Positions 1 through 64,000 of a stretch of 64,000 nt of DNA are shown here, piece after piece (positions within the stretch are counted from its first letter, which is position 1; each line of letters opens with the position of its first letter). Both the position numbers and the translations under genes were made by a program. The notes under the pieces were generated by a model that saw only the letters and a program-made list of their open reading frames with translations, did not search any database and had not been told where the DNA came from. Source of the stretch: Planctomycetales bacterium 10988 (GTDB lineage Bacteria; Planctomycetota; Planctomycetia; Pirellulales; Pb10988); the NCBI GenBank assembly GCA_009664345.1, contig CP043547.1, positions 4,616,709 through 4,680,708 on the forward strand, given 5' to 3'.

Positions 1-248
1 GAGAATCGCTATATTGGTTGTTTCCCCTAAGAAGCTCACTTTCATTGGTCTTTCTATCACACCTTTGTGAGTCCTACCTTCTACTCTGGGGAGTATTCCA
101 GGCGGAGGTTCCCTCATGCCCTCGGAATAGAATGTCGATAATATTCTTTCTCAAGGCGATTTGCGGCTTTGAGTTTTCGTTTTGATAATTATTTTTAAGG
201 GAAATCTTCGTCCCTGGTGACGTGAGATTTTGAAAGGAGTGACTCCGC
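1..248. other. Left-edge region upstream of the bS21 gene, no gene seen
   Basis: No open frame of useful length lies here. The segment becomes AT-rich toward the right and ends in a clear ribosome binding site (AAAGGAG at 233-239) for the bS21 gene. It probably holds the promoter and leader of that gene. Confidence 0.5.
161..189 (+). promoter_or_regulatory. Candidate sigma-70-type promoter for bS21
   Basis: TTGCGG at 161-166 and GATAAT at 184-189 are separated by 17 bases and sit about 60 bases before the bS21 start codon. The match to the -35/-10 consensus is fair, not perfect. Housekeeping promoters are poorly defined in planctomycetes, so this is an inference. Confidence 0.3.
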
Positions 249-443
249 GTGAAGTTGCGTGTTCGGGAAAAAGAAAGTATTCAAGACGCCGTGCGTCGGT
301 TTCGGAAATTAGTGGAACGTAGCGGAATTAAAAAAGATATGCGTCGTAAGGAATATTACGAAAAGCCAAGTGATGCCCGGCGCCGCGCTCGATTGCGTGC
401 CGAACGGCGTGCTCGACGCAATCGCCAACAAGCAGGCCGCTAA
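249..443 (+). CDS. rpsU: 30S ribosomal protein bS21
   Basis: This 64-residue, very basic protein has the typical bS21 layout: an N-terminal [10 protein letters not shown] block, the central [15 protein letters not shown] helix, and an Arg/Lys-rich tail with [10 protein letters not shown]. bS21 sits near the 3' end of 16S rRNA in the small subunit and helps start translation. The start codon is GTG; it is chosen because AAAGGAG lies 9 bases upstream and the family begins here. The length is normal for the family. It stands alone, with no dnaG or rpoD beside it as in some other phyla. Identification rests on sequence pattern and is firm. Confidence 0.93.
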
Positions 444-771
444 CGCCTCTCGAAACCGAGCCCGGATTGTTACTTCTCTACCTCAGTCAAAGGAGGAATT
501 CACGAGAATCAAACGTACTGGGCTTTTTTTAGGTTAGTAAATAATACTTAAAGACTATTTTATATTTAATTGGAGTTGTCTCCTTGAAGGAGAATGGGAC
601 GAAAGGGTTTAGGATTCGGGTTTCAGGTATTCTATTTATCTACCGATAACCTTAGATTGATCACCGGCGCATGCAGTGTCCCTACAAGCTTGAAACCCGT
701 GACCCGAAACCTTTTCTTTATCCTGTCTCTCGCGTTGCCTCTGCGGGGCCTTTTATTTCTGGAGCTTCAAC
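444..771. other. Spacer between bS21 and a membrane protein gene
   Basis: No convincing gene. AGCCC near 458 could pair with GGGCT near 520, followed by seven Ts, giving a long-loop terminator-like structure for bS21, but the loop is far larger than usual. A small inverted repeat (GGAG...CTCC) lies near 573-585. Confidence 0.35.
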
Positions 772-1428
772 ATGAACAACCCTCAACCTGGATCGGGCCA
801 TCGACCTTTTCAAGAGGGCCAAGGAGATGGCGTGTCCTCCGAACCTCCGGTTGCCCCGAAGCCCCCGAAGTACGAGGAATTGATTCTCGGCCCATCGGAA
901 TCGAGGCTGGAGAAAACGCTTCGAGAAAAGCGGCAGGAAACCCTGCTGGCTCAGCTTACGCCTGAGAAATGGACCACCATTTTCATGCTGGCGGCCCTGT
1001 TTTTGGCGGCCGCAGTGGGAAGCATCGTCCCGGTATTTAGCCAACTTTATCAAGAAGATATCCCCATTTGGGTGTGGGTGCTGCTCGCCGCCGGTGGGGT
1101 TCAGGTCCTCTATATTCTGCTGATTTTTTCGCTGCCGGATTGGAGCACGCTTTGGCTAGGCATGTTGCTCTATGGTCTCTTGGCGGCGGGGTATGGGCTG
1201 CTCTGTTTTATTGTGATGTTCACTGCGGAAGGAAAGTCAATGTTTCTGGGTTTGGATGTGCTTCCCAAAAACAAGGTAGGTCTCTGGTGTGGGCTAATGA
1301 CCGTGGGGATGGCACTCTTGAGTTTTTCCGCCTCGCGCGTGACGCATACTTGGCGGAAGGAATATGAAGTCGCCAAACGTGCCCGCGTCGAGGAATCCAT
1401 GCGAGCAAGACGTCAGCCGACTCGCTGA
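772..1428 (+). CDS. Hypothetical four-helix membrane protein
   Basis: I do not recognise the family. The 218-residue product has a cytoplasm-like, proline-rich head (residues 1-60, with several PP and PKPPK stretches), then four predicted membrane helices at about 69-90, 99-121, 126-151 and 168-187, and a short basic tail. There is no signal peptide, and no catalytic motif or metal ligand cluster stands out. GGAG about 9 bases before the ATG supports the start. It stands alone on the plus strand and converges with the methyltransferase gene on the other strand. A role in the inner membrane is the only safe inference. Confidence 0.75.
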   Translation: MNNPQPGSGHRPFQEGQGDGVSSEPPVAPKPPKYEELILGPSESRLEKTLREKRQETLLAQLTPEKWTTIFMLAALFLAAAVGSIVPVFSQLYQEDIPIWVWVLLAAGGVQVLYILLIFSLPDWSTLWLGMLLYGLLAAGYGLLCFIVMFTAEGKSMFLGLDVLPKNKVGLWCGLMTVGMALLSFSASRVTHTWRKEYEVAKRARVEESMRARRQPTR

Positions 1429-1433
1429 GAATT

Positions 1434-1449
1434 CAAAAAACGCTTTTTA
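1434..1449. repeat. Dispersed palindromic motif, variant copy
   Basis: CAAAAAACGCTTTTTA: five or more As, four variable bases, five Ts. It lies 6 bases after the stop of the upstream gene, between two convergent genes. It matches the outer arms of the CAAAAAGTACTTTTTG family found elsewhere in the window. Confidence 0.4.
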
Positions 1450-1485
1450 TATTAAATCGAAGGCCATACGGAATTGAAAAAGGCT

Positions 1486-2424
1486 TTAGCAGGTTGAGAA
1501 GTTGATTGATTCAAGGGCAGAGTTGACGGACTCTTGATCCGAAATGGAGACGGCCATCTTCCGAGCGGCGAGCCACATCGTATCACTTGTAGGGAGATGA
1601 TCGACCCAGCCGAAGCGGACTTGCGACAGACCGGCCCGTTGGACCATTTCGCTCAAAGTGGTCGGCGTGAAGTAATTGACATGGTCAGGGAAGCGGAAAC
1701 CACACCACTTTTGACCACGGATCTTTCGCGACCAGCAATCATAATTGGGGACCTTGATCACGACCCCGCCGCCGTAACTCAGTACTCTGGCGATCTCCAA
1801 CAGCACCGGCAGCGGGTGTATTTCGTGCTCTAAATACGATTGCAGCAACACTCCTTGGAAAGAGCCTTCGGGGAGTCGCTTCAAGATCGAAAGGCAATCC
1901 CCTTGCCACACCTTCCCACCTCGTTGGGCGGCGTCTTGGTTGGCTTGCTGGGCGGCATCTTTCCCGATTTCAATTCCGAAGGGGATATGCGAGCCAGGGA
2001 GTTTGTGCAAGTTCTTGCCGCGTCCGCAACCAAGATCGAGGACTTTCCCCGAGGGAAAGAATTGCTCTGCCCAATCCGCGACCTGTTTGCGGCGGAAGAT
2101 CTGTTTTCTCCAGCGTCGCCAAGTTCGGCGGAGATGATAGGATTGCGGCGTTGCTTGTTGCTGATCAATGCGGTGTTGGTCGAGCTGGTGCTGCCAAGCG
2201 AAGGACTCTTCCAAGGCTTGATAAGGGAGGGCATTTTCAAGGTAGACCATCTGACAAGCTGGGCATTCCTTCAACTCCCAAGGAGGAAGACTCGTCGCCA
2301 AAGGAGCCGCAAGCTGATTGTTACAGCCACAAAGTGGGCAGCTGCGGAAGGTGGTCGCCTCTTGCTGTTGTGGAGACTCACCGCCTGAAGGTTGGCTCAA
2401 TGTGGCAACCGGACACCCAATCAC
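1486..2424 (-). CDS. Class I SAM-dependent methyltransferase with N-terminal zinc ribbon
   Basis: The 312-residue protein starts with a zinc-ribbon-like module (CPLC near residue 29 and CPAC near 55), then carries a Rossmann methyltransferase fold: motif I VLDLGCGRGKN near residue 128, an acidic residue after the second strand (FGIEIG), and the YLEHE post-motif region. This matches the Methyltransf_23 type often seen in cell-surface glycan biosynthesis; the substrate is unknown. The start is GTG, chosen for the AAGGAG just upstream. It is followed by another minus-strand gene upstream at 2454-3434 with only a 29-base gap, so the two may be co-transcribed. Confidence 0.85.
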   Translation of the reverse strand: MIGCPVATLSQPSGGESPQQQEATTFRSCPLCGCNNQLAAPLATSLPPWELKECPACQMVYLENALPYQALEESFAWQHQLDQHRIDQQQATPQSYHLRRTWRRWRKQIFRRKQVADWAEQFFPSGKVLDLGCGRGKNLHKLPGSHIPFGIEIGKDAAQQANQDAAQRGGKVWQGDCLSILKRLPEGSFQGVLLQSYLEHEIHPLPVLLEIARVLSYGGGVVIKVPNYDCWSRKIRGQKWCGFRFPDHVNYFTPTTLSEMVQRAGLSQVRFGWVDHLPTSDTMWLAARKMAVSISDQESVNSALESINFSTC

Positions 2425-2453
2425 TTTTCTCTCCTTCTGTTTCGATTCGCTTC

Positions 2454-3434
2454 TTATCGCTGCTTGGAAGTCGGATTCGCTCCCACTTGAACGCCGTTGG
2501 ATTCTTCGTTTGGCGAAGGTTCATACTGTTCAGGATCAGGCCAAGTGACATCGACCCAATAAAGTGGATGATCGGAAACCACCGACTTTTCCCAACCTGC
2601 TTGAACCGGCTGAAGACCACGAAGGAAAATCCAATCGATTTTCCAATCCGGCCCGTTGGGAGATTGATCCTCCTCTTTGGTGAACCGAACCTCGGGGTGA
2701 TTGCATAAAGCAAGGATCTGAGGATGGTCCGCGCGGGCATTCAAATCGCCCAACAAAACCGCCGGTGGTTCCAGTTCGAGGAACATCGCTTTCGCAGTCG
2801 CCATGTGTTTCAAACTATCCCCATCATACGTATCTAGATGCGTGGATAAAATACGAATCCTGCGGGAATCGAAGACGATTTCGCTTAAAACCCAATTTCG
2901 AGGGGTTCGATCCGAACTCACCGGAAGCGGGCGTCGCAGCCACTGCTCGACAGGATATCGAGAAAGAACTCCGTTGCCAAATTCAAGCATTCCCCAGCGA
3001 TACGAAGTCGGGGCAAAGAGCCAATCGTATTCCAACATCCAGCCCAATCGCTCCGCTTGGTTGGAACGTTCCAGCCACCCATTATAATGAACTTCTTGCA
3101 AGGCCAAAAAATCGGGTTGAAATTTTTTGACGAACTCCGCCGTTCGCGCCAGGCTCTTGACCTTATCTTCTCCTTTTGCTCCGTGCATGTTGAACGTCGC
3201 GAGCCGCAACACCGGCTGACGTGTGGCAGAAAGCGGCTGATACTTCGGCTCCCGAGGGACGATCGCGAACTGTTTGCCTTCCGCCGGAGCAGTCGTCCAA
3301 CGATAAGACCCCACTTCCACCAACCCCCAGATGACGATCGCGAAGATTGCCCAACGCCAAATCGGAGAAGAGAAGGATAGAAAAGCGGGAATACCCCCTC
3401 GCTGGAAGGGGAGAGAAGCTGAGGGTTTAGGCAA
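2454..3434 (-). CDS. Endonuclease/exonuclease/phosphatase-fold protein, membrane-anchored or secreted
   Basis: A hydrophobic stretch near residues 20-42 suggests a signal anchor. From about residue 74 the protein shows the EEP fold: LATFNMHG (first strand Asn), LALQEVHYN (catalytic Glu), the DTYDGD region, VLLGDLNAR (GDxN metal/phosphate site) and VSDHPLYW (catalytic Asp-His near the end). These are the conserved residues of DNase I-like phosphodiesterases, which hydrolyse phosphodiester or phosphomonoester bonds. The substrate cannot be told: nucleic acid, phosphoinositide-like or lipid head groups are all possible. The start appears to be TTG after AAAGGGT; no ATG lies nearby. It lies just upstream of the methyltransferase gene. 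Confidence 0.82.
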   Translation of the reverse strand: MPKPSASLPFQRGGIPAFLSFSSPIWRWAIFAIVIWGLVEVGSYRWTTAPAEGKQFAIVPREPKYQPLSATRQPVLRLATFNMHGAKGEDKVKSLARTAEFVKKFQPDFLALQEVHYNGWLERSNQAERLGWMLEYDWLFAPTSYRWGMLEFGNGVLSRYPVEQWLRRPLPVSSDRTPRNWVLSEIVFDSRRIRILSTHLDTYDGDSLKHMATAKAMFLELEPPAVLLGDLNARADHPQILALCNHPEVRFTKEEDQSPNGPDWKIDWIFLRGLQPVQAGWEKSVVSDHPLYWVDVTWPDPEQYEPSPNEESNGVQVGANPTSKQR

Positions 3435-4268
3435 TTTTCAGACCCTTTGATTGCTGTTTTAAACGAAGAGAATGTAAGAAAGGGTATCACTATCACGCAA
3501 CTGCTGAATTGGCAAGCCCAAAACTTAGGCAGATCGTGTGGAAAGTTTGTGCGAAGCGGGCTTCTTCACTTCTACCGCTTGCGAGGGGGATAAGAGGCGG
3601 AATCTCTTTCCCTTCCTGAAATTGGCTAAGACTGTAGACGGAAATCAAGAGAAAATCAAGAATTATATTACCTTTTAAAGGTAATTTATCTGGCTTTTAG
3701 ATTCTCTAATCTTCCTCGGCACCTTATTTGCTGTAGACATCTACATTTCAATCTGAGTAGTAATCCTGACCCAGCTAGATATTCATAAAATCTTTAGAGT
3801 TGGTGAATTGGACCTTCAGAATGAAGGCTGTTTGGTTCGTGGTTGTTGCCATTGAATTGGATGGTGTTTTGAGTTTTGAATGAAGAAGTGTAGGTGTTTT
3901 TCCTAAGTATGCAGATTCTTCTTGTCTTCGATGTTGTATTGAAGAGACTTTGTTGATTGCAGGGGAAAAACGCATGGAAAAAACAGGGGAATCCCTCTTT
4001 CGCTCCTAGCAATTTCTTGAATGGAGTCTATGATAGATCAAGAATGACTGTTGCGTTAGAAGGTTTCGATTATTTTGTATTTGCAATGAATTCGTTCCTC
4101 TTAACTATTGATTATAGACGATTCGACATTTTCTAAACCCTTCGCCACCCTCTCCCGGCAATGTGGTTGCTCCCATATATACATTCTTTAGGAATGACTC
4201 TTCTGGCGGGGTTTCGTTAGAAGAGTGGTTCTACTGTCCTTCTTCCCACATGCTTAAGGATGGTCATC
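3435..4268. other. AT-rich intergenic region of about 830 bases
   Basis: No supported gene; the few open frames lack ribosome binding sites and sensible composition. The region is clearly more AT-rich than the flanking genes and holds a perfect inverted repeat at 3667-3685. It must contain promoters for the divergent genes on either side. Confidence 0.5.
3667..3685. repeat. Perfect 9-bp inverted repeat, operator-like
   Basis: ATTACCTTT and AAAGGTAAT flank a single T, a fully symmetric 19-bp site in the AT-rich gap upstream of the EEP-fold gene. The symmetry suits a dimeric regulator, but no partner can be named. Confidence 0.45.
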
Positions 4269-6011
4269 ATGGCAACGGTCACCTCGGCCGAAGCTTTTTT
4301 AGATCTATTAAAAAAGAGTCGCCTGGTCGAAACGGAAAAATTAGAACAATTTGAATCCTCGCTGGCCCTCAGTTCAGACGAAGATTTGCATCCCAAAAGA
4401 CTCGCTGCGCGGTGCGTGGATAATGGGATTCTTACCACTTTTCACTGCCGGCAATTGTTGCAAGGGAAATGGAAAGGTTTCTTTGTTCAAGGGAAATACA
4501 AGGTTCTTTCCCTTCTCGGTGCCGGTGGTGCGGGTCGAGTTTATCTTTGCCAACACACCCGACTGAATCGGCTGGTCGCCGTCAAATTTCTCCCGCCGCA
4601 AGACTCGGAAGTCGTCAAAGAACGCTTCTATCGCGAAGCTCGCGCGGTCGCTTCCTTGAATCATCCCAATATCGTTCGGGTCTTTGATATCGACCATTCC
4701 GGCAAATTGCATTTCATGGTGCTGGAATACGTCGATGGGATCAATCTTCAAGACCTTGTGCAACGCAATGGTTGGCTCTCGATTGAACAAGCCTCACATT
4801 ACATTCGTCAGGCAGCCGCAGGTTTGCAGCATGCTCATGATGCTGGTTGGGGACACCGCGATATCAAGCCGAGTAATATCTTGCTGGATCGTAGTGGAGT
4901 CGTGAAAATCCTCGACTTGGGATTGGCTCGTTTCTTCCAAAATGACAAAGAGCGGCTCACCATCACCCACGAAGCCAAAGGGGTTTTGGGGACGGTTGAC
5001 TATCTTTCGCCTGAGCAAGCGATGTCGAGCGAAGAGGTGGATTTCCGCACGGATATCTACAGCCTGGGGGCCACGCTTCGCTTCCTGGTGACTGGGCAAA
5101 CGCCCTTTGGCGAAGGCTCGATGGCGAATATTTTGTTGAGCCATCAATTGGTGGAACCGAAGAAAGTTCAAGAGATTCGGCGTGATATTCCCCGAGAATT
5201 TTCAGAGGTCATTCGCCGGATGATGGCGAAGAAGCCGGAAGATCGTTTTCAATCGATGAATGAAGTGATCAATGCCCTGGAACCTTGGGGAGCAATCTCT
5301 TTAGAGCCTCCTCCAGAGGAGAAGATGCCGAAGCGAATCCCTGGGATTCCAACCGATCTTTATCCTTCGATCAAACCTCCTGCGGAAGTGACCGGGACTC
5401 CTGGACTTCCTGCCCATTCGACCGGGGGAAGTCCTTCCGCGATTCAGCATCTTTCGACCTCGGATACTCCATCTTCCGCCCTGTCCTCGACAGAACTTTC
5501 GCTGCATCAAATTGTCCCAGGGGCCTCGGACGACTATTCCGGCTCCGGGACCAATTCCATGACACGAGGACAATCGAATTTTCACGATGACCCGAGTCCC
5601 TCGCGATTCGATGACAGCCATATTCAGGCCTTGACCGAAGCGGTTGTTCCCGAGGAAGAGGAAGAGTTAGTCCTCCAATGGCGTGGAGCTGCCCTGGGCC
5701 GAGGTGACAATAATACCTCGACAGGGGGCGGAGGCGGTTCGCAATTCAATTGGGAAACCATGGGGTCGGGCTTATCAGTGAGATTGGAAGAAGCCACCCG
5801 AGCCATTCCTATTTGGACGTTGTGGTTTATTTTGACGTCTGGCTGGTTGGTCGCTCTCGGCGTTTCCATCGCCCTGGCGGTGGTTCTCAACAACAATGCC
5901 GTGCCTGGTTCCACGACTTCGGATACTTCCAGCACGATTGGAGATTCCTCTGGGGCGAATCCTCCCAAGGTTTCCTTTAATCCAGTGCCAAACGGCAAAC
6001 CTCCGAGCTAA
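4269..6011 (+). CDS. Membrane-anchored Ser/Thr protein kinase
   Basis: The protein has about 580 residues. A head of about 75 residues typical of planctomycete kinases precedes the kinase domain. Counting from an ATG 9 bases upstream, the landmarks are a glycine loop LGAGGAGRVYL (86-96), the VAVKF lysine (109), HRDIKPSN (199-206), a metal-binding DLG in place of DFG (219-221) and SPEQA near 250. All catalytic residues are present, so it should be active. Residues 345-515 are Pro/Ser-rich and disordered, followed by one membrane helix (about 517-545) and a short extracytoplasmic tail, so the kinase domain faces the cytoplasm. The start is the ATG with AAGGA 8 bases before it. It stands alone; the targets are unknown. 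Confidence 0.92.
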   Translation: MATVTSAEAFLDLLKKSRLVETEKLEQFESSLALSSDEDLHPKRLAARCVDNGILTTFHCRQLLQGKWKGFFVQGKYKVLSLLGAGGAGRVYLCQHTRLNRLVAVKFLPPQDSEVVKERFYREARAVASLNHPNIVRVFDIDHSGKLHFMVLEYVDGINLQDLVQRNGWLSIEQASHYIRQAAAGLQHAHDAGWGHRDIKPSNILLDRSGVVKILDLGLARFFQNDKERLTITHEAKGVLGTVDYLSPEQAMSSEEVDFRTDIYSLGATLRFLVTGQTPFGEGSMANILLSHQLVEPKKVQEIRRDIPREFSEVIRRMMAKKPEDRFQSMNEVINALEPWGAISLEPPPEEKMPKRIPGIPTDLYPSIKPPAEVTGTPGLPAHSTGGSPSAIQHLSTSDTPSSALSSTELSLHQIVPGASDDYSGSGTNSMTRGQSNFHDDPSPSRFDDSHIQALTEAVVPEEEEELVLQWRGAALGRGDNNTSTGGGGGSQFNWETMGSGLSVRLEEATRAIPIWTLWFILTSGWLVALGVSIALAVVLNNNAVPGSTTSDTSSTIGDSSGANPPKVSFNPVPNGKPPS

Positions 6012-6484
6012 GGCGTTCCCAACTTCTGCCACTTGGTAGAGGGAATGGTTGCTGGCTTTTTCGGCAAACTGTGCTAGTTGAAGAGGCATAGGTCACCTTG
6101 ATTCCCCTCTTGGCCAGAGTTTTTTAAGAAATAATGCAAGAAATTAAAGTGGTAGAATCCGAGGATTCGGCAAATTTCTAGATTTTTGACCTCATTTAAC
6201 ACTTTGTCGGGGAGCAAAAGCCTTACAACCCTTTTATGGTGAAGTCGCAGGACAATAGAACCTGCTTCTGGCATAAAGATTGCAGAACTTCCAACGATTA
6301 CAAGTTTTCGTCTATGGTTTTAGAATTTGTGGTCAAAAGTTTCTTGAGTGTCACTTTCACCAAGTGATTTTCTGTTTCTCGCGGGTTTTGACGATCGACT
6401 TTTAATAGCTTGGTCATGCTCAACAGATTAAGTCTCATTGTGCATCGTTTTTTTGTTCGCCCTCTCTTCTAGGTTGGATCGCTA
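6012..6484. other. Intergenic region upstream of the ammonium transporter
   Basis: No gene is supported. The stretch is AT-rich, with TTGACG near 6385 as a possible -35 box but no good -10 at normal spacing. I looked for a sigma-54 site, common upstream of amt genes, and saw none. Confidence 0.4.
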
Positions 6485-8143
6485 ATGCGACACCAGATCA
6501 TTTCTCCTCGCTACAAACTTTCTACCCATCCCTTCTGGTGGTGCCTTTGGATTACCATCGGCGTCTTTACGCTGCTGAATTTTACCTCGTTGCAGGCCCA
6601 GGAAGATCAGCCTGCTGAGGAAACCCCTGTTGCGGAAACCGCCGAAGAAGAGCCTTCCGACAGTGAGGAGCCTTCCGACAGTGAGGAGCCAGCCGAAGAG
6701 GAAGCCGTCAAGACGTTCGAGAGCATGACGCTTGAGGAAAAAGTCAATCTCATGGCGGAGTCGTCTCTGCAATTCAACGACGATGGAACTGTCTCTTCGG
6801 GTTCGATTTATCAAGACTCCGATCTGTTGTGGACCTGTATTGCCGCTTTCTTGGTCATGCTGATGCAAGCCGGTTTCGCCATGCTGGAGGCGGGTTTCAC
6901 CAGGGCAAAGAATACGGCGAATATCTTAATGAAAAACCTTCTCGACTTTGCCTTTGCGACTTTGGCCTTCTGGCTGGTCGGCTATGGGATCATGTTCGGG
7001 GAAGGGATCAACACGATAGAAGGCTGGTTTGGTTGGTCGGATTTTGCCTATGATCCCGGTGAAGCTTCTGGGTATGCGTTCCTCTTGTTCCAAACCGTCT
7101 TTGCCGGAACCGCCGCGACGATTGTCTCCGGAGCCATGGCCGAACGGACCCGCTTTATCGGTTACATTTGTTATTCGATCGCGATTACCTTGATTGTCTA
7201 TCCGGTTTTTGGGCACTGGGCCTGGGGTGGATTGGCAGGAAATTCGACCGGATGGCTGGAAAATGGCCCCTTTGGATTGCCTGGATTTGCTGACTTCGCC
7301 GGAAGTACGGTCGTTCACTCGATCGGAGGTTGGGCAGCTTTGGCTGGAACCATCGTCCTTGGCCCTCGCTTAGGAAAATATATTGACGGCAGAATCAACG
7401 GGATTCCCGGCCATAACTTACCACTCGCGGCCTTGGGAATGTTCCTGCTGTGGTTTGGCTGGTTTGGCTTCAATGCTGGAAGTACCACCGCTGTCGGAGG
7501 CGGGAGTTTTGCCACAATCGCTCAGATGACGAACTTGGCCGCCGCGGCTGGTTTGGTCAGTGGGATGGTCACTTCTTGGCGAATGTTTGGAAAGGCCGAT
7601 CCTTCCTTTACCATGAACGGGGCCTTGGCGGGATTGGTGGCGATCACCGCAGGTTGTGATTATGTAAATTCCGTCGGAGCCGTCGTGATTGGGCTGGCTG
7701 CTGGGTTTATTGTGGTCTTCTCTTGTATCTTTTGGGAATGGCTTGGCATTGATGATCCGGTCGGGGCCGTTTCCGTGCATGGGGTTTGTGGAGCCTGGGG
7801 AACCTTGGCGGTAGGCTTGTTCGGAGTCGATGAAGGCCTCTTCTATGGGCATGGCCCCGCTCAACTCGCCACACAAGTCATCGGGGTTCTCAGCGCGTTT
7901 CTCTGGGCATTTCCCGTGAGTTATCTCATCTTCCGGGTGATCAAAAGCCAAGTGGGATTGCGGGTCTCCGAGCAAGTTGAGTTGGAAGGTCTCGATATCC
8001 ATGAGCATGGAATGGTGGCCTATCCGAGCGATTTGAACTTGAAAACGGCCCTTTCTCGCACCGGGGTCACCCGCACAGGGAAGACTCAAGGGGGAACCGG
8101 TTCCACCCAACAGCACCCGACCAATCGCTCTCGCTCACAATAA
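6485..8143 (+). CDS. amt: Ammonium transporter Amt with signal peptide and acidic N-terminal extension
   Basis: The 552-residue protein begins with a signal-peptide-like segment ending near SLQAQ (residue 38), then an acidic Glu/Ser/Pro linker (40-80), then an 11-helix Amt core. Core signatures are GFAMLEAGFTRAKN, the first pore histidine in VVHSIGGW (His278) and the second in VHGVCGAWG (His432), plus the DDPVGA motif. Amt proteins move ammonium across the inner membrane. The 80-residue N-terminal addition is longer than in the bacterial core family and contains an 18-bp tandem duplication. No glnK gene is adjacent, which is unusual. The short C-terminal tail is Thr/Arg-rich. A terminator follows. 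Confidence 0.93.
   Translation: MRHQIISPRYKLSTHPFWWCLWITIGVFTLLNFTSLQAQEDQPAEETPVAETAEEEPSDSEEPSDSEEPAEEEAVKTFESMTLEEKVNLMAESSLQFNDDGTVSSGSIYQDSDLLWTCIAAFLVMLMQAGFAMLEAGFTRAKNTANILMKNLLDFAFATLAFWLVGYGIMFGEGINTIEGWFGWSDFAYDPGEASGYAFLLFQTVFAGTAATIVSGAMAERTRFIGYICYSIAITLIVYPVFGHWAWGGLAGNSTGWLENGPFGLPGFADFAGSTVVHSIGGWAALAGTIVLGPRLGKYIDGRINGIPGHNLPLAALGMFLLWFGWFGFNAGSTTAVGGGSFATIAQMTNLAAAAGLVSGMVTSWRMFGKADPSFTMNGALAGLVAITAGCDYVNSVGAVVIGLAAGFIVVFSCIFWEWLGIDDPVGAVSVHGVCGAWGTLAVGLFGVDEGLFYGHGPAQLATQVIGVLSAFLWAFPVSYLIFRVIKSQVGLRVSEQVELEGLDIHEHGMVAYPSDLNLKTALSRTGVTRTGKTQGGTGSTQQHPTNRSRSQ
6650..6685 (+). repeat. Two exact 18-bp tandem copies inside amt
   Basis: GAGCCTTCCGACAGTGAG occurs twice in a row, in frame, encoding EPSDSE twice in the acidic linker of the ammonium transporter. 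It probably arose by slippage and is a candidate for length variation between strains. Confidence 0.8.
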
Positions 8144-8202
8144 ATCAGTACAACTTGGAGAAGTGGAAAACCTTTTCCCTCAACCACAAAATATTCTATC
8201 CT

Positions 8203-8249
8203 TAACTCAAATGTTCTTCTCTTCGGAGAGGAAACGTTTGAGTTTTTTT
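8203..8249 (+). terminator. Rho-independent terminator after amt
   Basis: CTCAAATGTTCTTCTCT and AGAGGAAACGTTTGAG pair around a TCGG loop and are followed by seven Ts. The stem has a few mismatches but is long, and it lies 60 bases after the amt stop codon. Confidence 0.75.
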
Positions 8250-8369
8250 CTTTGGCTCGATAGAATAGAGTATTCCTGAAGAGGCTACTTTTCCTACCGA
8301 TTTGAAGACGATGAATCGATAAGATCACACCATCGGAATTTGTTGGGAATCCAATCGAGAGAACATAAA

Positions 8370-9590
8370 ATGCTATATCAAAATTTAAAATCTGCCGCGA
8401 AAATTGGGCTGTTTCTGCTGTTGGCGCTCTGCCTGTTGGCACCTGCCGTTGAGGCACAGCAGAAAACCTACCAATCGATCCAAGCCGAGCCTTTGACCCG
8501 TCAAGAACTGTCCAAAGTCTTTGGGATGTATGGGTTTGCGGATAACTTTGATGAGGATCTCGTCCAACGTCATCTGCATCATTATGTCGCTCGATTTACC
8601 CAAAAGGAAGAATTTTCTAACTTCCAATCGATCCTTGACGAAATGAAGACACGGATACTTGGCCCGGCAGGCCGGAAGAATGACGGGGGGACCGCCATTC
8701 AAACTGTCAATAAAATCATGCTGGAAGAGTTGCTGCCTCTGTTGAATGAAGAGTATCACCCTTTCACTCGCGTGGAAGCCGCGCTGCTCATCGGAAAACT
8801 GAACGCGAAAGAACCTCCCTTCAATGCGAAAACTCCTGCCACTCCGGAACCAAATAGCTGGGATATTTTGGTCGATTTGTTGACGAGTTCGGATCGAATC
8901 GAAGGGGTCCGCGTGGCAGCCTTGGCGGGAATTGATCGCCATATTTCGACCGGAACCATCTCCGAGGAACAACGCAATGCGATTGCCCAACCTCTTTACC
9001 AAATGGCTCAGCCTCTTGGAGAGAACCCCAGCGATTTTGAAAGATGGATGCGACATCGATCGTTGCGAGCCTTGGGACATCTGTGCTGGGTCGGAGAAAA
9101 TGCTCAGATCGCCAAGTACATGATTCAAGTCTTGAGTAATAAAGAGGAAGCCTTGGAAGTACGGACCGAAGCGGCGGCGGCCTTAGGCTTTATGCAACTG
9201 CAAGGAGTCGAAACTCTGGGGACTTCGCTCTCGGATTTGGCTTTGACCTTGGGAGATTTAGCCTATACCGCCGGTCAAGAGACGGGACCGGATCGTTGGA
9301 ATCCTGAGGATTTTCTCCTTTTCCAAGAGTCCTTGGCCCATGTCGAATTGGCTTTGCAAGGTTATTATGAAAGCCTCATTCGGCCGGGTGTCGAAGGGAA
9401 CTTCCCGCCGAATACCGGACTTCTCTCCGCCGCTGAAGGCGAAGAGCGAACGAATGTCCAAAAGGTCATTGATAGCCTTACTCCTTTGATCAACAAGGTT
9501 TACAGCACAAGCTTTGTGGAAAATGCGGATGTGGTCACCTTGCTTGGAAACTTCAAAGCGGACTTGGACGCGATGAAGGCCGCTCCGTAA
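8370..9590 (+). CDS. Secreted alpha-helical (HEAT-like) protein of unknown function
   Basis: From the ATG at 8370 the 406-residue product has a clear signal peptide (KIGLFLLLALCLLAPAVEA, cleavage near residue 29). An in-frame TTG 30 bases upstream would spoil the signal sequence and was rejected. The mature part is made of helical pairs such as RVEAALLIGKLNAK, RVAALAGIDRHI and RTEAAAALGFMQL, the spacing and Ala/Leu pattern of HEAT or armadillo-like repeats, which usually act as binding scaffolds. No enzyme motif is visible. It is expected in the periplasm. Neighbours give no hint of a partner. Confidence 0.75.
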   Translation: MLYQNLKSAAKIGLFLLLALCLLAPAVEAQQKTYQSIQAEPLTRQELSKVFGMYGFADNFDEDLVQRHLHHYVARFTQKEEFSNFQSILDEMKTRILGPAGRKNDGGTAIQTVNKIMLEELLPLLNEEYHPFTRVEAALLIGKLNAKEPPFNAKTPATPEPNSWDILVDLLTSSDRIEGVRVAALAGIDRHISTGTISEEQRNAIAQPLYQMAQPLGENPSDFERWMRHRSLRALGHLCWVGENAQIAKYMIQVLSNKEEALEVRTEAAAALGFMQLQGVETLGTSLSDLALTLGDLAYTAGQETGPDRWNPEDFLLFQESLAHVELALQGYYESLIRPGVEGNFPPNTGLLSAAEGEERTNVQKVIDSLTPLINKVYSTSFVENADVVTLLGNFKADLDAMKAAP

Positions 9591-9659
9591 TCCTCAGATT
9601 TTTTCTACTGCTCAACTTCCTAGCTTTTTCCTTCAACAGTTCTATGAATTAGGCGGCCC

Positions 9660-10685
9660 ATGCGTTTACCGCTGTTAGTAACCGGGATCGCTGGCGTCGC
9701 GGGTTTCAATGCGTATCATTATTTTGCCGAAAAATATCCTGGCCAAGTGGTCGGGATTCGGCAAAAAGATAATTGGCGGTTGCAACATCCGGGGATTGTC
9801 GCCTGCGATGCGGAGGACAAACCCGGCCTGCGGCGGCTGTTCGAGAAGTATCGCTTTCAGAGTGTTCTCAATGCAGCGGGCAATTGTGCCTTGCGGGCAT
9901 GCGAACTCGATCCGGCTTTAGCTTGGCGAACCAACGTTGCGGGCCTGGATAATCTCCTTGACTTTGTGGCCGGGACGGATATTCGACTGCTACATCTTTC
10001 GATTGATCTTGTCTTTTCTGGGGCAAAGTTGGGTGGGTATCTGGAATCCGATGATCCTGATCCCGTGACGGTTTATGGCAAGACGATGGCGGCTGCCGAG
10101 GAACGTCTTGCTCGCCGAAAACCGGATGCTTGCACCTTACGTATCTCGTTGCCGATGGGAATCAGCTTCAATGGCCATGCCGGTGCCATCGATTGGATTC
10201 AAAGCCGCTACCGGCAGGAAAAGCCTGCGACGCTGTATTATGATGAGGTACGGACGCCGACCTATGTTGCCTGCATGAATCGGATGTTTGAGGAACTCTT
10301 TGTCAAAGAAGAGATTACCGGACTTTATCATGCCGGGGGGCCGATCAGGCTGAGTCTCTATCAAATCGCCCAGATCGTGAATAAAGTCGGCGGGTACGAT
10401 CCGCGATTAGTGCAAGGTTGCTATCGCATCGAAGCGGGACCGATGCCACCGAGAGCGGGGAATGTGACGATGGATTCCAGCCGCCTTGCCGAGGCTTTGG
10501 GAAGAACTCCCTTTGATCCTTGGCCTCTCGATCCGCAATATCTGCCGACAGACAGAGAGTGGCACCTCGATGATTCGATTGATCTCGGGGGTTCCGCTGA
10601 TCTCTTGACGACAACGCTTTACCAAAACCCTCGGCTTCCCGACCCCGTTCCCCCTTCCGCCTATCCTTTGGAACGGGTTTCCTAA
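9660..10685 (+). CDS. RmlD-like NAD(P)-dependent sugar reductase/epimerase family protein
   Basis: This 341-residue member of the extended short-chain dehydrogenase family starts with the TGIAGVAG dinucleotide loop (residues 8-15), has NAAGNCALRACELDP and RTNVAGLDNL as in dTDP-4-dehydrorhamnose reductases, and SIDLVFSG before the active-site region. The active-site segment reads VYGKTMAAAE: the Tyr is kept but the Lys four positions later, present in YxxxK enzymes, is Met. It may thus be a weak enzyme, use another base, or be a non-catalytic relative such as the MAT2B type. The start at ATG 9660 fits the family. It stands alone on the plus strand, converging with the next gene. Confidence 0.82.
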   Translation: MRLPLLVTGIAGVAGFNAYHYFAEKYPGQVVGIRQKDNWRLQHPGIVACDAEDKPGLRRLFEKYRFQSVLNAAGNCALRACELDPALAWRTNVAGLDNLLDFVAGTDIRLLHLSIDLVFSGAKLGGYLESDDPDPVTVYGKTMAAAEERLARRKPDACTLRISLPMGISFNGHAGAIDWIQSRYRQEKPATLYYDEVRTPTYVACMNRMFEELFVKEEITGLYHAGGPIRLSLYQIAQIVNKVGGYDPRLVQGCYRIEAGPMPPRAGNVTMDSSRLAEALGRTPFDPWPLDPQYLPTDREWHLDDSIDLGGSADLLTTTLYQNPRLPDPVPPSAYPLERVS

Positions 10686-10721
10686 GAAGCCGCAAGATTG
10701 TAGGGGCTAGCAAACTTTGGA

Positions 10722-11567
10722 CTAAAGAGCCGAGTGAAGTTGTCGAACTCGCCCGAGTATCAAGGCCGATTTTTGCAAATCACTCACCCGAAAGGCCGCC
10801 AAGCGGGAAACCCCGGTGACGCAGAGCCAGCTTGATCCCTTCTCTGCCCGATAGGATACGATGTTGGGTACCAACTCCGCTTCGAGTAGCGAAGAAGGCT
10901 GACATAGCTCGTTGACCGATTGACAGACCGGGAGCAAATCTTGCAGCTTTAAGTGTTCTAGGCCCGTTCCTGAGATCGGCATCGGGACCAAGTTGCGATC
11001 CTCCGAACGGACCATTAGCAGAGCAAATTCAACTTCTGATTGGAACGTATCGTAGACTTGCCCCGCCACATCGGCAGGGAGACTATCCGCCAGCCGAGCG
11101 ATATGCAGGAAGATTTCCATCGGAGTAAAACCGATCGATTCTCCATCTGGAACCGCGGCGGAAGGGTAGAAATCAAGCTGAGGACGTTCTTTCGTAAAGG
11201 AAAACGCCAAGGTCAGCATCCGCTCTGCAAATTGATCCAAAAGAACCTTGGAAATCTCTTGAGCATCGAAAACCCCTTCGGAAAGAAGCGATGTTCCCAA
11301 GGCATCCTGGCTCAATTCTCCTGCATTCGGGGCAGGAAGTTTCTCGGCTAAATCGATATCGGGGAAGTGTTCCGAGAGCAACTCACCTAAGCGTTTCGTC
11401 GGCGAAGTGACGCTAATTCGAACGATTTTCCCTTTGGAGAAGCGTAAGGCACCCAGCGGCACGCCGGCAGCCGATCGCAGCAGAACTCCTCCTTCCTCCA
11501 CTTTCCGCTCTAATCGAGCTAAAAGATAAAATAATTCATTGACGGGAATCGAGCGGGGTGTAGCCAT
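10722..11567 (-). CDS. Cytoplasmic two-part protein, possibly DUF4388-like, function unknown
   Basis: I do not firmly recognise this 281-residue protein. The first half has a pattern resembling DUF4388/PATAN modules: a short beta segment GVLLRSAAG, then GALRFSKGKIVRI, then a helical part with TKRLGELL and LGTSLLSEGVFDAQEIS, found in bacterial signalling proteins and gliding-motility GTPase partners. The second half ends with SWLCVTGVSRLAAFRV, which could be a roadblock-like beta-sheet. There are no membrane helices. The start at ATG 11567 is the only reasonable one. A regulatory or adaptor role is a guess based on architecture. Confidence 0.65.
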   Translation of the reverse strand: MATPRSIPVNELFYLLARLERKVEEGGVLLRSAAGVPLGALRFSKGKIVRISVTSPTKRLGELLSEHFPDIDLAEKLPAPNAGELSQDALGTSLLSEGVFDAQEISKVLLDQFAERMLTLAFSFTKERPQLDFYPSAAVPDGESIGFTPMEIFLHIARLADSLPADVAGQVYDTFQSEVEFALLMVRSEDRNLVPMPISGTGLEHLKLQDLLPVCQSVNELCQPSSLLEAELVPNIVSYRAEKGSSWLCVTGVSRLAAFRVSDLQKSALILGRVRQLHSAL

Positions 11568-12172
11568 AATCCGCGGGAATTTCTTAAGTTTGGTAGAGAA
11601 TTGAAGATTCTATGGAAAGATCGATTCGAGCGGTTTCGAAGAGTCAGTGGTCAAAATGCAACAGAACCGAATGGCACTTGGGAATTGCAGCATTCGAGTA
11701 ACTTTTGATCACAAACTCTAAAAATCAGCCCTTTTTGCTCGAAGTGACCTGAGTTTATAACCGTGTTAACAACGACGAATTCGATCGTTGTAAGGTGGTC
11801 CTTAGATTGTGGACTTTCTATTAGTCTTACACAAGGATTTTTCGAACATTATTTATCAGGTTTTCGCACGGACTTGTTAGATAAGTTAAGGGGAATTTGA
11901 AGATTGGAGTGATTTTAAGGGGGTCCAGGTGTTGGAATCAATGCTCTGGAGGGAAGAATCCGAAGGAAGGGACTGGTGCTTGCTTGACACCGACGCATCG
12001 GGAAATTTTAATGGGACTGCTGAACGTAAGATCGGTAGCTTAAAAGTATCATCCAATCCAAGGTCCATTTTCCCGTGTGGGGCGGGAAGGGAATTGCTTG
12101 AGTTGGCGGACACTTTTCTTTTGCTATCTCCTCAAAGTCGCCTTTAGTTACTTCATTTTTGGAGGTCTGCTC
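11568..12172. other. Intergenic region of about 600 bases before the CXXCH protein gene
   Basis: No gene is supported in either strand; short open frames here lack start signals. It lies between divergent genes and is AT-rich near 11690-11880. A TGGCAC...TTGC pair near 11671 has the wrong spacing for a sigma-54 promoter. Confidence 0.4.
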
Positions 12173-12538
12173 ATGCGGAAGTTGGTTCACACGGGCATTG
12201 TGCTCGGTGTTGGTTTCATTGCTTGTGGGTTACTCTTTGGATTGGCTACCCAAACGGCCGAAGCCCGTCCTTGGTTCCCCAAAGATTTTAGCGAAAAGTA
12301 TCCAGATTTGGATGATAAAGTCCGCGAAGTCAAACGCTGCGGCGTCTGCCACCCTGCCGGCGAAAAGAAATCTGTCCGTAATGCCTATGGACAAGCGATG
12401 TTTGAAGCCCTCGGCATGGAAGAAAATGTCAAAGGGGAAGCCGTTGGCGAAGCATTGGAAGCGATCGAATCCAAGCCCAGCTCCGTCCCCGGCAAAACCT
12501 ACGGGGATCAAATCGAAGCAGGCGAACTGCCTAACTAA
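12173..12538 (+). CDS. Small secreted CXXCH (cytochrome c-like) protein
   Basis: The 121-residue product starts at ATG 12173, which has GGAGG 8 bases upstream; longer in-frame starts would bury the signal peptide. A signal sequence spans residues 1-31 (cleavage near AEA-R). The mature part has a single heme-binding motif CGVCH (Cys56, Cys59, His60) and a short helical tail with no obvious distal Met ligand except in the FEALGMEEN region (Met in that segment). It is therefore likely a periplasmic mono-heme cytochrome-like protein; small CXXCH proteins of this kind are common in planctomycetes. No oxidase or reductase genes are near. Confidence 0.8.
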   Translation: MRKLVHTGIVLGVGFIACGLLFGLATQTAEARPWFPKDFSEKYPDLDDKVREVKRCGVCHPAGEKKSVRNAYGQAMFEALGMEENVKGEAVGEALEAIESKPSSVPGKTYGDQIEAGELPN

Positions 12539-12552
12539 CTTGATTTGAACGA

Positions 12553-12642
12553 GAAAGTAGCTTCTCTTCGACTTCAGGGGAAGAAGCTTTCTTTGAACAT
12601 GATAAAAAAGGCTAAGTTCCAAACGGGGCTTAGTCTTTTTTT
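12553..12642 (+). terminator. Two consecutive terminator-like hairpins after the CXXCH gene
   Basis: The first (12553-12592) pairs AGCTTCT with AGAAGCT, flanked by short A/T runs. The second (12610-12642) pairs GGCTAAG with CTTAGTC and is followed by seven Ts. The second is the better Rho-independent terminator. Confidence 0.7.
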
Positions 12643-13185
12643 GTTGGGGGTAAGAATTTCTGGTCAAAAGTTTTTGGCAAACAGGGGTATCAAGATGTTC
12701 TTCAATATCATTTGAGCGAAGTGATCGGCACCTTGAGAAGTTTCTACTTCGCTAGGATTTTCTTATACGTTTGCGAACTTTTTGGATAATAAAAATTACC
12801 GCGGCGAAAAGTTGTTTGACTTTCTTGGTTCCCATCGTTTAGTACTTAAGAAGTAGCGAGATTCAAAAAGACTTGTTTTCGCAGGTATACAAAGTAGACC
12901 TTTAGGTATTTTTAAAGGAATTTTTACCTTTCCCCTCTTTGGAAGTAAGAAATCAAATTTTATTTATGCTAGTTTAGACAGAGTACAGACTGGCGTTTGG
13001 AGACCTACCGCAGATGATGGGGCTTTGGAAAGATGGCCCCCTTATCAAAACGGCAGGAAATTGATTTCGAATTTGATTATCGCGACTCTTTTCACCCCCT
13101 CCTTAGGAGCGAGCCCTTGCTCTTACTCGATCGAGTTGAGACACAGTAGCATGAAAAGTTTAGTGAGTAGTACTGGATTGGTTAT
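12643..13185. other. AT-rich leader region of the response regulator gene
   Basis: No gene is supported. The segment is AT-rich up to about 12980. GTAGTACT at 13168-13175, 10 bases before the response-regulator start codon, matches half of the 18-bp palindrome found upstream of the ECF sigma gene at 45268-45285. Confidence 0.4.
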
Positions 13186-13818
13186 ATGGGAATACGATTA
13201 CTTATTGTTGACGACCATGAAGTGGTCCGCACGGGGATTAGGGCTTTAGTTCGGGACACGGGGATTCAGGTCGTTGGGGAGGCGGAAACAGGCGAACAGG
13301 CGATGGATAAAGTTTCGGAATCCTTGCCTGATGTCGTGTTGCTGGATGTTCGTTTGGAAAATTCCAACGGTTTTCAGGTCTTGGAATCGATTCGAGCGAA
13401 GAACCCTACGCTGCCGATCTTGATTCTATCGACTTATGATAACCCGACTTACATTGCCAGGGCGATGGCTTTGGGGGCAAAGGGATATCTTCTCAAAGGG
13501 GCGAAGCGAGCCACCATCTTGGAAGCGATTGAAAAGGCTGCCGCTGGAGAAGATATTTGGACTCCTCAAGAATTACGCCGGATTACCGGATCGATGATCA
13601 CTCCTCGCATCAAGGCGGACCTGGATGTCCCGCTCACGGAGCGGGAGGCACAAGTCTTGCGGCATATCGCTTATGGTTTGACCAACAAGGAAATTGCCAA
13701 AAGCCTTGATATATCCATCGAAACGGTCAAAGAGCACGTTCAGCATATTTTACGGAAAGTGGGGGTCTCCGATCGGACTCAGGCCGCTGTATGGGCCGTT
13801 CGCAACGGAATCGGTTAA
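13186..13818 (+). CDS. NarL/FixJ-type response regulator (receiver + LuxR HTH)
   Basis: Residues 1-120 form a receiver domain: acidic pair VDDHE (9-11), phosphoacceptor LLDVRL (Asp54), LSTYD with the conserved Thr/Ser region, and KGYLLKGA with the conserved Lys. Residues 145-205 are a LuxR-type helix-turn-helix (LTEREAQVLRHIAYGLTNKEIA, then VKEHVQHILRKVGV). It would be a DNA-binding transcription regulator activated by phosphorylation from a histidine kinase, which is not encoded nearby, so it is an orphan. The ATG at 13186 is chosen because the receiver begins at once. A GTAGTACT half-site lies just upstream and could be an autoregulatory site. Confidence 0.92.
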   Translation: MGIRLLIVDDHEVVRTGIRALVRDTGIQVVGEAETGEQAMDKVSESLPDVVLLDVRLENSNGFQVLESIRAKNPTLPILILSTYDNPTYIARAMALGAKGYLLKGAKRATILEAIEKAAAGEDIWTPQELRRITGSMITPRIKADLDVPLTEREAQVLRHIAYGLTNKEIAKSLDISIETVKEHVQHILRKVGVSDRTQAAVWAVRNGIG

Positions 13819-13981
13819 TCCTTGGCGTTTGTTCTTCGGCTTCGTTTTCATTTCCGCCCTTTTTCCCTTCTTCTTTTTCTCTTGTCGGTGTTTGGAATCC
13901 TCCTAAAGTTCTTGCATATAGAATTGTCCTTCTCGCCTTTCATGTTAGGCGATTTAGCAAATATAGATAAAGAACTTTCTT

Positions 13982-15175
13982 ATGAACACTGAATTACCCT
14001 CGGTTCCCCAAGGGCCTTGTACTTTGGGAATTGAAGAAGAGTTTCAAATTGTCGATCCACGCTCGCGGGAGTTACGTCCCAAAGCGGACCCGATTTGGAA
14101 ACGCTGTCGCGAGCATCTTCACAATTCGCAGGAAATCCAGAAAGAATTTCATCTTTCTCAGATCGAATCGGCCTCGACGGTTTGTGGTTCGATGGACGAA
14201 GTTCGCAAAGAGCTAATCCGCCTGCGTTCGGAATTGTTGCGAAGTGCTGATTCCGAGGCGAATTGGATTATCGCGGCGGGCACGCATCCCTTCTCGCATT
14301 GGGCCAACCAGCCTTTGACGCCGAACTCCCGCTATCATGACTTGGCCTATGAATTCCAGCAATTGGCTTGGGAACAAGTGATTTTTGGTTGTCATGTGCA
14401 TGTTGGGTTGGAAGATGCGGACCTCGGCTTGGAAGTGATGAATCGTTGCCGGGCCTATCTGCCGATCTTTCTGGCCTTGAGTGCGAATTCCCCTTTCTGG
14501 TTGGGAGAAGATACCGGCTATGCCAGTTACCGGATGGAGCTTTGGACGCGGTGGCCGCTCGCGGGGCCTCCGATGCACTTTCAAAACAAAGCGGAATACG
14601 ATGAATGTGTTCAAGGGTTAATTGCCGGAGGAATGTTGGAGGATGCCAGCAAAATCTATTGGGATATCCGACTTCCGACGCGGTTTCCAACGATTGAATT
14701 TCGTATCACCGATGTTTGTACTTCCATCGACAATGCGGTGATGCTCGCCGGCTTGATTCGTGGGGTTTCGCAACAGGCCTATTTTGAGGCAAAGGAAGGC
14801 GTTCCGTACAAGCCAGTCCGCCATGAGTTGCTACGAGCGGCGATCTGGCAAGCGGCACGCTTCGGCATCGAGGGTGAACTGATTGACCTCGAAGGCGAAG
14901 GGAGAAAACCTGCCTATCAACTCATTGAGCGGGCCCTTGAATATGCCCGACCGGTCTTGGAAGCGTTTGGGGATTGGGAAGAGATCTCGCAACTGGTTGG
15001 CAAAACCCTCGTGGAGGGAAACGGGGCGATTCGGCAACGCAAAGTCTTTCAGAAACGTGGAGAGATGCTGGACGTAGTTGATTTCCTCGCAGAAGAAACC
15101 GCGCGAGAAACCGAATTTCTGCTGAATGTCTCTGAAGTCACTGGGGAAAGTTCCTCCGCACAAGCTATGAAGTAA
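13982..15175 (+). CDS. ybdK: YbdK-type carboxylate-amine ligase (GCS2 family)
   Basis: The 397-residue protein has the hallmarks of the glutamate-cysteine ligase family 2: LGIEEEFQIVD at residues 18-28 (metal/ATP-binding acidic strand), ESASTVCGSMDEV, FGCHVHVGLED (metal-binding His-x-His), and PTIEFRITDVC near 240. The family catalyses ATP-dependent joining of a carboxylate and an amine; E. coli YbdK has weak glutamate-cysteine ligase activity, and the true substrate is open. Length is typical. The gene ends by overlapping the 3' end of the convergent PAP2 gene by about 11 bases. There is no gshB-like gene nearby. Confidence 0.9.
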   Translation: MNTELPSVPQGPCTLGIEEEFQIVDPRSRELRPKADPIWKRCREHLHNSQEIQKEFHLSQIESASTVCGSMDEVRKELIRLRSELLRSADSEANWIIAAGTHPFSHWANQPLTPNSRYHDLAYEFQQLAWEQVIFGCHVHVGLEDADLGLEVMNRCRAYLPIFLALSANSPFWLGEDTGYASYRMELWTRWPLAGPPMHFQNKAEYDECVQGLIAGGMLEDASKIYWDIRLPTRFPTIEFRITDVCTSIDNAVMLAGLIRGVSQQAYFEAKEGVPYKPVRHELLRAAIWQAARFGIEGELIDLEGEGRKPAYQLIERALEYARPVLEAFGDWEEISQLVGKTLVEGNGAIRQRKVFQKRGEMLDVVDFLAEETARETEFLLNVSEVTGESSSAQAMK

Positions 15176-15854
15176 CCGACTTTCGGTGAGGAATCGCCAA
15201 GCAACAGAGCAACGCCCAACTTAACCCGATCAGCCAACCCGCCAGGACATCCGAGAGATAATGGACGCCTAAATAAATCCGACTGAAACCCACTGTGAAG
15301 GTGGCGAAGAGGGCCATGGCATAAAGGGCCACTTGTACCCGACGCAGCGGTTCTTTGGCCGCTACCAATCGAGCCGCTGTGAGATAAATCGCCGCGGTTA
15401 GCAAGGCATGGCCACTGGGATAGCTGGGAGAATGGACCAATAGCCATTCCGTATCATATTCAGGCCGAGGGCGATCGAAGCTCAGTTTGCAAGCGACGCT
15501 GATTCCCCAGGCTCCCAAGGAAGCTACCATTATCAGAAGCACCCAGAGTCCTCTTTCTTTCACCAACCAATAGCCACTCAACAGCAAAACAAAACCGGTC
15601 AGCAGTGCCCAACTGCCCAACGCGGTGATATCCCGGAAGGCATCCTGCAGCCAAGCGGGACCGAGTGGGCGAGCGGAATTTTCCGCACGTAAAACCTCGA
15701 AGACATGGTTATCAAAGGCCTGCGTCTTTCCGGTATGGGTCGCATAACTCAAGCCACAGCAGAGCAGAACCAAGGTCACCAGCGTCCAGAGTTCAAGTCT
15801 TCGTGCTTGATAGAAATCGGCCAATGGGGAAGTGGAGGAAGGGTTGGTGGTCAT
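15165..15854 (-). CDS. PAP2-family membrane phosphatase
   Basis: The protein is of the phosphatidic-acid-phosphatase type 2 family. Its three motifs are visible: KLSFDRPRP, PSGHALLTAA and SRIYLGVHYLSDVLAGW, the last with the catalytic His and Asp. Five to six membrane helices surround them. Such enzymes remove phosphate from lipid phosphates, for example undecaprenyl pyrophosphate, at the outer face of the inner membrane. The start is uncertain: the ATG at 15854 gives 229 residues, whereas a GTG at 15911 would add a basic, leucine-rich stretch; neither has a clear ribosome binding site. The gene converges with ybdK. Confidence 0.86.
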   Translation of the reverse strand: MTTNPSSTSPLADFYQARRLELWTLVTLVLLCCGLSYATHTGKTQAFDNHVFEVLRAENSARPLGPAWLQDAFRDITALGSWALLTGFVLLLSGYWLVKERGLWVLLIMVASLGAWGISVACKLSFDRPRPEYDTEWLLVHSPSYPSGHALLTAAIYLTAARLVAAKEPLRRVQVALYAMALFATFTVGFSRIYLGVHYLSDVLAGWLIGLSWALLCCLAIPHRKSVTS

Positions 15855-15993
15855 GTTCGTACTATTTCGATCGTGGAAGAAAAGAAGGAGAAGAAGTTTG
15901 ATCCGAACCACGTTTGGAGCGGTTTGTCTTGATAGAGGTTGCGAAACGCATTCATAGGCAATGTATCACGGAAGTCCAAAAAGTGAAGTTTTG

Positions 15994-16551
15994 ATGAATC
16001 AATTATTTTCCAACGGGACGCTTCAGATCACAGAGATCGCCGAGCAAGATCAAGTGGCGTATGTGGAGCATTTTCGTGACCCACGTATTCATGCCAATAC
16101 GTTGCGGTTGCCTTTTCCTTACACAATGCATGATGCCTACGAATGGATCGAGATCGCCCGGCAGATTAACACCGCCCAGCCTCGCCCGACCATGTTCGCT
16201 ATCCGTGAGGCGACAGGAAAATTAATCGGAGGATGCGGGATCGAAGCGGGAGGCGACTTCCAACAGCATGTGCGAGTGATCGGGTATTGGATGGCGAAGG
16301 CCTTTCGCGGTCGCGGGTTCGCCAGTCAAGCGGTGCGTTGGCTGAGTGGATATGTCTTCGAAGAGCGGAGCGTTCGCAAGATCGTCGCGAATGTGTTTGC
16401 GGGAAATGAGGCTTCTTGCCGCGTCTTGGAAAAGTGTGGCTTTCGGCGAGAAGGGTATTTGCGAGAGCATTATCAAAAGGAAGGCCGCACCATCGACGCG
16501 ATCGCCTTTGGCTTGTGCCGGACGGAATGGGAAAGAAGGAGCCCTCAGTAA
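15994..16551 (+). CDS. GNAT acetyltransferase, RimJ/RimL type
   Basis: From ATG 15994 the product has 185 residues; an upstream ATG at 15961 would add 11 residues and cannot be excluded. The GNAT fold shows GGCGIEAG (beta 4), IGYWMAKAFRGRGFASQAV (the acetyl-CoA-binding R/Q-x-x-G-x-G/A loop), IVANVFAGNEASCRVLEKCGFRREGY (motif B) and a C-terminal strand. The arrangement is that of protein N-alpha-acetyltransferases RimJ/RimL, but relatives act on small molecules and antibiotics too, so the substrate is open. Single gene, divergent from PAP2. Confidence 0.9.
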   Translation: MNQLFSNGTLQITEIAEQDQVAYVEHFRDPRIHANTLRLPFPYTMHDAYEWIEIARQINTAQPRPTMFAIREATGKLIGGCGIEAGGDFQQHVRVIGYWMAKAFRGRGFASQAVRWLSGYVFEERSVRKIVANVFAGNEASCRVLEKCGFRREGYLREHYQKEGRTIDAIAFGLCRTEWERRSPQ

Positions 16552-16630
16552 GTGATTGATTGCGGGGGGTGGTATCTTACCGAGTGGGTGTTTCCATACG
16601 CTGAGGGCTGGGAACGATGACTGTTGATCA

Positions 16631-16996
16631 TCAATCTTCGCTGACCCATTGACGAGCGGCTTCGACTTCCGTGTGGTCGAAGTATTTGATCGAGGCGGAA
16701 GTAAATGGCTTGCAGAAAGCGGCCATTCCTTTTTCCCACTTCGTTTCGCCGACAATCGCGAGTTTGGCGATGTCCCCGGAGTGCTTCATTTCAAATTTAA
16801 TATCTTCCCACAAGGCACCTGCGGTCCAGCCGTGGAAGTCATGCAGAATCAACAGCAGATGGATTTTGCCATGCTCAGCCACCAAGTTTTCCATGGCAGG
16901 CACGAACATCACGTAATCCTCTTTGGTCAGCTTTCCGGTAAGGCGAACTTCCAGAACGTTCTTGTCGAAGCTAAGTTGCACAGGCTCAGTACTCAT
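16631..16996 (-). CDS. SpoIIAA-like (STAS/SEC14-type) small protein
   Basis: The 121-residue protein, starting at the ATG with AAGGGAG 8 bases before it, has the pattern of the SpoIIAA-like family: NVLEVRLTGKLTKEDY, then LLILHDFHGWTAGALWEDIKFEMKH, then KLAIVGETKWEKGM. These proteins have a STAS-like fold and are thought to bind lipids or partner proteins; no phosphorylated Ser motif of the RsbV kind is seen. No membrane segment. A longer in-frame start at 17077 is less likely because it adds a hydrophobic, low-complexity run with no RBS. Confidence 0.82.
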   Translation of the reverse strand: MSTEPVQLSFDKNVLEVRLTGKLTKEDYVMFVPAMENLVAEHGKIHLLLILHDFHGWTAGALWEDIKFEMKHSGDIAKLAIVGETKWEKGMAAFCKPFTSASIKYFDHTEVEAARQWVSED

Positions 16997-17151
16997 CTCG
17001 AAACTCCCTTGTAAAAAACTCGAGGACGAAAAAACGAAGAGCAGGGGCATTCTTCCAAGGAGAGGATTTTTCTCCAAGAAAAGCCCATGCTCTTCATCTT
17101 ACAAAAGTATCGAACGATATTGAATGAATGACAGTTAATTACTTCTTGTAA

Positions 17152-17898
17152 TTACTTCTTGACTTGCAGTAATTCTACCGTGAAGACCAAGACTTCATTT
17201 GGCCCGATGGTTTGACCGGCGCCACGTTCGCCATAAGCGAGTTGCGAAGGAATGAAGAGTTTCCACTTGGCCCCTTCTTTCATGAGTTGCAAGGCTTCGG
17301 TCCAACCGGGGATCACGCCATTGACGGGGAAGCTGATCGGCTCGCCACGTTGATAGGAACTATCGAAGACGGTGCCGTTGATCAAGGTTCCTTCATAATG
17401 GACTTGAACTTCATCTTCTGGAGCAGGCGTTGCGCCGCTTCCTGGTTGAAGGACTTGGTATTGAAGCCCACTCGCGGTCGTTTGAATCCCTGGTTGTTTG
17501 GCATTTTGGGCCAAGAACGCTTCACCGGCGGCTTTGGCTTTGTTGGCTTGTTCCGCCATCATTTTTTGCTGACGCTCGACGAGCATTTGCTGAAATTGCG
17601 TCATCAAGGCATTGATTTCTTCTTCAGGAATGTTGGGATTTCCGCCGGCGATTCCCGTGCGGAAGCCTTCCATGTAGGATTGCAAATCGACTTGTACTTG
17701 CTGCGATGCGAGCGTTTGCCCAAAGTCATAGCCAATCAAGTAGCTGACTTTTTTCATGTCGATCGGTTGTTGAGCTTGTCCCTGACCCGGCGTGGGCAGT
17801 TCGAATTGTTGAGGCTGTTGGGCATGCCCTCGCGAGCCAAGCAGGAGGGCGAACACAGTGGCGACGGCCACGATGGTCCCGAGGTTTTGCATCTTCAT
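17152..17898 (-). CDS. Secreted FKBP-type peptidyl-prolyl isomerase (Mip/FkpA-like)
   Basis: The 248-residue product has a signal peptide (ending near GHAQQ, residue 28), a helical dimerisation region (about 45-125, with ISYLIGYDFGQTL-like text and several Gln/Met-rich helices), and a C-terminal FKBP domain: VQVHYEGTLINGTVFDSSY, PVNGVIPGWTEALQLMKEG, and IPSQLAYGERG. This is the architecture of Mip, FkpA and FklB, periplasmic folding helpers that speed cis-trans isomerisation of proline bonds. Key FKBP residues (Tyr, Asp, Phe, Trp, Tyr) are present. At the 3' end a 13-bp segment including the stop is duplicated, which does not change the protein. Confidence 0.92.
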   Translation of the reverse strand: MKMQNLGTIVAVATVFALLLGSRGHAQQPQQFELPTPGQGQAQQPIDMKKVSYLIGYDFGQTLASQQVQVDLQSYMEGFRTGIAGGNPNIPEEEINALMTQFQQMLVERQQKMMAEQANKAKAAGEAFLAQNAKQPGIQTTASGLQYQVLQPGSGATPAPEDEVQVHYEGTLINGTVFDSSYQRGEPISFPVNGVIPGWTEALQLMKEGAKWKLFIPSQLAYGERGAGQTIGPNEVLVFTVELLQVKK

Positions 17899-18159
17899 CT
17901 TGTATCACTTTCTAAAAGAGAATAATCGTCGGTGGTCAAAACGTATCAGACATCGTTCAAGCCTGGGTAAAAGTGGCTTGCTAGTGCCTTTTGCCCACCC
18001 ATTCTAAGGACTTCCCTCCGTTGAGAGAAGTTTTGTTACCTAGCTTTAAGGAAGCCGCACTGATGAGAAGTTGGCCTTCTCGGCAAGCTCGGACCTTCCA
18101 GAAGATTCTAGTGTAAAGAAGTTTGCCAACCGCGACCAATAGGCAGGCCACGAATGAGC

Positions 18160-19071
18160 CTATTTCTTTTCCGAAACAGGCTCCGTGCTGGGCGGAAGCG
18201 GCTGCCGCAAGTACAGCGGTTCCACGGCCGAACCCGGCATCCATCCTTCCCGGCCTTCTTTCGCACGAATCAAGAGCCAATCTGCCCTCTGTTGTACAAT
18301 CTGCACGGTTTGGCCAGCTGGCAAAGAATCGCCCTTTAACGGAGCAAATACCATACCACTTCCTGATCGGAGGGGAAGATCGTTTTCCACAATGACGGCG
18401 AAGTCTCGCTGTTGCCAGCGAAGATGGTCCCATTGGATCGAAAGAAACAAGAAGAGGCAAGCACTTCCCAAAACGAGGGCCATGCCTCCGAGCCAACGCA
18501 TTGGCCACCACCAAGCGACTGCCAACACGAGCCAAAAAGCTGCCCAAGTTAAAAGAAAGAGGAAATCTCGGCCCGACCAGGCAACGAGATGATTCCAGGC
18601 ATCGATCGTCGCGGCCCAATGCGGAGGAACGAAAGGAACCTGGCCCGCTGGATTCATCGCCAACTCGGGAGATTCTTCCAATGCCTGTTGTAAATTCTTC
18701 CTTGCCAGCGAACTGCTCGGGTCGAGGGCGACCGCTTGGCGATAGCGAGCGATGGCCTTGCCGGATTCCTCCGCTTGCCAATACGCATTGCCTAGATTCA
18801 GCAACAGCCGCACATCCGGGGGGCTGGTTCGATGGACAAGCAGCAGTTTTTCCACCGCTTGGGCAAACGCTTCCTTCGCATCCGCAGGCGAATCTTTGGC
18901 AAGCCGCACGCCTTCTTCGTAAAAGCCTTTTCCCTCTTGCAAAAGCGTTGCCTTTTGTTTGATCGTTAGTGCCGGCAATTCCGCTGCTTGGGCGGAGGTC
19001 AGGAAGAGAGAATCGCTGCCAAGGCTCCAAGGGAGGAATATCCAAAGAAAAGCAAAAAACAGTTTTTGCAT
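18160..19071 (-). CDS. batE: BatE-like TPR protein with C-terminal SH3-type domain
   Basis: From ATG 19071, five bases after the batD stop, the product has 303 residues. A signal peptide or anchor lies at 1-30, then TPR-like helices (EEGVRLAKDSPADAKEAFAQA; LLLNLGNAYWQAEESGKAIARYRQAVALDP), two membrane helices around 150-200, and a bacterial SH3-like end (PLKGDSLPAGQTVQIVQQRADWLLIRA). This is the BatE layout. It closes the Bat operon, whose products form a membrane complex linked to oxygen tolerance and envelope stress in several phyla; the precise molecular role is unknown. The start context carries an imperfect copy of the dispersed A5-N4-T5 motif. Confidence 0.85.
   Translation of the reverse strand: MQKLFFAFLWIFLPWSLGSDSLFLTSAQAAELPALTIKQKATLLQEGKGFYEEGVRLAKDSPADAKEAFAQAVEKLLLVHRTSPPDVRLLLNLGNAYWQAEESGKAIARYRQAVALDPSSSLARKNLQQALEESPELAMNPAGQVPFVPPHWAATIDAWNHLVAWSGRDFLFLLTWAAFWLVLAVAWWWPMRWLGGMALVLGSACLFLFLSIQWDHLRWQQRDFAVIVENDLPLRSGSGMVFAPLKGDSLPAGQTVQIVQQRADWLLIRAKEGREGWMPGSAVEPLYLRQPLPPSTEPVSEKK
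19053..19068. repeat. Weak copy of the dispersed palindromic motif at the batE start
   Basis: CAAAAAACAGTTTTTG keeps both arms of the motif but has a different centre. It spans codons 2 to 7 of batE and encodes Lys-Leu-Phe-Phe on the minus strand. Confidence 0.3.
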
Positions 19072-19076
19072 GGAAC

Positions 19077-20936
19077 TTACTCCCTTGGCGATTTCAAGGG
19101 TTGACGATGAAGCTGTCGCAGACAATCGCGGGCTTCGCGGTGCAGATTCTTCCATTCCAGGGGTTGATCACCGTAGCGGGATTGTTCGCAGAGCTGTAAC
19201 AGCCGATCTAGCCGTTGCTTCAAGGCTTTCGCCTTTGAACGTTCTTCCTGCGTGGGGTGCCATTGCCGCATCGCTTCGGTTCGCGTGACGGATTGCGGAG
19301 GAAGTTGAAAACGGCTTCCCAAATAGCCCAACAGGGCACGAAGGATTTCCTGAGAGGATTGGGCCTTCGACAAAGTCCGTCGCGCGTGACGGTAGGCTTT
19401 TTGATATTTCCAATTTTGCGAATGTGTTTGCCAATGCAGAATACCCCCGGCGAGCAACGTCCCCAAGAACGTCAACGGTGGAATCGCCAACCCGATCCAC
19501 TGCCAAGCGATGCCCGAAGTCGAAGGAGCTTGCGTCAGGGCCGCTGGATTCATCTCCAGGAATTGTAGTTGCATGGTGGGAACGACTTCGGCTTGTTCCT
19601 CAGCGGTCGGTCCCTCTTCTTCGACGTTCATCGACCACGGGTCCTGTTCCGCCCTGACGATTTGCAGATGAGCATCTGGGTCCGGCGGCAGGACGTCCAA
19701 CGAGATCGGGGAAGTTTCGATGGTCACGAAGGTTTCTTTGTGAGGATCGAAGTAGCTCAAGGGAATCGGCGGAATTTCCTGCGGTCCAGCGACGCGAGGG
19801 CGAATTTCCGTTTCGAACGTCTTGATCGAACCCGTTAAATTTCCGGCTAAGGGCTCGTCCGGCACGCGGAAACCCTCGGTCAATTTCGGCAGCTCGGCAA
19901 GCGGGGGAGGGGGAAGAAACTCCAAGGCCCCTTTGCCTTGAATGGCCAGCTCTAGCCGGACTGCTTCGCCCACACGGACCTTCGAAGGAGAGGCCGTCGC
20001 GGCGATGTTGAACGCGCCAACGGCTCCGCGGTAGTCAGCCGGGCGACCTTCCTCGGGCACCGGCAACACTTGCAAGTCGGGCAATTCCGCCTGCACGCCC
20101 ATCGGTTCCGTCCCCGCCAGCGTCAGCCGTGCCCCCATGAAGAGATCGACATGCCGACGCACGGCCTGAGGATATTCCATCGCTACTCGCGGAGGAGTCA
20201 TTTGCAACGGGCCAGGTCGTTGCGGGGTATACTTTGCCGTCATTTCAAACACATAGTAAGAGACCGGTTCGTTGTTTTCATTTTTTCGTTGCAGTTCATC
20301 GCGAAACTTCAATTCCCCGCCAAGGAGATGATCGCGAAAGATACTCCATTCACACCGCCCTTTGGAAACCATCTCCCACATCCCGCTGGCGGAGATTTTC
20401 ACGCCTAACTTCTTATCTTCAAAAGGTTGAATTCCGATTTGAAGCTTCAGCGGAATTTGTTGGCCGACATAAACTTTCTCGGGAAAGCCCAGTACCTCGA
20501 CGCGCAACCGACCGTTAACTTCACTTTTGATGGCCTCGAAAAGCAACGGTTGCGTCCAGAGTTGATTGCCATCGATCCGCACGGGCAGGGCCGGAATCTG
20601 AAAATTGCCCGGCTGCAAGGGAGTGATTTGAAAAGTAAACTCCCAGGTGGTGCTGAATGAGCTTCGACCATTGATCCAGGTATGCGAGCTGAAGCGGCTG
20701 GTCCCAGTTGGCTGCGTGACTTCCGCATTGGCAATCTTGGGAATCGTAGGCAGGTCGGGTTGACGTTCGCCGGAAACCCGAATCACCGCATCGACCGGAA
20801 AGCCGACAAAGGCCTGTTTGGAGCGAATCGAAGCGGACACCTCCGCGGCCTCAAGCAATGAAGTGGTGGAAAGACAACTCCCCACTGCTGCCCCAAACAA
20901 GAGGGCAATCCGCATGATTTTCGGAATCCCTTGCAT
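19077..20936 (-). CDS. batD: BatD-like (oxygen tolerance) membrane protein
   Basis: The 619-residue protein has an N-terminal signal sequence, a long region of Ig-like beta domains (phrases such as VSASIRSKQAFVGFPVDAVIRV, PGNFQIPALPVRIDG, VYVGQQIPLKLQI, VRVGEAVRLELAIQGKG) and one membrane helix at about 490-515, followed by a basic cytoplasmic helical tail. This is the BatD architecture, large extracytoplasmic beta domains on one anchor. Start at ATG 20936 has AAGGA 9 bases upstream, inside the end of batC; the gap to batC is only one base. It is part of the single minus-strand operon from 27445 to 18160. Confidence 0.88.
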   Translation of the reverse strand: MQGIPKIMRIALLFGAAVGSCLSTTSLLEAAEVSASIRSKQAFVGFPVDAVIRVSGERQPDLPTIPKIANAEVTQPTGTSRFSSHTWINGRSSFSTTWEFTFQITPLQPGNFQIPALPVRIDGNQLWTQPLLFEAIKSEVNGRLRVEVLGFPEKVYVGQQIPLKLQIGIQPFEDKKLGVKISASGMWEMVSKGRCEWSIFRDHLLGGELKFRDELQRKNENNEPVSYYVFEMTAKYTPQRPGPLQMTPPRVAMEYPQAVRRHVDLFMGARLTLAGTEPMGVQAELPDLQVLPVPEEGRPADYRGAVGAFNIAATASPSKVRVGEAVRLELAIQGKGALEFLPPPPLAELPKLTEGFRVPDEPLAGNLTGSIKTFETEIRPRVAGPQEIPPIPLSYFDPHKETFVTIETSPISLDVLPPDPDAHLQIVRAEQDPWSMNVEEEGPTAEEQAEVVPTMQLQFLEMNPAALTQAPSTSGIAWQWIGLAIPPLTFLGTLLAGGILHWQTHSQNWKYQKAYRHARRTLSKAQSSQEILRALLGYLGSRFQLPPQSVTRTEAMRQWHPTQEERSKAKALKQRLDRLLQLCEQSRYGDQPLEWKNLHREARDCLRQLHRQPLKSPRE

Positions 20937-20937
20937 C

Positions 20938-22125
20938 TTACCAATCCTTTTCTACCCAAGAACGCCGCTGCTGCTGACGAAGTTCCTGCTGGTCTAGTCG
21001 CCGCTGTAAATCTCGATCCCTCACCGCTTGCAAGAGCTTCATCGCCTCTTCGTAGGGCAACGGGGAAGGGCCTTGTTGGAGCTGTTGCCCTGTTTGCTGT
21101 CCCGCTTGCTTGGATACTAAATCGCCTTCGCTCTCGGCCCCGCTTTCCTGTTCATCTCCTGAAGGATTATTCACAGGTGTGTTTTCTTGGGTTTCTTCTT
21201 GTGGGGCTTCCGGCTGTGGCTCGGGAGGTCCCATCGGTTGATTGGCCTCAGGAGGCGGCTCGTCTTGATCTCCTTCTGAAGCAGAATCCTCGGAGTTTTC
21301 CGCGGGGTCACGCTGCGGATTTTCAGAAGCATCTTCGTTGGGTTCGTTCGATGAAGATTCCTCTTGGGCTGAAGGATCGGACTCTTCGTCGCTCGATCCT
21401 TCTTGCGAGTTCGGTTGATTTTGCTGTCGAGGAGGTTGATTCGGAGGAGGTTGTTCTCCTTGATTGGGTTGCTGTTGGGAGTTGTTTTGCTCGGGATCAT
21501 CCTCTTCCGAGGGATTTTCCTCTTGATTTTGCTGGTTTTGTTGTTGCGAAGGCTTGTCCTGGTCTTCGCCGTCTGGATTCGTTTGAGGTTCCCCTTCGGA
21601 TTCCGGAGGAGGCGGTGGCTGCCAGGCATCTCGCAACTTCATCGCCAGTTCCAAGTTCTCGCGGGCGGCTTGCAAAGTGCGGTCGGCGGCCAGGGCTTCA
21701 CGGAAATGCTGAATCGCCTGATCGAGTCGACTCACGGCCGCTTCGGCATTCTCTTCATATCTCGCGAGTGCCTGCTGATAGTCAATCGTTCCCAGATTGA
21801 ACCGGGCCTTGGCCTCGATCTCTGAAGAAGTCGTCGCCAGGGCCTGTTCAAAAGCCTGGCGTGCCTCGGTGAGTCGCTGCTGTCGATAGGCGGCCACGCC
21901 TTGATTGTACCAAGCGGCCGGTGCATGTGGTTGAAGTTGATTGGCCGCTTGATAGGCTTTTTCCGCCGCTTCAAAGTCGCCGGCTTTCAAGGCAGCCTCC
22001 GCCGAACGCATAGAACCAACCCACTCTGGCGAGAGCTCATCCGCCAACAACGCGGTTGCGAAGAGGCTAACGCAAAGGAAATAAATACAAAAAGTACTTT
22101 TTAATTTTTGGTTGAGAGATACCAT
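20938..22125 (-). CDS. batC: BatC-like TPR protein with long Gln/Glu/Asn-rich tail
   Basis: A signal peptide (residues 1-28, LKSTFCIYFLCVSLFATALL) precedes two to three TPR units (PEWVGSMRSAEAALKAGDFEAAEKAYQAANQLQP; AAWYNQGVAAYRQQRLTEARQAFEQAL; IQHFREALAADRTLQAARENLELA), then residues about 180-335 are a highly biased Gln/Asn/Glu/Pro/Ser stretch, and the end is Leu/Arg/Gln helical. This matches BatC. The ATG overlaps the TAA of batB by one base, implying translational coupling. A perfect AAAAAGTACTTTTT palindrome falls inside the signal peptide codons. The low-complexity stretch may be a flexible linker reaching across the periplasm. Confidence 0.87.
   Translation of the reverse strand: MVSLNQKLKSTFCIYFLCVSLFATALLADELSPEWVGSMRSAEAALKAGDFEAAEKAYQAANQLQPHAPAAWYNQGVAAYRQQRLTEARQAFEQALATTSSEIEAKARFNLGTIDYQQALARYEENAEAAVSRLDQAIQHFREALAADRTLQAARENLELAMKLRDAWQPPPPPESEGEPQTNPDGEDQDKPSQQQNQQNQEENPSEEDDPEQNNSQQQPNQGEQPPPNQPPRQQNQPNSQEGSSDEESDPSAQEESSSNEPNEDASENPQRDPAENSEDSASEGDQDEPPPEANQPMGPPEPQPEAPQEETQENTPVNNPSGDEQESGAESEGDLVSKQAGQQTGQQLQQGPSPLPYEEAMKLLQAVRDRDLQRRLDQQELRQQQRRSWVEKDW
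22089..22102. repeat. Dispersed palindromic motif, perfect copy inside batC
   Basis: AAAAAGTACTTTTT, perfectly self-complementary, in the batC signal-peptide codons and read there as Lys-Ser-Thr-Phe. Confidence 0.75.
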
Positions 22126-23246
22126 TAGACGATCTCCGAAGCAGGCACTGTCCCTGCGGGGTCTTTCGATTCTGATTCACCGGCAAATGTTGGTTCAAAG
22201 GGAATCGTTGACCTCCGCGTAACTTGTGGAAGAAGCATTTCCCAGCAAAGCAGTAGGATCGCCGGTGCGAGAAACCATTGAAAGCGAGGGATATAACTTT
22301 CGATCGTCGCGGCATCGAATACGCGACTTTCCAGGCTAGCGATGTATTGCCGATAGAACCTGCCGGCATTGATACTCCCCGTGGAGGACGGCAAATAGGC
22401 TCCGCCACTAATCAAGGCGATTTTCTGTAAAGTCGTATCGCGACGCCGGGAGTAGACGACTTGATTATCAAAACGGAGATATTCTTCTTCCTGATTCCAA
22501 ACGTTTTTTTCATCGGAACGAAGAGGAATGCGAGCCCCTTCCGAGGCATCACCCAGCCCGATGGCATAGATGCGAATGCCACGCTCTTCGTAAAGTTGCT
22601 CGGCAGTACTGATCGGGTCTCCTAAATCCAATGTATGATCTTCGCCATCGGTGAGGAGGACAACAGCTTTGTGTCCTGCGGTTTGATCCAAGAACGCATT
22701 TCCCGCCATCAGCAGAGCCTTATTGAGATTCGACCCACCTTGCGAGAGATTTTCCGGGCCGAGTTGATCCAGTTCTTGCCGAAAATCCCGGTAATTCCGC
22801 GTAAGCGGGACTTTTTGCTCAGCTTCGCCCGCGAAAATCAACAGGCCCGCGCGATCGCCTTTCATCTCAGTCAGCATCCCGCGAATCTGCCGCTTGGCAT
22901 TATCCAGACGGTTCGGCCTGAGGTCTTCCGCCAGCATTGAACGAGAGACATCCAGAACGAACATGACTTCGCGGCCTTGTTGGGGAACTTCCCGCGAAAT
23001 CCGACCGAGCCGCGGATCAACAGCCGCCAGGACCAGCAATCCCAAGACAACAAGCTGCAAGAGCGAGGGCCAAAGCCGCCGTTGCGTTCCACTTTGCCGT
23101 TGCAGGCGTGTCCGCATCTCTGGCGTTGCGTACCGCCGCCAAGCCCGTCGCCTCGCTACGGCGGCCCACGCCATGCACCCCAGGGCCAGGAGAATTCCTA
23201 GCAACCAGAGGAAGCGTTCGCTATGTCCTAATTCCCAATCCAACAA
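22125..23246 (-). CDS. batB: BatB-like von Willebrand factor A protein
   Basis: The 373-residue protein has a membrane helix near the N-terminus (residues 11-30), another around 58-76, a VWA domain from about residue 88 to 300, and a final helix near 325-345. The metal-ion-dependent adhesion site is intact: VLDVSRSML (DxSxS) and LLTDGEDH. The VWA domain should face the periplasm and bind partners through Mg2+. The start is TTG, supported by GGAG a few bases before it; no ATG is available. Downstream batC overlaps it by one base. The 82-base spacer to batA carries two copies of the dispersed A5-N4-T5 motif. Confidence 0.88.
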   Translation of the reverse strand: MLDWELGHSERFLWLLGILLALGCMAWAAVARRRAWRRYATPEMRTRLQRQSGTQRRLWPSLLQLVVLGLLVLAAVDPRLGRISREVPQQGREVMFVLDVSRSMLAEDLRPNRLDNAKRQIRGMLTEMKGDRAGLLIFAGEAEQKVPLTRNYRDFRQELDQLGPENLSQGGSNLNKALLMAGNAFLDQTAGHKAVVLLTDGEDHTLDLGDPISTAEQLYEERGIRIYAIGLGDASEGARIPLRSDEKNVWNQEEEYLRFDNQVVYSRRRDTTLQKIALISGGAYLPSSTGSINAGRFYRQYIASLESRVFDAATIESYIPRFQWFLAPAILLLCWEMLLPQVTRRSTIPFEPTFAGESESKDPAGTVPASEIV

Positions 23247-23277
23247 AGTTCTCCGAACGGTGAAAAAGGGTGAAAAT

Positions 23278-23317
23278 AAAAAGTGGTTTTTGGATTCAAT
23301 CTAAAAAGTGTTTTTTG
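23278..23317. repeat. Two copies of the dispersed palindromic motif in the batA-batB spacer
   Basis: AAAAAGTGGTTTTTGG at 23278-23293 and AAAAAGTGTTTTTTG at 23303-23317, in the same orientation and 25 bases apart, in the short non-coding gap of the operon. Confidence 0.6.
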
Positions 23318-23328
23318 AAATCGCTCGT

Positions 23329-24393
23329 TTAAGGAAATCGGGGGATCAACAAATGGCAGACGACAACCTCGGCCAGCAACAAACTCAACGCAATCAAGAT
23401 CGGCGGCGGGAACCACCACCCAGCGTAGTTTCCCCAGGAAAGAGCCAGCTCCTGATAATCGAAAACGGTTCGCTGTTCGATCTTGCTCTTCTCAAGTTGA
23501 TCGATCTCTTCGTAGATCGACGTCAGCGATTCGGTGTCGGTCGCTCGAAAATATTTCCCCCCGGTTCGCATGGCGATATCTTGCAGGGTCTCTTCGTCGA
23601 TGGAAGCTTGGATGATATTCCCCCGAGGGAAGAGACTCAGGCTATTGGTCCGCGCGTAGCCATCGCTGCCGACTCCGATGGTATAGACGCGGATATCGAA
23701 GGTGGCTGCCAAGTCTGCCGCTTGAATGGGATCGAGTTGGCCAACGTTATTTTCTCCATCGGTCAGCAAAATGATGACTCGGCTTTTGATGCGGTCCTCG
23801 GAATCGAACCGAGCTTGAAGCTTTTCAATCGCCAGGGCCATCGCGTCCCCGATCGCGGTTCCGTCTTCGGCCTGCTCGGTCACGATCGCGGTTTGTTGCA
23901 ATTGCCGCAGCAGGTAGCCATGATCGAGCGTCAACGGGCAGACACTATCGGCATAGCGTGCGAAGGCCACCAGGCCGATCAAGTCGTTCACGCGTCCTTC
24001 GAGTGACTCGCCACCCAGCACGAACTTTCCGGCCACATTCTTAATCGCGGTTAAACGATCGACGTCGCGGCGATCAAGTTCAAAGTCGAGGGCACGCATA
24101 CTCCCGGAACGATCGACGACCAGCTCCAAGGCGATTCCTTCCGTATCAATAAACGTCTGCTCGCGGGTTTCGACCGGCCGAGCCAGCGAGACGATCATTA
24201 CCAATAGAGCCGCCATTCGCAGCCAAAGCGGAATGTGGAAGAGTCGCATTCGCCACGAGGGTTCGAGGTTCGTCAGCGAACTTGTGGAACCGAACGGAAG
24301 AGCAATGCTCTTTTGCCGGCGTGCCTTCCACCAAAGCCAAGGAAGAAGCAGAAGCAACAAGAGGAACCAACCTGAATATCCATGGAAGCTCAT
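23329..24393 (-). CDS. batA: BatA-like von Willebrand factor A protein
   Basis: From ATG 24393 the product has 354 residues; the longer frame upstream only reads through the neighbouring gene. A membrane helix lies at residues 8-22, another near 57-78, the VWA domain spans about 92-300 with MIDAS residues VVDRSGSMR and LLTDGENNV plus a conserved Thr in VYTIGVGS, and a last helix lies near 330-350. The ATG overlaps the stop codon of the DUF4381 gene (ATGA), showing translational coupling. BatA and BatB are paired VWA proteins thought to form the membrane core of the Bat system. Confidence 0.9.
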   Translation of the reverse strand: MSFHGYSGWFLLLLLLLPWLWWKARRQKSIALPFGSTSSLTNLEPSWRMRLFHIPLWLRMAALLVMIVSLARPVETREQTFIDTEGIALELVVDRSGSMRALDFELDRRDVDRLTAIKNVAGKFVLGGESLEGRVNDLIGLVAFARYADSVCPLTLDHGYLLRQLQQTAIVTEQAEDGTAIGDAMALAIEKLQARFDSEDRIKSRVIILLTDGENNVGQLDPIQAADLAATFDIRVYTIGVGSDGYARTNSLSLFPRGNIIQASIDEETLQDIAMRTGGKYFRATDTESLTSIYEEIDQLEKSKIEQRTVFDYQELALSWGNYAGWWFPPPILIALSLLLAEVVVCHLLIPRFP

Positions 24394-25496
24394 GAACGGA
24401 CTCCTTCTTGCGAAGAAGTTGGATTCGATTCCAAAACTACTTTTGAGGAGTTTGGTACAATCGAGCGACTTTCCAAATCCGCTTTTTGAGAGTTCTTGAG
24501 TTTGTTGTCTGCTTGATCCTTGTGATCCAAGTAGGCACGGATCGCGGCGATCGCTTCTGGCAGACAAGGTTGCTTGAGAGGCTGTCCGGCGTATTTCCAG
24601 GCTTCGAGCTGTTGCCAAAATTCAATCAAGTTCGCCTGGTGTTCTTCGGCAAGACGGACGTCGGGCCGCTTCAGAAATTCCTGCCAATCCTGGAAACTCC
24701 ACGCGAACGCATGGGCTTTCTCAGCCTCTTCGAGATACTTCCGAAAGGCATGATCGAGCGCCCAATGATTTTCAGGATTCAACGGCAGTTGTGATGAAAG
24801 GCGATGGAGTTCTGCATGGAGTTCACTTCGCGGAGAAGGAGGCTTTTTCACCATCTTCCACAGTAGAATCGCCAAGCCACCCAGCCCTAGTCCGCCCAGC
24901 ATGGCCGCAAGGGTCGGCCACCGCCAATCTACCGGTGTGGAAGGAATCTCGATCGTGAGGGGGCCTTGGATGTCTTGAAAGTCATTCGGCCCGGCGGTTT
25001 CCGGCAAGGTGCTCTGAATGGTGATTGGAATCGACGGCGTTTCCGCGGGTTTCCATTCCGCTTCGGCTGGCTGCCGGGTTCGGTATCGTAAGCTCATGCT
25101 GGGAATCGATTGCTCGCCCGGCCGCAAGCACTCCAAGACAAGCACTTGCTGCCAGAGCCGTTTGCTCTCTTGTGGCAAATCCTTCAGTTGTTCGATTGCT
25201 TGAACTTCAAAAGGCCCCCAGGTTTCTTGTTCCGCCGGCAAGGCGACTTCGACTTCAGAAGGGGCAAGCACGCTCAGCGTACAAGTGAAAGGATCGGCAA
25301 TTTGCACCGTTTGGCGATCGACTTCCAGTTGAATCTCCAAGGGGCCGACTTGTCGAAGTTCACTGAACGAGGTCATCACTTCGTCAGGCTCTTGTCCAAA
25401 AAGTGCTTTTGGAAAGAGAAGCGTGATCGTTATCAGCAGAGAGTAAGAAACAAAAAAAGTAGTTTTTGGATTGGATAGGTTCGTTAAAGCTTTCAT
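24390..25496 (-). CDS. DUF4381-type membrane protein of the Bat operon
   Basis: The 368-residue protein has a signal peptide (to about residue 35, with KTTFFVSYSLLITITLLFPKALFG), an Ig-like beta region (VGPLEIQLEVDRQTVQIADPFTCTL; ESKRLWQQVLVLECLRPGEQSIPSM), a membrane helix near 200-220, and a cytoplasmic helical tail (HRLSSQLPLNPENHWALDHAFRKYLEEA). The order beta domain-helix-helical tail is that of DUF4381, a usual partner of VWA and MoxR genes. It overlaps both neighbours by 4 bases (ATGA), so the three are translated together. Three copies of the dispersed A5-N4-T5 motif lie inside it. Confidence 0.82.
   Translation of the reverse strand: MKALTNLSNPKTTFFVSYSLLITITLLFPKALFGQEPDEVMTSFSELRQVGPLEIQLEVDRQTVQIADPFTCTLSVLAPSEVEVALPAEQETWGPFEVQAIEQLKDLPQESKRLWQQVLVLECLRPGEQSIPSMSLRYRTRQPAEAEWKPAETPSIPITIQSTLPETAGPNDFQDIQGPLTIEIPSTPVDWRWPTLAAMLGGLGLGGLAILLWKMVKKPPSPRSELHAELHRLSSQLPLNPENHWALDHAFRKYLEEAEKAHAFAWSFQDWQEFLKRPDVRLAEEHQANLIEFWQQLEAWKYAGQPLKQPCLPEAIAAIRAYLDHKDQADNKLKNSQKADLESRSIVPNSSKVVLESNPTSSQEGVRS
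24432..24445. repeat. Dispersed palindromic motif, near copy in the DUF4381 gene
   Basis: CAAAACTACTTTTG, one arm base shorter; it encodes Lys-Val-Val-Leu near the C-terminus of the protein. Confidence 0.45.
25396..25412. repeat. Dispersed palindromic motif in the DUF4381 signal peptide
   Basis: CCAAAAAGTGCTTTTGG, symmetric except at the centre. It encodes Pro-Lys-Ala-Leu-Phe-Gly at the end of the signal peptide. Confidence 0.6.
25454..25469. repeat. Dispersed palindromic motif near the DUF4381 start codon
   Basis: AAAAAGTAGTTTTTGG, about ten codons from the start, encoding Lys-Thr-Thr-Phe; 42 bases from the next copy. Confidence 0.6.
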
Positions 25497-26368
25497 GATC
25501 GCGACTCCCGATGATGGAAGAAGCGTTTCAGTGGGGTAATCAGGTCTTCACCCGTGGCAAATTGAATCGGCTCGACACGCATTTGTCGAAAGAGTTGCTC
25601 GCGGGCCTCAGCGATTTGCTGGCGGCTCTCAGCATAGGCCCTGCGAGTCGGTCCGTGTAATGTATCAATCAACACGCGTTCGCCGGTTTCGGCATCTTCC
25701 CACTCCAGCAGTCCGACTTTGGGCAGTTCCTCTTCGCAACGATCATGAATCACGAGCGGGACGATGTCATGGCGTTTGCGAGCGACTCGCAGGGCATGTT
25801 CGTAATATTGATCTTGAAAGTCGCTCATGATGAAAAGAATCGATTTGCGTTTGACGGTGCGGTTGATACGATCCAGGGCGGCGGCGAGATTGGTGCCGGT
25901 GCGTTGCGGATTCCAGAACAGTAATTCGCGGATAATTCGCAAGGCATTTTGTGAACCCTTTTTCGGCAGCAGGCATTTTTCAACTTCGTCCGTAAACAGA
26001 AGCAGGCCGACCTTGTCATTGTTTCGAATCGCGGCAAAGGCCAGGGTTGCTCCGATCTCCGCCATGAGGTCTCGCTTGCTTTGATGTTGCGTGCCCCAGG
26101 CTTGCGACGCACTGATGTCCGCGAGCAACCACACTGACAGTTCGCGTTCCTCGCGAAAGAGTTTGACATAGGGCTCCCCGCTGCGGGCGGTCACATTCCA
26201 ATCGATGGTGCGAACATCGTCTCCCATTTGATAAGGCCGGACTTCCTCGAATTCGATCCCTCGCCCTTTGAAGGCCGAATGATATTGGCCTCCGAGGACT
26301 TCATCGACCCGGTGCTGCGTGCGGATCGAAATGCGATGAATCTTTTTCAGAAACGATGCGGGGATCAA
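25493..26368 (-). CDS. DUF58 protein (VWA-like, MoxR partner)
   Basis: The 291-residue cytoplasmic protein has the DUF58 signature: GQYHSAFKGRGIEFEEVRPYQMGDDVRTIDWNVTARSGEPYVKLFREERE, where the GDDVR-DWN segment is most diagnostic, followed by a VWA-like part with ADISASQAWG. DUF58 proteins are almost always encoded next to MoxR AAA+ ATPases and are thought to be clients or adaptors in metal- or complex-maturation. The gene begins 63 bases after moxR and overlaps the DUF4381 start by 4 bases. Length and motifs are complete. Confidence 0.9.
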   Translation of the reverse strand: MIPASFLKKIHRISIRTQHRVDEVLGGQYHSAFKGRGIEFEEVRPYQMGDDVRTIDWNVTARSGEPYVKLFREERELSVWLLADISASQAWGTQHQSKRDLMAEIGATLAFAAIRNNDKVGLLLFTDEVEKCLLPKKGSQNALRIIRELLFWNPQRTGTNLAAALDRINRTVKRKSILFIMSDFQDQYYEHALRVARKRHDIVPLVIHDRCEEELPKVGLLEWEDAETGERVLIDTLHGPTRRAYAESRQQIAEAREQLFRQMRVEPIQFATGEDLITPLKRFFHHRESRS

Positions 26369-26431
26369 GGGACTACTTTCAGCGTGGATCGGGGGAAAGC
26401 AAATTGAGGAGGAAAGTCGTTGCAGGTGGCT

Positions 26432-27445
26432 TTACGGAATCGGCATCCGTTTGAGGAGCGTTTCGATGACTTGTTCGACGGTCATTTCTTCTGCCTCGGC
26501 TTCGTAACTTAGTTGAATGCGGTGCCGCAAGACATCGGGGGCCAGCTCTTTGATATCTTGCGGAGTGACAAAGCTCCGGCCTTCGAGGAAGGCATGGACC
26601 TTCGCGGCCATCGCAAGATTGATCGTCGCCCGAGGCGAAGCTCCGTATTGAATCATCCCTCGTAAGGGCAAATTGTATTCTTGCGGAGAACGCGTGGCAA
26701 AAACGAGGTCCACCAGATAATCCCGCACGGCGTCTTTGAATTTGATTTGATCAATCAATTCGCGGGCTTTGAAGACTTCCTCCACTTCCAGAACTGGTTC
26801 GACGGAAATCTTCGGGCGCGATCGCGACATCCGTTCTAGTATCTCAATCTCTTCGTCACGCGTCGGGTAATCGACAAGGACCTTGAGCATGAACCGATCC
26901 ATTTGGGCTTCCGGCAGCGGATAAGTCCCTTCTTGTTCGACCGGGTTTTGCGTGGCCATGACGAGGAAAGGGTCTTCCAAAGGGAAGGTCTCCGAACCGA
27001 TGGTGACCTGCCGTTCTTGCATCGCTTCCAAGAGGGCACTTTGCACTTTCGCCGGGGCCCGGTTGATTTCGTCGGCCAAGATAAAATTCGAAAAGATCGG
27101 CCCTTTCTGCACGACGAATTGCTGCTCTTGAGGGCGATAGACCAACGTTCCCAACAAATCCGCCGGCAAGAGGTCCGGGGTAAATTGAAGCCGCTGAAAG
27201 TCGGTATGAATCGCTTGGGCCAAGCAACTCACCGCGGTGGTCTTCGCCAAGCCGGGAACGCCTTCGATAAGCAGATGCCCATTGCCCAGCAACCCGATCA
27301 ACATGCGATGCAAAAGATGCTGCTGACCGACGACGACTTGGCCGACTTCCTCCAGTGCCCGACGGAAGGGTTCGCTCTGTTTTTGAATTGTTTCGGTCAG
27401 TTGATCAGGGGAGGTGGTCGGTTCCTCGTCTGAAGCAATGGTCAT
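26432..27445 (-). CDS. moxR: MoxR-family AAA+ ATPase
   Basis: The 337-residue protein shows the MoxR set: Walker A GVPGLAKT (residues about 61-68), Walker B ILADEINRAPAKVQSALLEAM, sensor 1 ATQNPVEQEGTYPLPEAQMDRFM with the arginine finger, sensor 2 GASPRATINLAMAAK and the C-terminal lid. MoxR ATPases act with VWA proteins to activate or assemble target complexes in the cytoplasm. It is the first gene of the eight-gene Bat operon and is preceded by AAGG before the ATG. The promoter should lie in the 540-base gap upstream. Confidence 0.94.
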   Translation of the reverse strand: MTIASDEEPTTSPDQLTETIQKQSEPFRRALEEVGQVVVGQQHLLHRMLIGLLGNGHLLIEGVPGLAKTTAVSCLAQAIHTDFQRLQFTPDLLPADLLGTLVYRPQEQQFVVQKGPIFSNFILADEINRAPAKVQSALLEAMQERQVTIGSETFPLEDPFLVMATQNPVEQEGTYPLPEAQMDRFMLKVLVDYPTRDEEIEILERMSRSRPKISVEPVLEVEEVFKARELIDQIKFKDAVRDYLVDLVFATRSPQEYNLPLRGMIQYGASPRATINLAMAAKVHAFLEGRSFVTPQDIKELAPDVLRHRIQLSYEAEAEEMTVEQVIETLLKRMPIP

Positions 27446-27986
27446 GATGGTACCTTCTTCCCGGCCACGCCGGCGGGTAGCTCTGGGGGATCGTTTTGGA
27501 GAGCGAGGGTGAATTTTCGCTGAATTTTGATTGCGTTTTAGATGGTTTTACTTAATCGTTGCCGCGTGAGGGGGCGATCTTGTAAAAATTTTGGAGCAAG
27601 GAACCGGAACGGTTTTGAACCCTGCCCCGATTCAATTCCTTCTATTTTAAGGCCCCTCAATCGAATAAACAGGCCAAGGCAAAGATTTCTTGAGACAAGC
27701 CGAAACTTTTTCTTGAAAGTCTTGCGATTTTCGCTAAGGGAAAGGTTTCGCTGAGAAGCATTGTTCGCCTCCCAAACCAAAAAGGTTGTATAGTGAAAGA
27801 AATTTGACGCTCTCCATGTTTTCTCGTAGGATAAAGTGAGTCTATCAGGAAAGTTGCGATGCTTGGTACACAAGCCCCCTATCTTCCCAAATTGTTGGCA
27901 AAAATGGCAACAACCTCGAGAAAGATGACCGGCGAAATCAGGATTTTTTCGCTGCAGCGACTTTCCTTTCCCCAGGCGGAAAAGCG
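27446..27986. other. Divergent promoter region between the Bat operon and the HEAT gene
   Basis: No gene is supported. It is AT-rich around 27640-27850 and should carry the Bat operon promoter on the minus strand and that of the HEAT gene on the plus strand; no clear consensus boxes could be assigned. Confidence 0.4.
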
Positions 27987-28589
27987 ATGGGAACGCTTTT
28001 CAACAACCTATGGAGTGAAGAAGTGAACGACCATTCTCACCTTCCCCCTTACGCCCGCGAGCACGTTCAGCCCGGCTATCTCGTTCAGGCCCTGAGTTCC
28101 GAAGAAGGCGAAGTTCGCAGGCAGGCCCGACAGCAACTTGAGGAAGTCGGCCCGGCGGCGATTCCTTATCTTGCTCAAGCCCTTCAGAATCCGTTGGAGA
28201 ATGTCCGTTGGGAAGCGGCGGTGGCCCTTTCCCGACTCGAAGACCCTTCGACGGCCCCTTGTTTTGTAGGAATTTTGGGGGATGAAGAGAAAGAAATCCG
28301 CTCGCTGGCCGTCGAATCCCTCATTCAACTGGGCGAGCCGAGCATCGAACCCGCGCTGATTGGGCTGACGCAGAGTGCCTATAGCGAAGAATTCTATCAA
28401 TCCACCGCCTTTATTTTAGAGGCCCTCAGTATGCGATACCCTGCCTGGCGAGAACGCCTCGAACCGGTGATGAAAGCTTTCGGGCAACCAAGACAGGAAG
28501 AGATCGTTTATCGCAAAGCCGAACGCCTTGTTCAAAAGCTCCGCGCAGAGGAAGAAGAAGCAATGGAAGCCTCTTACGAACCACTTTAA
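27987..28589 (+). CDS. HEAT-repeat protein
   Basis: The product has 200 residues from ATG 27987; an in-frame GTG at 28023 with GGAG 8 bases upstream is an equally good start (188 residues). Residues 30-150 form HEAT-type helical pairs: LVQALSSEEGEVRRQARQQL, AAIPYLAQALQNPLENVRWEAAVALSRL, CFVGILGDEEKEIRSLAVESLIQLG. The tail is a charged, probably coiled-coil helix. There is no signal peptide, so it is cytoplasmic. Such repeats bind other proteins; one subgroup acts as bilin lyases, but no such context is seen here. A strong terminator follows. Confidence 0.8.
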   Translation: MGTLFNNLWSEEVNDHSHLPPYAREHVQPGYLVQALSSEEGEVRRQARQQLEEVGPAAIPYLAQALQNPLENVRWEAAVALSRLEDPSTAPCFVGILGDEEKEIRSLAVESLIQLGEPSIEPALIGLTQSAYSEEFYQSTAFILEALSMRYPAWRERLEPVMKAFGQPRQEEIVYRKAERLVQKLRAEEEEAMEASYEPL

Positions 28590-28627
28590 ATTTTTTGCTT
28601 GGTTCCATCTAAAATTAAACACAACAT

Positions 28628-28668
28628 AAAAAGGATCGCTTGTTCATTGATAGCAAGCGATCCTTTTT
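28628..28668. terminator. Strong bidirectional Rho-independent terminator
   Basis: AAAAAGGATCGCTTG and CAAGCGATCCTTTTT form a perfect 15-bp stem around an 11-base loop, with As before and Ts after it. It ends the HEAT gene and insulates the AT-rich gene that follows. Confidence 0.9.
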
Positions 28669-28772
28669 ATTTATTACAGTCAAAAGTATGTGAGTAGTTC
28701 CAATTAATATTGATAAAGATTTGGTGCTTGTGCTTTGGTGGAGACAATCAATGGAATTAGAGGAAATATTCT

Positions 28773-29090
28773 ATGACAGTAGACCTATGTAAAACAAATT
28801 TGCTTAATGGTGAGAATGAATTTACGTTTATTTGTTTTGCTGAACAATATACAAGACTTTGGATGCCTATTGCTGATGAATTAAATCTTGAGTTAATCAG
28901 AGTTCTTTCTGGCTGGACTTTAACTCAAGAGTATAAACAAGCGTTTCTTGAAGAGCTAGAAATTTTAAAGCAGTATACTATTTCAAAAAGTAGTGAACCT
29001 GAATTTAAAAGAATGACTTCGAGAATTGAAGAAATTATAGAAATAGTAGTATCAGCAAATCTTGAAGAGTATGAAATTTCCTTTGGATAA
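28773..29090 (+). CDS. Small AT-rich orphan protein
   Basis: I do not recognise this 105-residue acidic protein. It is predicted to be mostly alpha-helical and cytoplasmic, with no signal peptide, membrane helix or motif. AGAGGAA about 10 bases before the ATG supports translation. Its coding sequence is strikingly AT-rich and uses A/T-ending codons, unlike every neighbour, which suggests recent acquisition. Small acidic orphans in such islands are often immunity or anti-toxin proteins, but nothing here proves that. Confidence 0.6.
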   Translation: MTVDLCKTNLLNGENEFTFICFAEQYTRLWMPIADELNLELIRVLSGWTLTQEYKQAFLEELEILKQYTISKSSEPEFKRMTSRIEEIIEIVVSANLEEYEISFG

Positions 29091-29149
29091 TATTGTTGAT
29101 TAATGGACAATGCTTTCCGATAAATAGAGTCTGGAAGGCTTTAAGATAT

Positions 29150-32100
29150 TTATTCATCCGTGGTGGTGGGTTCTTTGACGAAGTCGATGTTAAATAATTC
29201 GACAAAGATCATGACCATCGCGGGAATGACTAAAAGTGTCAGAAATGTACAAAAGGCGAGGCCGAAGATCACGACACTTGCCAGCGGTTCAAAGAGCGGA
29301 CCGCCGGAAAGGGCTAAAGGCAATAGCCCTCCGATCGTGGTCAAAGTCGTTAACATAATCGGCGTGATACGTAGTTTTCCCGCTTCAACAACGGCCTCAC
29401 GAAAAGCTTGTAGATTAAGACCGCTATAATTTGGTTCGCCTTCAGTGGCCAATCCCCGGCCGGCATTTTGAAAGTCATGAATTTTAATTTCTATAAATTC
29501 AATCAAGACAATCGCCGCATTTAACACAATTCCTGCCAAAGATAATAAACCGACTTGTGCCATAAAGCCGAGCGGTTGATTTAAAATCAACAAACCAAAG
29601 AATGCCCCAGGGATCGCAAACGGGATCGTTGTTAAAATAACAAACGGTTTAATAAAAGAATTATATTGAATGACGAGCAAGGAAATAATCAACAAGAGCG
29701 AGATTAAAAACGAGAGTTGCATTTGTTGTTGAGCTTCAACCGTCTCTTCTTGTTCACCACCAATTTCAATCCGGTAGCCAGGGGGCATCCTCGCTTGAAT
29801 TGCTTGGACCTCGGGCCAAATCTCTTTCATTAACAAGGAATTGGCCACAATCCCCGGCTCGACGCGGGCTTCGACTTGGATCATCCGGGCGAGTTGATAA
29901 CGGTCGATCCGCGAAGGAGGCCGGGTCATGCGGAAGTTGGCAATGGACTCTAAGGGAATCTTTCCCGTGGGCGTGTGAATATAAACTGTGTTGAGGGTTT
30001 CCAAAGTTGCTTGGCTTTTCTGGGGAAGTCGCAGATAAATCGGGATCAGATGATCTTCGTCGCGGAAGGTCGTAATGCGGGCTCCGGAGAAGGCCGAATT
30101 GAGGGCTTGAGCGATCACCTCATTCGTAACCCCGGCGAGAATGGCTCGATCCTCGTCAATCTCGACTTCGATCTGATACCCATACGAACCCCAGGAATCA
30201 TGCACATTCCAGGTGCCAGGGGTTTCTTGCAGGACCTTTTCGGTTTCCGTGGCATACTTGCGAAGGATATTGATATCGGCGAATTTTTCGCCACTTACCC
30301 GAAGGGCAATCGGGGATTCGACCGGCGGGCCGTTGTCCAATTTATGCACCACCACGCGAGCCCCGGCGATCCCTTGATAAGTTGCGTCTCGCATCGCTTC
30401 GACAAAATCCGTCACATAATCGGGATGCGTGGTATTGACCAAGATGAGGGCATAATTCGGCGTCGGGGCTTCAGGGTCGAGGCTGCCATAGAAACGCGGC
30501 CCGCCTTCGCCGATGTAGGTGATCATATTATTGAGGCGGTTAACTTCCTTCTTTTCAAACATCCCCACGGCATTTTCGTGCACCAGGCGTTCGACCTGCT
30601 TGGCGATTTTGTCCGTGGCATAGAAAGAAGAACCTTCGGGCAAGTTGATTTCAATAACAAATTGATCGCGATCCGATTCGGGAAAGAATTGCGTCGGAAT
30701 GATCCCGGTCGCCACCAAGCCAATTGCTAGGCCAAAGAGGATCACCGCTGTTAGTAGCGTGAAGTATTTATGCCGCAGGCACCACATCGCGACGCCGCCA
30801 TAGAGCCGGGATAACGTGCCTTCTTCGTCCCTTTCCTCGCTCGTTTCTGTTTCTTCTTTGGCGGTTTTTTTCTTCGAAGCTTTGAACAACCCGCGAATTT
30901 TGTGGCTGATCCATTGGATGGGGGGCTCTGAATGTTGATTGGTAAGGAGCGAGTAGGCCATCATCACCGTGAAGGTCATGGCCAAGGAATAGCTGATCAA
31001 CAGCGTCGTCGAGACCACCACGGGAAGGCTGTAAAGATACTCTCGTTTGCCGCCTTCGAGGGCAATCAACATCGGAATGAAGGCCGCCACGGTCGTGAGC
31101 GTGGCGATCAAAATGGGGAAGGCAATTTGCGAGGCCCCTTCGATGGCGGCCCTCCGGCGGCTATAACCCTCTTCCAAAAGTCGCAAGGTGTTGTCACAGA
31201 CTTCGATCGCATTATCGACCAACATTCCCAAGGCGATAATCAAGGAGGCAATTGAAAAGGTTTCCAATTGAACGCCAAATAGCCGGGAAACCGCGATCGA
31301 ACCGAGCATGATAATCGGAATGGAAATCGCCATCGCCACCGCAATTCGCCAGCCGATCAGCAGGAGGGCTACGATGAAGACAATCAAAATGGATTGCATC
31401 AAGTTCGAGGTAAAGCTGGAGATTTTTTCATGGACGATCTTCGGCTGGTCACTGACGATGGCAACGCCGATGTCTCGCGGCAAGACACTCTCTTGGGCAC
31501 GCTCGATCACCGCTTGCACCTGTTCGCCGAGGTCATTGATGCGGAAGCCCGATTTCATCTGAATGGAAAGGACCACCGCTTCGACGCCTGCGGGCATTTC
31601 CGGGTCGGAGAAGCGAGCGGTGGACGACGGCGGCTCGGCATAACGGCGTTCCACCGAGAAATCGAGGTCTTTGAGATAGACGGGTCGGCCACTTTCTCCG
31701 GAAGAAATCGAAACGCGATTGAGTCGCTCGACGGCTTGAAATTCTCCACTGGGACGAATGATGTAGCGGACCTCCGGGGTCTCGATGACCCCGCCGGGAA
31801 GAACGATGTTTCTGCCGGAAATCGCGGGCTGAAGTTGATCGGGAGACACCTGCAAGTTCGCCCATTGCTCTGGCGTGACTTCTAAGTAAATAGCTTCCTG
31901 CTGCACCCCGAAGCGATCTACGCGGGCCACCGAATCGACGAGCTTGATGCGGTCCTTGAGGCGATCGGAGATGTCGTCCAACTCGCGGGGCGTGTAGCGC
32001 CGGCCGACGGTGCCGATTTTTTCCTTGGAAATCTCCGGCGGATATTGATAGAGAGCGAGGACCAACGCGGAGGTATCGCCGAAGTCATCATTGACGATCG

Positions 32101-32479
32101 GGTCGTCGGCTTCGGCGGGAAGCTGGGAACGAACGAGATCGACCTTCGCCCGGACTTTGTCCCAAATCGGATCGGCCTTCGGGATGGTCTCTTCCAAATC
32201 GACATAGATAATCGAGAAGCCCGGTCGCGTGATGGAATGAACTTTCTCCACTTCGTCCAGCTCGTCGATGGCGGATTCGAGCGGATCGGTGACAAGCTGC
32301 TCAACCTTAATCGAAGTCGCCCCCGGCCAGGCAGTCGTCACCGTGCAGGTTCGGATTTCAAACTCCGGGTCTTCCCGCCGAGGCATCGTTGCGAAGGTAT
32401 AGATTCCCCACAAAATAAATAGCGACACAAAGCAGAAGACAATCGGGCGGTAGCGGATGGCTAGCTCAGGGAAATTCAC
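29150..32479 (-). CDS. RND-family efflux transporter (AcrB/HAE-like)
   Basis: The 1109-residue protein has the RND two-repeat layout: helix 1 at residues 11-30, a large periplasmic loop, helices 2-6 (about 355-510), a cytoplasmic linker with an unusual Lys/Glu-rich insert around 535-565, helix 7 near 575-600, a second periplasmic loop, and helices 8-12 at 930-1095. Helix 4 carries LGMLVDNAIEV, where AcrB has two Asp (407/408); only the first is kept, as in many non-AcrB RND pumps. Helix 10 has GIVLNAAIVLIE in place of the Lys940 region. It uses the proton gradient to expel substrates. It overlaps its adaptor by 4 bases (ATGA). Confidence 0.92.
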   Translation of the reverse strand: MNFPELAIRYRPIVFCFVSLFILWGIYTFATMPRREDPEFEIRTCTVTTAWPGATSIKVEQLVTDPLESAIDELDEVEKVHSITRPGFSIIYVDLEETIPKADPIWDKVRAKVDLVRSQLPAEADDPIVNDDFGDTSALVLALYQYPPEISKEKIGTVGRRYTPRELDDISDRLKDRIKLVDSVARVDRFGVQQEAIYLEVTPEQWANLQVSPDQLQPAISGRNIVLPGGVIETPEVRYIIRPSGEFQAVERLNRVSISSGESGRPVYLKDLDFSVERRYAEPPSSTARFSDPEMPAGVEAVVLSIQMKSGFRINDLGEQVQAVIERAQESVLPRDIGVAIVSDQPKIVHEKISSFTSNLMQSILIVFIVALLLIGWRIAVAMAISIPIIMLGSIAVSRLFGVQLETFSIASLIIALGMLVDNAIEVCDNTLRLLEEGYSRRRAAIEGASQIAFPILIATLTTVAAFIPMLIALEGGKREYLYSLPVVVSTTLLISYSLAMTFTVMMAYSLLTNQHSEPPIQWISHKIRGLFKASKKKTAKEETETSEERDEEGTLSRLYGGVAMWCLRHKYFTLLTAVILFGLAIGLVATGIIPTQFFPESDRDQFVIEINLPEGSSFYATDKIAKQVERLVHENAVGMFEKKEVNRLNNMITYIGEGGPRFYGSLDPEAPTPNYALILVNTTHPDYVTDFVEAMRDATYQGIAGARVVVHKLDNGPPVESPIALRVSGEKFADINILRKYATETEKVLQETPGTWNVHDSWGSYGYQIEVEIDEDRAILAGVTNEVIAQALNSAFSGARITTFRDEDHLIPIYLRLPQKSQATLETLNTVYIHTPTGKIPLESIANFRMTRPPSRIDRYQLARMIQVEARVEPGIVANSLLMKEIWPEVQAIQARMPPGYRIEIGGEQEETVEAQQQMQLSFLISLLLIISLLVIQYNSFIKPFVILTTIPFAIPGAFFGLLILNQPLGFMAQVGLLSLAGIVLNAAIVLIEFIEIKIHDFQNAGRGLATEGEPNYSGLNLQAFREAVVEAGKLRITPIMLTTLTTIGGLLPLALSGGPLFEPLASVVIFGLAFCTFLTLLVIPAMVMIFVELFNIDFVKEPTTTDE

Positions 32480-34224
32480 GGGCGAACCTCCAATCGTTCC
32501 AAAATCGCCAGCGATTCGCCTTCAATTAAATAATGGGCACCATCGGCCACGATCAAGGCTCCGGCCTGCAAACTGCCTTCCTCAAGCGGAATGATTTGAA
32601 GCCACTCGCCGACGTTCGAACCGACTTTCACCGGGATTTTCTTGGCTTTGTAAACATCGCTTTCGGTGGGTTCGGCAATGAAAAGATAGTCCTCTTCGGC
32701 AGCATGAACCACGGTGCGAATCGGAACATAAAAACCTTCCGGTGCCCGTTGATTGCGGGTTTCGACTTGGGCCAAGTCCCCTGGCCGGAAGAGCCATCGC
32801 TCTCGGACGAGGAGGACTTTTCCGCCATCTTTGACTTCGCTCGGAACATTGGCTGCGATCGGCGTATAAAGCGGGAGGCCACCGTCATCCTCCAGTGAAG
32901 TGGCTTCAATCAGGTTCAGCAGATTCACCCGTTTGCTGCCGGGCTTTACGCGAACTTTCTTGAGCGTCAGGACTTTGCTTTCCGGGCGAGCCCGCGAAGT
33001 ACCCATGTCCTCGATTTTCCATACGAACCAACCTTTATCATCTTGATGCAAAGATTCATCCAAAACAGCCGGCTGAGGATCGCCGGTAGGATCGATGGGT
33101 TGAATGTCGCAAACTCGCTCGATTTGTGGAAGTTCTTCGGTATTCTCTTCATTCGGGAGGTCGGTGATGCGTTGATTGCGGACGAGGATTTCCAAGGTAT
33201 ACGTCCGAGTATTGGCGTCGGCCACCGTGTCACGCTTGTAGATATAGCCCAAGACCGCATCGGTCGATTCCGGCGGGAAGACCAGTACGCGATCCCCTTC
33301 GCGGAAGGTTCGTTCGATGGAAGGGGCGACTTCGACACTCACTTGAATCGGGTCCATCACGATCAAAGTCAAGACGGTTTCGCCGATATTCACATAGCCT
33401 CCGGCATTGACCGTGACTTCGGAAATTTCGCCAGGAAACGGGGCATAGAGCCGGGTATGGTCGAGATCGATCTGATATTGCCGGAGCATTTCCTTCCGCT
33501 CTTCGAGCTGGGCCTGGGCGGCTTCACGGGCGGCGATGCGACCTTCTCGGCTAGCTTTGATCTTTTCTACATTCGCGGCAGCCTGATCCCGTTCGGCTTC
33601 GGCGGTGTCTAGCTCGGCTTGAGGAACGGCCTCTCTTTCAAAGAGTCGTTTGACCCGGCCTAACTCCTGTTCGGCCAGCTTGAGCCGGGCTTCCGCCTCT
33701 TTGATTTCTTGTGGAATGACTTGCTCGATCTCGGTGGTCAGGCTGCGGATTTCCGCTTCGGAGGATTTGATCTGAGCCTCGCCTTGAGCCACACGGAGTT
33801 GATATTGTCGGTCATCCAGCCGACCAAGGAGTTCTCCCCGAGCGGATTCCTCTTGGCTGAAGTCACGTGCCGGCGGAGTTTTGCTTTCGTTTTTCTCTGG
33901 TTCTTGCGAGGGCGAGGGAGCAGGCATGTAGCGATTGGCTTCGTCGCTCGGTTTCTCGGAAGGCTTGGGCCCTTCGACGATCAAGCCGTCTTTGATAATT
34001 TGTTCGATCCGCCCGGAAACCTCAAAGCCAAGGTTCTCTGACCGCCAGGGCTCGACGGAACCAGGAAGCAACAGATTCGCACTCGGGTCGGAGCGTTGAA
34101 GTTCCAGCACGGTCACCGATCGAGGGAGTTTCTCGGTCGGCTCTTTTCGGCGGTTTTCACAGCCAATCAAGCTAAAGAAAAGACAGGCAAGAACGAGCGA
34201 GTTCGTACACGCCGTGCGTTGCAT
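32476..34224 (-). CDS. RND efflux adaptor (membrane fusion) lipoprotein
   Basis: The 582-residue protein begins with a lipoprotein signal ending in LIGC (residue 22), so it is anchored by lipid. Residues 45-290 have the adaptor fold: a split biotinyl-lipoyl domain around a long alpha-helical hairpin (QLRVAQGEAQIKSSEAEIRSL...; ERDQAAANVEKIKASREGRIAAREAAQAQ), then QIDLDHTRLYAPFPGEISEV, then a beta-barrel. It is longer than usual (350-400) because of a Pro/Glu-rich insert near residues 80-110 and a large insertion around 350-470. It bridges the RND pump and an outer-membrane channel, whose gene is not in this window. Confidence 0.88.
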   Translation of the reverse strand: MQRTACTNSLVLACLFFSLIGCENRRKEPTEKLPRSVTVLELQRSDPSANLLLPGSVEPWRSENLGFEVSGRIEQIIKDGLIVEGPKPSEKPSDEANRYMPAPSPSQEPEKNESKTPPARDFSQEESARGELLGRLDDRQYQLRVAQGEAQIKSSEAEIRSLTTEIEQVIPQEIKEAEARLKLAEQELGRVKRLFEREAVPQAELDTAEAERDQAAANVEKIKASREGRIAAREAAQAQLEERKEMLRQYQIDLDHTRLYAPFPGEISEVTVNAGGYVNIGETVLTLIVMDPIQVSVEVAPSIERTFREGDRVLVFPPESTDAVLGYIYKRDTVADANTRTYTLEILVRNQRITDLPNEENTEELPQIERVCDIQPIDPTGDPQPAVLDESLHQDDKGWFVWKIEDMGTSRARPESKVLTLKKVRVKPGSKRVNLLNLIEATSLEDDGGLPLYTPIAANVPSEVKDGGKVLLVRERWLFRPGDLAQVETRNQRAPEGFYVPIRTVVHAAEEDYLFIAEPTESDVYKAKKIPVKVGSNVGEWLQIIPLEEGSLQAGALIVADGAHYLIEGESLAILERLEVRP

Positions 34225-34602
34225 GGAGCCATCCTGTTTCTAGTCAGAGCGGAAGAACGGGAAGAAGGGGTGCTAATTTCCTGCAAGCTTTTCCTTGGAA
34301 TGTAGTGGAAGCAGGCGAAATAACAATTCCTTCGAGCCAGAAACCGGAAAAAAACTGACGCCCGTGTTCGAAAAGGGAGAATTCCCCCTTCGACTTCCTG
34401 ACTTGTCGCAAGAACTCTCTTTAACAAACTTGACAAATGGCGGTCCTTTTTGACAATAAAATATGTGAAAAATCAAACTGCAATCTATACAGGAAGTTAG
34501 CTACAAGAGAACTAGATTTTTTCCTGGCTTTCTCACCTCGGCTTTTCCCTGCCAAGCACGAAGTTCTGGAATTTTCTCCCTTAAAACAACGGAAGGTGGC
34601 CC
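34225..34602. other. Divergent promoter region between the efflux operon and sufS
   Basis: No gene is supported. TTGACA near 34427 with ACAATA 17 bases downstream is a possible plus-strand promoter for sufS. The region is AT-rich, as expected for a divergent promoter. Confidence 0.4.
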
Positions 34603-35868
34603 ATGTCAGCCGCTGATGAAATCACAACCCCTTTTGATCTCGCCCAGGTTCGCTCTTCGTTTCCGATTTTGAAAGTCGCCGGAAGTGGTGGCGAGCCTTT
34701 GGTTTACTTCGATAATGCCGCAACCGCCCAAGTCCCTCAAGCGGTCCTGAATGCAATTGAAGGGGCCTATGTAACGCATTATTCCAACGTCCATCGCGGG
34801 GCTCATCTTCTCAGTGAGCGGGCGACGGAACACTACGAACAGGTCCGCGAACGGGTCCGCAGTTGGATTCATGCCGAATCGATCGAGGAGATTATTTTCA
34901 CTTCCGGCACAACGGCTGGAATCAATCTCGTTGCCAAAAGTTGGGGAAAAGCGAACGTCCGTGAAGGCGATTCCATCCTGATCAGTGAAGCAGAACATCA
35001 TTCCAATCTCGTTCCCTGGCAACAACTTGCGGCAGAAACAGGAGCAAAGTTGGAGTTTCTTCCCTTGCTGGAAACCGGTGAATATGATCTGGAGGCCCTT
35101 CCCCAAGTTCTTACGGAAAAGACCAAGATTGTCGCTCTGGCCTCTGTCTCGAATGTGCTGGGCACGATCAACCCTATCGAGACGATTATTGAAAAGGCCC
35201 ACGCCGTCGGAGCGGTTGTTTGCGTAGACGCCGCCCAAAGTGTCCCCCACTTTCCAACGAATGTTCAACGATTAAAAGCAGATTTTTTGGCCTTCAGTGG
35301 ACATAAGATGTGTGCGGGTTCGGGAATCGGGGTCTTGTATGGCCGCCGCAAGTTGCTCGAAGCGATGCCTCCCTTCCTCGGCGGGGGCAGCATGATCAAC
35401 CTCGTCGAGCGAGAAACCTTCACGACCGCGGCACTTCCCGCGAAATTTGAAGCGGGAACCCCGCCGATTGTGCAAGCTTACGCCCTGGGAGCAGCGATCA
35501 CTTTTCTCGAAGAAATCGGGATGAAGGCGATTCATCAACATGAGATGAATTTGGTCCATTATGCTTGGGAGCGACTCAAGGATTGGGACAATTTAAAGAT
35601 CCTCGGTCCCGCTCCTCCTCACCGTGCCGGCTTGATCAGCTTCAATCTCTATCAAAAAAATGGTCGAGTCATTCATGCGAACGATGTGTCCCATCTCTTG
35701 GATCAGCAAGGAGTTGCGATTCGTTCCGGCCATCACTGCACGCAACCGCTGCATCGTCGTTACGGCATCTCGACCAGCGCTCGGGCAAGTTTTTATCTCT
35801 ATAATACGATTGACGAAATTGATCGATTCTTGGGAGCCTTGGAAAAAGCCCAGCGAATGCTTGCTTAA
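34603..35868 (+). CDS. sufS: Cysteine desulfurase, SufS type
   Basis: The 421-residue PLP enzyme removes sulfur from cysteine for Fe-S cluster and thio-cofactor assembly. It shows YFDNAATAQVP at the start, SNVHRGAHLLSERAT, TSGTTAGINLVA, the PLP-binding lysine in FSGHKMCAG (Lys235), GGGSMI, and the active-site cysteine in RSGHHCTQPLHRRYG (Cys379), the SufS-type loop. Start ATG 34603 has GGAAGG 8 bases upstream. No sufBCD or sufE genes are adjacent, so it is a detached copy, and its partner may be elsewhere. All key residues are present. Confidence 0.94.
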   Translation: MSAADEITTPFDLAQVRSSFPILKVAGSGGEPLVYFDNAATAQVPQAVLNAIEGAYVTHYSNVHRGAHLLSERATEHYEQVRERVRSWIHAESIEEIIFTSGTTAGINLVAKSWGKANVREGDSILISEAEHHSNLVPWQQLAAETGAKLEFLPLLETGEYDLEALPQVLTEKTKIVALASVSNVLGTINPIETIIEKAHAVGAVVCVDAAQSVPHFPTNVQRLKADFLAFSGHKMCAGSGIGVLYGRRKLLEAMPPFLGGGSMINLVERETFTTAALPAKFEAGTPPIVQAYALGAAITFLEEIGMKAIHQHEMNLVHYAWERLKDWDNLKILGPAPPHRAGLISFNLYQKNGRVIHANDVSHLLDQQGVAIRSGHHCTQPLHRRYGISTSARASFYLYNTIDEIDRFLGALEKAQRMLA

Positions 35869-36121
35869 AATTGATCGGCGAAAAAAAGAGTTTACCACGC
35901 GATTCGTTGTCGAGAGAGGAAAAATTGGCCCTTCCGCCGAGCCTTATAAGGGTTTGTCTTGGTAAAATTGACAGAGTTGGTGGAATACGAAAGTGAGATT
36001 TTCTTTGTCGTTTGCTCTCGACATTGGCCGAAGTTAGATGCATGTTGTTGCATGCAAGCACCTCGCGCTTTTGCCAAGTATGCAGTCTGCTCACTGAAAC
36101 CGACGCCGGACGAGGTCCCTG

Positions 36122-37072
36122 ATGTCGCTCCCTCCGCTCTCGACGAATTCCACATCTGATGCCGACAAGCAAACACTCAGCCGACGTTGTTGGTTGCGTC
36201 GTATGTTGAGCCTCGGTTGTGGAGCGGGTCTTGCTCAGGTTTTTGCAGGCGGATTGCCACAAGCCTTTGCCCAACAACCGGTTGCGGTCCGTGAAGGTTC
36301 CGCCGATCGGGCCTTTCGGGATGAAGCCGTTCGGGCCATTCCCTATCGAAATCTCTCGCCCCGAGCACGTTCCATCACCCAAGAGGTCATTCAGAACACC
36401 GCGGTCTATCGCCGCTTGCCGATGGAAATGATTGCCTGCGACCCGGAATTTTATCTCTTCGTTGTCAATCGCCCGGATACGGTGGTGGGAATTTGGGAAA
36501 ACCTGGGGATCAGCGAAGTTAAGTTGAACCAGACCGGCACGAATACCTATGTTGCCGATGATGGCCGCGGCACCAAGACGGATATTGAATTTCTCCACCG
36601 CAGCCACGACAAGCATCTCATCTTAGCCAAAGGAAGTTACGAAGGCCCGCTACTCAAGCGGACCCTCAACGGGCAGTGTTTGATGCTGTTGCGAACTGGC
36701 TACATGACGGAAAAAGATGGCACCTACTTTGTCGCTCACCAGATCGATGCGTTCCTGAAGATCGATGACTTCGGGGCGAAGATGATCGCGAAGACCTTGC
36801 AACAGATGTTCGGGAAGGTCGCCGATCAGAACTTCAGTGAGATCAGTAGCTTCGTCGGAAGTCTCGCCCAGAAAGCGGAACGCGATCCGCAGTGGGTAGA
36901 ACAGATGACGACTGAAATGCGAACCGTTCACCCGCAAGTTCGTCAAGAGATGGTGAAGCTCGCCCACAAGCTGGCCGATCGCAAAGACCTCAAGGCCGCC
37001 GAGCAACCGACTTCTGGAGGAACCCCGACGCGGCAAACTTCCGTACGTCGAAAGATCAGCCGGGGTCAATAA
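36122..37072 (+). CDS. Secreted protein of unknown function, possible Tat substrate
   Basis: The 316-residue product has a long basic N-terminus with an RR pair (SRRCWLRRMLSLG) before a hydrophobic core and an AFAQ-type cleavage site near residue 43, resembling a Tat signal, although the motif lacks the usual Phe-Leu-Lys. The mature part is mixed alpha/beta (EFYLFVVNRPDTVVGIWENLGISEVKLNQ; TYFVAHQIDAFLKIDDFGAKMIAKTLQ) and ends in a basic, disordered tail. No family is recognised; phrases are shared by planctomycete secreted proteins of unknown role. It converges with putA; two copies of the dispersed palindromic motif lie between their ends. Confidence 0.7.
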   Translation: MSLPPLSTNSTSDADKQTLSRRCWLRRMLSLGCGAGLAQVFAGGLPQAFAQQPVAVREGSADRAFRDEAVRAIPYRNLSPRARSITQEVIQNTAVYRRLPMEMIACDPEFYLFVVNRPDTVVGIWENLGISEVKLNQTGTNTYVADDGRGTKTDIEFLHRSHDKHLILAKGSYEGPLLKRTLNGQCLMLLRTGYMTEKDGTYFVAHQIDAFLKIDDFGAKMIAKTLQQMFGKVADQNFSEISSFVGSLAQKAERDPQWVEQMTTEMRTVHPQVRQEMVKLAHKLADRKDLKAAEQPTSGGTPTRQTSVRRKISRGQ

Positions 37073-37076
37073 TTCG

Positions 37077-37115
37077 AAAAGTGTTTTTTAGATCGAAGTT
37101 AAAAAGTGCTTTTGG
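37077..37115. repeat. Two copies of the dispersed palindromic motif between convergent genes
   Basis: AAAAGTGTTTTTT at 37077-37089 and AAAAAGTGCTTTTGG at 37101-37115, in the 51-base gap between two converging stop codons. Confidence 0.6.
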
Positions 37116-37123
37116 AAATGAGT

Positions 37124-40100
37124 TTACTTGGCCGAGGTCTCTTCCAGTTGGGATTCGCTGGGAGAGGTGACTTCTGGTTCCGGTGCAAATCCGCGACGCA
37201 TCGTATTTTCGGTGATCGTGCGGGCAACCACGAATTGCTTGAGGTAATCGACACCTCCCGCTTGCGTGCCCATGCCTGAAAGCTTGAAGCCTCCGAAAGG
37301 CTGACGACTCACAAGTGCCCCAGTGCAAGGGCGATTGATATAAAGATTGCCGACCATAAACTCTTGGCAAACTTGCTCCACATGGGCGGGCGAACGCGAG
37401 TAAAACCCCCCGGTCAACGCATACTCCACATCATTGGCAATCTCGATCGCCTCTTCGAGGTCTTTCGCTTTCAATACCGCCAGAACCGGCCCAAAGAGCT
37501 CTTTCTGAGCTAGCATCGCCTCTCGATCAATCCCGGTGAAAACTTGCGGAGCAACATAAAAACCGCTTTTTGAAAGTCCCGCAAGATTGAAAGCAAGGTG
37601 ACTTTCCCCTTCCTTTTCTCCTTCTTCAATGGCCTCTTCGACTTTGAGTTGTGCCGCACGATCAATGAGCGGGCCGATATCCGTTCCGGGGTCTTCGGCG
37701 GGGCCAACTTTCAAGGAGCGGATCGCATCGATCATTCGTTCGACAAAGGCATCGTGAATCGATTCCAACAGAATCAGCCGAGAGCAAGCAGAACACTTTT
37801 GTCCTTGATAGCCAAAAGCGCTTTTGACAACTCCTTGAATCGCCTCGTCAAGGTCGGCATCGTCATCAACAATGATGGCATTTTTGCCACCCATCTCGGC
37901 AATCACTTCTTTGACATAAGGAATTTGGCCACTGGCGGAAACCTCGGCGGCTTGGCGATGGATCGTCAGCCCGACTTGCCGCGACCCGGTGAAGGCAATC
38001 ATGTGAACTTTGGGATGGATAACTAAGGCTTCGCCGACCGTTTCGCCATCGCCGGGGAGTAGATTGAGAACGCCTGGCGGAAGGCCGATCTCTTGGAAGA
38101 TTTGCATCAGTTGCCAAGCGATGATCGGCGATTGCTCGGCCGGTTTCATGATGACTGTGTTCCCCGTCACCAAGGCGGCGGAAGTCATCCCGGTGAGGAT
38201 AGCCAAGGGAAAGTTCCACGGAGCGATCACCGCCACGACGCCGCGTGGAGCTGCCCGAAATTGGTTCTCTTCGCCGGGCACGTCTTTGCTCCGCTCGCCG
38301 AACAGATTCTCGGCCTGCAAGGAATAGTATTCGAGGAAGTCGATCGCTTCGGCAATGTCGCCATCGGCCTCACGCCACGGTTTGCCGCATTCCCAGACGG
38401 CCCAAGCCGCCAACTCAAAACGACGTTCCCGCATCTTTTTGGCCGCATTTCGTAAGTAATCCGCCCGTTCGCTGACGGGGGTTCTTCGCCATAACTTCGT
38501 TGCTTGCCTGGCGGCGGTAACAGCTTCTTCGACGAGATGACAATCGCCTTGATTGATATTGCCGACGACTTCTTCGCTGTTGGAGGGATTGACCGAAACG
38601 AGATTCGTATCGGAATGGACGGCCTTGCCCCCGATCCAAAGCGGATACGTTTGGCCAAAGCGTTGCTTGACTTCCGCCAAGGCAGCTTGCATGGCTTCGC
38701 GGTTTTTCGCCTGAGAGAAGTCGGTCAACGGCTCGTTGCGGAAGGCTTGGTTGATTTGTAAAGGGCTGGATTTCATCGCCATTTGCTCCCTAACGAGTGT
38801 GGCATTGGTGGAAGAAGGGGCCGTGTGAAACGGCGTGGTGGCGGCCTCGGTTTCGTTTTCGGCGGGGTTCTTTAGCAAGATTTCCGGTGGCAGATGATCG
38901 GTAAAGCCCGCTCGCAGAAACGAATTATTCGAAGTGTTCTCCAGCAAGCGACGGACTAAATAAGCCATGCCGGGGATCAGTTCCCCATAAGGCATATACG
39001 TTCGCAGGCGATATCCACGCTGGACGAAGACCTCTTTTTCCTGATCCGCCATTCCGTAGAGCATCTGAATTTCAAAACTATCTTCTGGAATTTCCAAGTG
39101 CTTCGCGACTGCCAAACTATAGGCCAAAGAGCGGAGATTGTGACTCCCGAGGGCCGGTCGAAGGTGCTCGCGATTTTGCAAGAGGAACGCGGCACACCGC
39201 TCGAACTGGGCATCGGATTGCCATTTCTGCTGAAAGACAGGGATCGGCCAACCTTCTTGCTGGGCCAAAATCGTTTCGTAATCCCAATAGGCCCCTTTGA
39301 CCAATCGGACCCAAACGGGTGCCCCTCGCTGCTCGGCCCAATCTCGCAAGGCGATCAGATCGCGTTCGGCCTCCCACAGATACGCCTGAATCACGATCCC
39401 GACATCGGTTACGTCGCGGAATTCTTCTTCCGAAAGGACCTGCTTGAAGAGCCAGAGTGTCAGGTCCTTGGTCGCATACGATTCCATATCGAGATTGATA
39501 AACGCCCGATGTTCCTTCGCTTTTCGCAAAAGTGTTCGCAAACGAGGACCAACTCGTTTCAAGGCTCCTTCTGGATCAATCGGGTCGAAATGACTATCGA
39601 GGGCCGAAAGTTTGATGGAGAGATTCATCCGGGGAATCGGGCCGTGATGGTCGCGATCGATCGTAGGAATTTCCTCCCATTGATTGACTTGGGGGGAAAT
39701 GTTTTCGATCAAATAAAGATACGATTGCAAGAATTTGTCTGCTTCATGGTCGCTGATGACCGCTTCGCCGAGAATATCCAAGGTGAAACCGCGGCCTAGC
39801 TCCCGTTCGCGTCGGGCGGCGGCAATTGCTTCTTCCACGTTGCTACCGGCAATGAATCGTCGGGCATTACTGCGAGCGCTGCGGCGGGCTAGTTGGGTAA
39901 GCATGCGACCTGACCAACCATGCGGAGAAGCCCAATTCAGCGACCAACGGGCGGGAAATGGTAAGCGTCCGGCGATTTGATTTGTATAATCTTGAAGGTG
40001 GGTCGTAACCGCTTCGGGACGTTCCAACATCGGCAAAACATCGATGAAGCGGAACATTTGCACCTTGACTGCATCGTCGTGCATGGCATAGGAAAGCAGT

Positions 40101-40231
40101 TTTTCGTCCCACCATTGTCGCTGCCAAGGCCGAGGGCGGCTCACCCTCAGTTGATCGAATAACTCGCGGCCAAGGGCTTGGGTTGTCTGTTCGATTTGGC
40201 TTTGTGCGGCAGGCTTAAATTCATTCGGCAT
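37124..40231 (-). CDS. putA: Bifunctional proline dehydrogenase / glutamate-semialdehyde dehydrogenase PutA
   Basis: The 1035-residue protein oxidises proline to glutamate in two steps. Residues about 20-480 are the FAD-dependent proline dehydrogenase barrel (RRARFIAG-like helix, LSIKLSALDSHFDP, VRLVKGAYWDYE, ALGSHNLRSLA). Residues about 530-1010 are the aldehyde dehydrogenase: VIAPWNFPLAI, FTGSRQVG, catalytic Glu779 in AEMGGKN and Cys813 in GQKCSACS, spaced 34 apart as in the family. There is no N-terminal ribbon-helix-helix, so it is the non-regulatory PutA type. The second ATG (40231) is chosen because CGAGGA precedes it at the right distance. Two copies of the dispersed motif lie within the gene. 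Confidence 0.94.
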   Translation of the reverse strand: MPNEFKPAAQSQIEQTTQALGRELFDQLRVSRPRPWQRQWWDEKLLSYAMHDDAVKVQMFRFIDVLPMLERPEAVTTHLQDYTNQIAGRLPFPARWSLNWASPHGWSGRMLTQLARRSARSNARRFIAGSNVEEAIAAARRERELGRGFTLDILGEAVISDHEADKFLQSYLYLIENISPQVNQWEEIPTIDRDHHGPIPRMNLSIKLSALDSHFDPIDPEGALKRVGPRLRTLLRKAKEHRAFINLDMESYATKDLTLWLFKQVLSEEEFRDVTDVGIVIQAYLWEAERDLIALRDWAEQRGAPVWVRLVKGAYWDYETILAQQEGWPIPVFQQKWQSDAQFERCAAFLLQNREHLRPALGSHNLRSLAYSLAVAKHLEIPEDSFEIQMLYGMADQEKEVFVQRGYRLRTYMPYGELIPGMAYLVRRLLENTSNNSFLRAGFTDHLPPEILLKNPAENETEAATTPFHTAPSSTNATLVREQMAMKSSPLQINQAFRNEPLTDFSQAKNREAMQAALAEVKQRFGQTYPLWIGGKAVHSDTNLVSVNPSNSEEVVGNINQGDCHLVEEAVTAARQATKLWRRTPVSERADYLRNAAKKMRERRFELAAWAVWECGKPWREADGDIAEAIDFLEYYSLQAENLFGERSKDVPGEENQFRAAPRGVVAVIAPWNFPLAILTGMTSAALVTGNTVIMKPAEQSPIIAWQLMQIFQEIGLPPGVLNLLPGDGETVGEALVIHPKVHMIAFTGSRQVGLTIHRQAAEVSASGQIPYVKEVIAEMGGKNAIIVDDDADLDEAIQGVVKSAFGYQGQKCSACSRLILLESIHDAFVERMIDAIRSLKVGPAEDPGTDIGPLIDRAAQLKVEEAIEEGEKEGESHLAFNLAGLSKSGFYVAPQVFTGIDREAMLAQKELFGPVLAVLKAKDLEEAIEIANDVEYALTGGFYSRSPAHVEQVCQEFMVGNLYINRPCTGALVSRQPFGGFKLSGMGTQAGGVDYLKQFVVARTITENTMRRGFAPEPEVTSPSESQLEETSAK
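37558..37572. repeat. Dispersed palindromic motif, near copy in putA
   Basis: AAAAACCGCTTTTTG, encoding Lys-Ser-Gly-Phe on the minus strand. Confidence 0.45.
37813..37826. repeat. Dispersed palindromic motif, symmetric variant in putA
   Basis: CAAAAGCGCTTTTG, a perfect 14-bp palindrome with GCGC centre, encoding Lys-Ser-Ala-Phe next to the catalytic cysteine segment. Confidence 0.55.
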
Positions 40232-40542
40232 CTGCAATCCTCGCATTTCTTCGGGTCCGCGTCGTGGGATCGCCCATCAATAAGCAATGTTGCCAAGATG
40301 TTCCCCGGTGATTTGATGGTGGAAGAGTTAACAAAGAAGAGCTGAACTTAGAATAAAGGCTGCTTTTTCCGGGAAAAAACGACGCAACTCTATCTTTATC
40401 GTAGGCAGCGTGCAGAGGCTGGACAAGGGAAAACTCAGAGAAGGCCGGTGGAAATCACCAGGGAACGCTTCAGGCAAGCCCAAGAAAAGATGAACGGGCA
40501 GCTTGTTAAAGAAAGAATTGTAAAGTCTTGTCAGAATTGACT
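40232..40542. other. Intergenic region between putA and the anti-sigma kinase gene
   Basis: No gene is supported. As both flanking genes are on the minus strand, this should contain the putA promoter and the end of the partner-switching unit. I see no clear hairpin terminator, only a weak GGGAAAAAAC/GCTTTTTCC pairing near 40362-40380. Confidence 0.35.
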
Positions 40543-40968
40543 TTAGGAGGGGGTGCGAACTTTTTCCATCAAGACGCGATTGCCGGATTCATTGAATTCA
40601 ATCCGAGACATAAAGCTCCGCATGAGCATGAGGCCGCGACCGCTGGGCAGTTCGAGATTCTCCGGCAACGTCGGATCGGGAACCCCTTCGGGATCGAAGC
40701 CGGTGCCTTCATCTTCAACTTCGATGCGGAGAAGATTGGGAGAAAGCTTGACGACGACATGGACCTGTTTATCGGCGTCGTGTTGATTGCCATGCTTGAT
40801 GGCGTTGACAAGGGCTTCTTCTAAGGCGAGGTGGACACTACTAATATCGTGATCCGCATAGCCGTAGACCTTTAATTGCTCCAGCACGGAATTGAGAATA
40901 TCCTTCCCGGCACCGGTACGGCTGGGAAACGTCTCCTCAATTTGCCAGACCCACTGATCTTTGGACAT
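40543..40968 (-). CDS. RsbW/SpoIIAB-like anti-sigma factor kinase (HATPase)
   Basis: From the ATG at 40968 the product has 141 residues, typical for RsbW-like proteins; the longer frame adds an unlikely leader. The GHKL ATPase motifs are visible: the N box in HLALEEALVNAIKHGNQHD (catalytic Glu and Asn), the DEGTGFDPEG G1 box, and RGLMLMRSFMSRI of the G2 region. Such proteins bind a sigma factor and also phosphorylate a STAS-domain antagonist. A STAS gene lies just upstream at 41232-41585, in the same direction, forming a likely partner-switching pair. The sigma factor target is not adjacent. Confidence 0.87.
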   Translation of the reverse strand: MSKDQWVWQIEETFPSRTGAGKDILNSVLEQLKVYGYADHDISSVHLALEEALVNAIKHGNQHDADKQVHVVVKLSPNLLRIEVEDEGTGFDPEGVPDPTLPENLELPSGRGLMLMRSFMSRIEFNESGNRVLMEKVRTPS

Positions 40969-41231
40969 CGCAAGGCGGACACACTTAATTAGAGGGAAAT
41001 GGCGAGTGGCTTCTGGGAAAACCAGAAAGTATTGCCAAGCCGGCTCCACTGTGAAACGCAACGTGGCCAGGATGGATTCTTATCTCGCCGAGGATGGGAA
41101 ATAGAAATTCTCCAAGGTCATCGATTAACTCAACAACCTTTTCCCAATCCTTTGCTGTTTTTTATAGGAACAAACGACACGATCGCCAACGGAGAGTGAA
41201 CAAGTCGCCCTCTTGGAAAATCGGGTTCAAC

Positions 41232-41585
41232 CTAAAAAGCTGCCAAGGCTGTTGCTTCGTCATCACGGATATCGAACAACTTGTTCAATTTCGTAATGGC
41301 AAAGACCTCATAGATTTCAGGTCGAATGTTAGAAAGCTTCAAGACGCCGTTATGGGCCTTTACCTTCTTGTCTAAAGTGATCAACTTACCCAAAGCACCA
41401 CTGGAAAGGAATTCGACATTGGAAAAATTGAGCAAAAGCTTCGATTTTTCCTCTTCCTCCACCAAGCGGAACAGCTCATTGCCGATCTGCTGGATATTTG
41501 ATTCATCAAGGATTTTTCGGTCGACGAAACGCACTACCGTGACTTCGCCGACATCCACTGTTTCGAGCCGTCGATTGACCGACAT
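41232..41585 (-). CDS. STAS-domain anti-sigma factor antagonist (RsbV/SpoIIAA-like)
   Basis: The 117-residue protein is a single STAS domain: EVTVVRFVDRKILDESNIQQIGNELF, LLLNFSNVEFLSSGALGKLITL with the phosphorylatable Ser of the SSGALG motif, and GVLKLSNIRPEIYEVFAITKL. When unphosphorylated it should pull the anti-sigma kinase away from its sigma factor. The kinase gene follows about 260 bases downstream. GGGAG before the ATG supports the start. Its leader holds two small hairpins, one followed by a T-rich run on the minus strand. Confidence 0.9.
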   Translation of the reverse strand: MSVNRRLETVDVGEVTVVRFVDRKILDESNIQQIGNELFRLVEEEEKSKLLLNFSNVEFLSSGALGKLITLDKKVKAHNGVLKLSNIRPEIYEVFAITKLNKLFDIRDDEATALAAF

Positions 41586-41630
41586 CCAACGGAACTCCCA
41601 CCCTGTGAGAAGGTTCTAACCCTCTAAGGT

Positions 41631-41645
41631 AACGCCTGAGGCGTT
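41631..41645. repeat. Small perfect inverted repeat in the STAS gene leader
   Basis: AACGCC and GGCGTT around a TGA loop, about 50 bases upstream of the STAS start codon. Confidence 0.5.
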
Positions 41646-41654
41646 ATTGAGGTT

Positions 41655-41694
41655 CACCAAAAAAACAAAGAAATTATTCCGTTCCTGGAATAAT
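41655..41694 (-). terminator. Terminator-like hairpin in the STAS gene leader (possible attenuator)
   Basis: On the minus strand ATTATTCC and GGAATAAT form a perfect 8-bp stem with a 6-base loop, followed by TTTCTTTG and seven Ts. No minus-strand gene precedes it, so it lies in the leader of the STAS/anti-sigma unit and could act as an attenuator. Confidence 0.5.
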
Positions 41695-42064
41695 CTTATC
41701 AATAATATTTTTTAAAAACGTTTTCTCTTTAGCAGTGCAAATTGTAACCTACCGTTTCAGGATGTCAAGCCAGGGGCTAGAAGCTTCCCCAGGAATGTCC
41801 AGCCCCGGCGAGTCTGGCGAAAAAAGAAGAAATGCTTGCGGGTTCAGTCTTGATGCTTGGCAGGTCTTTCTTGGCCAAGGAAGTTTGGAGCAACCGCAGA
41901 AAAAACCGGAGAGATAGGAGATTATTAGTCGAATAGAGAGTAAGAGAAGATAGAATCGAAGAAGATGCGGGTTTTGGGTAGGTTGGGCTGCTTCGTATTG
42001 GGTAGTCTGACTTCGTGTCGTTCATGTTGAAAGGGATCAATTCTCTTTCGTAGGAGGCTGAATC

Positions 42065-43048
42065 ATGACCATGGCTAACCCTGTTAAGCTGCTTCGCACC
42101 AAGAGGTCGGCTGAAGGAATGCTGCGAACAGAATGGATGGTCTTGGCTGCGCTCTTGTGGATGGTTTCGCTCCCTGTGCTCGCTTCCGACATTTATATTA
42201 ATAACCTCATCGGGAGCGATCTGCTGGACGGTTTGGCTCCTGAACGAATTTCGGAAAGGACCGGACCTGTCAAAACGATCGCTTACGGCTTGAAAATCGC
42301 CGGAAAGTTTGATCGCCTGATCATCACCAATACCGGGGTTCCTTATCGCGAATCGGTTAGCTTGGTGGGAAAACACTCCGGCAGTGAACTGAAGCCGTTT
42401 GTGATTGAAGGAAATGGGGCGATTCTTGAAGGTGCCGAGCCGATCGCTCCGGAGAAATGGTTCCCTTACAAGGGAAATATCCTTGTCTTTCAGCCGAAAC
42501 GAATGTCCTATCCGATCCTGTTCCGCGACGGCGTGCCGATGGACCGCATGGCGAATCCGGAGTCCGAGGAAGGGATTCTTCGCCTAAAACCATTGCAATG
42601 GTGCCAGTATCAAGGTCTGATTTATCTTCATCTCCAACAAGATGAATCGATCTTTGAACTGAATCTTTCCTTCCCCGCCGATTCCGTCGGCATTACGATG
42701 TACCGCGTGCAGCACGTCGTGATCGCGGAGTTAACTGTGCAAGGATTTCAGCTGGATGGCATCAGTGCTCATGATGGTGTTCGCAAAGGACTCTTGGCCG
42801 CAGTTACCTGCCGCGGAAATGGCCGTAGTGGAATCAATGTGCAAGGGACTTCGCAGGTCGAGATCATTAACAGCTTGCTCGGTGACAATGGCACCGCTCA
42901 ACTGCGAGTCGATGAATTCAGCAAAACGGCGGTGATCGATACCGAAATCATCCCCAGTGACGTCGAGGAGATTTTAAAAGCCTCGCAGAATGCGATCGTG
43001 AAGGAAGAGAATAGCCAAGTCGAAGAAGGACCGGACTTCGAGAATTAG
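42065..43048 (+). CDS. Secreted right-handed beta-helix protein
   Basis: The 327-residue protein has a signal peptide (to about residue 40, ...VSLPVLAS). It starts its mature part with DIYINNLIGSDLLDG, typical of surface beta-helix proteins, then has PVKTIAYGLKIA, FDRLIITNTGVPYRESVSLVGKHSG, and a C-terminal run of short beta rungs (HVVIAELTVQGFQLDGISAHDG, LLAAVTCRGNGRSGINVQGT, VEIINSLLGDNGTAQLRV). This resembles the pectate-lyase-like beta-helix (Beta_helix/DUF1565 type). It may bind or cleave polysaccharide, but no catalytic residues can be assigned. AGGAGG 9 bases before the ATG. Confidence 0.78.
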   Translation: MTMANPVKLLRTKRSAEGMLRTEWMVLAALLWMVSLPVLASDIYINNLIGSDLLDGLAPERISERTGPVKTIAYGLKIAGKFDRLIITNTGVPYRESVSLVGKHSGSELKPFVIEGNGAILEGAEPIAPEKWFPYKGNILVFQPKRMSYPILFRDGVPMDRMANPESEEGILRLKPLQWCQYQGLIYLHLQQDESIFELNLSFPADSVGITMYRVQHVVIAELTVQGFQLDGISAHDGVRKGLLAAVTCRGNGRSGINVQGTSQVEIINSLLGDNGTAQLRVDEFSKTAVIDTEIIPSDVEEILKASQNAIVKEENSQVEEGPDFEN

Positions 43049-43079
43049 ATCAAACTTGCGATATGTTCATCCCGCCGAA

Positions 43080-43532
43080 TCAGTCGTCAGTGAGTTCTAA
43101 TTGCCATTCCTCAAAGACATCTAAGGATTCTTCCCACTTTTCAAGAGCTAAGTTGCTGTATCGAAATCCTAAAGCATGTGCAAAACGGTGACAATCTTCG
43201 TCAGACTCTTGTAATTCGACCCATTGACTCCAGAGCTTTGCCATAATCCCCTGTTCTGATTTCGCAACGAGCGTCCAATTGGGATCATCATGAAAGAGCC
43301 AAACATACTCCGTTTTGCCATGGCGATTCCATCGGACATAAGCGTCTGCGCTACAATCCCATAAGGGAATAATCTCACTTACCCTCTCTGGAATGAAATA
43401 ATCCCAGTCGACTTCTCCGACTAAATTATCTAAGTCTGGATGGTAGCTTTCGGGAGAAGTAAGTATCTGCGCGAAAGAATGGCTCACTCCGTTGGCTATT
43501 AACTCTTTATAAGTAAAAGACTGGATTCTCAT
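43080..43532 (-). CDS. SUKH/SMI1-KNR4-like small protein
   Basis: The 150-residue acidic protein has a pattern seen in SMI1/KNR4 (SUKH) proteins: an N-terminal helix, PERVSEIIPLWDCSADAYVRW, EYVWLFHDDPNWTLVAKSEQGIMAKLW and a helical, acidic end (LEKWEESLDVFEEW). In bacteria many SUKH proteins are immunity proteins against secreted toxins. There is no toxin gene next to it, so it is an orphan and the role is inferred. No signal peptide or membrane segment. The start at ATG 43532 has only a weak ribosome binding site. The base composition is somewhat AT-richer than that of its neighbours. Confidence 0.55.
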   Translation of the reverse strand: MRIQSFTYKELIANGVSHSFAQILTSPESYHPDLDNLVGEVDWDYFIPERVSEIIPLWDCSADAYVRWNRHGKTEYVWLFHDDPNWTLVAKSEQGIMAKLWSQWVELQESDEDCHRFAHALGFRYSNLALEKWEESLDVFEEWQLELTDD

Positions 43533-43575
43533 CGGCTTGCTTGCAGGTGGGACCTACGACCTAAGATCGAGTTCT

Positions 43576-44712
43576 TCAAGCTTCTTTCCGAAGTAAGATT
43601 CGCTCTTTGAACGATCTCTGCTTTGTCATCTTCACGGCAGGTTGTGGATCGTCGCCACTTTCCGGCTCTTTGGTGATCGAGCCTTCTTGGGCTTCCTCGG
43701 CCTCTTTCATGGTGCGGTCAATCTCTTTGCGACCCATGAGATAATAGACAAGGCCAATCATCGCGACGATGATCGTAATCGCTCGATATACAAAGGCCAC
43801 GATGAGCCCTTCTTGATAATGGGCCACTTCCCGATACAGGGTATTCATTGCCAATTCCAAAGCACCCAGCCCGCCACCGGGCAGCGGCAAGGCTCCGGCA
43901 AGCATCGCCAAAGGCGAAACCACCAGATGCAAGAGAACCCCAGGAGCCTCGCCCGGCAGGCCAATCGAGATCATATACATCGCCAAAGCCATCAAGGTAT
44001 GCGTTCCGCAGCCCATCAGCAGACAGCAGACAATCACCAAGGGTCGGCGTCGATAGAGTTGAAACCCTTTCAATAGCCGCACCATCGGCGGTCCGAGCCA
44101 AGGACGATTCACCAGAAAGTTAATCACCGAACGAGGGGGAAACCCAGGAATCAGAAAGACTCCGATGCCCCCAATGATCACCACCGCGGCCCCGATGACA
44201 ATTCTCGCCATCGAGCGGATTTCCGGTTCCGGATAACTGTATAAGCCAGCCGCAGCCGTGGCCAAAGCGGCAATCAGCACCAAGGCAATCAAGCCGATAA
44301 AACGGTCCAAGACCACCGTGGCCACCGCTTCCGGCCTCCGGCCTTTCTGCTCTTTTGCCAGGAAAAAGGCTTTAAACACATCGCCACCCACGGCCCCGAG
44401 CGAAACGAAATTGAGGAGGAATCCCAAGAACCCCAGCCGGAAGGCATCGCTCATGGTGAAAGGCAGGCCCAAAGTCCGCACCAACCAAAACCACCGAATA
44501 AACGTCAAGATCACCGCGGACAGCACCAGCACGCCGGCGACGCCCAGCGGCAGCCAATCCGGTTGTTGATTGACAAGCCGTTGAAAGGCTTCTTGATTTT
44601 CCGGCATCGAAATCAGCCACGCCAACAGGGCGACCGAGACGGCAATTTTGAGGAAAGTGGACAAGAACTTTTTCAACCGAAAACTCCTCGAATCACAAGT
44701 ACAATCGCTCAA
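43576..44712 (-). CDS. UPF0104/LPG-synthase-like transmembrane (flippase-like) protein
   Basis: The 378-residue protein has about eight membrane helices and the features of the lysylphosphatidylglycerol synthase TM family: FLLNFVSLGAVGGDVFKAFFLAKEQKGRRPEAVATVVLDRFIG near residues 90-135 and the PLAMLAGALPLPGGGLGALELAM motif near 265-290. Family members without the synthase domain are thought to move lipids or lipid-linked intermediates in the inner membrane; archaeal and bacterial examples sit in glycan gene clusters. Here it stands alone. The C-terminal 45 residues are charged and cytoplasmic. Confidence 0.88.
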   Translation of the reverse strand: MSDCTCDSRSFRLKKFLSTFLKIAVSVALLAWLISMPENQEAFQRLVNQQPDWLPLGVAGVLVLSAVILTFIRWFWLVRTLGLPFTMSDAFRLGFLGFLLNFVSLGAVGGDVFKAFFLAKEQKGRRPEAVATVVLDRFIGLIALVLIAALATAAAGLYSYPEPEIRSMARIVIGAAVVIIGGIGVFLIPGFPPRSVINFLVNRPWLGPPMVRLLKGFQLYRRRPLVIVCCLLMGCGTHTLMALAMYMISIGLPGEAPGVLLHLVVSPLAMLAGALPLPGGGLGALELAMNTLYREVAHYQEGLIVAFVYRAITIIVAMIGLVYYLMGRKEIDRTMKEAEEAQEGSITKEPESGDDPQPAVKMTKQRSFKERILLRKEA

Positions 44713-45116
44713 AAGCTCGCGCAGTTCAACTTTCTGCGGTCACGACGATAGAATCAATCGACGGGGGCAGCGGTAAAAATCAGAACAATGGGAATGCTCG
44801 CCAGCGTAACCCGTTATCCTTTTTAGGTATAGGTCAATATTGGGTCGAGAGGACGAACTACCTTAAGAAATGAAGCGTCAAATAGTGAACCTTCTTCAGG
44901 AAATCCCTCTCCTTAGAATAGAAGCCCACGACATCCTTCATTGTAAACAAACGATCTCTCCTCGGGCCGAGTTTGAAAAGAGAAATCATCTGCCGCTTGA
45001 CAGAATTTTCAACGAACGATAATCTAATACTTCTTCGCAGCCACCAAAGATAAGGGTTCTGTGAAGCTTGACAAGTTCAAAATGCATCAAATTTCGCAAC
45101 TTGCCAAAATCTCAAT
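44713..45116. other. Intergenic region before the tRNA gene
   Basis: No gene is supported. It should hold the divergent promoters of the UPF0104 gene (minus) and of the tRNA (plus); TTGACA-like text (CTTGACAAGTTC) lies near 45068-45079, about 40 bases before the tRNA. Confidence 0.35.
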
Positions 45117-45189
45117 GGGGGATTAGCTCAGTTGGGAGAGCGTTTGGCTGGCAGCCAAAAGGTCACCGGTTCGAGCCCGGTATCCTCCA
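45117..45189 (+). tRNA. tRNA-Ala (anticodon GGC)
   Basis: The 73-base cloverleaf folds fully: acceptor GGGGGAT/ATCCTCC with a G-U pair at position 3-70, the alanine identity mark; D stem GCTC/GAGC; anticodon stem TTTGG/CCAAA with loop CTGGCAG (anticodon GGC); T stem ACCGG/CCGGT with TTCGAGC. Discriminator A. The CCA end is not encoded. Confidence 0.96.
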
Positions 45190-45267
45190 CTTTACATAAC
45201 TCTAGGCTGAATCACATCTTGCATACCTGCAGCCTCTCTGCAGTGCAGCCCGAAACCGAAGCATTTG

Positions 45268-45285
45268 GAGGGTAGTACTACCCTC
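45268..45285. promoter_or_regulatory. 18-bp perfect palindrome, probable operator
   Basis: GAGGGTAGTACTACCCTC is fully self-complementary and ends 6 bases before the TGGCAC of the sigma-54-like promoter. It is a strong candidate for a dimeric regulator, for example a NarL/FixJ-type protein; the sequence alone does not name the regulator. Confidence 0.65.
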
Positions 45286-45290
45286 GGACT

Positions 45291-45307
45291 TTGGCACAAG
45301 GTTTGCG
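45291..45307 (+). promoter_or_regulatory. Sigma-54-type (-24/-12) promoter
   Basis: TTGGCAC-AAGGT-TTGC matches the -24/-12 consensus with the required 5-base spacing between TGGCAC and TTGC. It points at the ECF sigma gene whose ATG is 166 bases further on. The start of transcription would fall near 45318. Confidence 0.65.
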
Positions 45308-45472
45308 ATATGTCGCAGAAATCTTTTTCCATCCCCACCCTCGTTCATCACAAGCCTAGCAACCAAGCCCGCGTTCGCTTCTGACAAAGTGTGCTGCCTG
45401 TTTTTTTGCATATAAGTGCAGCGTAAGATAGAAACTAGAATTCTATTTCTTCATGGTCGTGGGGCTGCTGTC

Positions 45473-46072
45473 ATGAATGCTTCTGAGAATACCCTCTCTT
45501 CGATCGAGGAATGTCTAGAGCGGTTGAATCGCGGGGACAAGACCGCTTGGGAGGAGTTAAATACCCACGCCTTCGATCGTTTGATTGTGCAATGCAGGCG
45601 AATCATTCGACAGAAACTTTCCAAGCCGAATCCCTTGATCACCGAAAATGCCCTCGCGGCGGAAGTTTATCAACGGTTGACTTCCGCAATGCAGAAGAAA
45701 AACGTCCAGCCGAAGACCGCAAGGGAATTTTTTGGATTAACCGCCCGACATATCCATTGGCAAATCCTCGATATGTTGAGAAAACGAACGGAAAATCAAG
45801 CCGAGGAAGACCTGCTTTATTCCCTCACTGGCGAAAAGAATCCGTCTCAAGATGCCGAGCAGAATGAAGCTTGGCTCCGTTTCTGGACGGCGGTTGATGG
45901 CTTTTCCGAGGAAGAACGGGAGGTGTTCGAGCTATTGTGGATCAACGGGCTTTCCCAATACGAAGCGGCTCAGACCATGGGAAAAACGCGAAATCGGGTC
46001 GATTCGATTTGGCGTCGCATCAAGATTAAAATTGTTCAGTCCTGCGATGACTTGCAACCCTTTCTAGAATAG
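45473..46072 (+). CDS. ECF-type RNA polymerase sigma factor
   Basis: From the ATG at 45473 the product has 199 residues; a GTG at 45416 would add 19. Region 2 covers residues 10-95 (CLERLNRGDKTAWEELNTHAF; ALAAEVYQRLT; FFGLTARHIHWQILDMLRKR), a linker follows, and region 4 is at 125-185 (GFSEEEREVFELLWINGLSQYEAAQTMGKTRNRVDSIWRRIKIKI), with the usual helix-turn-helix. Planctomycete ECF factors of this kind often regulate or partner with Ser/Thr kinase genes, and a WD40 kinase is encoded just downstream on the opposite strand. It would recruit RNA polymerase to its own promoters. Upstream lies a sigma-54-type promoter with a palindrome. Confidence 0.88.
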   Translation: MNASENTLSSIEECLERLNRGDKTAWEELNTHAFDRLIVQCRRIIRQKLSKPNPLITENALAAEVYQRLTSAMQKKNVQPKTAREFFGLTARHIHWQILDMLRKRTENQAEEDLLYSLTGEKNPSQDAEQNEAWLRFWTAVDGFSEEEREVFELLWINGLSQYEAAQTMGKTRNRVDSIWRRIKIKIVQSCDDLQPFLE

Positions 46073-46118
46073 ATCAACTCGCTGTATCAAGCATTTCTGT
46101 CGGCGGCTGTGCGATCGA

Positions 46119-46607
46119 TCAGTCCCAGTCGTCCTCTTCGATCCAGCCATCTTCGTCGTTCTCCTCAATCTCTTCATTCTGACACTCGCAAAAGTCTTCG
46201 CGACCGCACGCGACCTCCCGAAGAATCCGATAGACTCGAGGATTCGGGTCATAAGGAGGATAGAGAAATTCGCCTTCGCTGCCGAACTTGAATCGCGAAA
46301 GCACGGCGGCAACTGCCGAGGAGCGGCTGATCCCTGCGTCGCAATGGATCAACAACGTGTCAATCTCATCCCAATAGTTCGAAACAAAATCAAAGATCTC
46401 ATAGGCATGCTCGTCATTAAATAATGCAAATCCTGGATAAGGCTGAGTCTGGTCGATGAACGCCAATTGAAACAAGGCAAGCCGATTGTCGTCGGGTATC
46501 GTGGCAAACTCCTCCTCCGCGTTGGCAATGCTAATACATGCCCAGGAAAAAGAAGACTCGAACTCCTCCGCATCTACCCGATTGAGAACCAGGATTTGGT
46601 TGCACAT
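46119..46607 (-). CDS. Protein tyrosine phosphatase-like (cysteine phosphatase) protein
   Basis: The 162-residue protein has the signature HCDAGISRSSA (catalytic Cys89, Arg95) of dual-specificity and tyrosine phosphatases, with DNRLALFQLAFIDQ before it in the position of the WPD region and a short acidic C-terminal tail (EENDEDGWIEEDDWD). The fold is thus of the DSP type, found in bacteria alongside Ser/Thr kinases. No signal peptide. It converges with the ECF sigma gene and lies downstream, in the same direction, of the WD40 kinase, so it could reverse that kinase's phosphorylation; this is inferred from position only. A perfect copy of the dispersed palindrome lies 18 bases before its start codon. 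Confidence 0.82.
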   Translation of the reverse strand: MCNQILVLNRVDAEEFESSFSWACISIANAEEEFATIPDDNRLALFQLAFIDQTQPYPGFALFNDEHAYEIFDFVSNYWDEIDTLLIHCDAGISRSSAVAAVLSRFKFGSEGEFLYPPYDPNPRVYRILREVACGREDFCECQNEEIEENDEDGWIEEDDWD

Positions 46608-46624
46608 TCAGACTTTGTCCTTTT

Positions 46625-46638
46625 AAAAAGTACTTTTT
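46625..46638. repeat. Dispersed palindromic motif, perfect copy upstream of the phosphatase
   Basis: AAAAAGTACTTTTT, perfect palindrome, in non-coding sequence 18 bases before the phosphatase start codon, where it could act as an operator. Confidence 0.75.
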
Positions 46639-46769
46639 AGGTAGTAAGCGATCTTGATCTTGAAGGTAGGATATTTCGTTAAAAAAGTTGAAAGGGTTAT
46701 CGAGGACAATTCTGAGCACGCAGATCAAATTCGTATCGAGACCCGCGTGCCCGCCGAACCATTTCGAAG

Positions 46770-47285
46770 CTATTCCGATTTTCCGGAAAGCTTGGAGGCA
46801 AAGATGCTTGCGTTCGTTTTTGTGATCATTCGATCCATTTCTTTCATAAGCTGATCCGGTTCGAAGTACCCTTGAATCCGGGCGATTTCTTCAATTCGAT
46901 CCAAACGAGGATGAATGAAGGAAATGCAAACCGTCGATCTGACCTGTAACTTTTTATACAGGGTCGCGGCGGCTTGATCGTTTGAGGTTTCACCGTTCAT
47001 CGTCGCGATGACAAAGATGGCGTCGTTGGTAAATTTTTGAAAAGGCTCGGTTCGCAAGGTGTTTTTGGTTTGATAACAATAGGGGCATTCCCGCCCGTCT
47101 TTCGAACAAACAAAGATGATCACCAAGGCCTTTTGTTTTTCGATCGCCTTTCCGAAAGCGACAAGTACATCGCTTTCAAAGTAAATCATCGGCGGGTCCC
47201 CGAACCGCTCCGCCGCGATCGAAGGTCGAGAAAAACAGACGCAACCGAAGCACAAGATCACCAAGGAAAGTAACAAGCGTTTCAT
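46770..47285 (-). CDS. Secreted thioredoxin-fold protein with CPYC motif
   Basis: Starting at the ATG with AAGGGAG before it, the 171-residue product has a signal peptide (to about residue 25, ...SIAAERF). The fold is thioredoxin-like: KALVIIFVCSKDGRECPYCYQTK with redox motif CPYC (67-70), then AIFVIATMNGET and VRSTVCISFIHPRLDRI, although the cis-proline position is not clear. An extra cysteine precedes the motif. It could reduce or form disulfides in the periplasm; the CPYC motif is of glutaredoxin type but the rest is not. It lies between the kinase and the phosphatase genes, same strand. Confidence 0.78.
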   Translation of the reverse strand: MKRLLLSLVILCFGCVCFSRPSIAAERFGDPPMIYFESDVLVAFGKAIEKQKALVIIFVCSKDGRECPYCYQTKNTLRTEPFQKFTNDAIFVIATMNGETSNDQAAATLYKKLQVRSTVCISFIHPRLDRIEEIARIQGYFEPDQLMKEMDRMITKTNASIFASKLSGKSE

Positions 47286-47552
47286 TTGAATCTCCCTTAA
47301 AACAGACTGGAACGGCTTGATCAACAGCTCGGAACTCAAACGACCTTTTGGAATTTTTCAAAGGTCCAAGAGTGACTACACCTAGGAAAGCGATGCCAGC
47401 TCCGGTTTGGGGAGAAATATTCGAATTATTTTTGACGATTTAAATAAGGAACAGACCCTCGCCATGGTTTGGTTGGAGTTTTGTTTTGGGAAGTGCTTCG
47501 GGTAAGCGGTTGTTTCGGCCTGGTATCTCCATGAAAAACTATAGGGAATAAT

Positions 47553-47566
47553 AAAAAGTACTTTTT
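47553..47566. repeat. Dispersed palindromic motif, perfect copy after the kinase gene
   Basis: AAAAAGTACTTTTT followed by G and a T-rich run, 7 bases beyond the kinase stop codon on the minus strand side. Confidence 0.75.
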
Positions 47567-47572
47567 GTTTTT

Positions 47573-50500
47573 TTATTTTGGATCAATCGAGGAGGATGAC
47601 CAGACGAGCGATTTTGTCTGGAGTGTATTTGCTCCGGTCGCAACGATTGCTTGACTATCCGGGGTGAATTGAACGCGTTGAATGGGTAGCTCAAGGTCGT
47701 CGAACGTGAGGAGATGCATCCAATTGCCCGTGTCCCAAAGCTGAACGCTCTTATCTTCGCTCCCGGTCAATAGTCTTTTTCCCCGGGAATCAAAGGAAAG
47801 TGTCGTCACCGGTTGGCGGTGTCGCTCCAGAATTGCAATGTTTTGAGCTGTGCGGGGATTCCAGATTTTTATCTTTGCCTCCTTACCACCGGTAGCGAGC
47901 CATTGACTATCAGGGCTTAACGCAAGCGAACGAATGGAGTCCTGCCCCGTTGGGATTTTGATTTCTTCCTTGAATGTGGCGAGGTCCCAGAGAGTGACGT
48001 GATTTTGATGGCTGGCTGCGAGCGTCGTGCCTTTTGCATCAAGGGCTATGTGCTCGTACTTTCCCTGAAAGCGAAAAGCTAATTTCCCGGAAGGGAGTTC
48101 GATGCCAACGATCGAAGGGTTTTTTTTATCATAAGCAATGATCATTCGGCCGTCTGGCATGAAGCAAAATGGTTTCGTAATGTCCGTCGATGCAAAAATT
48201 GGTTTTTGGTTTTCAAGAGAGATAACTTCCAAGCCATTCTTGCCAATACCGGCGACGGCCTTTGTTTGCCAATCAACCGCGAACGGTTCAGAAAGCTGTG
48301 GCGGGAATGGAAAGGAATCGGGCTCCCCAGTAAAGCTCTTCTTCCACCGTTTGAGTTCTTTGCCCTTTTGGGAAAGGAGAAATTGACAAATGGACCCATC
48401 GCTGGAAGGAATCATTTTTCCTGGCAATTCAAATGGTGGAGGGGCGACCTCTTCTACCATCCAACGTCGAACGGCGGCATCTTCTCCAAACGAAAACAAC
48501 TCCTTTCCCTGATTCGCGAACGCTAGGCTGCGGACTTCATTATCGTAAACACGAAAAGTACCTTTTAGATTCGATTCCAGAGAGCTTCCTAGTAGCTGTT
48601 TCTTCTCCGTCAACTTCCACAACCGTATCGTGCGGTCATTTCCTGCCGTTGCCAGCGTTTGATCTTGCGGTGAAAAACAAACGCTCCCAATTGTTCCGCC
48701 TTGAATGGAGACGGAGCCTACACTGATTCCCTTCTCAACCTGAAAGATAGAGGCGGTGTTCGTCTCCGACGAAAGGGCAACCCATTGATTTCCCGGATCG
48801 AAAGCGACTTGGCGAATGAATAACCTCGGATCGGTTGCCAGCACGCTTTGAACTTTTCCGGTGCTGTTCTCAATCAACGTGACGCGAGGCGACCGATCTT
48901 CAACATAAGGGGAGCGGACCCAAGCGGAATAAGCACCATCGGCACTATGGTCGATCCGCACCCTGCCGATCATCTGCGGTCCGTCTTGCGTGCGGAGTTG
49001 TTCCCCGGTCTCTGCCTGAAAATAAATCAACTCTGTTTTCCCTTGTGACAATGGCTTGATCGCCAGGAGGGTAGTGCCGCCATCCATAAAGCAGGCACTT
49101 TCAACGGAGGAGGCAGTCCACAGTTGCTGCCGCGTTTTTGGATTCCAGACGGCCAGCGCTCCTCCCGAGCGGTTGACCACGGCAGCTTTTGACCCATCTG
49201 GACTGAGGGTAAGGGATTCGATCGCACTTTCGTAAAATGGATCATTGAAGGCGGGGTCGAAAAAGTTGAGGTCTTGGTCCTCATCTTTGGGTGTCCATTC
49301 AAAAAGTACCTTTTGAGTATCAAGATCGTAGACCGTGAACGTTCCTTTTTCTTGAAAGAGATCAAGTGCGTCGTTGATCGCGCGATCCCCGGCAATCGCC
49401 AGATAGCGTCCATCGCCGGAGAGGCTCAATTGCGTCGGACTTTGATAATCGACGTTCAGCATTTCGGTCGGCAAAACGGACCGGCGAAAAAGATATTTCC
49501 ACTCAAACCCCCGCGAACTTTCACGGCTGGCGTCGAGCAGTTGGCGTGCCTGAGACGTATTCGCTTCGTTCAAGGCATTGGCTGCGGATCGAATTTGAGT
49601 CACATACAGAAGTCGCTGTAGTTCCTCCGCCCGGCGGGTTTCTTCCGCCTTGGCCGTCCGAGCCCTGTCCCGTTCCACTTCGGCGATCTCTCGCTGTTCT
49701 TCGGCAACTTCCCGCTGGAACTCGGCTTGCTGGCGGGCCTGTTCCTTTTCGCGATTGGCAACCTGAAGCAAGATCGAGGCAATCGACAATGCGACAAGTG
49801 CGACCATCATCGCGACACTGCCCGTGGTCACGAGCGTTCGATGGCGTTTCATCCACCGCCGGACTCGCTCGTGCGGAGGTTCTTGCCAGGCGGTAATCGG
49901 TTCATCCGCGAGATACCGTTCGATTTCGATGGCCAATGCTTCAGCGGATGAATATCGTTGCTGCGGGTCGATGTGCATGGCCTTGAGGCAAATCGCTTCC
50001 AACGGTCGATGGATCGTCGGCAAGAGGGACCTTGGCTTGGAAAGGTCTCCCGCCTTCACCCGATCCAAAAGACGCAAGGGATCGGCTGGAATTCGATCCA
50101 TGGATTCGGTGGCCATCTCCTGAGAACGAGTATCCGATTCTGCTTGATAGGCACTCATTCCAAGGGTCGTATTAGCAGTTTGCTTCGTCGGCTCCAAGAA
50201 AGGCGGCGTCCCGGTGATCAGGTGATAGAGTGTCGCGCCAAGCCCGTAGATATCGCTCGCCTTCCCTATGTTTGCTGAGCTCCCTGCTTGTTCGGGACTC
50301 ATGTAGGCGGGCGTTCCGACAGGGCCGTAGGTCCGAAGATCGTTTTTCTCCGCTGGACAAGTTACACTGTTCGGCTCGTTTCCAGAGGGCGTTGTCCCGT
50401 CAGAGACAGCCTTGGCAATCCCAAAATCGATGACGAACACTTCGCCATATTCACCTAGTAATATATTAGAAGGTTTGAGGTCGCGGTGAATGACTTGCTT

Positions 50501-51124
50501 GCTATGGGCGTATTCAATCGTGCGGCAGACGGTTACAAAATCTTGAAGCAGCCGTTGAAACGCGAGGGTGCGTTCCGCGGAATCAGCGATGGCATGAGCA
50601 GCCTCAATGGCGTCTTGAAGCCGGTCCTTCCGCGGAACGAAACGCATGACATAGAAGGGGTGCTGCTGCCGATTTCTTCCGAATTCGTAAACCGGAATCA
50701 CCCCAGGATGTTCAAGCGTGCTGGCAATTTGTGCCTCTTGAACAAGCCGCTGCTGACTTCGGCTCGCTTGTGCCTTGGAGACTTTGATCGCGACTTGACG
50801 CCCTAGTTGAAGGTCCTTTCCCAAAAAGACGACCGCTTGCCCTCCTTCCCCGATCACCTCGTTGACCTCGAAATCCTCCGTTTGGAAGAGGCTTTGGGAA
50901 GCATCCTCCGCTTCGAAGTGTTGATCAAATTTTTTAAGGCAACGAATGGCTTCGGCAGCTTCGGCGAAAAACTCCTCGGAGCCGTTCGGGCAGATTTCTT
51001 GGGGAGTTAAGTCCTTGCCTTGTTTGGCGGCGAGTTCCCAAAGCGACAAGACTTCGTCGAGCCAATCTTCGGAATTCGCTTGCCAATTCTCCGGCAGTAA
51101 CAAGGGCTGGAACTCGACCGTCAT
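47573..51124 (-). CDS. Membrane-anchored Ser/Thr kinase with WD40 repeat tail
   Basis: The 1183-residue protein starts at the ATG that overlaps the stop of the RpoC-like gene (ATGA). After a short head, the kinase domain (about 86-410) has VAIKVSK (Lys114), HRDLKPSN (213-220), DFG (233-235) and GTPAYMSPEQA, so it should be active. A membrane helix lies near 445-470, followed by a coiled coil (REKEQARQQAEFQREVAEE...) and a long stretch from about 570 to the end with WD40-type blades, for example NDRTIRLWKLTEKKQ, EAKIKIWNPRTAQN and EDKSVQLWDTGN. The WD40 part would be extracytoplasmic and could sense or bind proteins. Three copies of the dispersed motif lie inside. Confidence 0.93.
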   Translation of the reverse strand: MTVEFQPLLLPENWQANSEDWLDEVLSLWELAAKQGKDLTPQEICPNGSEEFFAEAAEAIRCLKKFDQHFEAEDASQSLFQTEDFEVNEVIGEGGQAVVFLGKDLQLGRQVAIKVSKAQASRSQQRLVQEAQIASTLEHPGVIPVYEFGRNRQQHPFYVMRFVPRKDRLQDAIEAAHAIADSAERTLAFQRLLQDFVTVCRTIEYAHSKQVIHRDLKPSNILLGEYGEVFVIDFGIAKAVSDGTTPSGNEPNSVTCPAEKNDLRTYGPVGTPAYMSPEQAGSSANIGKASDIYGLGATLYHLITGTPPFLEPTKQTANTTLGMSAYQAESDTRSQEMATESMDRIPADPLRLLDRVKAGDLSKPRSLLPTIHRPLEAICLKAMHIDPQQRYSSAEALAIEIERYLADEPITAWQEPPHERVRRWMKRHRTLVTTGSVAMMVALVALSIASILLQVANREKEQARQQAEFQREVAEEQREIAEVERDRARTAKAEETRRAEELQRLLYVTQIRSAANALNEANTSQARQLLDASRESSRGFEWKYLFRRSVLPTEMLNVDYQSPTQLSLSGDGRYLAIAGDRAINDALDLFQEKGTFTVYDLDTQKVLFEWTPKDEDQDLNFFDPAFNDPFYESAIESLTLSPDGSKAAVVNRSGGALAVWNPKTRQQLWTASSVESACFMDGGTTLLAIKPLSQGKTELIYFQAETGEQLRTQDGPQMIGRVRIDHSADGAYSAWVRSPYVEDRSPRVTLIENSTGKVQSVLATDPRLFIRQVAFDPGNQWVALSSETNTASIFQVEKGISVGSVSIQGGTIGSVCFSPQDQTLATAGNDRTIRLWKLTEKKQLLGSSLESNLKGTFRVYDNEVRSLAFANQGKELFSFGEDAAVRRWMVEEVAPPPFELPGKMIPSSDGSICQFLLSQKGKELKRWKKSFTGEPDSFPFPPQLSEPFAVDWQTKAVAGIGKNGLEVISLENQKPIFASTDITKPFCFMPDGRMIIAYDKKNPSIVGIELPSGKLAFRFQGKYEHIALDAKGTTLAASHQNHVTLWDLATFKEEIKIPTGQDSIRSLALSPDSQWLATGGKEAKIKIWNPRTAQNIAILERHRQPVTTLSFDSRGKRLLTGSEDKSVQLWDTGNWMHLLTFDDLELPIQRVQFTPDSQAIVATGANTLQTKSLVWSSSSIDPK
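48193..48209. repeat. Dispersed palindromic motif, variant in the WD40 kinase
   Basis: CAAAAATTGGTTTTTGG; outer arms kept, centre changed; encodes Lys-Pro-Ile-Phe. Confidence 0.4.
48554..48566. repeat. Dispersed palindromic motif, near copy in the WD40 kinase
   Basis: AAAAGTACCTTTT, encoding Lys-Gly-Thr-Phe on the minus strand. Confidence 0.55.
49301..49316. repeat. Dispersed palindromic motif, near copy in the WD40 kinase
   Basis: CAAAAAGTACCTTTTG, one mismatch from a perfect palindrome, encoding Lys-Val-Leu-Phe. Confidence 0.6.
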
Positions 51125-54100
51125 GGCTTCTTTCCTTTTTGAAAGGATGAAAACTGAGGGAGACCGCAAAGGAGTGGCCGCGCCAATGCCCCTCGGGCGG
51201 GGCGTGCTGAAGGGGGGCGCATACCGCATGTGCGAAGTTGGCCGACGACCCGTTCGAAGGACGTCCGTGCCATCTTTTCCCCCTGAACAAAGGTGCTTTC
51301 TCCGGGGTCCGTGATGATGACCTGTTTTGCAAGTTGTCGATTCTCTGATTGAATCGCATGGACAGAGCCTATCTCGCCTTGCGAAAGAAAAGTATCTCCA
51401 GGGTCTTCCACTTCTGCTTGGGACATCATTTTTCGAAGGGCGATTTCAAAATGAATCTCCGCGATCTTCTCCGAGTGATAATAGAGAAAGCGTAATTTCT
51501 CCAGCAAATAGTGACAAAGCCCCTGTGTTCCTAATACCTCTAGGACTTGATGGGGATCGATCTGTCCATAGTTCAGAGGGGTTCCTGCTTTCACCAGATC
51601 ACCCACGCGGTAGTGGAGCATTTGTGTCCGCGGCAGGTTCTCCACTTCGAAATATTCCTCGCTCCTCTTCGAAAAGATTTCAATCCGATAGTGCGAGCCT
51701 CGACGGTCGACATGCACGACTTCACCATCAACGGGTGACAGCTGACAGGGATGCTTCGGACGTTCTGCAAAAAGTAGTTTTTGAATTGGATCGATCCCCG
51801 TTTCTTCTTGACGGCTCGTACGGAACACTTTCGCCAAGATAGCTCCCGATAAAACTTGTTGCGAGTGAGCAACGAGGACTTGACTTCCCTCGGGTAAATA
51901 ATAGGTTTGCAGCACCTTACCTTGTTGATCTTGAAGTACGAGGCGAGGCCGATGCGGTGCTTCGTAGGGCAAAATTCTCCAAGCTCCTTGCAACGTGTCC
52001 CCATCCGGTTCGATCGTTTTACCTTCGATCAGATCAACCCACCGCACGCATCCCGCTTGCCGAGAAAGAAACAGCAACTCGTGCCAATCCCAAGAAAAGA
52101 GAGTTTGGCCTTGATAGACGAAATCCCCATCGGCAACCAACAAGAGAGCATCCCTCGGAAGGGCGATCGTTGTCTGCCGACGACCATGACGATCAAGGAG
52201 ACGGACCCTCCCATCAAGACTGATCACTCGACGCGATCCTTGAGCATCTATCACATACTCGGTGTTTTCGAACTGGACCTTCCCGGAACGGTAGGCAGTC
52301 GATGGAGGCAGCTGGAAAGAGAACGGAAGGTCGCCGCTGTAGGTCATCCTTGTCGTTTGCAGATGCGTGGAAAGCACGTTGGCGGCGATTCGACCAACGG
52401 GTTGCCCTGGCTGAATCAAGCTCCCGGTGGTGAAGTCGATCCCATAACATCGTTGGCAGATGCCCCCTTCAGCCTCACATTGAAGAGGGCTGCGAACGCG
52501 GAGTTGAGCGAGACCGAGCTTTCCCAGCAGTTCGGCCTTGGTTTCAGTGATGACTTCATTGCGATGAAGAAGGACTCGGCCAGTGAGAGGGTGAGCGACC
52601 TCTTCGCAACTGCAACGACCGACGATCTCTGGAAAGTCAGAGGAAAACGGCCAACGCCTGAAATTTTTTTTCTTTTCGATCCCGTGCGTCGTTCCACAAT
52701 CGAACATGCAAATGCGATCGTTGCGGAGAGCATCAAGCATCACCGCTCGCATCCTCTGGCGTTCTTCAGAGAGAGAAAGCCGATCGACCAAATCGTGACG
52801 CTGTTGGGATGCCCGCATCCAGTATTCATGAGGACTTAGCCCCTCCGCCCAAGATGACGTGATGGCAACTTCCCAAGGGCTGTGGTTTCTCGCCTTCACG
52901 AGCCCGAGCATTCCTTGAAGTTCCGCCACTTCTCTTTCTTTCATGAGTCCAGCTTGGGCTGTACATTCATAAAAAGTACTTTTTGATAAAGGTTTTGCCT
53001 TCAGGTCTTTCCAAAGAGATTGTTTTAGTTCGTGCCGAAGAGAATTCCAAAGCTCAAGCGACTTATGATATCGTTCCATATTCGCGATCAAGCCGCGTTC
53101 ATAGGCACGCTCGTATCGTTTTAGTTTCTTTAGCGTCGAATCGAGCAGACCTTGCTTGTCGATTTGCGGCTCCCAATCGATCATGCTTAAGCTGAGCCCC
53201 GATCGGCTCAACACCTCCGTTGCGAATGGTTGAAGCTCGAAGATCGTTTGCATGGCAACCCCGGCGGCGAGTTCCGCGAAGAGAAGCGGTAGCAATGTCT
53301 GCCAACCTCTTAACGTCATCGTGTCATTGATAAAAGGGGCACCCGGAGTAAGGTGGGAATTGAACAGCACTCTGCCGACCGTGGTGGTGAGTCGATGCGG
53401 TACCTTTTGAATCTTCCAGACGTTGCGGCTTGGCTCGTAGCGTGCCTCTTGATCCACATTCAAGATTTCAATCGGGGTTGTCCGCTGCACTGCCCCATGT
53501 TGATAAGCGGAGAGAACTTCTTCCGGATTGGCAAAACAAGGGAATTTGGAATCTTGATGGATGTGATCTTCCACCTGCGTTGCTAGGAAACAACCGAGGA
53601 TCAATTCATCGGAGAGCCGCCAATGGAACTCGCCGTTCTCCAGCTTCCGACCTGTGAGATTCAAGGGCATTTGCAAAACATTCGAGGCGGAGGACTTCCA
53701 GCGAAGAACGATTTGAATCTCGCTCGATGGTTCTGTGCGGGTCAGTCTCGAATAAACTTCCGGCGATACCGAGCAGGCAGCATGTTCAACCAAAGCAGGT
53801 TCGAAGGCCACCCATTGCGCAGTAGAGTTTTCCGGGCATTGATGAATGAGAACCTCGCAATCCAAAAAGAGCTTTTTGACGGTTGCCATCATCTCCTGCG
53901 AATCGATCTCCCACGAAGAGAGACACGTCTCTGGATCGTGCCCGTTTTCTTCAAGCCACTCTTTGATAAATGGAAGAAGCATGGGTAGAGACGATTCGGT
54001 CAAAGGCAATCCCCACTGAGACGGAGACAGGGTGGGACATGGAATCAAAGCCAACGCCGACATTCGAGAGGAGTTCGGTATTTGTAGCTTCGTACTGAAT

Positions 54101-54189
54101 GCGCGAAGGACGCGGGGAAGGTTCCTCGCTATCTTGGCCGGGTACTTCGAAGCTTGATGGGGGTGACAAGACGCCTCTACTTTTTCCAT
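51121..54189 (-). CDS. Degenerate RNA polymerase beta' (RpoC)-like paralogue, probably non-catalytic
   Basis: The 1022-residue protein is collinear with the C-terminal part of bacterial beta': DELILGCFLATQ (195-204), TTTVGRVLFN (268-277), YERGLIANMERYHKSLELW (363-381), the FDCGTTHGI block (497-504), LTGRVLLHRNEVIT, SPLQCEAEGGICQRCYGIDF (567-586), and two DPG-type blocks near 929 and 961. All four cysteines of zinc site 2 are kept (498, 571, 578, 581; spacing 73, 7, 3). The clamp, zinc site 1 and NADFDGD active-site motif have no counterpart; residues 1-190 are unrelated. The trigger-loop catalytic residues are changed (QTTRMTYSGD where beta' has LTMRTFHIGG) and the bridge helix is unrecognisable. 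It is coupled by ATGA to the WD40 kinase gene. GAGG precedes the start. Confidence 0.85.
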   Translation of the reverse strand: MEKVEASCHPHQASKYPAKIARNLPRVLRAFSTKLQIPNSSRMSALALIPCPTLSPSQWGLPLTESSLPMLLPFIKEWLEENGHDPETCLSSWEIDSQEMMATVKKLFLDCEVLIHQCPENSTAQWVAFEPALVEHAACSVSPEVYSRLTRTEPSSEIQIVLRWKSSASNVLQMPLNLTGRKLENGEFHWRLSDELILGCFLATQVEDHIHQDSKFPCFANPEEVLSAYQHGAVQRTTPIEILNVDQEARYEPSRNVWKIQKVPHRLTTTVGRVLFNSHLTPGAPFINDTMTLRGWQTLLPLLFAELAAGVAMQTIFELQPFATEVLSRSGLSLSMIDWEPQIDKQGLLDSTLKKLKRYERAYERGLIANMERYHKSLELWNSLRHELKQSLWKDLKAKPLSKSTFYECTAQAGLMKEREVAELQGMLGLVKARNHSPWEVAITSSWAEGLSPHEYWMRASQQRHDLVDRLSLSEERQRMRAVMLDALRNDRICMFDCGTTHGIEKKKNFRRWPFSSDFPEIVGRCSCEEVAHPLTGRVLLHRNEVITETKAELLGKLGLAQLRVRSPLQCEAEGGICQRCYGIDFTTGSLIQPGQPVGRIAANVLSTHLQTTRMTYSGDLPFSFQLPPSTAYRSGKVQFENTEYVIDAQGSRRVISLDGRVRLLDRHGRRQTTIALPRDALLLVADGDFVYQGQTLFSWDWHELLFLSRQAGCVRWVDLIEGKTIEPDGDTLQGAWRILPYEAPHRPRLVLQDQQGKVLQTYYLPEGSQVLVAHSQQVLSGAILAKVFRTSRQEETGIDPIQKLLFAERPKHPCQLSPVDGEVVHVDRRGSHYRIEIFSKRSEEYFEVENLPRTQMLHYRVGDLVKAGTPLNYGQIDPHQVLEVLGTQGLCHYLLEKLRFLYYHSEKIAEIHFEIALRKMMSQAEVEDPGDTFLSQGEIGSVHAIQSENRQLAKQVIITDPGESTFVQGEKMARTSFERVVGQLRTCGMRPPSARPARGALARPLLCGLPQFSSFQKGKKP
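51768..51783. repeat. Dispersed palindromic motif in the RpoC-like gene
   Basis: CAAAAAGTAGTTTTTG, one base from symmetric; encodes Lys-Leu-Leu-Phe. Confidence 0.6.
52971..52984. repeat. Dispersed palindromic motif, perfect copy in the RpoC-like gene
   Basis: AAAAAGTACTTTTT, perfect palindrome in coding sequence; encodes Lys-Ser-Thr-Phe at residues 403-406. Confidence 0.75.
53863..53878. repeat. Dispersed palindromic motif, variant in the RpoC-like gene
   Basis: CAAAAAGAGCTTTTTG, symmetric except for one centre base pair; read in a different frame from the others (Lys-Lys-Leu-Phe-Leu). Confidence 0.5.
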
Positions 54190-54275
54190 GTTTGAAGCAC
54201 CTCGATGGGATGAAGCTAGAAAACAGAGAAGTCAACACGCTTTCATTGATTCATAACAAGCCGACTCACAAACAA

Positions 54276-54695
54276 CTACCGACGTTGAGGGAGCAATCGG
54301 ATGCTGCCGGCACCTGAAAGAATCAGAAACAGGAAAACTACCACGAGTCGTAGATTTCCTCCCTCGAACAAGAAGTCCCAAACAGCATCAAATAACTCTT
54401 GTGTAGCGAAAGCGATTCGCGAGAACGCCCCTTCTGGGACTTTTTGCGAAGTTTCCGAAGGAGTGAATGTTTGCAACTGTTCAAAAGTACTTTTTACTTT
54501 TGCCCCTTCCAACGCCAGCATTTCTATCGCTTCTAATTGCTGAGTACCCTGCGGTGAATCTTTCTTCGGCAAGGCCTCGTAAGCAAAGCTCCCTGGAGCA
54601 GGTTCGTAGGTTTCTTCCGCCGCCGCTCCCATCATTTGCAAGGCTGTAGCAAGAAAGAATAACACAAGCAAACTACAGTAGATAAAAGATCGCAT
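54276..54695 (-). CDS. Small membrane protein upstream of the RpoC-like gene
   Basis: From ATG 54695 (GGGAGGG 8 bases upstream) the product has 139 residues. It has a signal peptide (residues 1-25, RSFIYCSLLVLFFLATALQMMGAAA), an acidic-to-neutral helical middle (TQQLEAIEMLALEGAKVKSTFEQLQTF) and one C-terminal membrane helix (LRLVVVFLFLILSGAGSI) ending in basic RLLPQRR, so most of it lies outside the cytoplasm. No family is recognised. It sits 86 bases before the RpoC-like gene on the same strand and may be the first gene of that operon. The dispersed motif falls in its middle. Confidence 0.72.
   Translation of the reverse strand: MRSFIYCSLLVLFFLATALQMMGAAAEETYEPAPGSFAYEALPKKDSPQGTQQLEAIEMLALEGAKVKSTFEQLQTFTPSETSQKVPEGAFSRIAFATQELFDAVWDFLFEGGNLRLVVVFLFLILSGAGSIRLLPQRR
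54482..54495. repeat. Dispersed palindromic motif in the small membrane protein gene
   Basis: CAAAAGTACTTTTT; encodes Lys-Ser-Thr-Phe on the minus strand, the same tetrapeptide as in batC and the RpoC-like gene. Confidence 0.65.
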
Positions 54696-55076
54696 TCGGC
54701 CACCCTCCCCGATTAGAGCCAATCATAAGTTCTCAAACTATCTATAGATCGAGGAGAATTCGCTCTTGGGGAATTTTTTCTGCGATTTTCCCGGCTTCCC
54801 GGCAGGTTCCCGCAATTCGGCTAGGTGCCGAGAGAGGAAAATACCCCGAGGATTTAACCTATCTCAATTTGGACTTGCTCTCTTTTCCCAGAAGCGGTAA
54901 GTTGCCAGCCCTTCAATCTTAGAGCCTGTGGACGAAGCCGGATTATCTCAGATGCTTGAAGATCGTGACGCTCGGGTGGTATTCGTCCATCAATCATTAC
55001 GTTTTCATTTCTATCTTGCTGTAGATGTCAGGATGTCGAAAGACGAACATTCCTGAACGTGAAGGAGTCGAATCCG
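54696..55076. other. Divergent promoter region of the RpoC-like operon and a secreted protein gene
   Basis: No gene is supported. The region separates the minus-strand small-membrane-protein/RpoC-like/kinase unit from the plus-strand gene at 55077 and should contain both promoters; I cannot assign boxes with confidence. Confidence 0.4.
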
Positions 55077-56402
55077 ATGAATCGCTGGATCACGCTGTTT
55101 GCCGTGTTGTTGATAGGCGCGAGCTTTGGTGGCAATACCGGATTTCTTGCTGCGCAGGCTCCCAATCGGTACCCGACTCCGAATCAATACAATCAAGACC
55201 GCTATGGCCAAAACAATAACGGGCCGACCTCCAATACCTTGCCGGATCGGAACAACCCACCGAGTCGCAACCCGGCTCCCAATCAGAATCCGACCCCGAA
55301 TCGGAATCCTAACCCAAAACAGAACGAGAATAAGGAGCCTGTTCCGCAAGAGCCACTCCGACCTGTGGATCAACAACGGCGAGGCTACATCGCCAGGGTC
55401 ACCGGAGGAGATGGCACGCTGCCGAATCAGCATGGGCAAGTCTGGCGTGAGTACGACATCAGCCCGTATACCAAGCGGGTGACGTCGACGCAGCGGCCGG
55501 AACAAGCGATCGTGGACTGGATTCTCCGGGAGACAGGCTACACGGCCTGGCATGGAGAAGTGACTTCGATCCTTTCGGCGAATAATCGTTTGCTGCGCGT
55601 TTATCATCAAGATGAGGTACAAGACCTGGTGGCCACGGTCGTGGATCGCTTCGTCCATCAAGAACATGCGAAGCAGACCTTCGGCCTCAAAGTGATTCAA
55701 ACGGGAAGTCCCAACTGGCGGGTGCGTGCCCAGCGGTTGATTCAGCCGGTGGCTACCGAAACGCCGGGAGTCAGCGCCTGGGTCATGCGGCGGGAAGATA
55801 TGGCCCTCCTGTTGGCTGATCTTGGAAATCGCATGGATTATTCGGAGTTGAGTTCGCCTTCGTTGCAGGTGGCGAATGGCCAGACCTTTGCCCAAGTGGC
55901 GACCCGACCGCGTCCTTATAATGCAAGTTTAGGGAATGTCGGCGGGGTGGCGGGGATTGTTGCTCCGCAGCTTGCTCAAGTTCAAGAAGGGTGGACGCTT
56001 GAGTTTACGCCCCTTTTAAATCTAGACGGGACCGAGATCGAATCGATTCTCCGCTGCGATATTACTCAAGTTGAGAAGTTGCATTCCTACTCGGTGGATT
56101 TGGCTTCGCCGGTTGCTCAAGGACAGCGTGCCCGTTTGGAAGTTCCGCAGGTGGTGCAATATCGCCTTAGCGAACGATTCCGCTGGCCGAGTAATATGGT
56201 GCTACTGGTGGCAATGGGGATGACTCCCAACCCTCAGCCGAATACCCAAACCGGGTGGAATTGGTTTGGCCTCGCTTCGAGTCGTGGAGAAATCTTGTTC
56301 TTTATTGATCGGCGAGGGCCTTCGCTTTCCACGGCCGGGGCTTCCGCGACCACGCCGACTCAGGCCCAACAACGTCCTTCCAATTATCATGGCCGATATT
56401 AA
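55077..56402 (+). CDS. Secreted Asn/Pro-rich protein, secretin-like features
   Basis: From ATG 55077 (AAGGAG 10 bases before) the product has 441 residues. A signal peptide is followed by a stretch (about 30-105) biased to Asn, Pro, Gln and Arg. The remaining part has strand patterns such as VSAWVMRREDMALLLADLGNRMDYSELSSPSLQVANGQTFAQVA and GWTLEFTPLLNLDGTEIESILRCDITQVEKLHSYSVDL, which recall the beta-strand/lip region of secretin-type outer-membrane proteins (GspD/PilQ family), including a conserved-looking strand after VANGQ. The usual N domains are not clear, so it may be only a distant relative. No type II or IV pilus genes are adjacent. Confidence 0.62.
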   Translation: MNRWITLFAVLLIGASFGGNTGFLAAQAPNRYPTPNQYNQDRYGQNNNGPTSNTLPDRNNPPSRNPAPNQNPTPNRNPNPKQNENKEPVPQEPLRPVDQQRRGYIARVTGGDGTLPNQHGQVWREYDISPYTKRVTSTQRPEQAIVDWILRETGYTAWHGEVTSILSANNRLLRVYHQDEVQDLVATVVDRFVHQEHAKQTFGLKVIQTGSPNWRVRAQRLIQPVATETPGVSAWVMRREDMALLLADLGNRMDYSELSSPSLQVANGQTFAQVATRPRPYNASLGNVGGVAGIVAPQLAQVQEGWTLEFTPLLNLDGTEIESILRCDITQVEKLHSYSVDLASPVAQGQRARLEVPQVVQYRLSERFRWPSNMVLLVAMGMTPNPQPNTQTGWNWFGLASSRGEILFFIDRRGPSLSTAGASATTPTQAQQRPSNYHGRY

Positions 56403-56420
56403 AAGCCAGAACGTTTTTCC

Positions 56421-57989
56421 TTAACGGCTAACGCCACCGGTTTCGACCCAAACCAAAAAGCTTCGCGAAGTGCTTAATTCTTGAATGCCTTGGGCGGTGA
56501 CCCAAACGCGGAACCGGTAGGCTCCGGGGGCTTGGTCGTTCTTCGTGTTCCAAGAGAAATACCCGTTCTGAGGATCAAGCTCCGCCCCTTGGGGTGAATT
56601 GGGATCGAGTGAATATTCCAAAGGAGCCGGAGGATTGTTCGGATCAATGGCCGGCACCAGCAGTTCGACCTTGTTCCCATTGGCCACGAATTGTTCGGGA
56701 ATTTCGCCGATGCGGGGCGGATAAACCACCCGAATCGGAACTTCCACCAATTTCGATTTCCCCTCCGGTGCCTCCGAATCAATCTTGACTGAAACTCGAT
56801 AAAGCCCCGAAGCGACCGCTTGGCTCGATTGCCATTGGAGTTCGCCGGTGGTCTCATCAATGGACAGGCCGGGGAGATTTTCCAAGGGGATGGAATACTT
56901 CAACGGGATCGGCGGGAGATTCGTATCCTTGGCGGGAATTTGAACGTTCAGGCCACGCCCGGCGATGACGACCTGTTCTCCCACCTTGCCTACCTCTGGC
57001 GGCTGAATGACCTCGTTCACTTCAATCGAAAAGTGTTGTTCGCCAAACCACTGTGGGGAATCCTGTAGCTCACATTTCACCGTAACTTGATATTTTTCAG
57101 GACCTTGCGCTTCCGTTGGAGTCCAGAGAAGAAGGCCGCTCTCTTCGTCTAGCTCCATCCCTTCGGGACCTTTAGTCAGCAGCCAACGGACGGGTTTTTT
57201 CGTCGCCTGTTTCTTATAAGCATCCAAATCCAGCGAATATGGTTCTAGCTCCGGGATTGACTGTTCGGAAATCGCCTGGAGTTGTGGAACTTCTTGAAGC
57301 GATGGCGTAAGTTCTTTAGTGTCGGTTGTTTCTGTTGAATTTTCATCCGTGGAGGAATCGATAGTTTCCTCTGACAATGGAGTTTCTGAAACCCGGACGA
57401 CTTCGCTTGAGGTGAAACTTTCCCCCCAACTCAATGCCGAAGAATCAACCAAATTGGATGACAGAAGCCAAAAGATGAGCCCTCCGGCAAGGCTGGCGAA
57501 AACGAGACCACCGACTCCGCAGATGACGAAGATTCCGAGTAAGAAAGGAAGCTGACTGCTTGTTCCCTTTTTCGGTTTCGGTTTGGTTCGAGCAGGAGCA
57601 GGCTTGGAAGTTGCCGCTTCTGGGGAAGCTTTATCTTGTTTTACTGCAACAGGTTGCGAATATTTTACCTCGGGGGTATGCAGCGGGGCACTCTTCTTGA
57701 CATCCGCGGCTTGCTCCAAGCGAAGCATTTCATCATACCGATGTCGCTTCTCTTCATTTCCCAAAATCAAGGCGGCGACGCGAATCTCTTCCAAGAGGCG
57801 TTGGGCGGCCTCTGAATGGTCACCCTCTTGGTGGAATTTTAATTCGGCTTCACGGGCGGCTTGCGCGGAGCGAACGGACTCTGGCGTTGTTTGGATTCGT
57901 CCTAACCCCAAGAGTTGATAATGGTTCGGGGGTTGATCCGCCAAGGAGATCCCCAACCATTCTTGATAAGGATTGAACGCATTTGCCAT
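56421..57989 (-). CDS. J-domain-like membrane protein with Ig-like (He_PIG type) repeats
   Basis: The 522-residue protein starts with a planctomycete-type J-like module (residues 1-95: NPYQEWLGISLADQPPNHYQLLGLGRI... EKRHRYDEML), which keeps helices of DnaJ but lacks the HPD tripeptide needed to stimulate DnaK. A basic linker and one membrane helix (about 150-175) follow, so the J-like part is cytoplasmic. Outside, a Ser/Thr/Glu-rich linker leads to three related beta repeats, each with a phrase like GLSIDETTGELQWQSSQ or GMELDEESGLLLWTP, typical of He_PIG/cadherin-like domains. Such exteriors bind proteins or glycans. GAAGGTG before the ATG. Confidence 0.85.
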   Translation of the reverse strand: MANAFNPYQEWLGISLADQPPNHYQLLGLGRIQTTPESVRSAQAAREAELKFHQEGDHSEAAQRLLEEIRVAALILGNEEKRHRYDEMLRLEQAADVKKSAPLHTPEVKYSQPVAVKQDKASPEAATSKPAPARTKPKPKKGTSSQLPFLLGIFVICGVGGLVFASLAGGLIFWLLSSNLVDSSALSWGESFTSSEVVRVSETPLSEETIDSSTDENSTETTDTKELTPSLQEVPQLQAISEQSIPELEPYSLDLDAYKKQATKKPVRWLLTKGPEGMELDEESGLLLWTPTEAQGPEKYQVTVKCELQDSPQWFGEQHFSIEVNEVIQPPEVGKVGEQVVIAGRGLNVQIPAKDTNLPPIPLKYSIPLENLPGLSIDETTGELQWQSSQAVASGLYRVSVKIDSEAPEGKSKLVEVPIRVVYPPRIGEIPEQFVANGNKVELLVPAIDPNNPPAPLEYSLDPNSPQGAELDPQNGYFSWNTKNDQAPGAYRFRVWVTAQGIQELSTSRSFLVWVETGGVSR

Positions 57990-58174
57990 GAAAACGCACC
58001 TTCAAATTGCCAGACAGAATTCGCTTGGAAGCTCGAAAGCAGCAACACCTCGATTGCCGTCTGGTTCACTCAACGAAGAATGGCGGAAAGTGGATCAATT
58101 GCGAAACCAAACCCTTATCGTATAGAGGGGAACTGACACTTTCAACAGAGTTGTCGGGAAGGGATGATGGAAGA

Positions 58175-58221
58175 AGGGAGAAAAAAGCGAAGGCCCGAAC
58201 CTAGTAACAGGCCGGGCCTTC
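58175..58221 (-). terminator. GC-rich Rho-independent terminator
   Basis: On the minus strand GAAGGCCCG and CGGGCCTTC form a perfect 9-bp stem with a 15-base loop and are followed by GCTTTTTTCTCC. It would end a minus-strand transcript starting right of 58345. Confidence 0.72.
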
Positions 58222-58286
58222 CGCCTCAGAATATCATTCTGACGAGATGGTGGCTGTCATTTCAGACAACCCGCCGGTCGTCCTAA

Positions 58287-58343
58287 ACAAGACCACCTCG
58301 CTGGCGTATACAATAAGAATTCACTAGACCACCTCCTTTTCAA
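58287..58343 (-). ncRNA. Possible short minus-strand transcript with tiny GTG open frame
   Basis: Minus strand: AAAAGGAGGTGGTC, close to the full complement of the 16S rRNA 3' end, then GTG four bases later, giving 13 codons (start, Asn-Ser-Tyr-Cys-Ile-Arg-Gln-Arg-Gly-Gly-Leu-Val) and a stop. GAGGTGGTCT recurs inside it. A hairpin (TCAGAAT/ATTCTGA) and the terminator at 58189-58221 follow. It could be a small peptide gene, a leader or an RNA; none can be named. Confidence 0.4.
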
Positions 58344-58564
58344 TAGAACATTCCGCTGCATTTGCCGGAACCAGCCCCGACCGCTCGCGGAGTTTAGTTC
58401 GTCATGCTGCGTTTGCACGACCCATCACTTCCATCATTTGCAGAACGAAACAGAAAATCAACCTATTAGTGGACGAAAATCCAGTTTTTTTCTCTCGACA
58501 AGAAGTGGCACTAGTTAGATAATGGAACCCGTGAAAAGGTTCACTTCAGCAAAAAGGAAGGGTG

Positions 58565-58999
58565 ATGAGAAGACTTTATTTCTTCAATAGCTTGCACTTA
58601 TGGTTTCTTGCCCATGGTGCTGCATTGATGGGGCTCATGTGGTTGTATGATCGGGATGAAGAGATTTCGTTTTCTCAGCTTATTTTAGTCGCAGCCGCGG
58701 TCATGTTTGGAGTGTGGGGAACGTCTTATTTTCTCTTCTCCACGATAGGCTGGTTTGTGCTGCTTCCGATCTATGGCATCACGACGCTGATGATCTTCCT
58801 GCTTTGCGAAAGTAAAAGCATCAAGGAAGCCGCCATTATCGCGGCAGCCTTCCTGGTAATTCATCTGCTTTTTTGCTTGGCCTTTTATCTGATTTATGGA
58901 TATCGCTTTCATTCGCCGGAAGTCGAACTAGAAAACTTCCGTGAGCGGTTCGAATACGATGATCCCTACCGTCCTGATCGGTACGAGGGGCAACCGTAA
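58565..58999 (+). CDS. Small polytopic membrane protein of unknown function
   Basis: From the ATG at 58565 (GGAAGGGTG just upstream; a GTG three bases earlier is in frame) the product has 144 residues. Four membrane helices are predicted at about 10-28, 37-58, 60-80 and 88-112, with short loops, followed by a charged C-terminal tail rich in Glu, Asp, Arg and Tyr. No family is recognised. It converges with the TPR gene on the other strand. Confidence 0.68.
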   Translation: MRRLYFFNSLHLWFLAHGAALMGLMWLYDRDEEISFSQLILVAAAVMFGVWGTSYFLFSTIGWFVLLPIYGITTLMIFLLCESKSIKEAAIIAAAFLVIHLLFCLAFYLIYGYRFHSPEVELENFRERFEYDDPYRPDRYEGQP

Positions 59000-59041
59000 G
59001 TGGGTGGCTCTTCATCTGTCGGAAATTGTCGAAACTGTCGT

Positions 59042-62000
59042 TTATGGGAAGCGATAGGTCATCCACCAGTAAGCATAGACATTTTCATAGAACTGGCTGT
59101 TATTCAACGACATTCCCATCTCGCTGGAGAATTTACACGTCACATCGTGATGCAAACTCGCTTTGAAGAGACTGTAGAATTCGCTGTCGCTATCCCAGGC
59201 GCCCCCGGCTTGGATTTGCCACCAAGTTTCGTTGGCTCCTTTGAAGAAGTACTCACTCACCCATTGCTTGAACTGGAATAATAAGGCTAGTTGCGAGAAG
59301 TCGCTCGGCGAGAAGTACGGGTGAATCGTTCCTCCGGCCAAGGTGGTAGGATCGGGGCTGAAGATCGTCTCTTCGCGGAAACCGTAGAAATCGTAGTTGA
59401 TCAAGAACTTCAATTCATTCGGTGCCCGTGTGATCATGAAGTCATTGTAGAACATGAAGTCCGTGCGGTGGTTGTTATCGGAATAATCCCAGTAGCGGTA
59501 AGCCATGTAACTATCCCAACGGCGAGTTGGCTTGCTTCGCATATCCAAACGAAAACCAAATCGGTAGATATCTTGGTTGAGGCTTTCGTTATTCTCTTGG
59601 ACATTTTCCAGCATGAGCCCCGCCCCGAGCTTGGTATTCCATTTCGTGGTCAACTCCAGGCCGGTGTCGAAGGTCGGTCGGGTGCTTTGGCGATTTTCAT
59701 AGACTTCGATATTCACTTGCCCGTAATAGCGGAGCCACGGCCAACATGCGATCGGTTCCCCTTGATAACGCCCGGTGAAGATATTTCCGTGCAGGTCCGG
59801 GTCATCGATCGGATCAAGAATCAAATGGCTATAGCTTGCCATGACGATATCGTCTTCGTTGCCGTAAGGCAGAATCGCGGACGTTGTGAGCTTCGTCTTC
59901 TTGATCTGAGCCAGCAAGTCCCGCCCTTGTTGAGAGAAGAACTCGACCTGGCTATGTGATTGGGGTCGGAGTTCCAGACGGTTTCGTTGTAAGGCAATAT
60001 GAGCGACATCGTTGCAAGGGCTTACCTCTAGCAACTTGGCATATTCTCTCATCGCGACTCGCGTATCATTGAGACCGCTGTGCGTTTGAGCGACATCGAA
60101 ACGGGCCCACACATTGTCCTGTTCCATTTCGATCAAACTATGATAGACGGGAATCGCCAGATGAGGCCTCCAGTCCCGATAGTTTCGGGCGAGCATTTCC
60201 GTTTGGACGAACGCCATTTCTTGTGGAGCCGCCGTGTAGCCGGTCGGATAAGTCGGACGAGGACGCTCATCCAGGGCGTTTTCTTCATTGGCCGGATAAA
60301 TCATCGAACCCCATTCGGCCACTCTCAATGCTTCTTCAAAGGCATGGTGGGAAGCACGATAGCCTTTCCATTGTTGAATGGCATACGCTTTTTCCCGGCG
60401 AGAAGGAAGATATTCCGGCAGATGTTCGGAGAGCAAATCATATTCAACCACGGCATGGGCATACATAAAGTCCGCCGCAAAACGCCGGGCCAAACCGATT
60501 CGTCCCCGGATATTCGATGGGGAGAACGAGAGCAAGGTGCGGAAGGCAGCAACCGCATCATGATTGCAATGGCAATCCACCAACCCGCTGACCGCTTCGG
60601 CCAAACGGACTCCGGCAGAGGTATTCCGCGGCGTTCGTTGGACGACTTCCGACATCATTTGCTTGGCAAGTTTGTAATCGCAATCCTCAGCCGCCAAGTC
60701 AGCAACGCGTATCCGGAAATACGTGGGATGCGTATCTTCATGTTCGATCCCCTGAGCGATGGCCTCGCTGGCACGAACGGGATTGTTGAGTTGGTTATAG
60801 GCAGCATATAGACCGTAATAGGCTTCGGGGCGATTCCCTTGCCGCGGCAGGGCCAGACAACCTTGATATTCATAAATCGCTTCGAGTGGCTTATTCATCT
60901 TGCGGAAGACATACCCAAACGCAAGGTGTAAGTCGGCTTGTTCGTAAAGCTCGCGGGTTCCTTGCTGACGACGGGCATGGAGCAAGGCTTCGGCATCCCC
61001 GGCAAGCCCCATCTCGACCATGTTTTGGACTAAAATCCGTAACGGATGAATTTCGGAAGGGTCTTCACGCAACATTTCTTCCAGAACCGCATTCGACTCA
61101 TGGAAGCGACGTTGCACGGCGAGGACTTCTGCCAAACGGACGCGGGCTTCGCGGTTGTTTGAGTTTAGCTCGACGGATTTGATGTAATGAGCTTTCGCTT
61201 TTTCATATTCACCACCGGCTCGAATCGTATCGGCCAAAGCGGACATGATCTCATCATCGTCAGGATTCATATCGAGCAAACGTTGATAAATGATCCGTGC
61301 GTCCGCGTACTCCCCACTGATGACGTGCGTGGCGGCAAGGGTTTCCAAGAAAGATTGATTTCGCTGTGCTGCGGGAACGCGACCCAAAACGTCGAAAGAT
61401 TCTTGCGGAGTAAAGCCCTGGATATGAATCCGGGCGGTGTTGATCAACGCATCGATATTGTCAGGATCGTAGTCGAGCACTTGGGCCAAGACAATCAATG
61501 CGACATCTTGACGAAGCGGGGTCAAGAAGTTTTCCGCCAGCAACAAACGAACGCCGGAGTTGCTCGGAGCGATGCTCGCCATTTCGTCGGCAACCTCCGC
61601 GGCTCGATCGTAATCCCCGACAAGGTCATACGCCCGCACGAGATCGGCAGCGATTTGGATATCATCCGGATAGCGTTGACGCAGGAAGAGAAAGAGGTCC
61701 AGCGCTTCATCGCCACGTTTCAGTTCCAACAGGAGCCGGGCAAGAGCGACGCGAATCTCTTCATCCGAGCGGTCGATATCTGCCAGATAGAGGCTGTAAA
61801 TCTCTTGTGCCGCCTCACGTTGTTGGTTGAGAGCATACACCCGTGCCAACTTCAACGCAGTTTCGACATCATTCGGCTCTTGTTCCAAGCGACGTTTCAA
61901 GAACTCGGTCGCACGGTTGTACTCACGCACTTGAACCAAGACATCGGCCAAGTTCGTCAAGAGACGACTCTCGTTCGGATACCGCTCGACCAAGAATTCA

Positions 62001-64000
62001 TACTGACGCACGGCGAGTTCAAATTCCCCAGCGGTCACCGCGACCCCGGCATATTCAGAACGGGCCTCAATGTCTTCAGGGAATCGTTCGAGCAAAAGTT
62101 CAAAGCGGTCCAGCGCTTCGTCAAGGTCTCCGATCGCCACGGCATTCCGCGCGGCTCGTAGGAGTACATTGCGATTGAAGTTATCACGAATCTCCGGTGG
62201 CACCGGCAATTGAGGATCGACAATGCCCCCTTGATCCTCCATCTCCAACTCTTCGGACTCCTGCGGGGTTGGTCCCATCGGGTCCATCGGTTGAAGGTTT
62301 GGATCTTGCGGAACGCCCGGCGCACCGGGAGCTTGGTTGTTCCCAGGAGCAGGAAGCAACTCCACATCTTGATTGTTACTATTCGGCTGTTGCAGCATGG
62401 TAAAGCGATGCTGTACCGGGCGGACTTCCGGAGTAAAAGCCTGAGGACGCGGCGGAGCCAACTCCGGACTTTGGGCAACTCTTGGAGCAGGACGACCTAA
62501 GCGTTGCAGGGCAACACGCGCCGGATTCCCATTCGGTCCGACAAGTTCCCCCGGCTTGGGCGGGTCTAGCCGCGAGCCTTCCCGTTGGGCGATGATCGAT
62601 TGCAACTCATTCCAGCGTTCGTCTTCCAAGGAGGTTCTCGATGCCGGAGGCAAGGTAAAATCACTCGGCTGTCGCGCAGGCGTTGCCACCCGTTGCGGGG
62701 CGGAGACGACTTGCTTCGGGTTCACCGGAGGACGAGTTTGCGGCGCGGTCGAAGGTGCCGAGGGTACTTGCCCCGAAAGAATACGTTGCAAACGCTTCAC
62801 ACGTTCGGGATCAGCGGTCTGTTGCGATTGAATGACGCCGGGGTTTTCCGGCTGTTGAGCGGTGACCGGAGGCGTTCGCGTCGGTTGGGAACGCGGCTGC
62901 GGAAGCGGGCTGACGGCTTGTTCGGTTTGAGGACGGGGACGCATCGCCGGGTACGGCCCACCTACGGGTTGCGAGGCAACTCGCTGAGGTGTCGGTCGCG
63001 GAGTTGGTCCGAACTCTGGAGTCCGTTGTGGCTGAGCTACTCGGGGAGCGGTTGCCGGTGATTGCGGACTGCTCTCTCGACTGCTTAAAGGGATCGACAA
63101 GCGCTGCGGTTTGGTCGCCGTTTGGGGGCTCGATTCGGTAACCTGGGAAACTTGCCGAGCGGGAGGGGCCTCTTGGCGAGGTCGGGCAGCCGGCGCGGAC
63201 AGCTTCAAGTCAGAACCCGATTCGCGAGTCGAAGTCGGTTTTGCAACCTGCGAGACGGGGGATGGCGTGGCGGTTTTGCTCGGGGTCTTGCCTTGCTGGG
63301 GAGAAACCAAACGCATTTGCAAATCGCCAGAGGCTTGCTGAGTCGGTCCCTCTTCTTTCGACGCAGTCGTTTGCATGCTGGTAGGAACTTCGGCTTCCCC
63401 CAATGCGGAGAGATTCGGCATTTCAGAAGCCTGAAAACTTGCCTTCTCTGCCGAAGCATTCAGCGGTCGCGTGCGGACATAGAGCTTGGAATCCGCGACT
63501 GCGGCATTTCCCAAACGATCCGCGGCAGCCAAACGAACTTGCAGCGAGCCGGTGCCTTGCAACAACGGAAGCACAATCTGTCCACGAAGATATTTCTCTT
63601 CCAACTCCAAGGCATTCGGATCGATTGCAATCGACTGCCAAACGGCGTTCCGTTCATCCCAACGATATTCCAAAGAGAGCCGGTCTCGGGCGGGGAGTTG
63701 ATCACGGATTTCCCACAAGACCTGAACTTCCCCATCTGTGTTTTGCCAAGCATCGAGCTTGATCTCCGGTTCACGGGAATCGACAAGGACCCGCTTTTCC
63801 GGTTGGTGAGGGCCGCTCGGTTGGAAGTTCCCTTGCTGATCAACCGTTCGCAGGGAGAACCAATATTCACCATCTTCAGCGGCAACAAAGGAGAAATGGC
63901 CTTGCTCGGGATCAACGGTTTCGACGAGCTTCCAGGCTTTCCCTTGATCGCGTGAGGCAAAGAGCAACACCGATTTCGGGGCATCGGCCGTCGATTCGGT
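59042..64000 (-). CDS. Giant secreted TPR protein with porin-like C-terminus (5' end cut by the window)
   Basis: The frame stays open to the window edge, so the N-terminus is missing; at least 1652 residues are visible. The first 180 show Ig/FN3-like beta sandwich features (SREPEIKLDAWQNTDGEVQVLWEIRD). A Pro/Gln/Ser-rich disordered region follows to about 560. From about 590 to 1300 run many TPR units (DLDEALDRFELLLERFPEDIEARSEYAGVAV; EYEKAKAHYIKSVELNSNNREARVRLAEVL). The last 320 residues are rich in alternating aromatic strands (RWDSYMAYRYWDYSDNNHRTDFMFYNDFMI; end FYENVYAYWWMTYRF), like an outer-membrane beta-barrel. TPR plus barrel is the layout of polysaccharide exporters such as BcsC and PgaA; this role is inferred. 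Confidence 0.8.
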   Translation of the reverse strand, partial: TESTADAPKSVLLFASRDQGKAWKLVETVDPEQGHFSFVAAEDGEYWFSLRTVDQQGNFQPSGPHQPEKRVLVDSREPEIKLDAWQNTDGEVQVLWEIRDQLPARDRLSLEYRWDERNAVWQSIAIDPNALELEEKYLRGQIVLPLLQGTGSLQVRLAAADRLGNAAVADSKLYVRTRPLNASAEKASFQASEMPNLSALGEAEVPTSMQTTASKEEGPTQQASGDLQMRLVSPQQGKTPSKTATPSPVSQVAKPTSTRESGSDLKLSAPAARPRQEAPPARQVSQVTESSPQTATKPQRLSIPLSSRESSPQSPATAPRVAQPQRTPEFGPTPRPTPQRVASQPVGGPYPAMRPRPQTEQAVSPLPQPRSQPTRTPPVTAQQPENPGVIQSQQTADPERVKRLQRILSGQVPSAPSTAPQTRPPVNPKQVVSAPQRVATPARQPSDFTLPPASRTSLEDERWNELQSIIAQREGSRLDPPKPGELVGPNGNPARVALQRLGRPAPRVAQSPELAPPRPQAFTPEVRPVQHRFTMLQQPNSNNQDVELLPAPGNNQAPGAPGVPQDPNLQPMDPMGPTPQESEELEMEDQGGIVDPQLPVPPEIRDNFNRNVLLRAARNAVAIGDLDEALDRFELLLERFPEDIEARSEYAGVAVTAGEFELAVRQYEFLVERYPNESRLLTNLADVLVQVREYNRATEFLKRRLEQEPNDVETALKLARVYALNQQREAAQEIYSLYLADIDRSDEEIRVALARLLLELKRGDEALDLFLFLRQRYPDDIQIAADLVRAYDLVGDYDRAAEVADEMASIAPSNSGVRLLLAENFLTPLRQDVALIVLAQVLDYDPDNIDALINTARIHIQGFTPQESFDVLGRVPAAQRNQSFLETLAATHVISGEYADARIIYQRLLDMNPDDDEIMSALADTIRAGGEYEKAKAHYIKSVELNSNNREARVRLAEVLAVQRRFHESNAVLEEMLREDPSEIHPLRILVQNMVEMGLAGDAEALLHARRQQGTRELYEQADLHLAFGYVFRKMNKPLEAIYEYQGCLALPRQGNRPEAYYGLYAAYNQLNNPVRASEAIAQGIEHEDTHPTYFRIRVADLAAEDCDYKLAKQMMSEVVQRTPRNTSAGVRLAEAVSGLVDCHCNHDAVAAFRTLLSFSPSNIRGRIGLARRFAADFMYAHAVVEYDLLSEHLPEYLPSRREKAYAIQQWKGYRASHHAFEEALRVAEWGSMIYPANEENALDERPRPTYPTGYTAAPQEMAFVQTEMLARNYRDWRPHLAIPVYHSLIEMEQDNVWARFDVAQTHSGLNDTRVAMREYAKLLEVSPCNDVAHIALQRNRLELRPQSHSQVEFFSQQGRDLLAQIKKTKLTTSAILPYGNEDDIVMASYSHLILDPIDDPDLHGNIFTGRYQGEPIACWPWLRYYGQVNIEVYENRQSTRPTFDTGLELTTKWNTKLGAGLMLENVQENNESLNQDIYRFGFRLDMRSKPTRRWDSYMAYRYWDYSDNNHRTDFMFYNDFMITRAPNELKFLINYDFYGFREETIFSPDPTTLAGGTIHPYFSPSDFSQLALLFQFKQWVSEYFFKGANETWWQIQAGGAWDSDSEFYSLFKASLHHDVTCKFSSEMGMSLNNSQFYENVYAYWWMTYRFP

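Follow-up and report, generated by a model that had tools for sequence, protein, structure and literature searches.

A degenerate paralogue of the RNA polymerase beta' subunit (RpoC) is encoded in the window, by which we mean the whole stretch of DNA analysed here (64,000 nucleotides of contig CP043547.1 from Planctomycetales bacterium 10988, assembly GCA_009664345.1, positions 4,616,709 to 4,680,708). It stands beside an intact rpoC in the same genome, and we consider it very probable that the protein is a beta' paralogue which is catalytically dead and on which selection acted. To our knowledge, few proteins are as highly conserved as bacterial beta', and its gene is as a rule present once per genome. 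The features on which the argument rests are collected in Table 1.

Table 1 Features of the window discussed in the text (positions are those of the whole stretch).
Feature	Position	Strand	Remarks
Degenerate beta' paralogue	51121..54189	minus	1022 aa (P0001); aligned to E. coli beta' ~350-1310
Zinc site 2: Cys498, Cys571, Cys578, Cys581	52447..52698	minus	spacings 73/7/3
Degenerate metal-binding loop, residues 143-162	53704..53763	minus	E. coli D460/D462/D464 replaced by T152/P154/S156
WD40-repeat Ser/Thr kinase; residues 430-457 form one transmembrane-like segment	47573..51124	minus	Pkinase 3.8e-41
Possible further member: small protein, weak dual-specificity-phosphatase match	46119..46607	minus	DSPc 4.3e-4, below cut-off
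Possible further member: 148-aa protein with membrane-like segments, next upstream	54276..54722	minus	no Pfam match at 0.01

Homology of the paralogue to beta'

The open reading frame contains no internal stop in 1022 codons; base shuffles of the gene (n=500) carry 44.7 stops on average, with a minimum of 28. The coding signal is positive in the gene's own frame and negative in the five other frames, and at 0.087 bits per codon it is the weakest among eight genes compared, the other seven of which (0.225-0.488 bits per codon) doubled as the training set.

The protein matches the RpoC profile TIGR02386 with an E-value of 8.7e-85 (285.4 bits against a cut-off of 963.5, best stretch residues 50-952) and beta' chains of the PDB with a phmmer E-value of 8e-76 (residues 47-1011 aligned), which bears out the truncated RpoC paralogue that had been proposed in a sequence-only reading of this DNA. 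Matches to single Pfam domains are all below cut-off (Rpb1_5 2.6e-5, RPOC_hybrid 1.5e-4, Rpb1_3 0.017). Identity to RpoC is 25-31%, and the closest proteins are the RpoCs of the same phylum (27-31% identity, at most 389 bits). Judged from these comparisons, the paralogue is homologous to beta' by common descent, far above chance.

Alignments with 59 RpoC proteins of the same phylum and with E. coli RpoC show that the match to beta' begins weakly at switch 2, takes hold at the double-psi barrel and runs almost as far as the C terminus, and that the C-terminal end of the paralogue is truncated as well. Domain names and E. coli beta' landmarks are used here as we presume them to be, the residues themselves having been read off the alignments. 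The collinearity with beta' thus holds, over about 965 residues and not the roughly 830 first claimed, and the blocks TTTVGRVLFN, YERGLIANMERY and GICQRCYG are all found in the translated frame, as the same reading had it. A structure prediction with AlphaFold2 on a two-row alignment (the paralogue and the copy in L098) was uninformative, with a mean pLDDT of 29.

Loss of the catalytic parts and retention of the scaffold

According to the alignment, the clamp, zinc site 1, the coiled coil and the rudder are absent from the paralogue. The NADFDGD metal motif is not kept, and the metal-binding loop, with its three aspartates replaced, retains 2 of 17 rpoC-invariant columns. The bridge helix can be aligned yet is degenerate (7/34 invariants retained), as are the two halves of the trigger loop (7/19 and 2/12), in which the position of His936 reads T, and region 701-735 retains none of its 12 invariants. 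A non-catalytic protein, as previously claimed, is what the T/P/S at the metal positions, the metal loop and the bridge helix all point to; among the parts listed as missing, the clamp, zinc site 1, NADFDGD and the trigger-loop His are indeed gone, and the bridge helix is present in degenerate form. All four cysteines of zinc site 2 were found at the spacings claimed for them, and we take their E. coli counterparts to be C814, C888, C895 and C898. Retention is high at zinc site 2 (11/15), in SI3 (10/11) and in region 516-600 (9/13).

An invariant column was defined as one with the same residue in at least 95% of 59 RpoC rows, which are mutually non-independent. These rows are those of 82 rpoC loci that have more than 1300 aa and the letters NADFDGD; the 23 loci dropped were mostly fragments, with one full-length gene reading NAEIDGD (L006). 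The invariance of NADFDGD is therefore partly by choice, since the rows were picked for it. Over the whole span the paralogue retains 137 of 386 covered invariant columns (143 of 393 in an earlier alignment). Retention amounts to 20/113 in the catalytic regions, which we picked after the anatomy of E. coli beta', versus 102/242 in the remaining columns (Fisher p 4e-6); in an earlier alignment, made with four copies, the figures were 21/104 versus 102/242 (p 8e-5). A block test free of predefined regions likewise finds the retention clustered (p 0.001). Neutral decay would not prefer scaffold columns, and this unevenness thus indicates, at the level of sequence, that the scaffold was under selection once catalysis had gone, not necessarily that it is so today.

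The normal polymerase of the host

The genome consists of one contig of 6.65 Mb and contains two matches to the paralogue, namely itself and a full-length rpoC. The latter, at 1509 aa, is complete with NADFDGD and TFHIGG and sits behind rpoB, for which the genome holds a single match. Within the window, an N-terminal beta' remnant (clamp, zinc site 1, coiled coil) was sought and not found. The paralogue is not half of a split enzyme, because an intact rpoC and one rpoB are present in the same genome, and we rejected on these grounds a split beta' whose other half would be separate in a genome devoid of full-length rpoC. Neither is it a recent duplicate of the genome's own rpoC: the two are 28% identical and, placed alone in a tree, the paralogue does not fall beside L002.

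Degenerate copies in other Planctomycetota

The paralogue is no orphan. The search covered 895 genomes of the same phylum (G000-G894), drawn at the levels of order, class and phylum and from one family. Five of them carry a degenerate copy in addition to rpoC, namely the genome of the window (G000) and four further ones, G350, G207, G199 and G405. A profile of the first four copies, which favours those four, scores them at 1347-1532 bits, the G405 copy at 589 and rpoC at 862 or less. Genomes without any match, rpoC included, numbered 1/57, 19/396, 14/241, 2/248 and 5/199 by search. The candidates scored per genome were the best two in the 396-genome search, three in those of 241 and 248 genomes and four in that of 199, and with so few candidates another copy, if strongly diverged, may have escaped the search.

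A recheck of the sequences at the level of loci singled out the G207 copy (L057) as the sole degenerate one among 94 rpoC-like frames, leaving out some short second pieces without a locus and, among genomes with two or more matches, G597 (248-genome search), G711, G721, G732, G772, G784, G792, G800, G801, G805, G822 and G824. This copy is 39% identical to the rpoC of the window genome and the other rechecked frames at least 45%; apart from it, the frames long enough to span the metal loop all have that loop.

Outside cellular chromosomes, the plasmid search returned nothing beyond ordinary RpoC in the best 20 of 66 records. The best phage record listed reached 256 bits, with 23-27% identity in 20 of 29 records, and viral contigs gave more distant matches only, none usable to deepen the alignment for fold prediction. 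A phage origin was rejected on the comparison of this best listed record with the rpoC of the same phylum, at up to 389 bits in a different search.

Comparison of the five copies

The copies of G000, G350, G207, G199 and G405 are 1022, 1247, 1126, 901 and 1431 aa long, respectively, all without internal stops, the TAG counted in the G199 profile match being that copy's own end. The set of four zinc-2 cysteines is complete in 5/5 copies and the triad of metal aspartates in 0/5; the three positions read T/P/S in G000, S/N/N in G350, E/D/D in G207, D/S/Q in G199 and E/H/E in G405. The G405 copy is nearly full length (621 bits with TIGR02386), with NADFDGD changed to GIEFHGE, the trigger-loop His to R, and zinc site 1 lost, with no cysteine at any of its four positions. 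The N-terminal half of the G350 copy is worn and includes a coiled-coil-like stretch. The G207 copy starts nearly where the window copy does and keeps the trigger-loop His. The full-length rpoC L006 (G029), the sole match in its genome, reads NAEIDGD, and catalytic death is for this reason least certain for G207.

The preference for non-catalytic columns recurs in each of the four further copies. Retention in catalytic versus other invariant columns is 24/110 versus 111/244 in G350 (Fisher p 2e-5), 45/110 versus 161/248 in G207 (p 3e-5), 16/99 versus 119/243 in G199 (p 7e-9) and 29/110 versus 150/248 in G405 (p 3e-9), and the region-free block test gives p 0.011, 0.004, 1e-4 and 2e-4 in the same order.

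Whether the copies form one family or several was approached by trees and by shared residues. A 38-row tree joins four copies with an SH-aLRT support of 97 on saturated branches of 6.5-10 changes per column; with five copies the support of the joint branch is 35, again on saturated branches. When placed singly, none of the copies of G000, G350, G207 and G405 groups with the rpoC of its own genome, with weak support everywhere; the G199 rpoC was not among the rows of this placement tree. The rpoC of G199 is divided over two contigs. New residues shared by two copies were counted in the columns where both had left the rpoC residue. They exceed expectation for G000-G350 (31 versus 16.0, sd 3.4), G350-G405 (31 versus 16.2, sd 3.4), G350-G207 (22 versus 13.2, sd 2.7) and G350-G199 (22 versus 13.2, sd 3.2), and the six pairs without G350 give z of 0.1 to 1.7. 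These counts support a shared history around G350, clearest with G000 and G405, and the five copies may have been caught at different points in one and the same erosion of a full-length gene.

Neighbouring genes

The stop codon of the paralogue (TGA) and the start codon of the kinase-WD40 gene (ATG) overlap as ATGA, and AAAAAGGAAAG, which resembles a ribosome-binding site, lies just upstream; this arrangement suggests that the two genes are translationally coupled. The kinase contains the catalytic motifs HRDLKP and DFG of Hanks-type enzymes.

Genes for kinase-WD40, kinase or nSTAND1-WD40 proteins lie near 4/5 copies. The copies of G350 and G207 are each preceded by a gene for a small membrane protein, along with one for an nSTAND1-WD40 protein (9e-87) in G350 and, in G207, genes for a kinase-WD40 protein and for a protein that matches TPR and protease models weakly. 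In G405, a kinase 38% identical to that of the window lies about 5.7 kb from the copy on the opposite strand, a protein with weak WD40 matches adjoins the copy, also on the opposite strand, and a relative of the product of 46119-46607 (57.6% identical) is encoded two genes upstream on the same strand. The G199 copy is flanked on one side by pyrD and kdp genes, and about 1 kb beyond its other side the contig ends. This neighbour link was noticed after the fact, neighbours having been examined in copy-bearing genomes, and as there are 61-114 Pkinase matches per genome in the four genomes counted, the link of degenerate copies to kinase/WD40 genes is, the overlap in the window apart, suggestive.

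Discussion

The evidence for a dead beta' paralogue formerly under selection has to be weighed against other explanations of the same gene. It could be a pseudogene in decay: an rpoC duplicated long ago that serves no purpose now and whose frame is still open by chance. Its rarity and patchy occurrence (5/895 genomes) are also expected of genes on their way out, and the differing lengths of the copies, their very long branches and a coding signal weak relative to the neighbours fit such a fate; however, no stop has appeared in frames of 901 to 1431 codons (1022 in the window copy, 1247 in G350, 1126 in G207), the paralogue overlaps the kinase gene, and all five copies keep the zinc cysteines. 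Retention is concentrated outside the catalytic parts, which makes a pseudogene quite unlikely. An enzyme of a non-canonical kind, in which a rebuilt active site makes or cuts nucleic acid, alone or with beta, would recall the remodelled beta'-like phage polymerases that are described as active in the portions of the literature available to us. The E/D/D and trigger-loop His of the G207 copy would suit it, and the NAEIDGD of L006 hints that a D-to-E change at the first position may be tolerated. Yet the window copy lacks all three aspartates and retains 2/17, 7/34, 0/12 and 7/19 invariants in its catalytic regions, and the genome has one rpoB match only, so that we regard this reading as very improbable. 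A split but active beta' with its N-terminal half encoded elsewhere, of which the reference system is presumably the cyanobacterial gamma + beta'' type, would explain why the paralogue starts about where the N-terminal domains end; with a complete NADFDGD rpoC behind rpoB, a C-terminal piece that is itself catalytically wrecked and no N-terminal fragment found in the window, it is hardly tenable.

The remaining alternative is a decoy, that is, an imitation of the host RNA polymerase offered to phage takeover proteins, with the kinase, or the nSTAND protein of G350, as the alarm. Preservation of the scaffold while catalysis was lost would be expected of such a bait, the neighbours include nSTAND1-WD40 and kinase-WD40 genes, and phages bind host RNA polymerase, with some defence systems responding to such interference, as far as the accessible text of PMC12409349 goes. 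On the other side, an identity to RpoC of 25-31% implies that many binding sites for phage proteins would be gone, and PADLOC gives no match for the paralogue; its matches for the kinases spread over many PD-T4-6 and other kinase models, and for the nSTAND protein they are HEAT-ARM_XIII and, weakly, PDC-S60. We regard the decoy as unlikely. Stated more broadly, a dead beta' imitation wired to a transmembrane kinase or to a STAND ATPase-WD40 protein, and either titrating polymerase parts or factors or baiting phage proteins, has a little less than an even chance of being right.

The reading that we prefer, a pseudo-subunit serving as a binding platform under a membrane kinase, is taken as a whole evenly poised between right and wrong. 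In this scenario, a beta' paralogue would have lost its clamp and let its catalytic centre degenerate while zinc site 2, SI3/hybrid and much of the scaffold stayed. The transmembrane kinase-WD40 protein would sense something outside the cell and control the cytosolic pseudo-subunit, presumably by acting on it as a kinase. The pseudo-subunit would then act by binding, either to beta, to assembly intermediates or to factors that recognise the outer face of beta' (the rim of the secondary channel), with an output on transcription; its folding, partners and output are all postulated. This kinase-linked mechanism is a tentative proposal, about which doubt outweighs confidence. Binding to beta is possible. 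As regards sigma factors, which the earlier reading suggested as partners, the customary route finds no support, since the window copy has no clamp coiled coil, and binding of omega, also suggested, is doubtful because the C-terminal end, where we take the omega-binding site of beta' to lie, is truncated.

Compared with RpoC (TIGR02386), the paralogue is alike in its collinearity, which starts at the double-psi barrel and stops just short of the C terminus, and in keeping zinc site 2, and unlike in scoring 285 bits against a cut-off of 963.5, in lacking the clamp and zinc site 1, in its degenerate metal aspartates, bridge helix and trigger loop, and in being a second gene beside an intact rpoC. 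Rather than an RpoC, it is thus best called a pseudoenzyme paralogue of one. Second copies of core-subunit genes are also found among the rpoB paralogues of actinomycetes (PMC5431353) and the two rpoA genes of Francisella (PMC3294249), where, in the excerpts available from both articles, they give two polymerase forms or non-identical alpha subunits; unlike these, the window copy has no catalysis and no clamp. The multi-subunit RNA polymerases of phages such as phiKZ, as presented in the accessible part of PMC4666361, resemble it in being remote and rearranged relatives of beta', but the paralogue is nearer to bacterial beta' than to them, as the score of the best listed phage record shows. 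In 5.39 million open-access full texts searched by phrase matching, no family of degenerate beta' paralogues is described among the matches listed, which to that extent agrees with the original claim of novelty. A paralogue that keeps the scaffold and is free of catalysis would make RNA polymerase itself the source of a pseudoenzyme, a case for which the literature matches listed offer no precedent, and, if our reading is true, the use of a mimic of a polymerase subunit that answers to a membrane sensor, for transcription control or for virus detection, becomes testable.

The window kinase, with its order of kinase, one membrane span and WD40 repeats, has the layout of the transmembrane Ser/Thr kinases with WD40 known from Planctomycetota (PMC11032199). 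For these, the sections of that article available to us report a kinase domain predicted to be cytoplasmic and WD40 arrays that are mostly periplasmic, and mention no beta'-derived partner, unlike the situation in the window. A thioredoxin-like protein (weak match) is also encoded behind the window kinase on the same strand.

Genes around the degenerate copies

About 1.5 kb past the end of the kinase-WD40 gene, which encodes the transmembrane Ser/Thr kinase overlapping the paralogue gene of the window, an ECF-type sigma factor gene is found on the opposite strand. The window also holds a two-gene pair; inspected by eye, one member looks like an anti-sigma ATPase, the other like a STAS anti-anti-sigma protein. 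In genome G405, an ADP-ribosylglycohydrolase gene is located between a kinase gene and the degenerate copy. The C-terminal ~150 aa of the G207 paralogue gave no Pfam match at 0.1.

Features in the window and at the G405 (L265) and G207 (L067) paralogue loci
Feature	Location	Strand	Evidence
ECF-type sigma factor	window 45416-46072	+	Sigma70_ECF 3.4e-10
Two-gene pair	window 40543-41061 and 41232-41585	-	similarity by eye
ADP-ribosylglycohydrolase	L265 3663-4775	+	3.7e-55
C-terminal part of paralogue	L067 12120-12578

Extended and possibly variant or doubled rpoC genes

The full-length rpoC L006, sole match within genome G029, carries as assembled NAEIDGD in place of the catalytic NADFDGD motif, which may be either a true variant or an assembly error. 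In G353, near-equal rpoC frames (L050 and L058) lie on contigs of similar length (C97 and C244), and are perhaps an assembly duplicate. A long frame of L264 (G756, contig C506) contains GADFDGD and matches the paralogue profile in a weak and scattered manner; it is perhaps a phage-type polymerase.

Three GIGP repeats, resembling helix-hairpin-helix motifs, occur in the C-terminal extension of the ordinary rpoC of G350 (L056/L068) and G308 (L038). Frames of rpoC with 1700-1850 aa were found in further genomes of the G350/G308 family, and may represent further cases of this extension.
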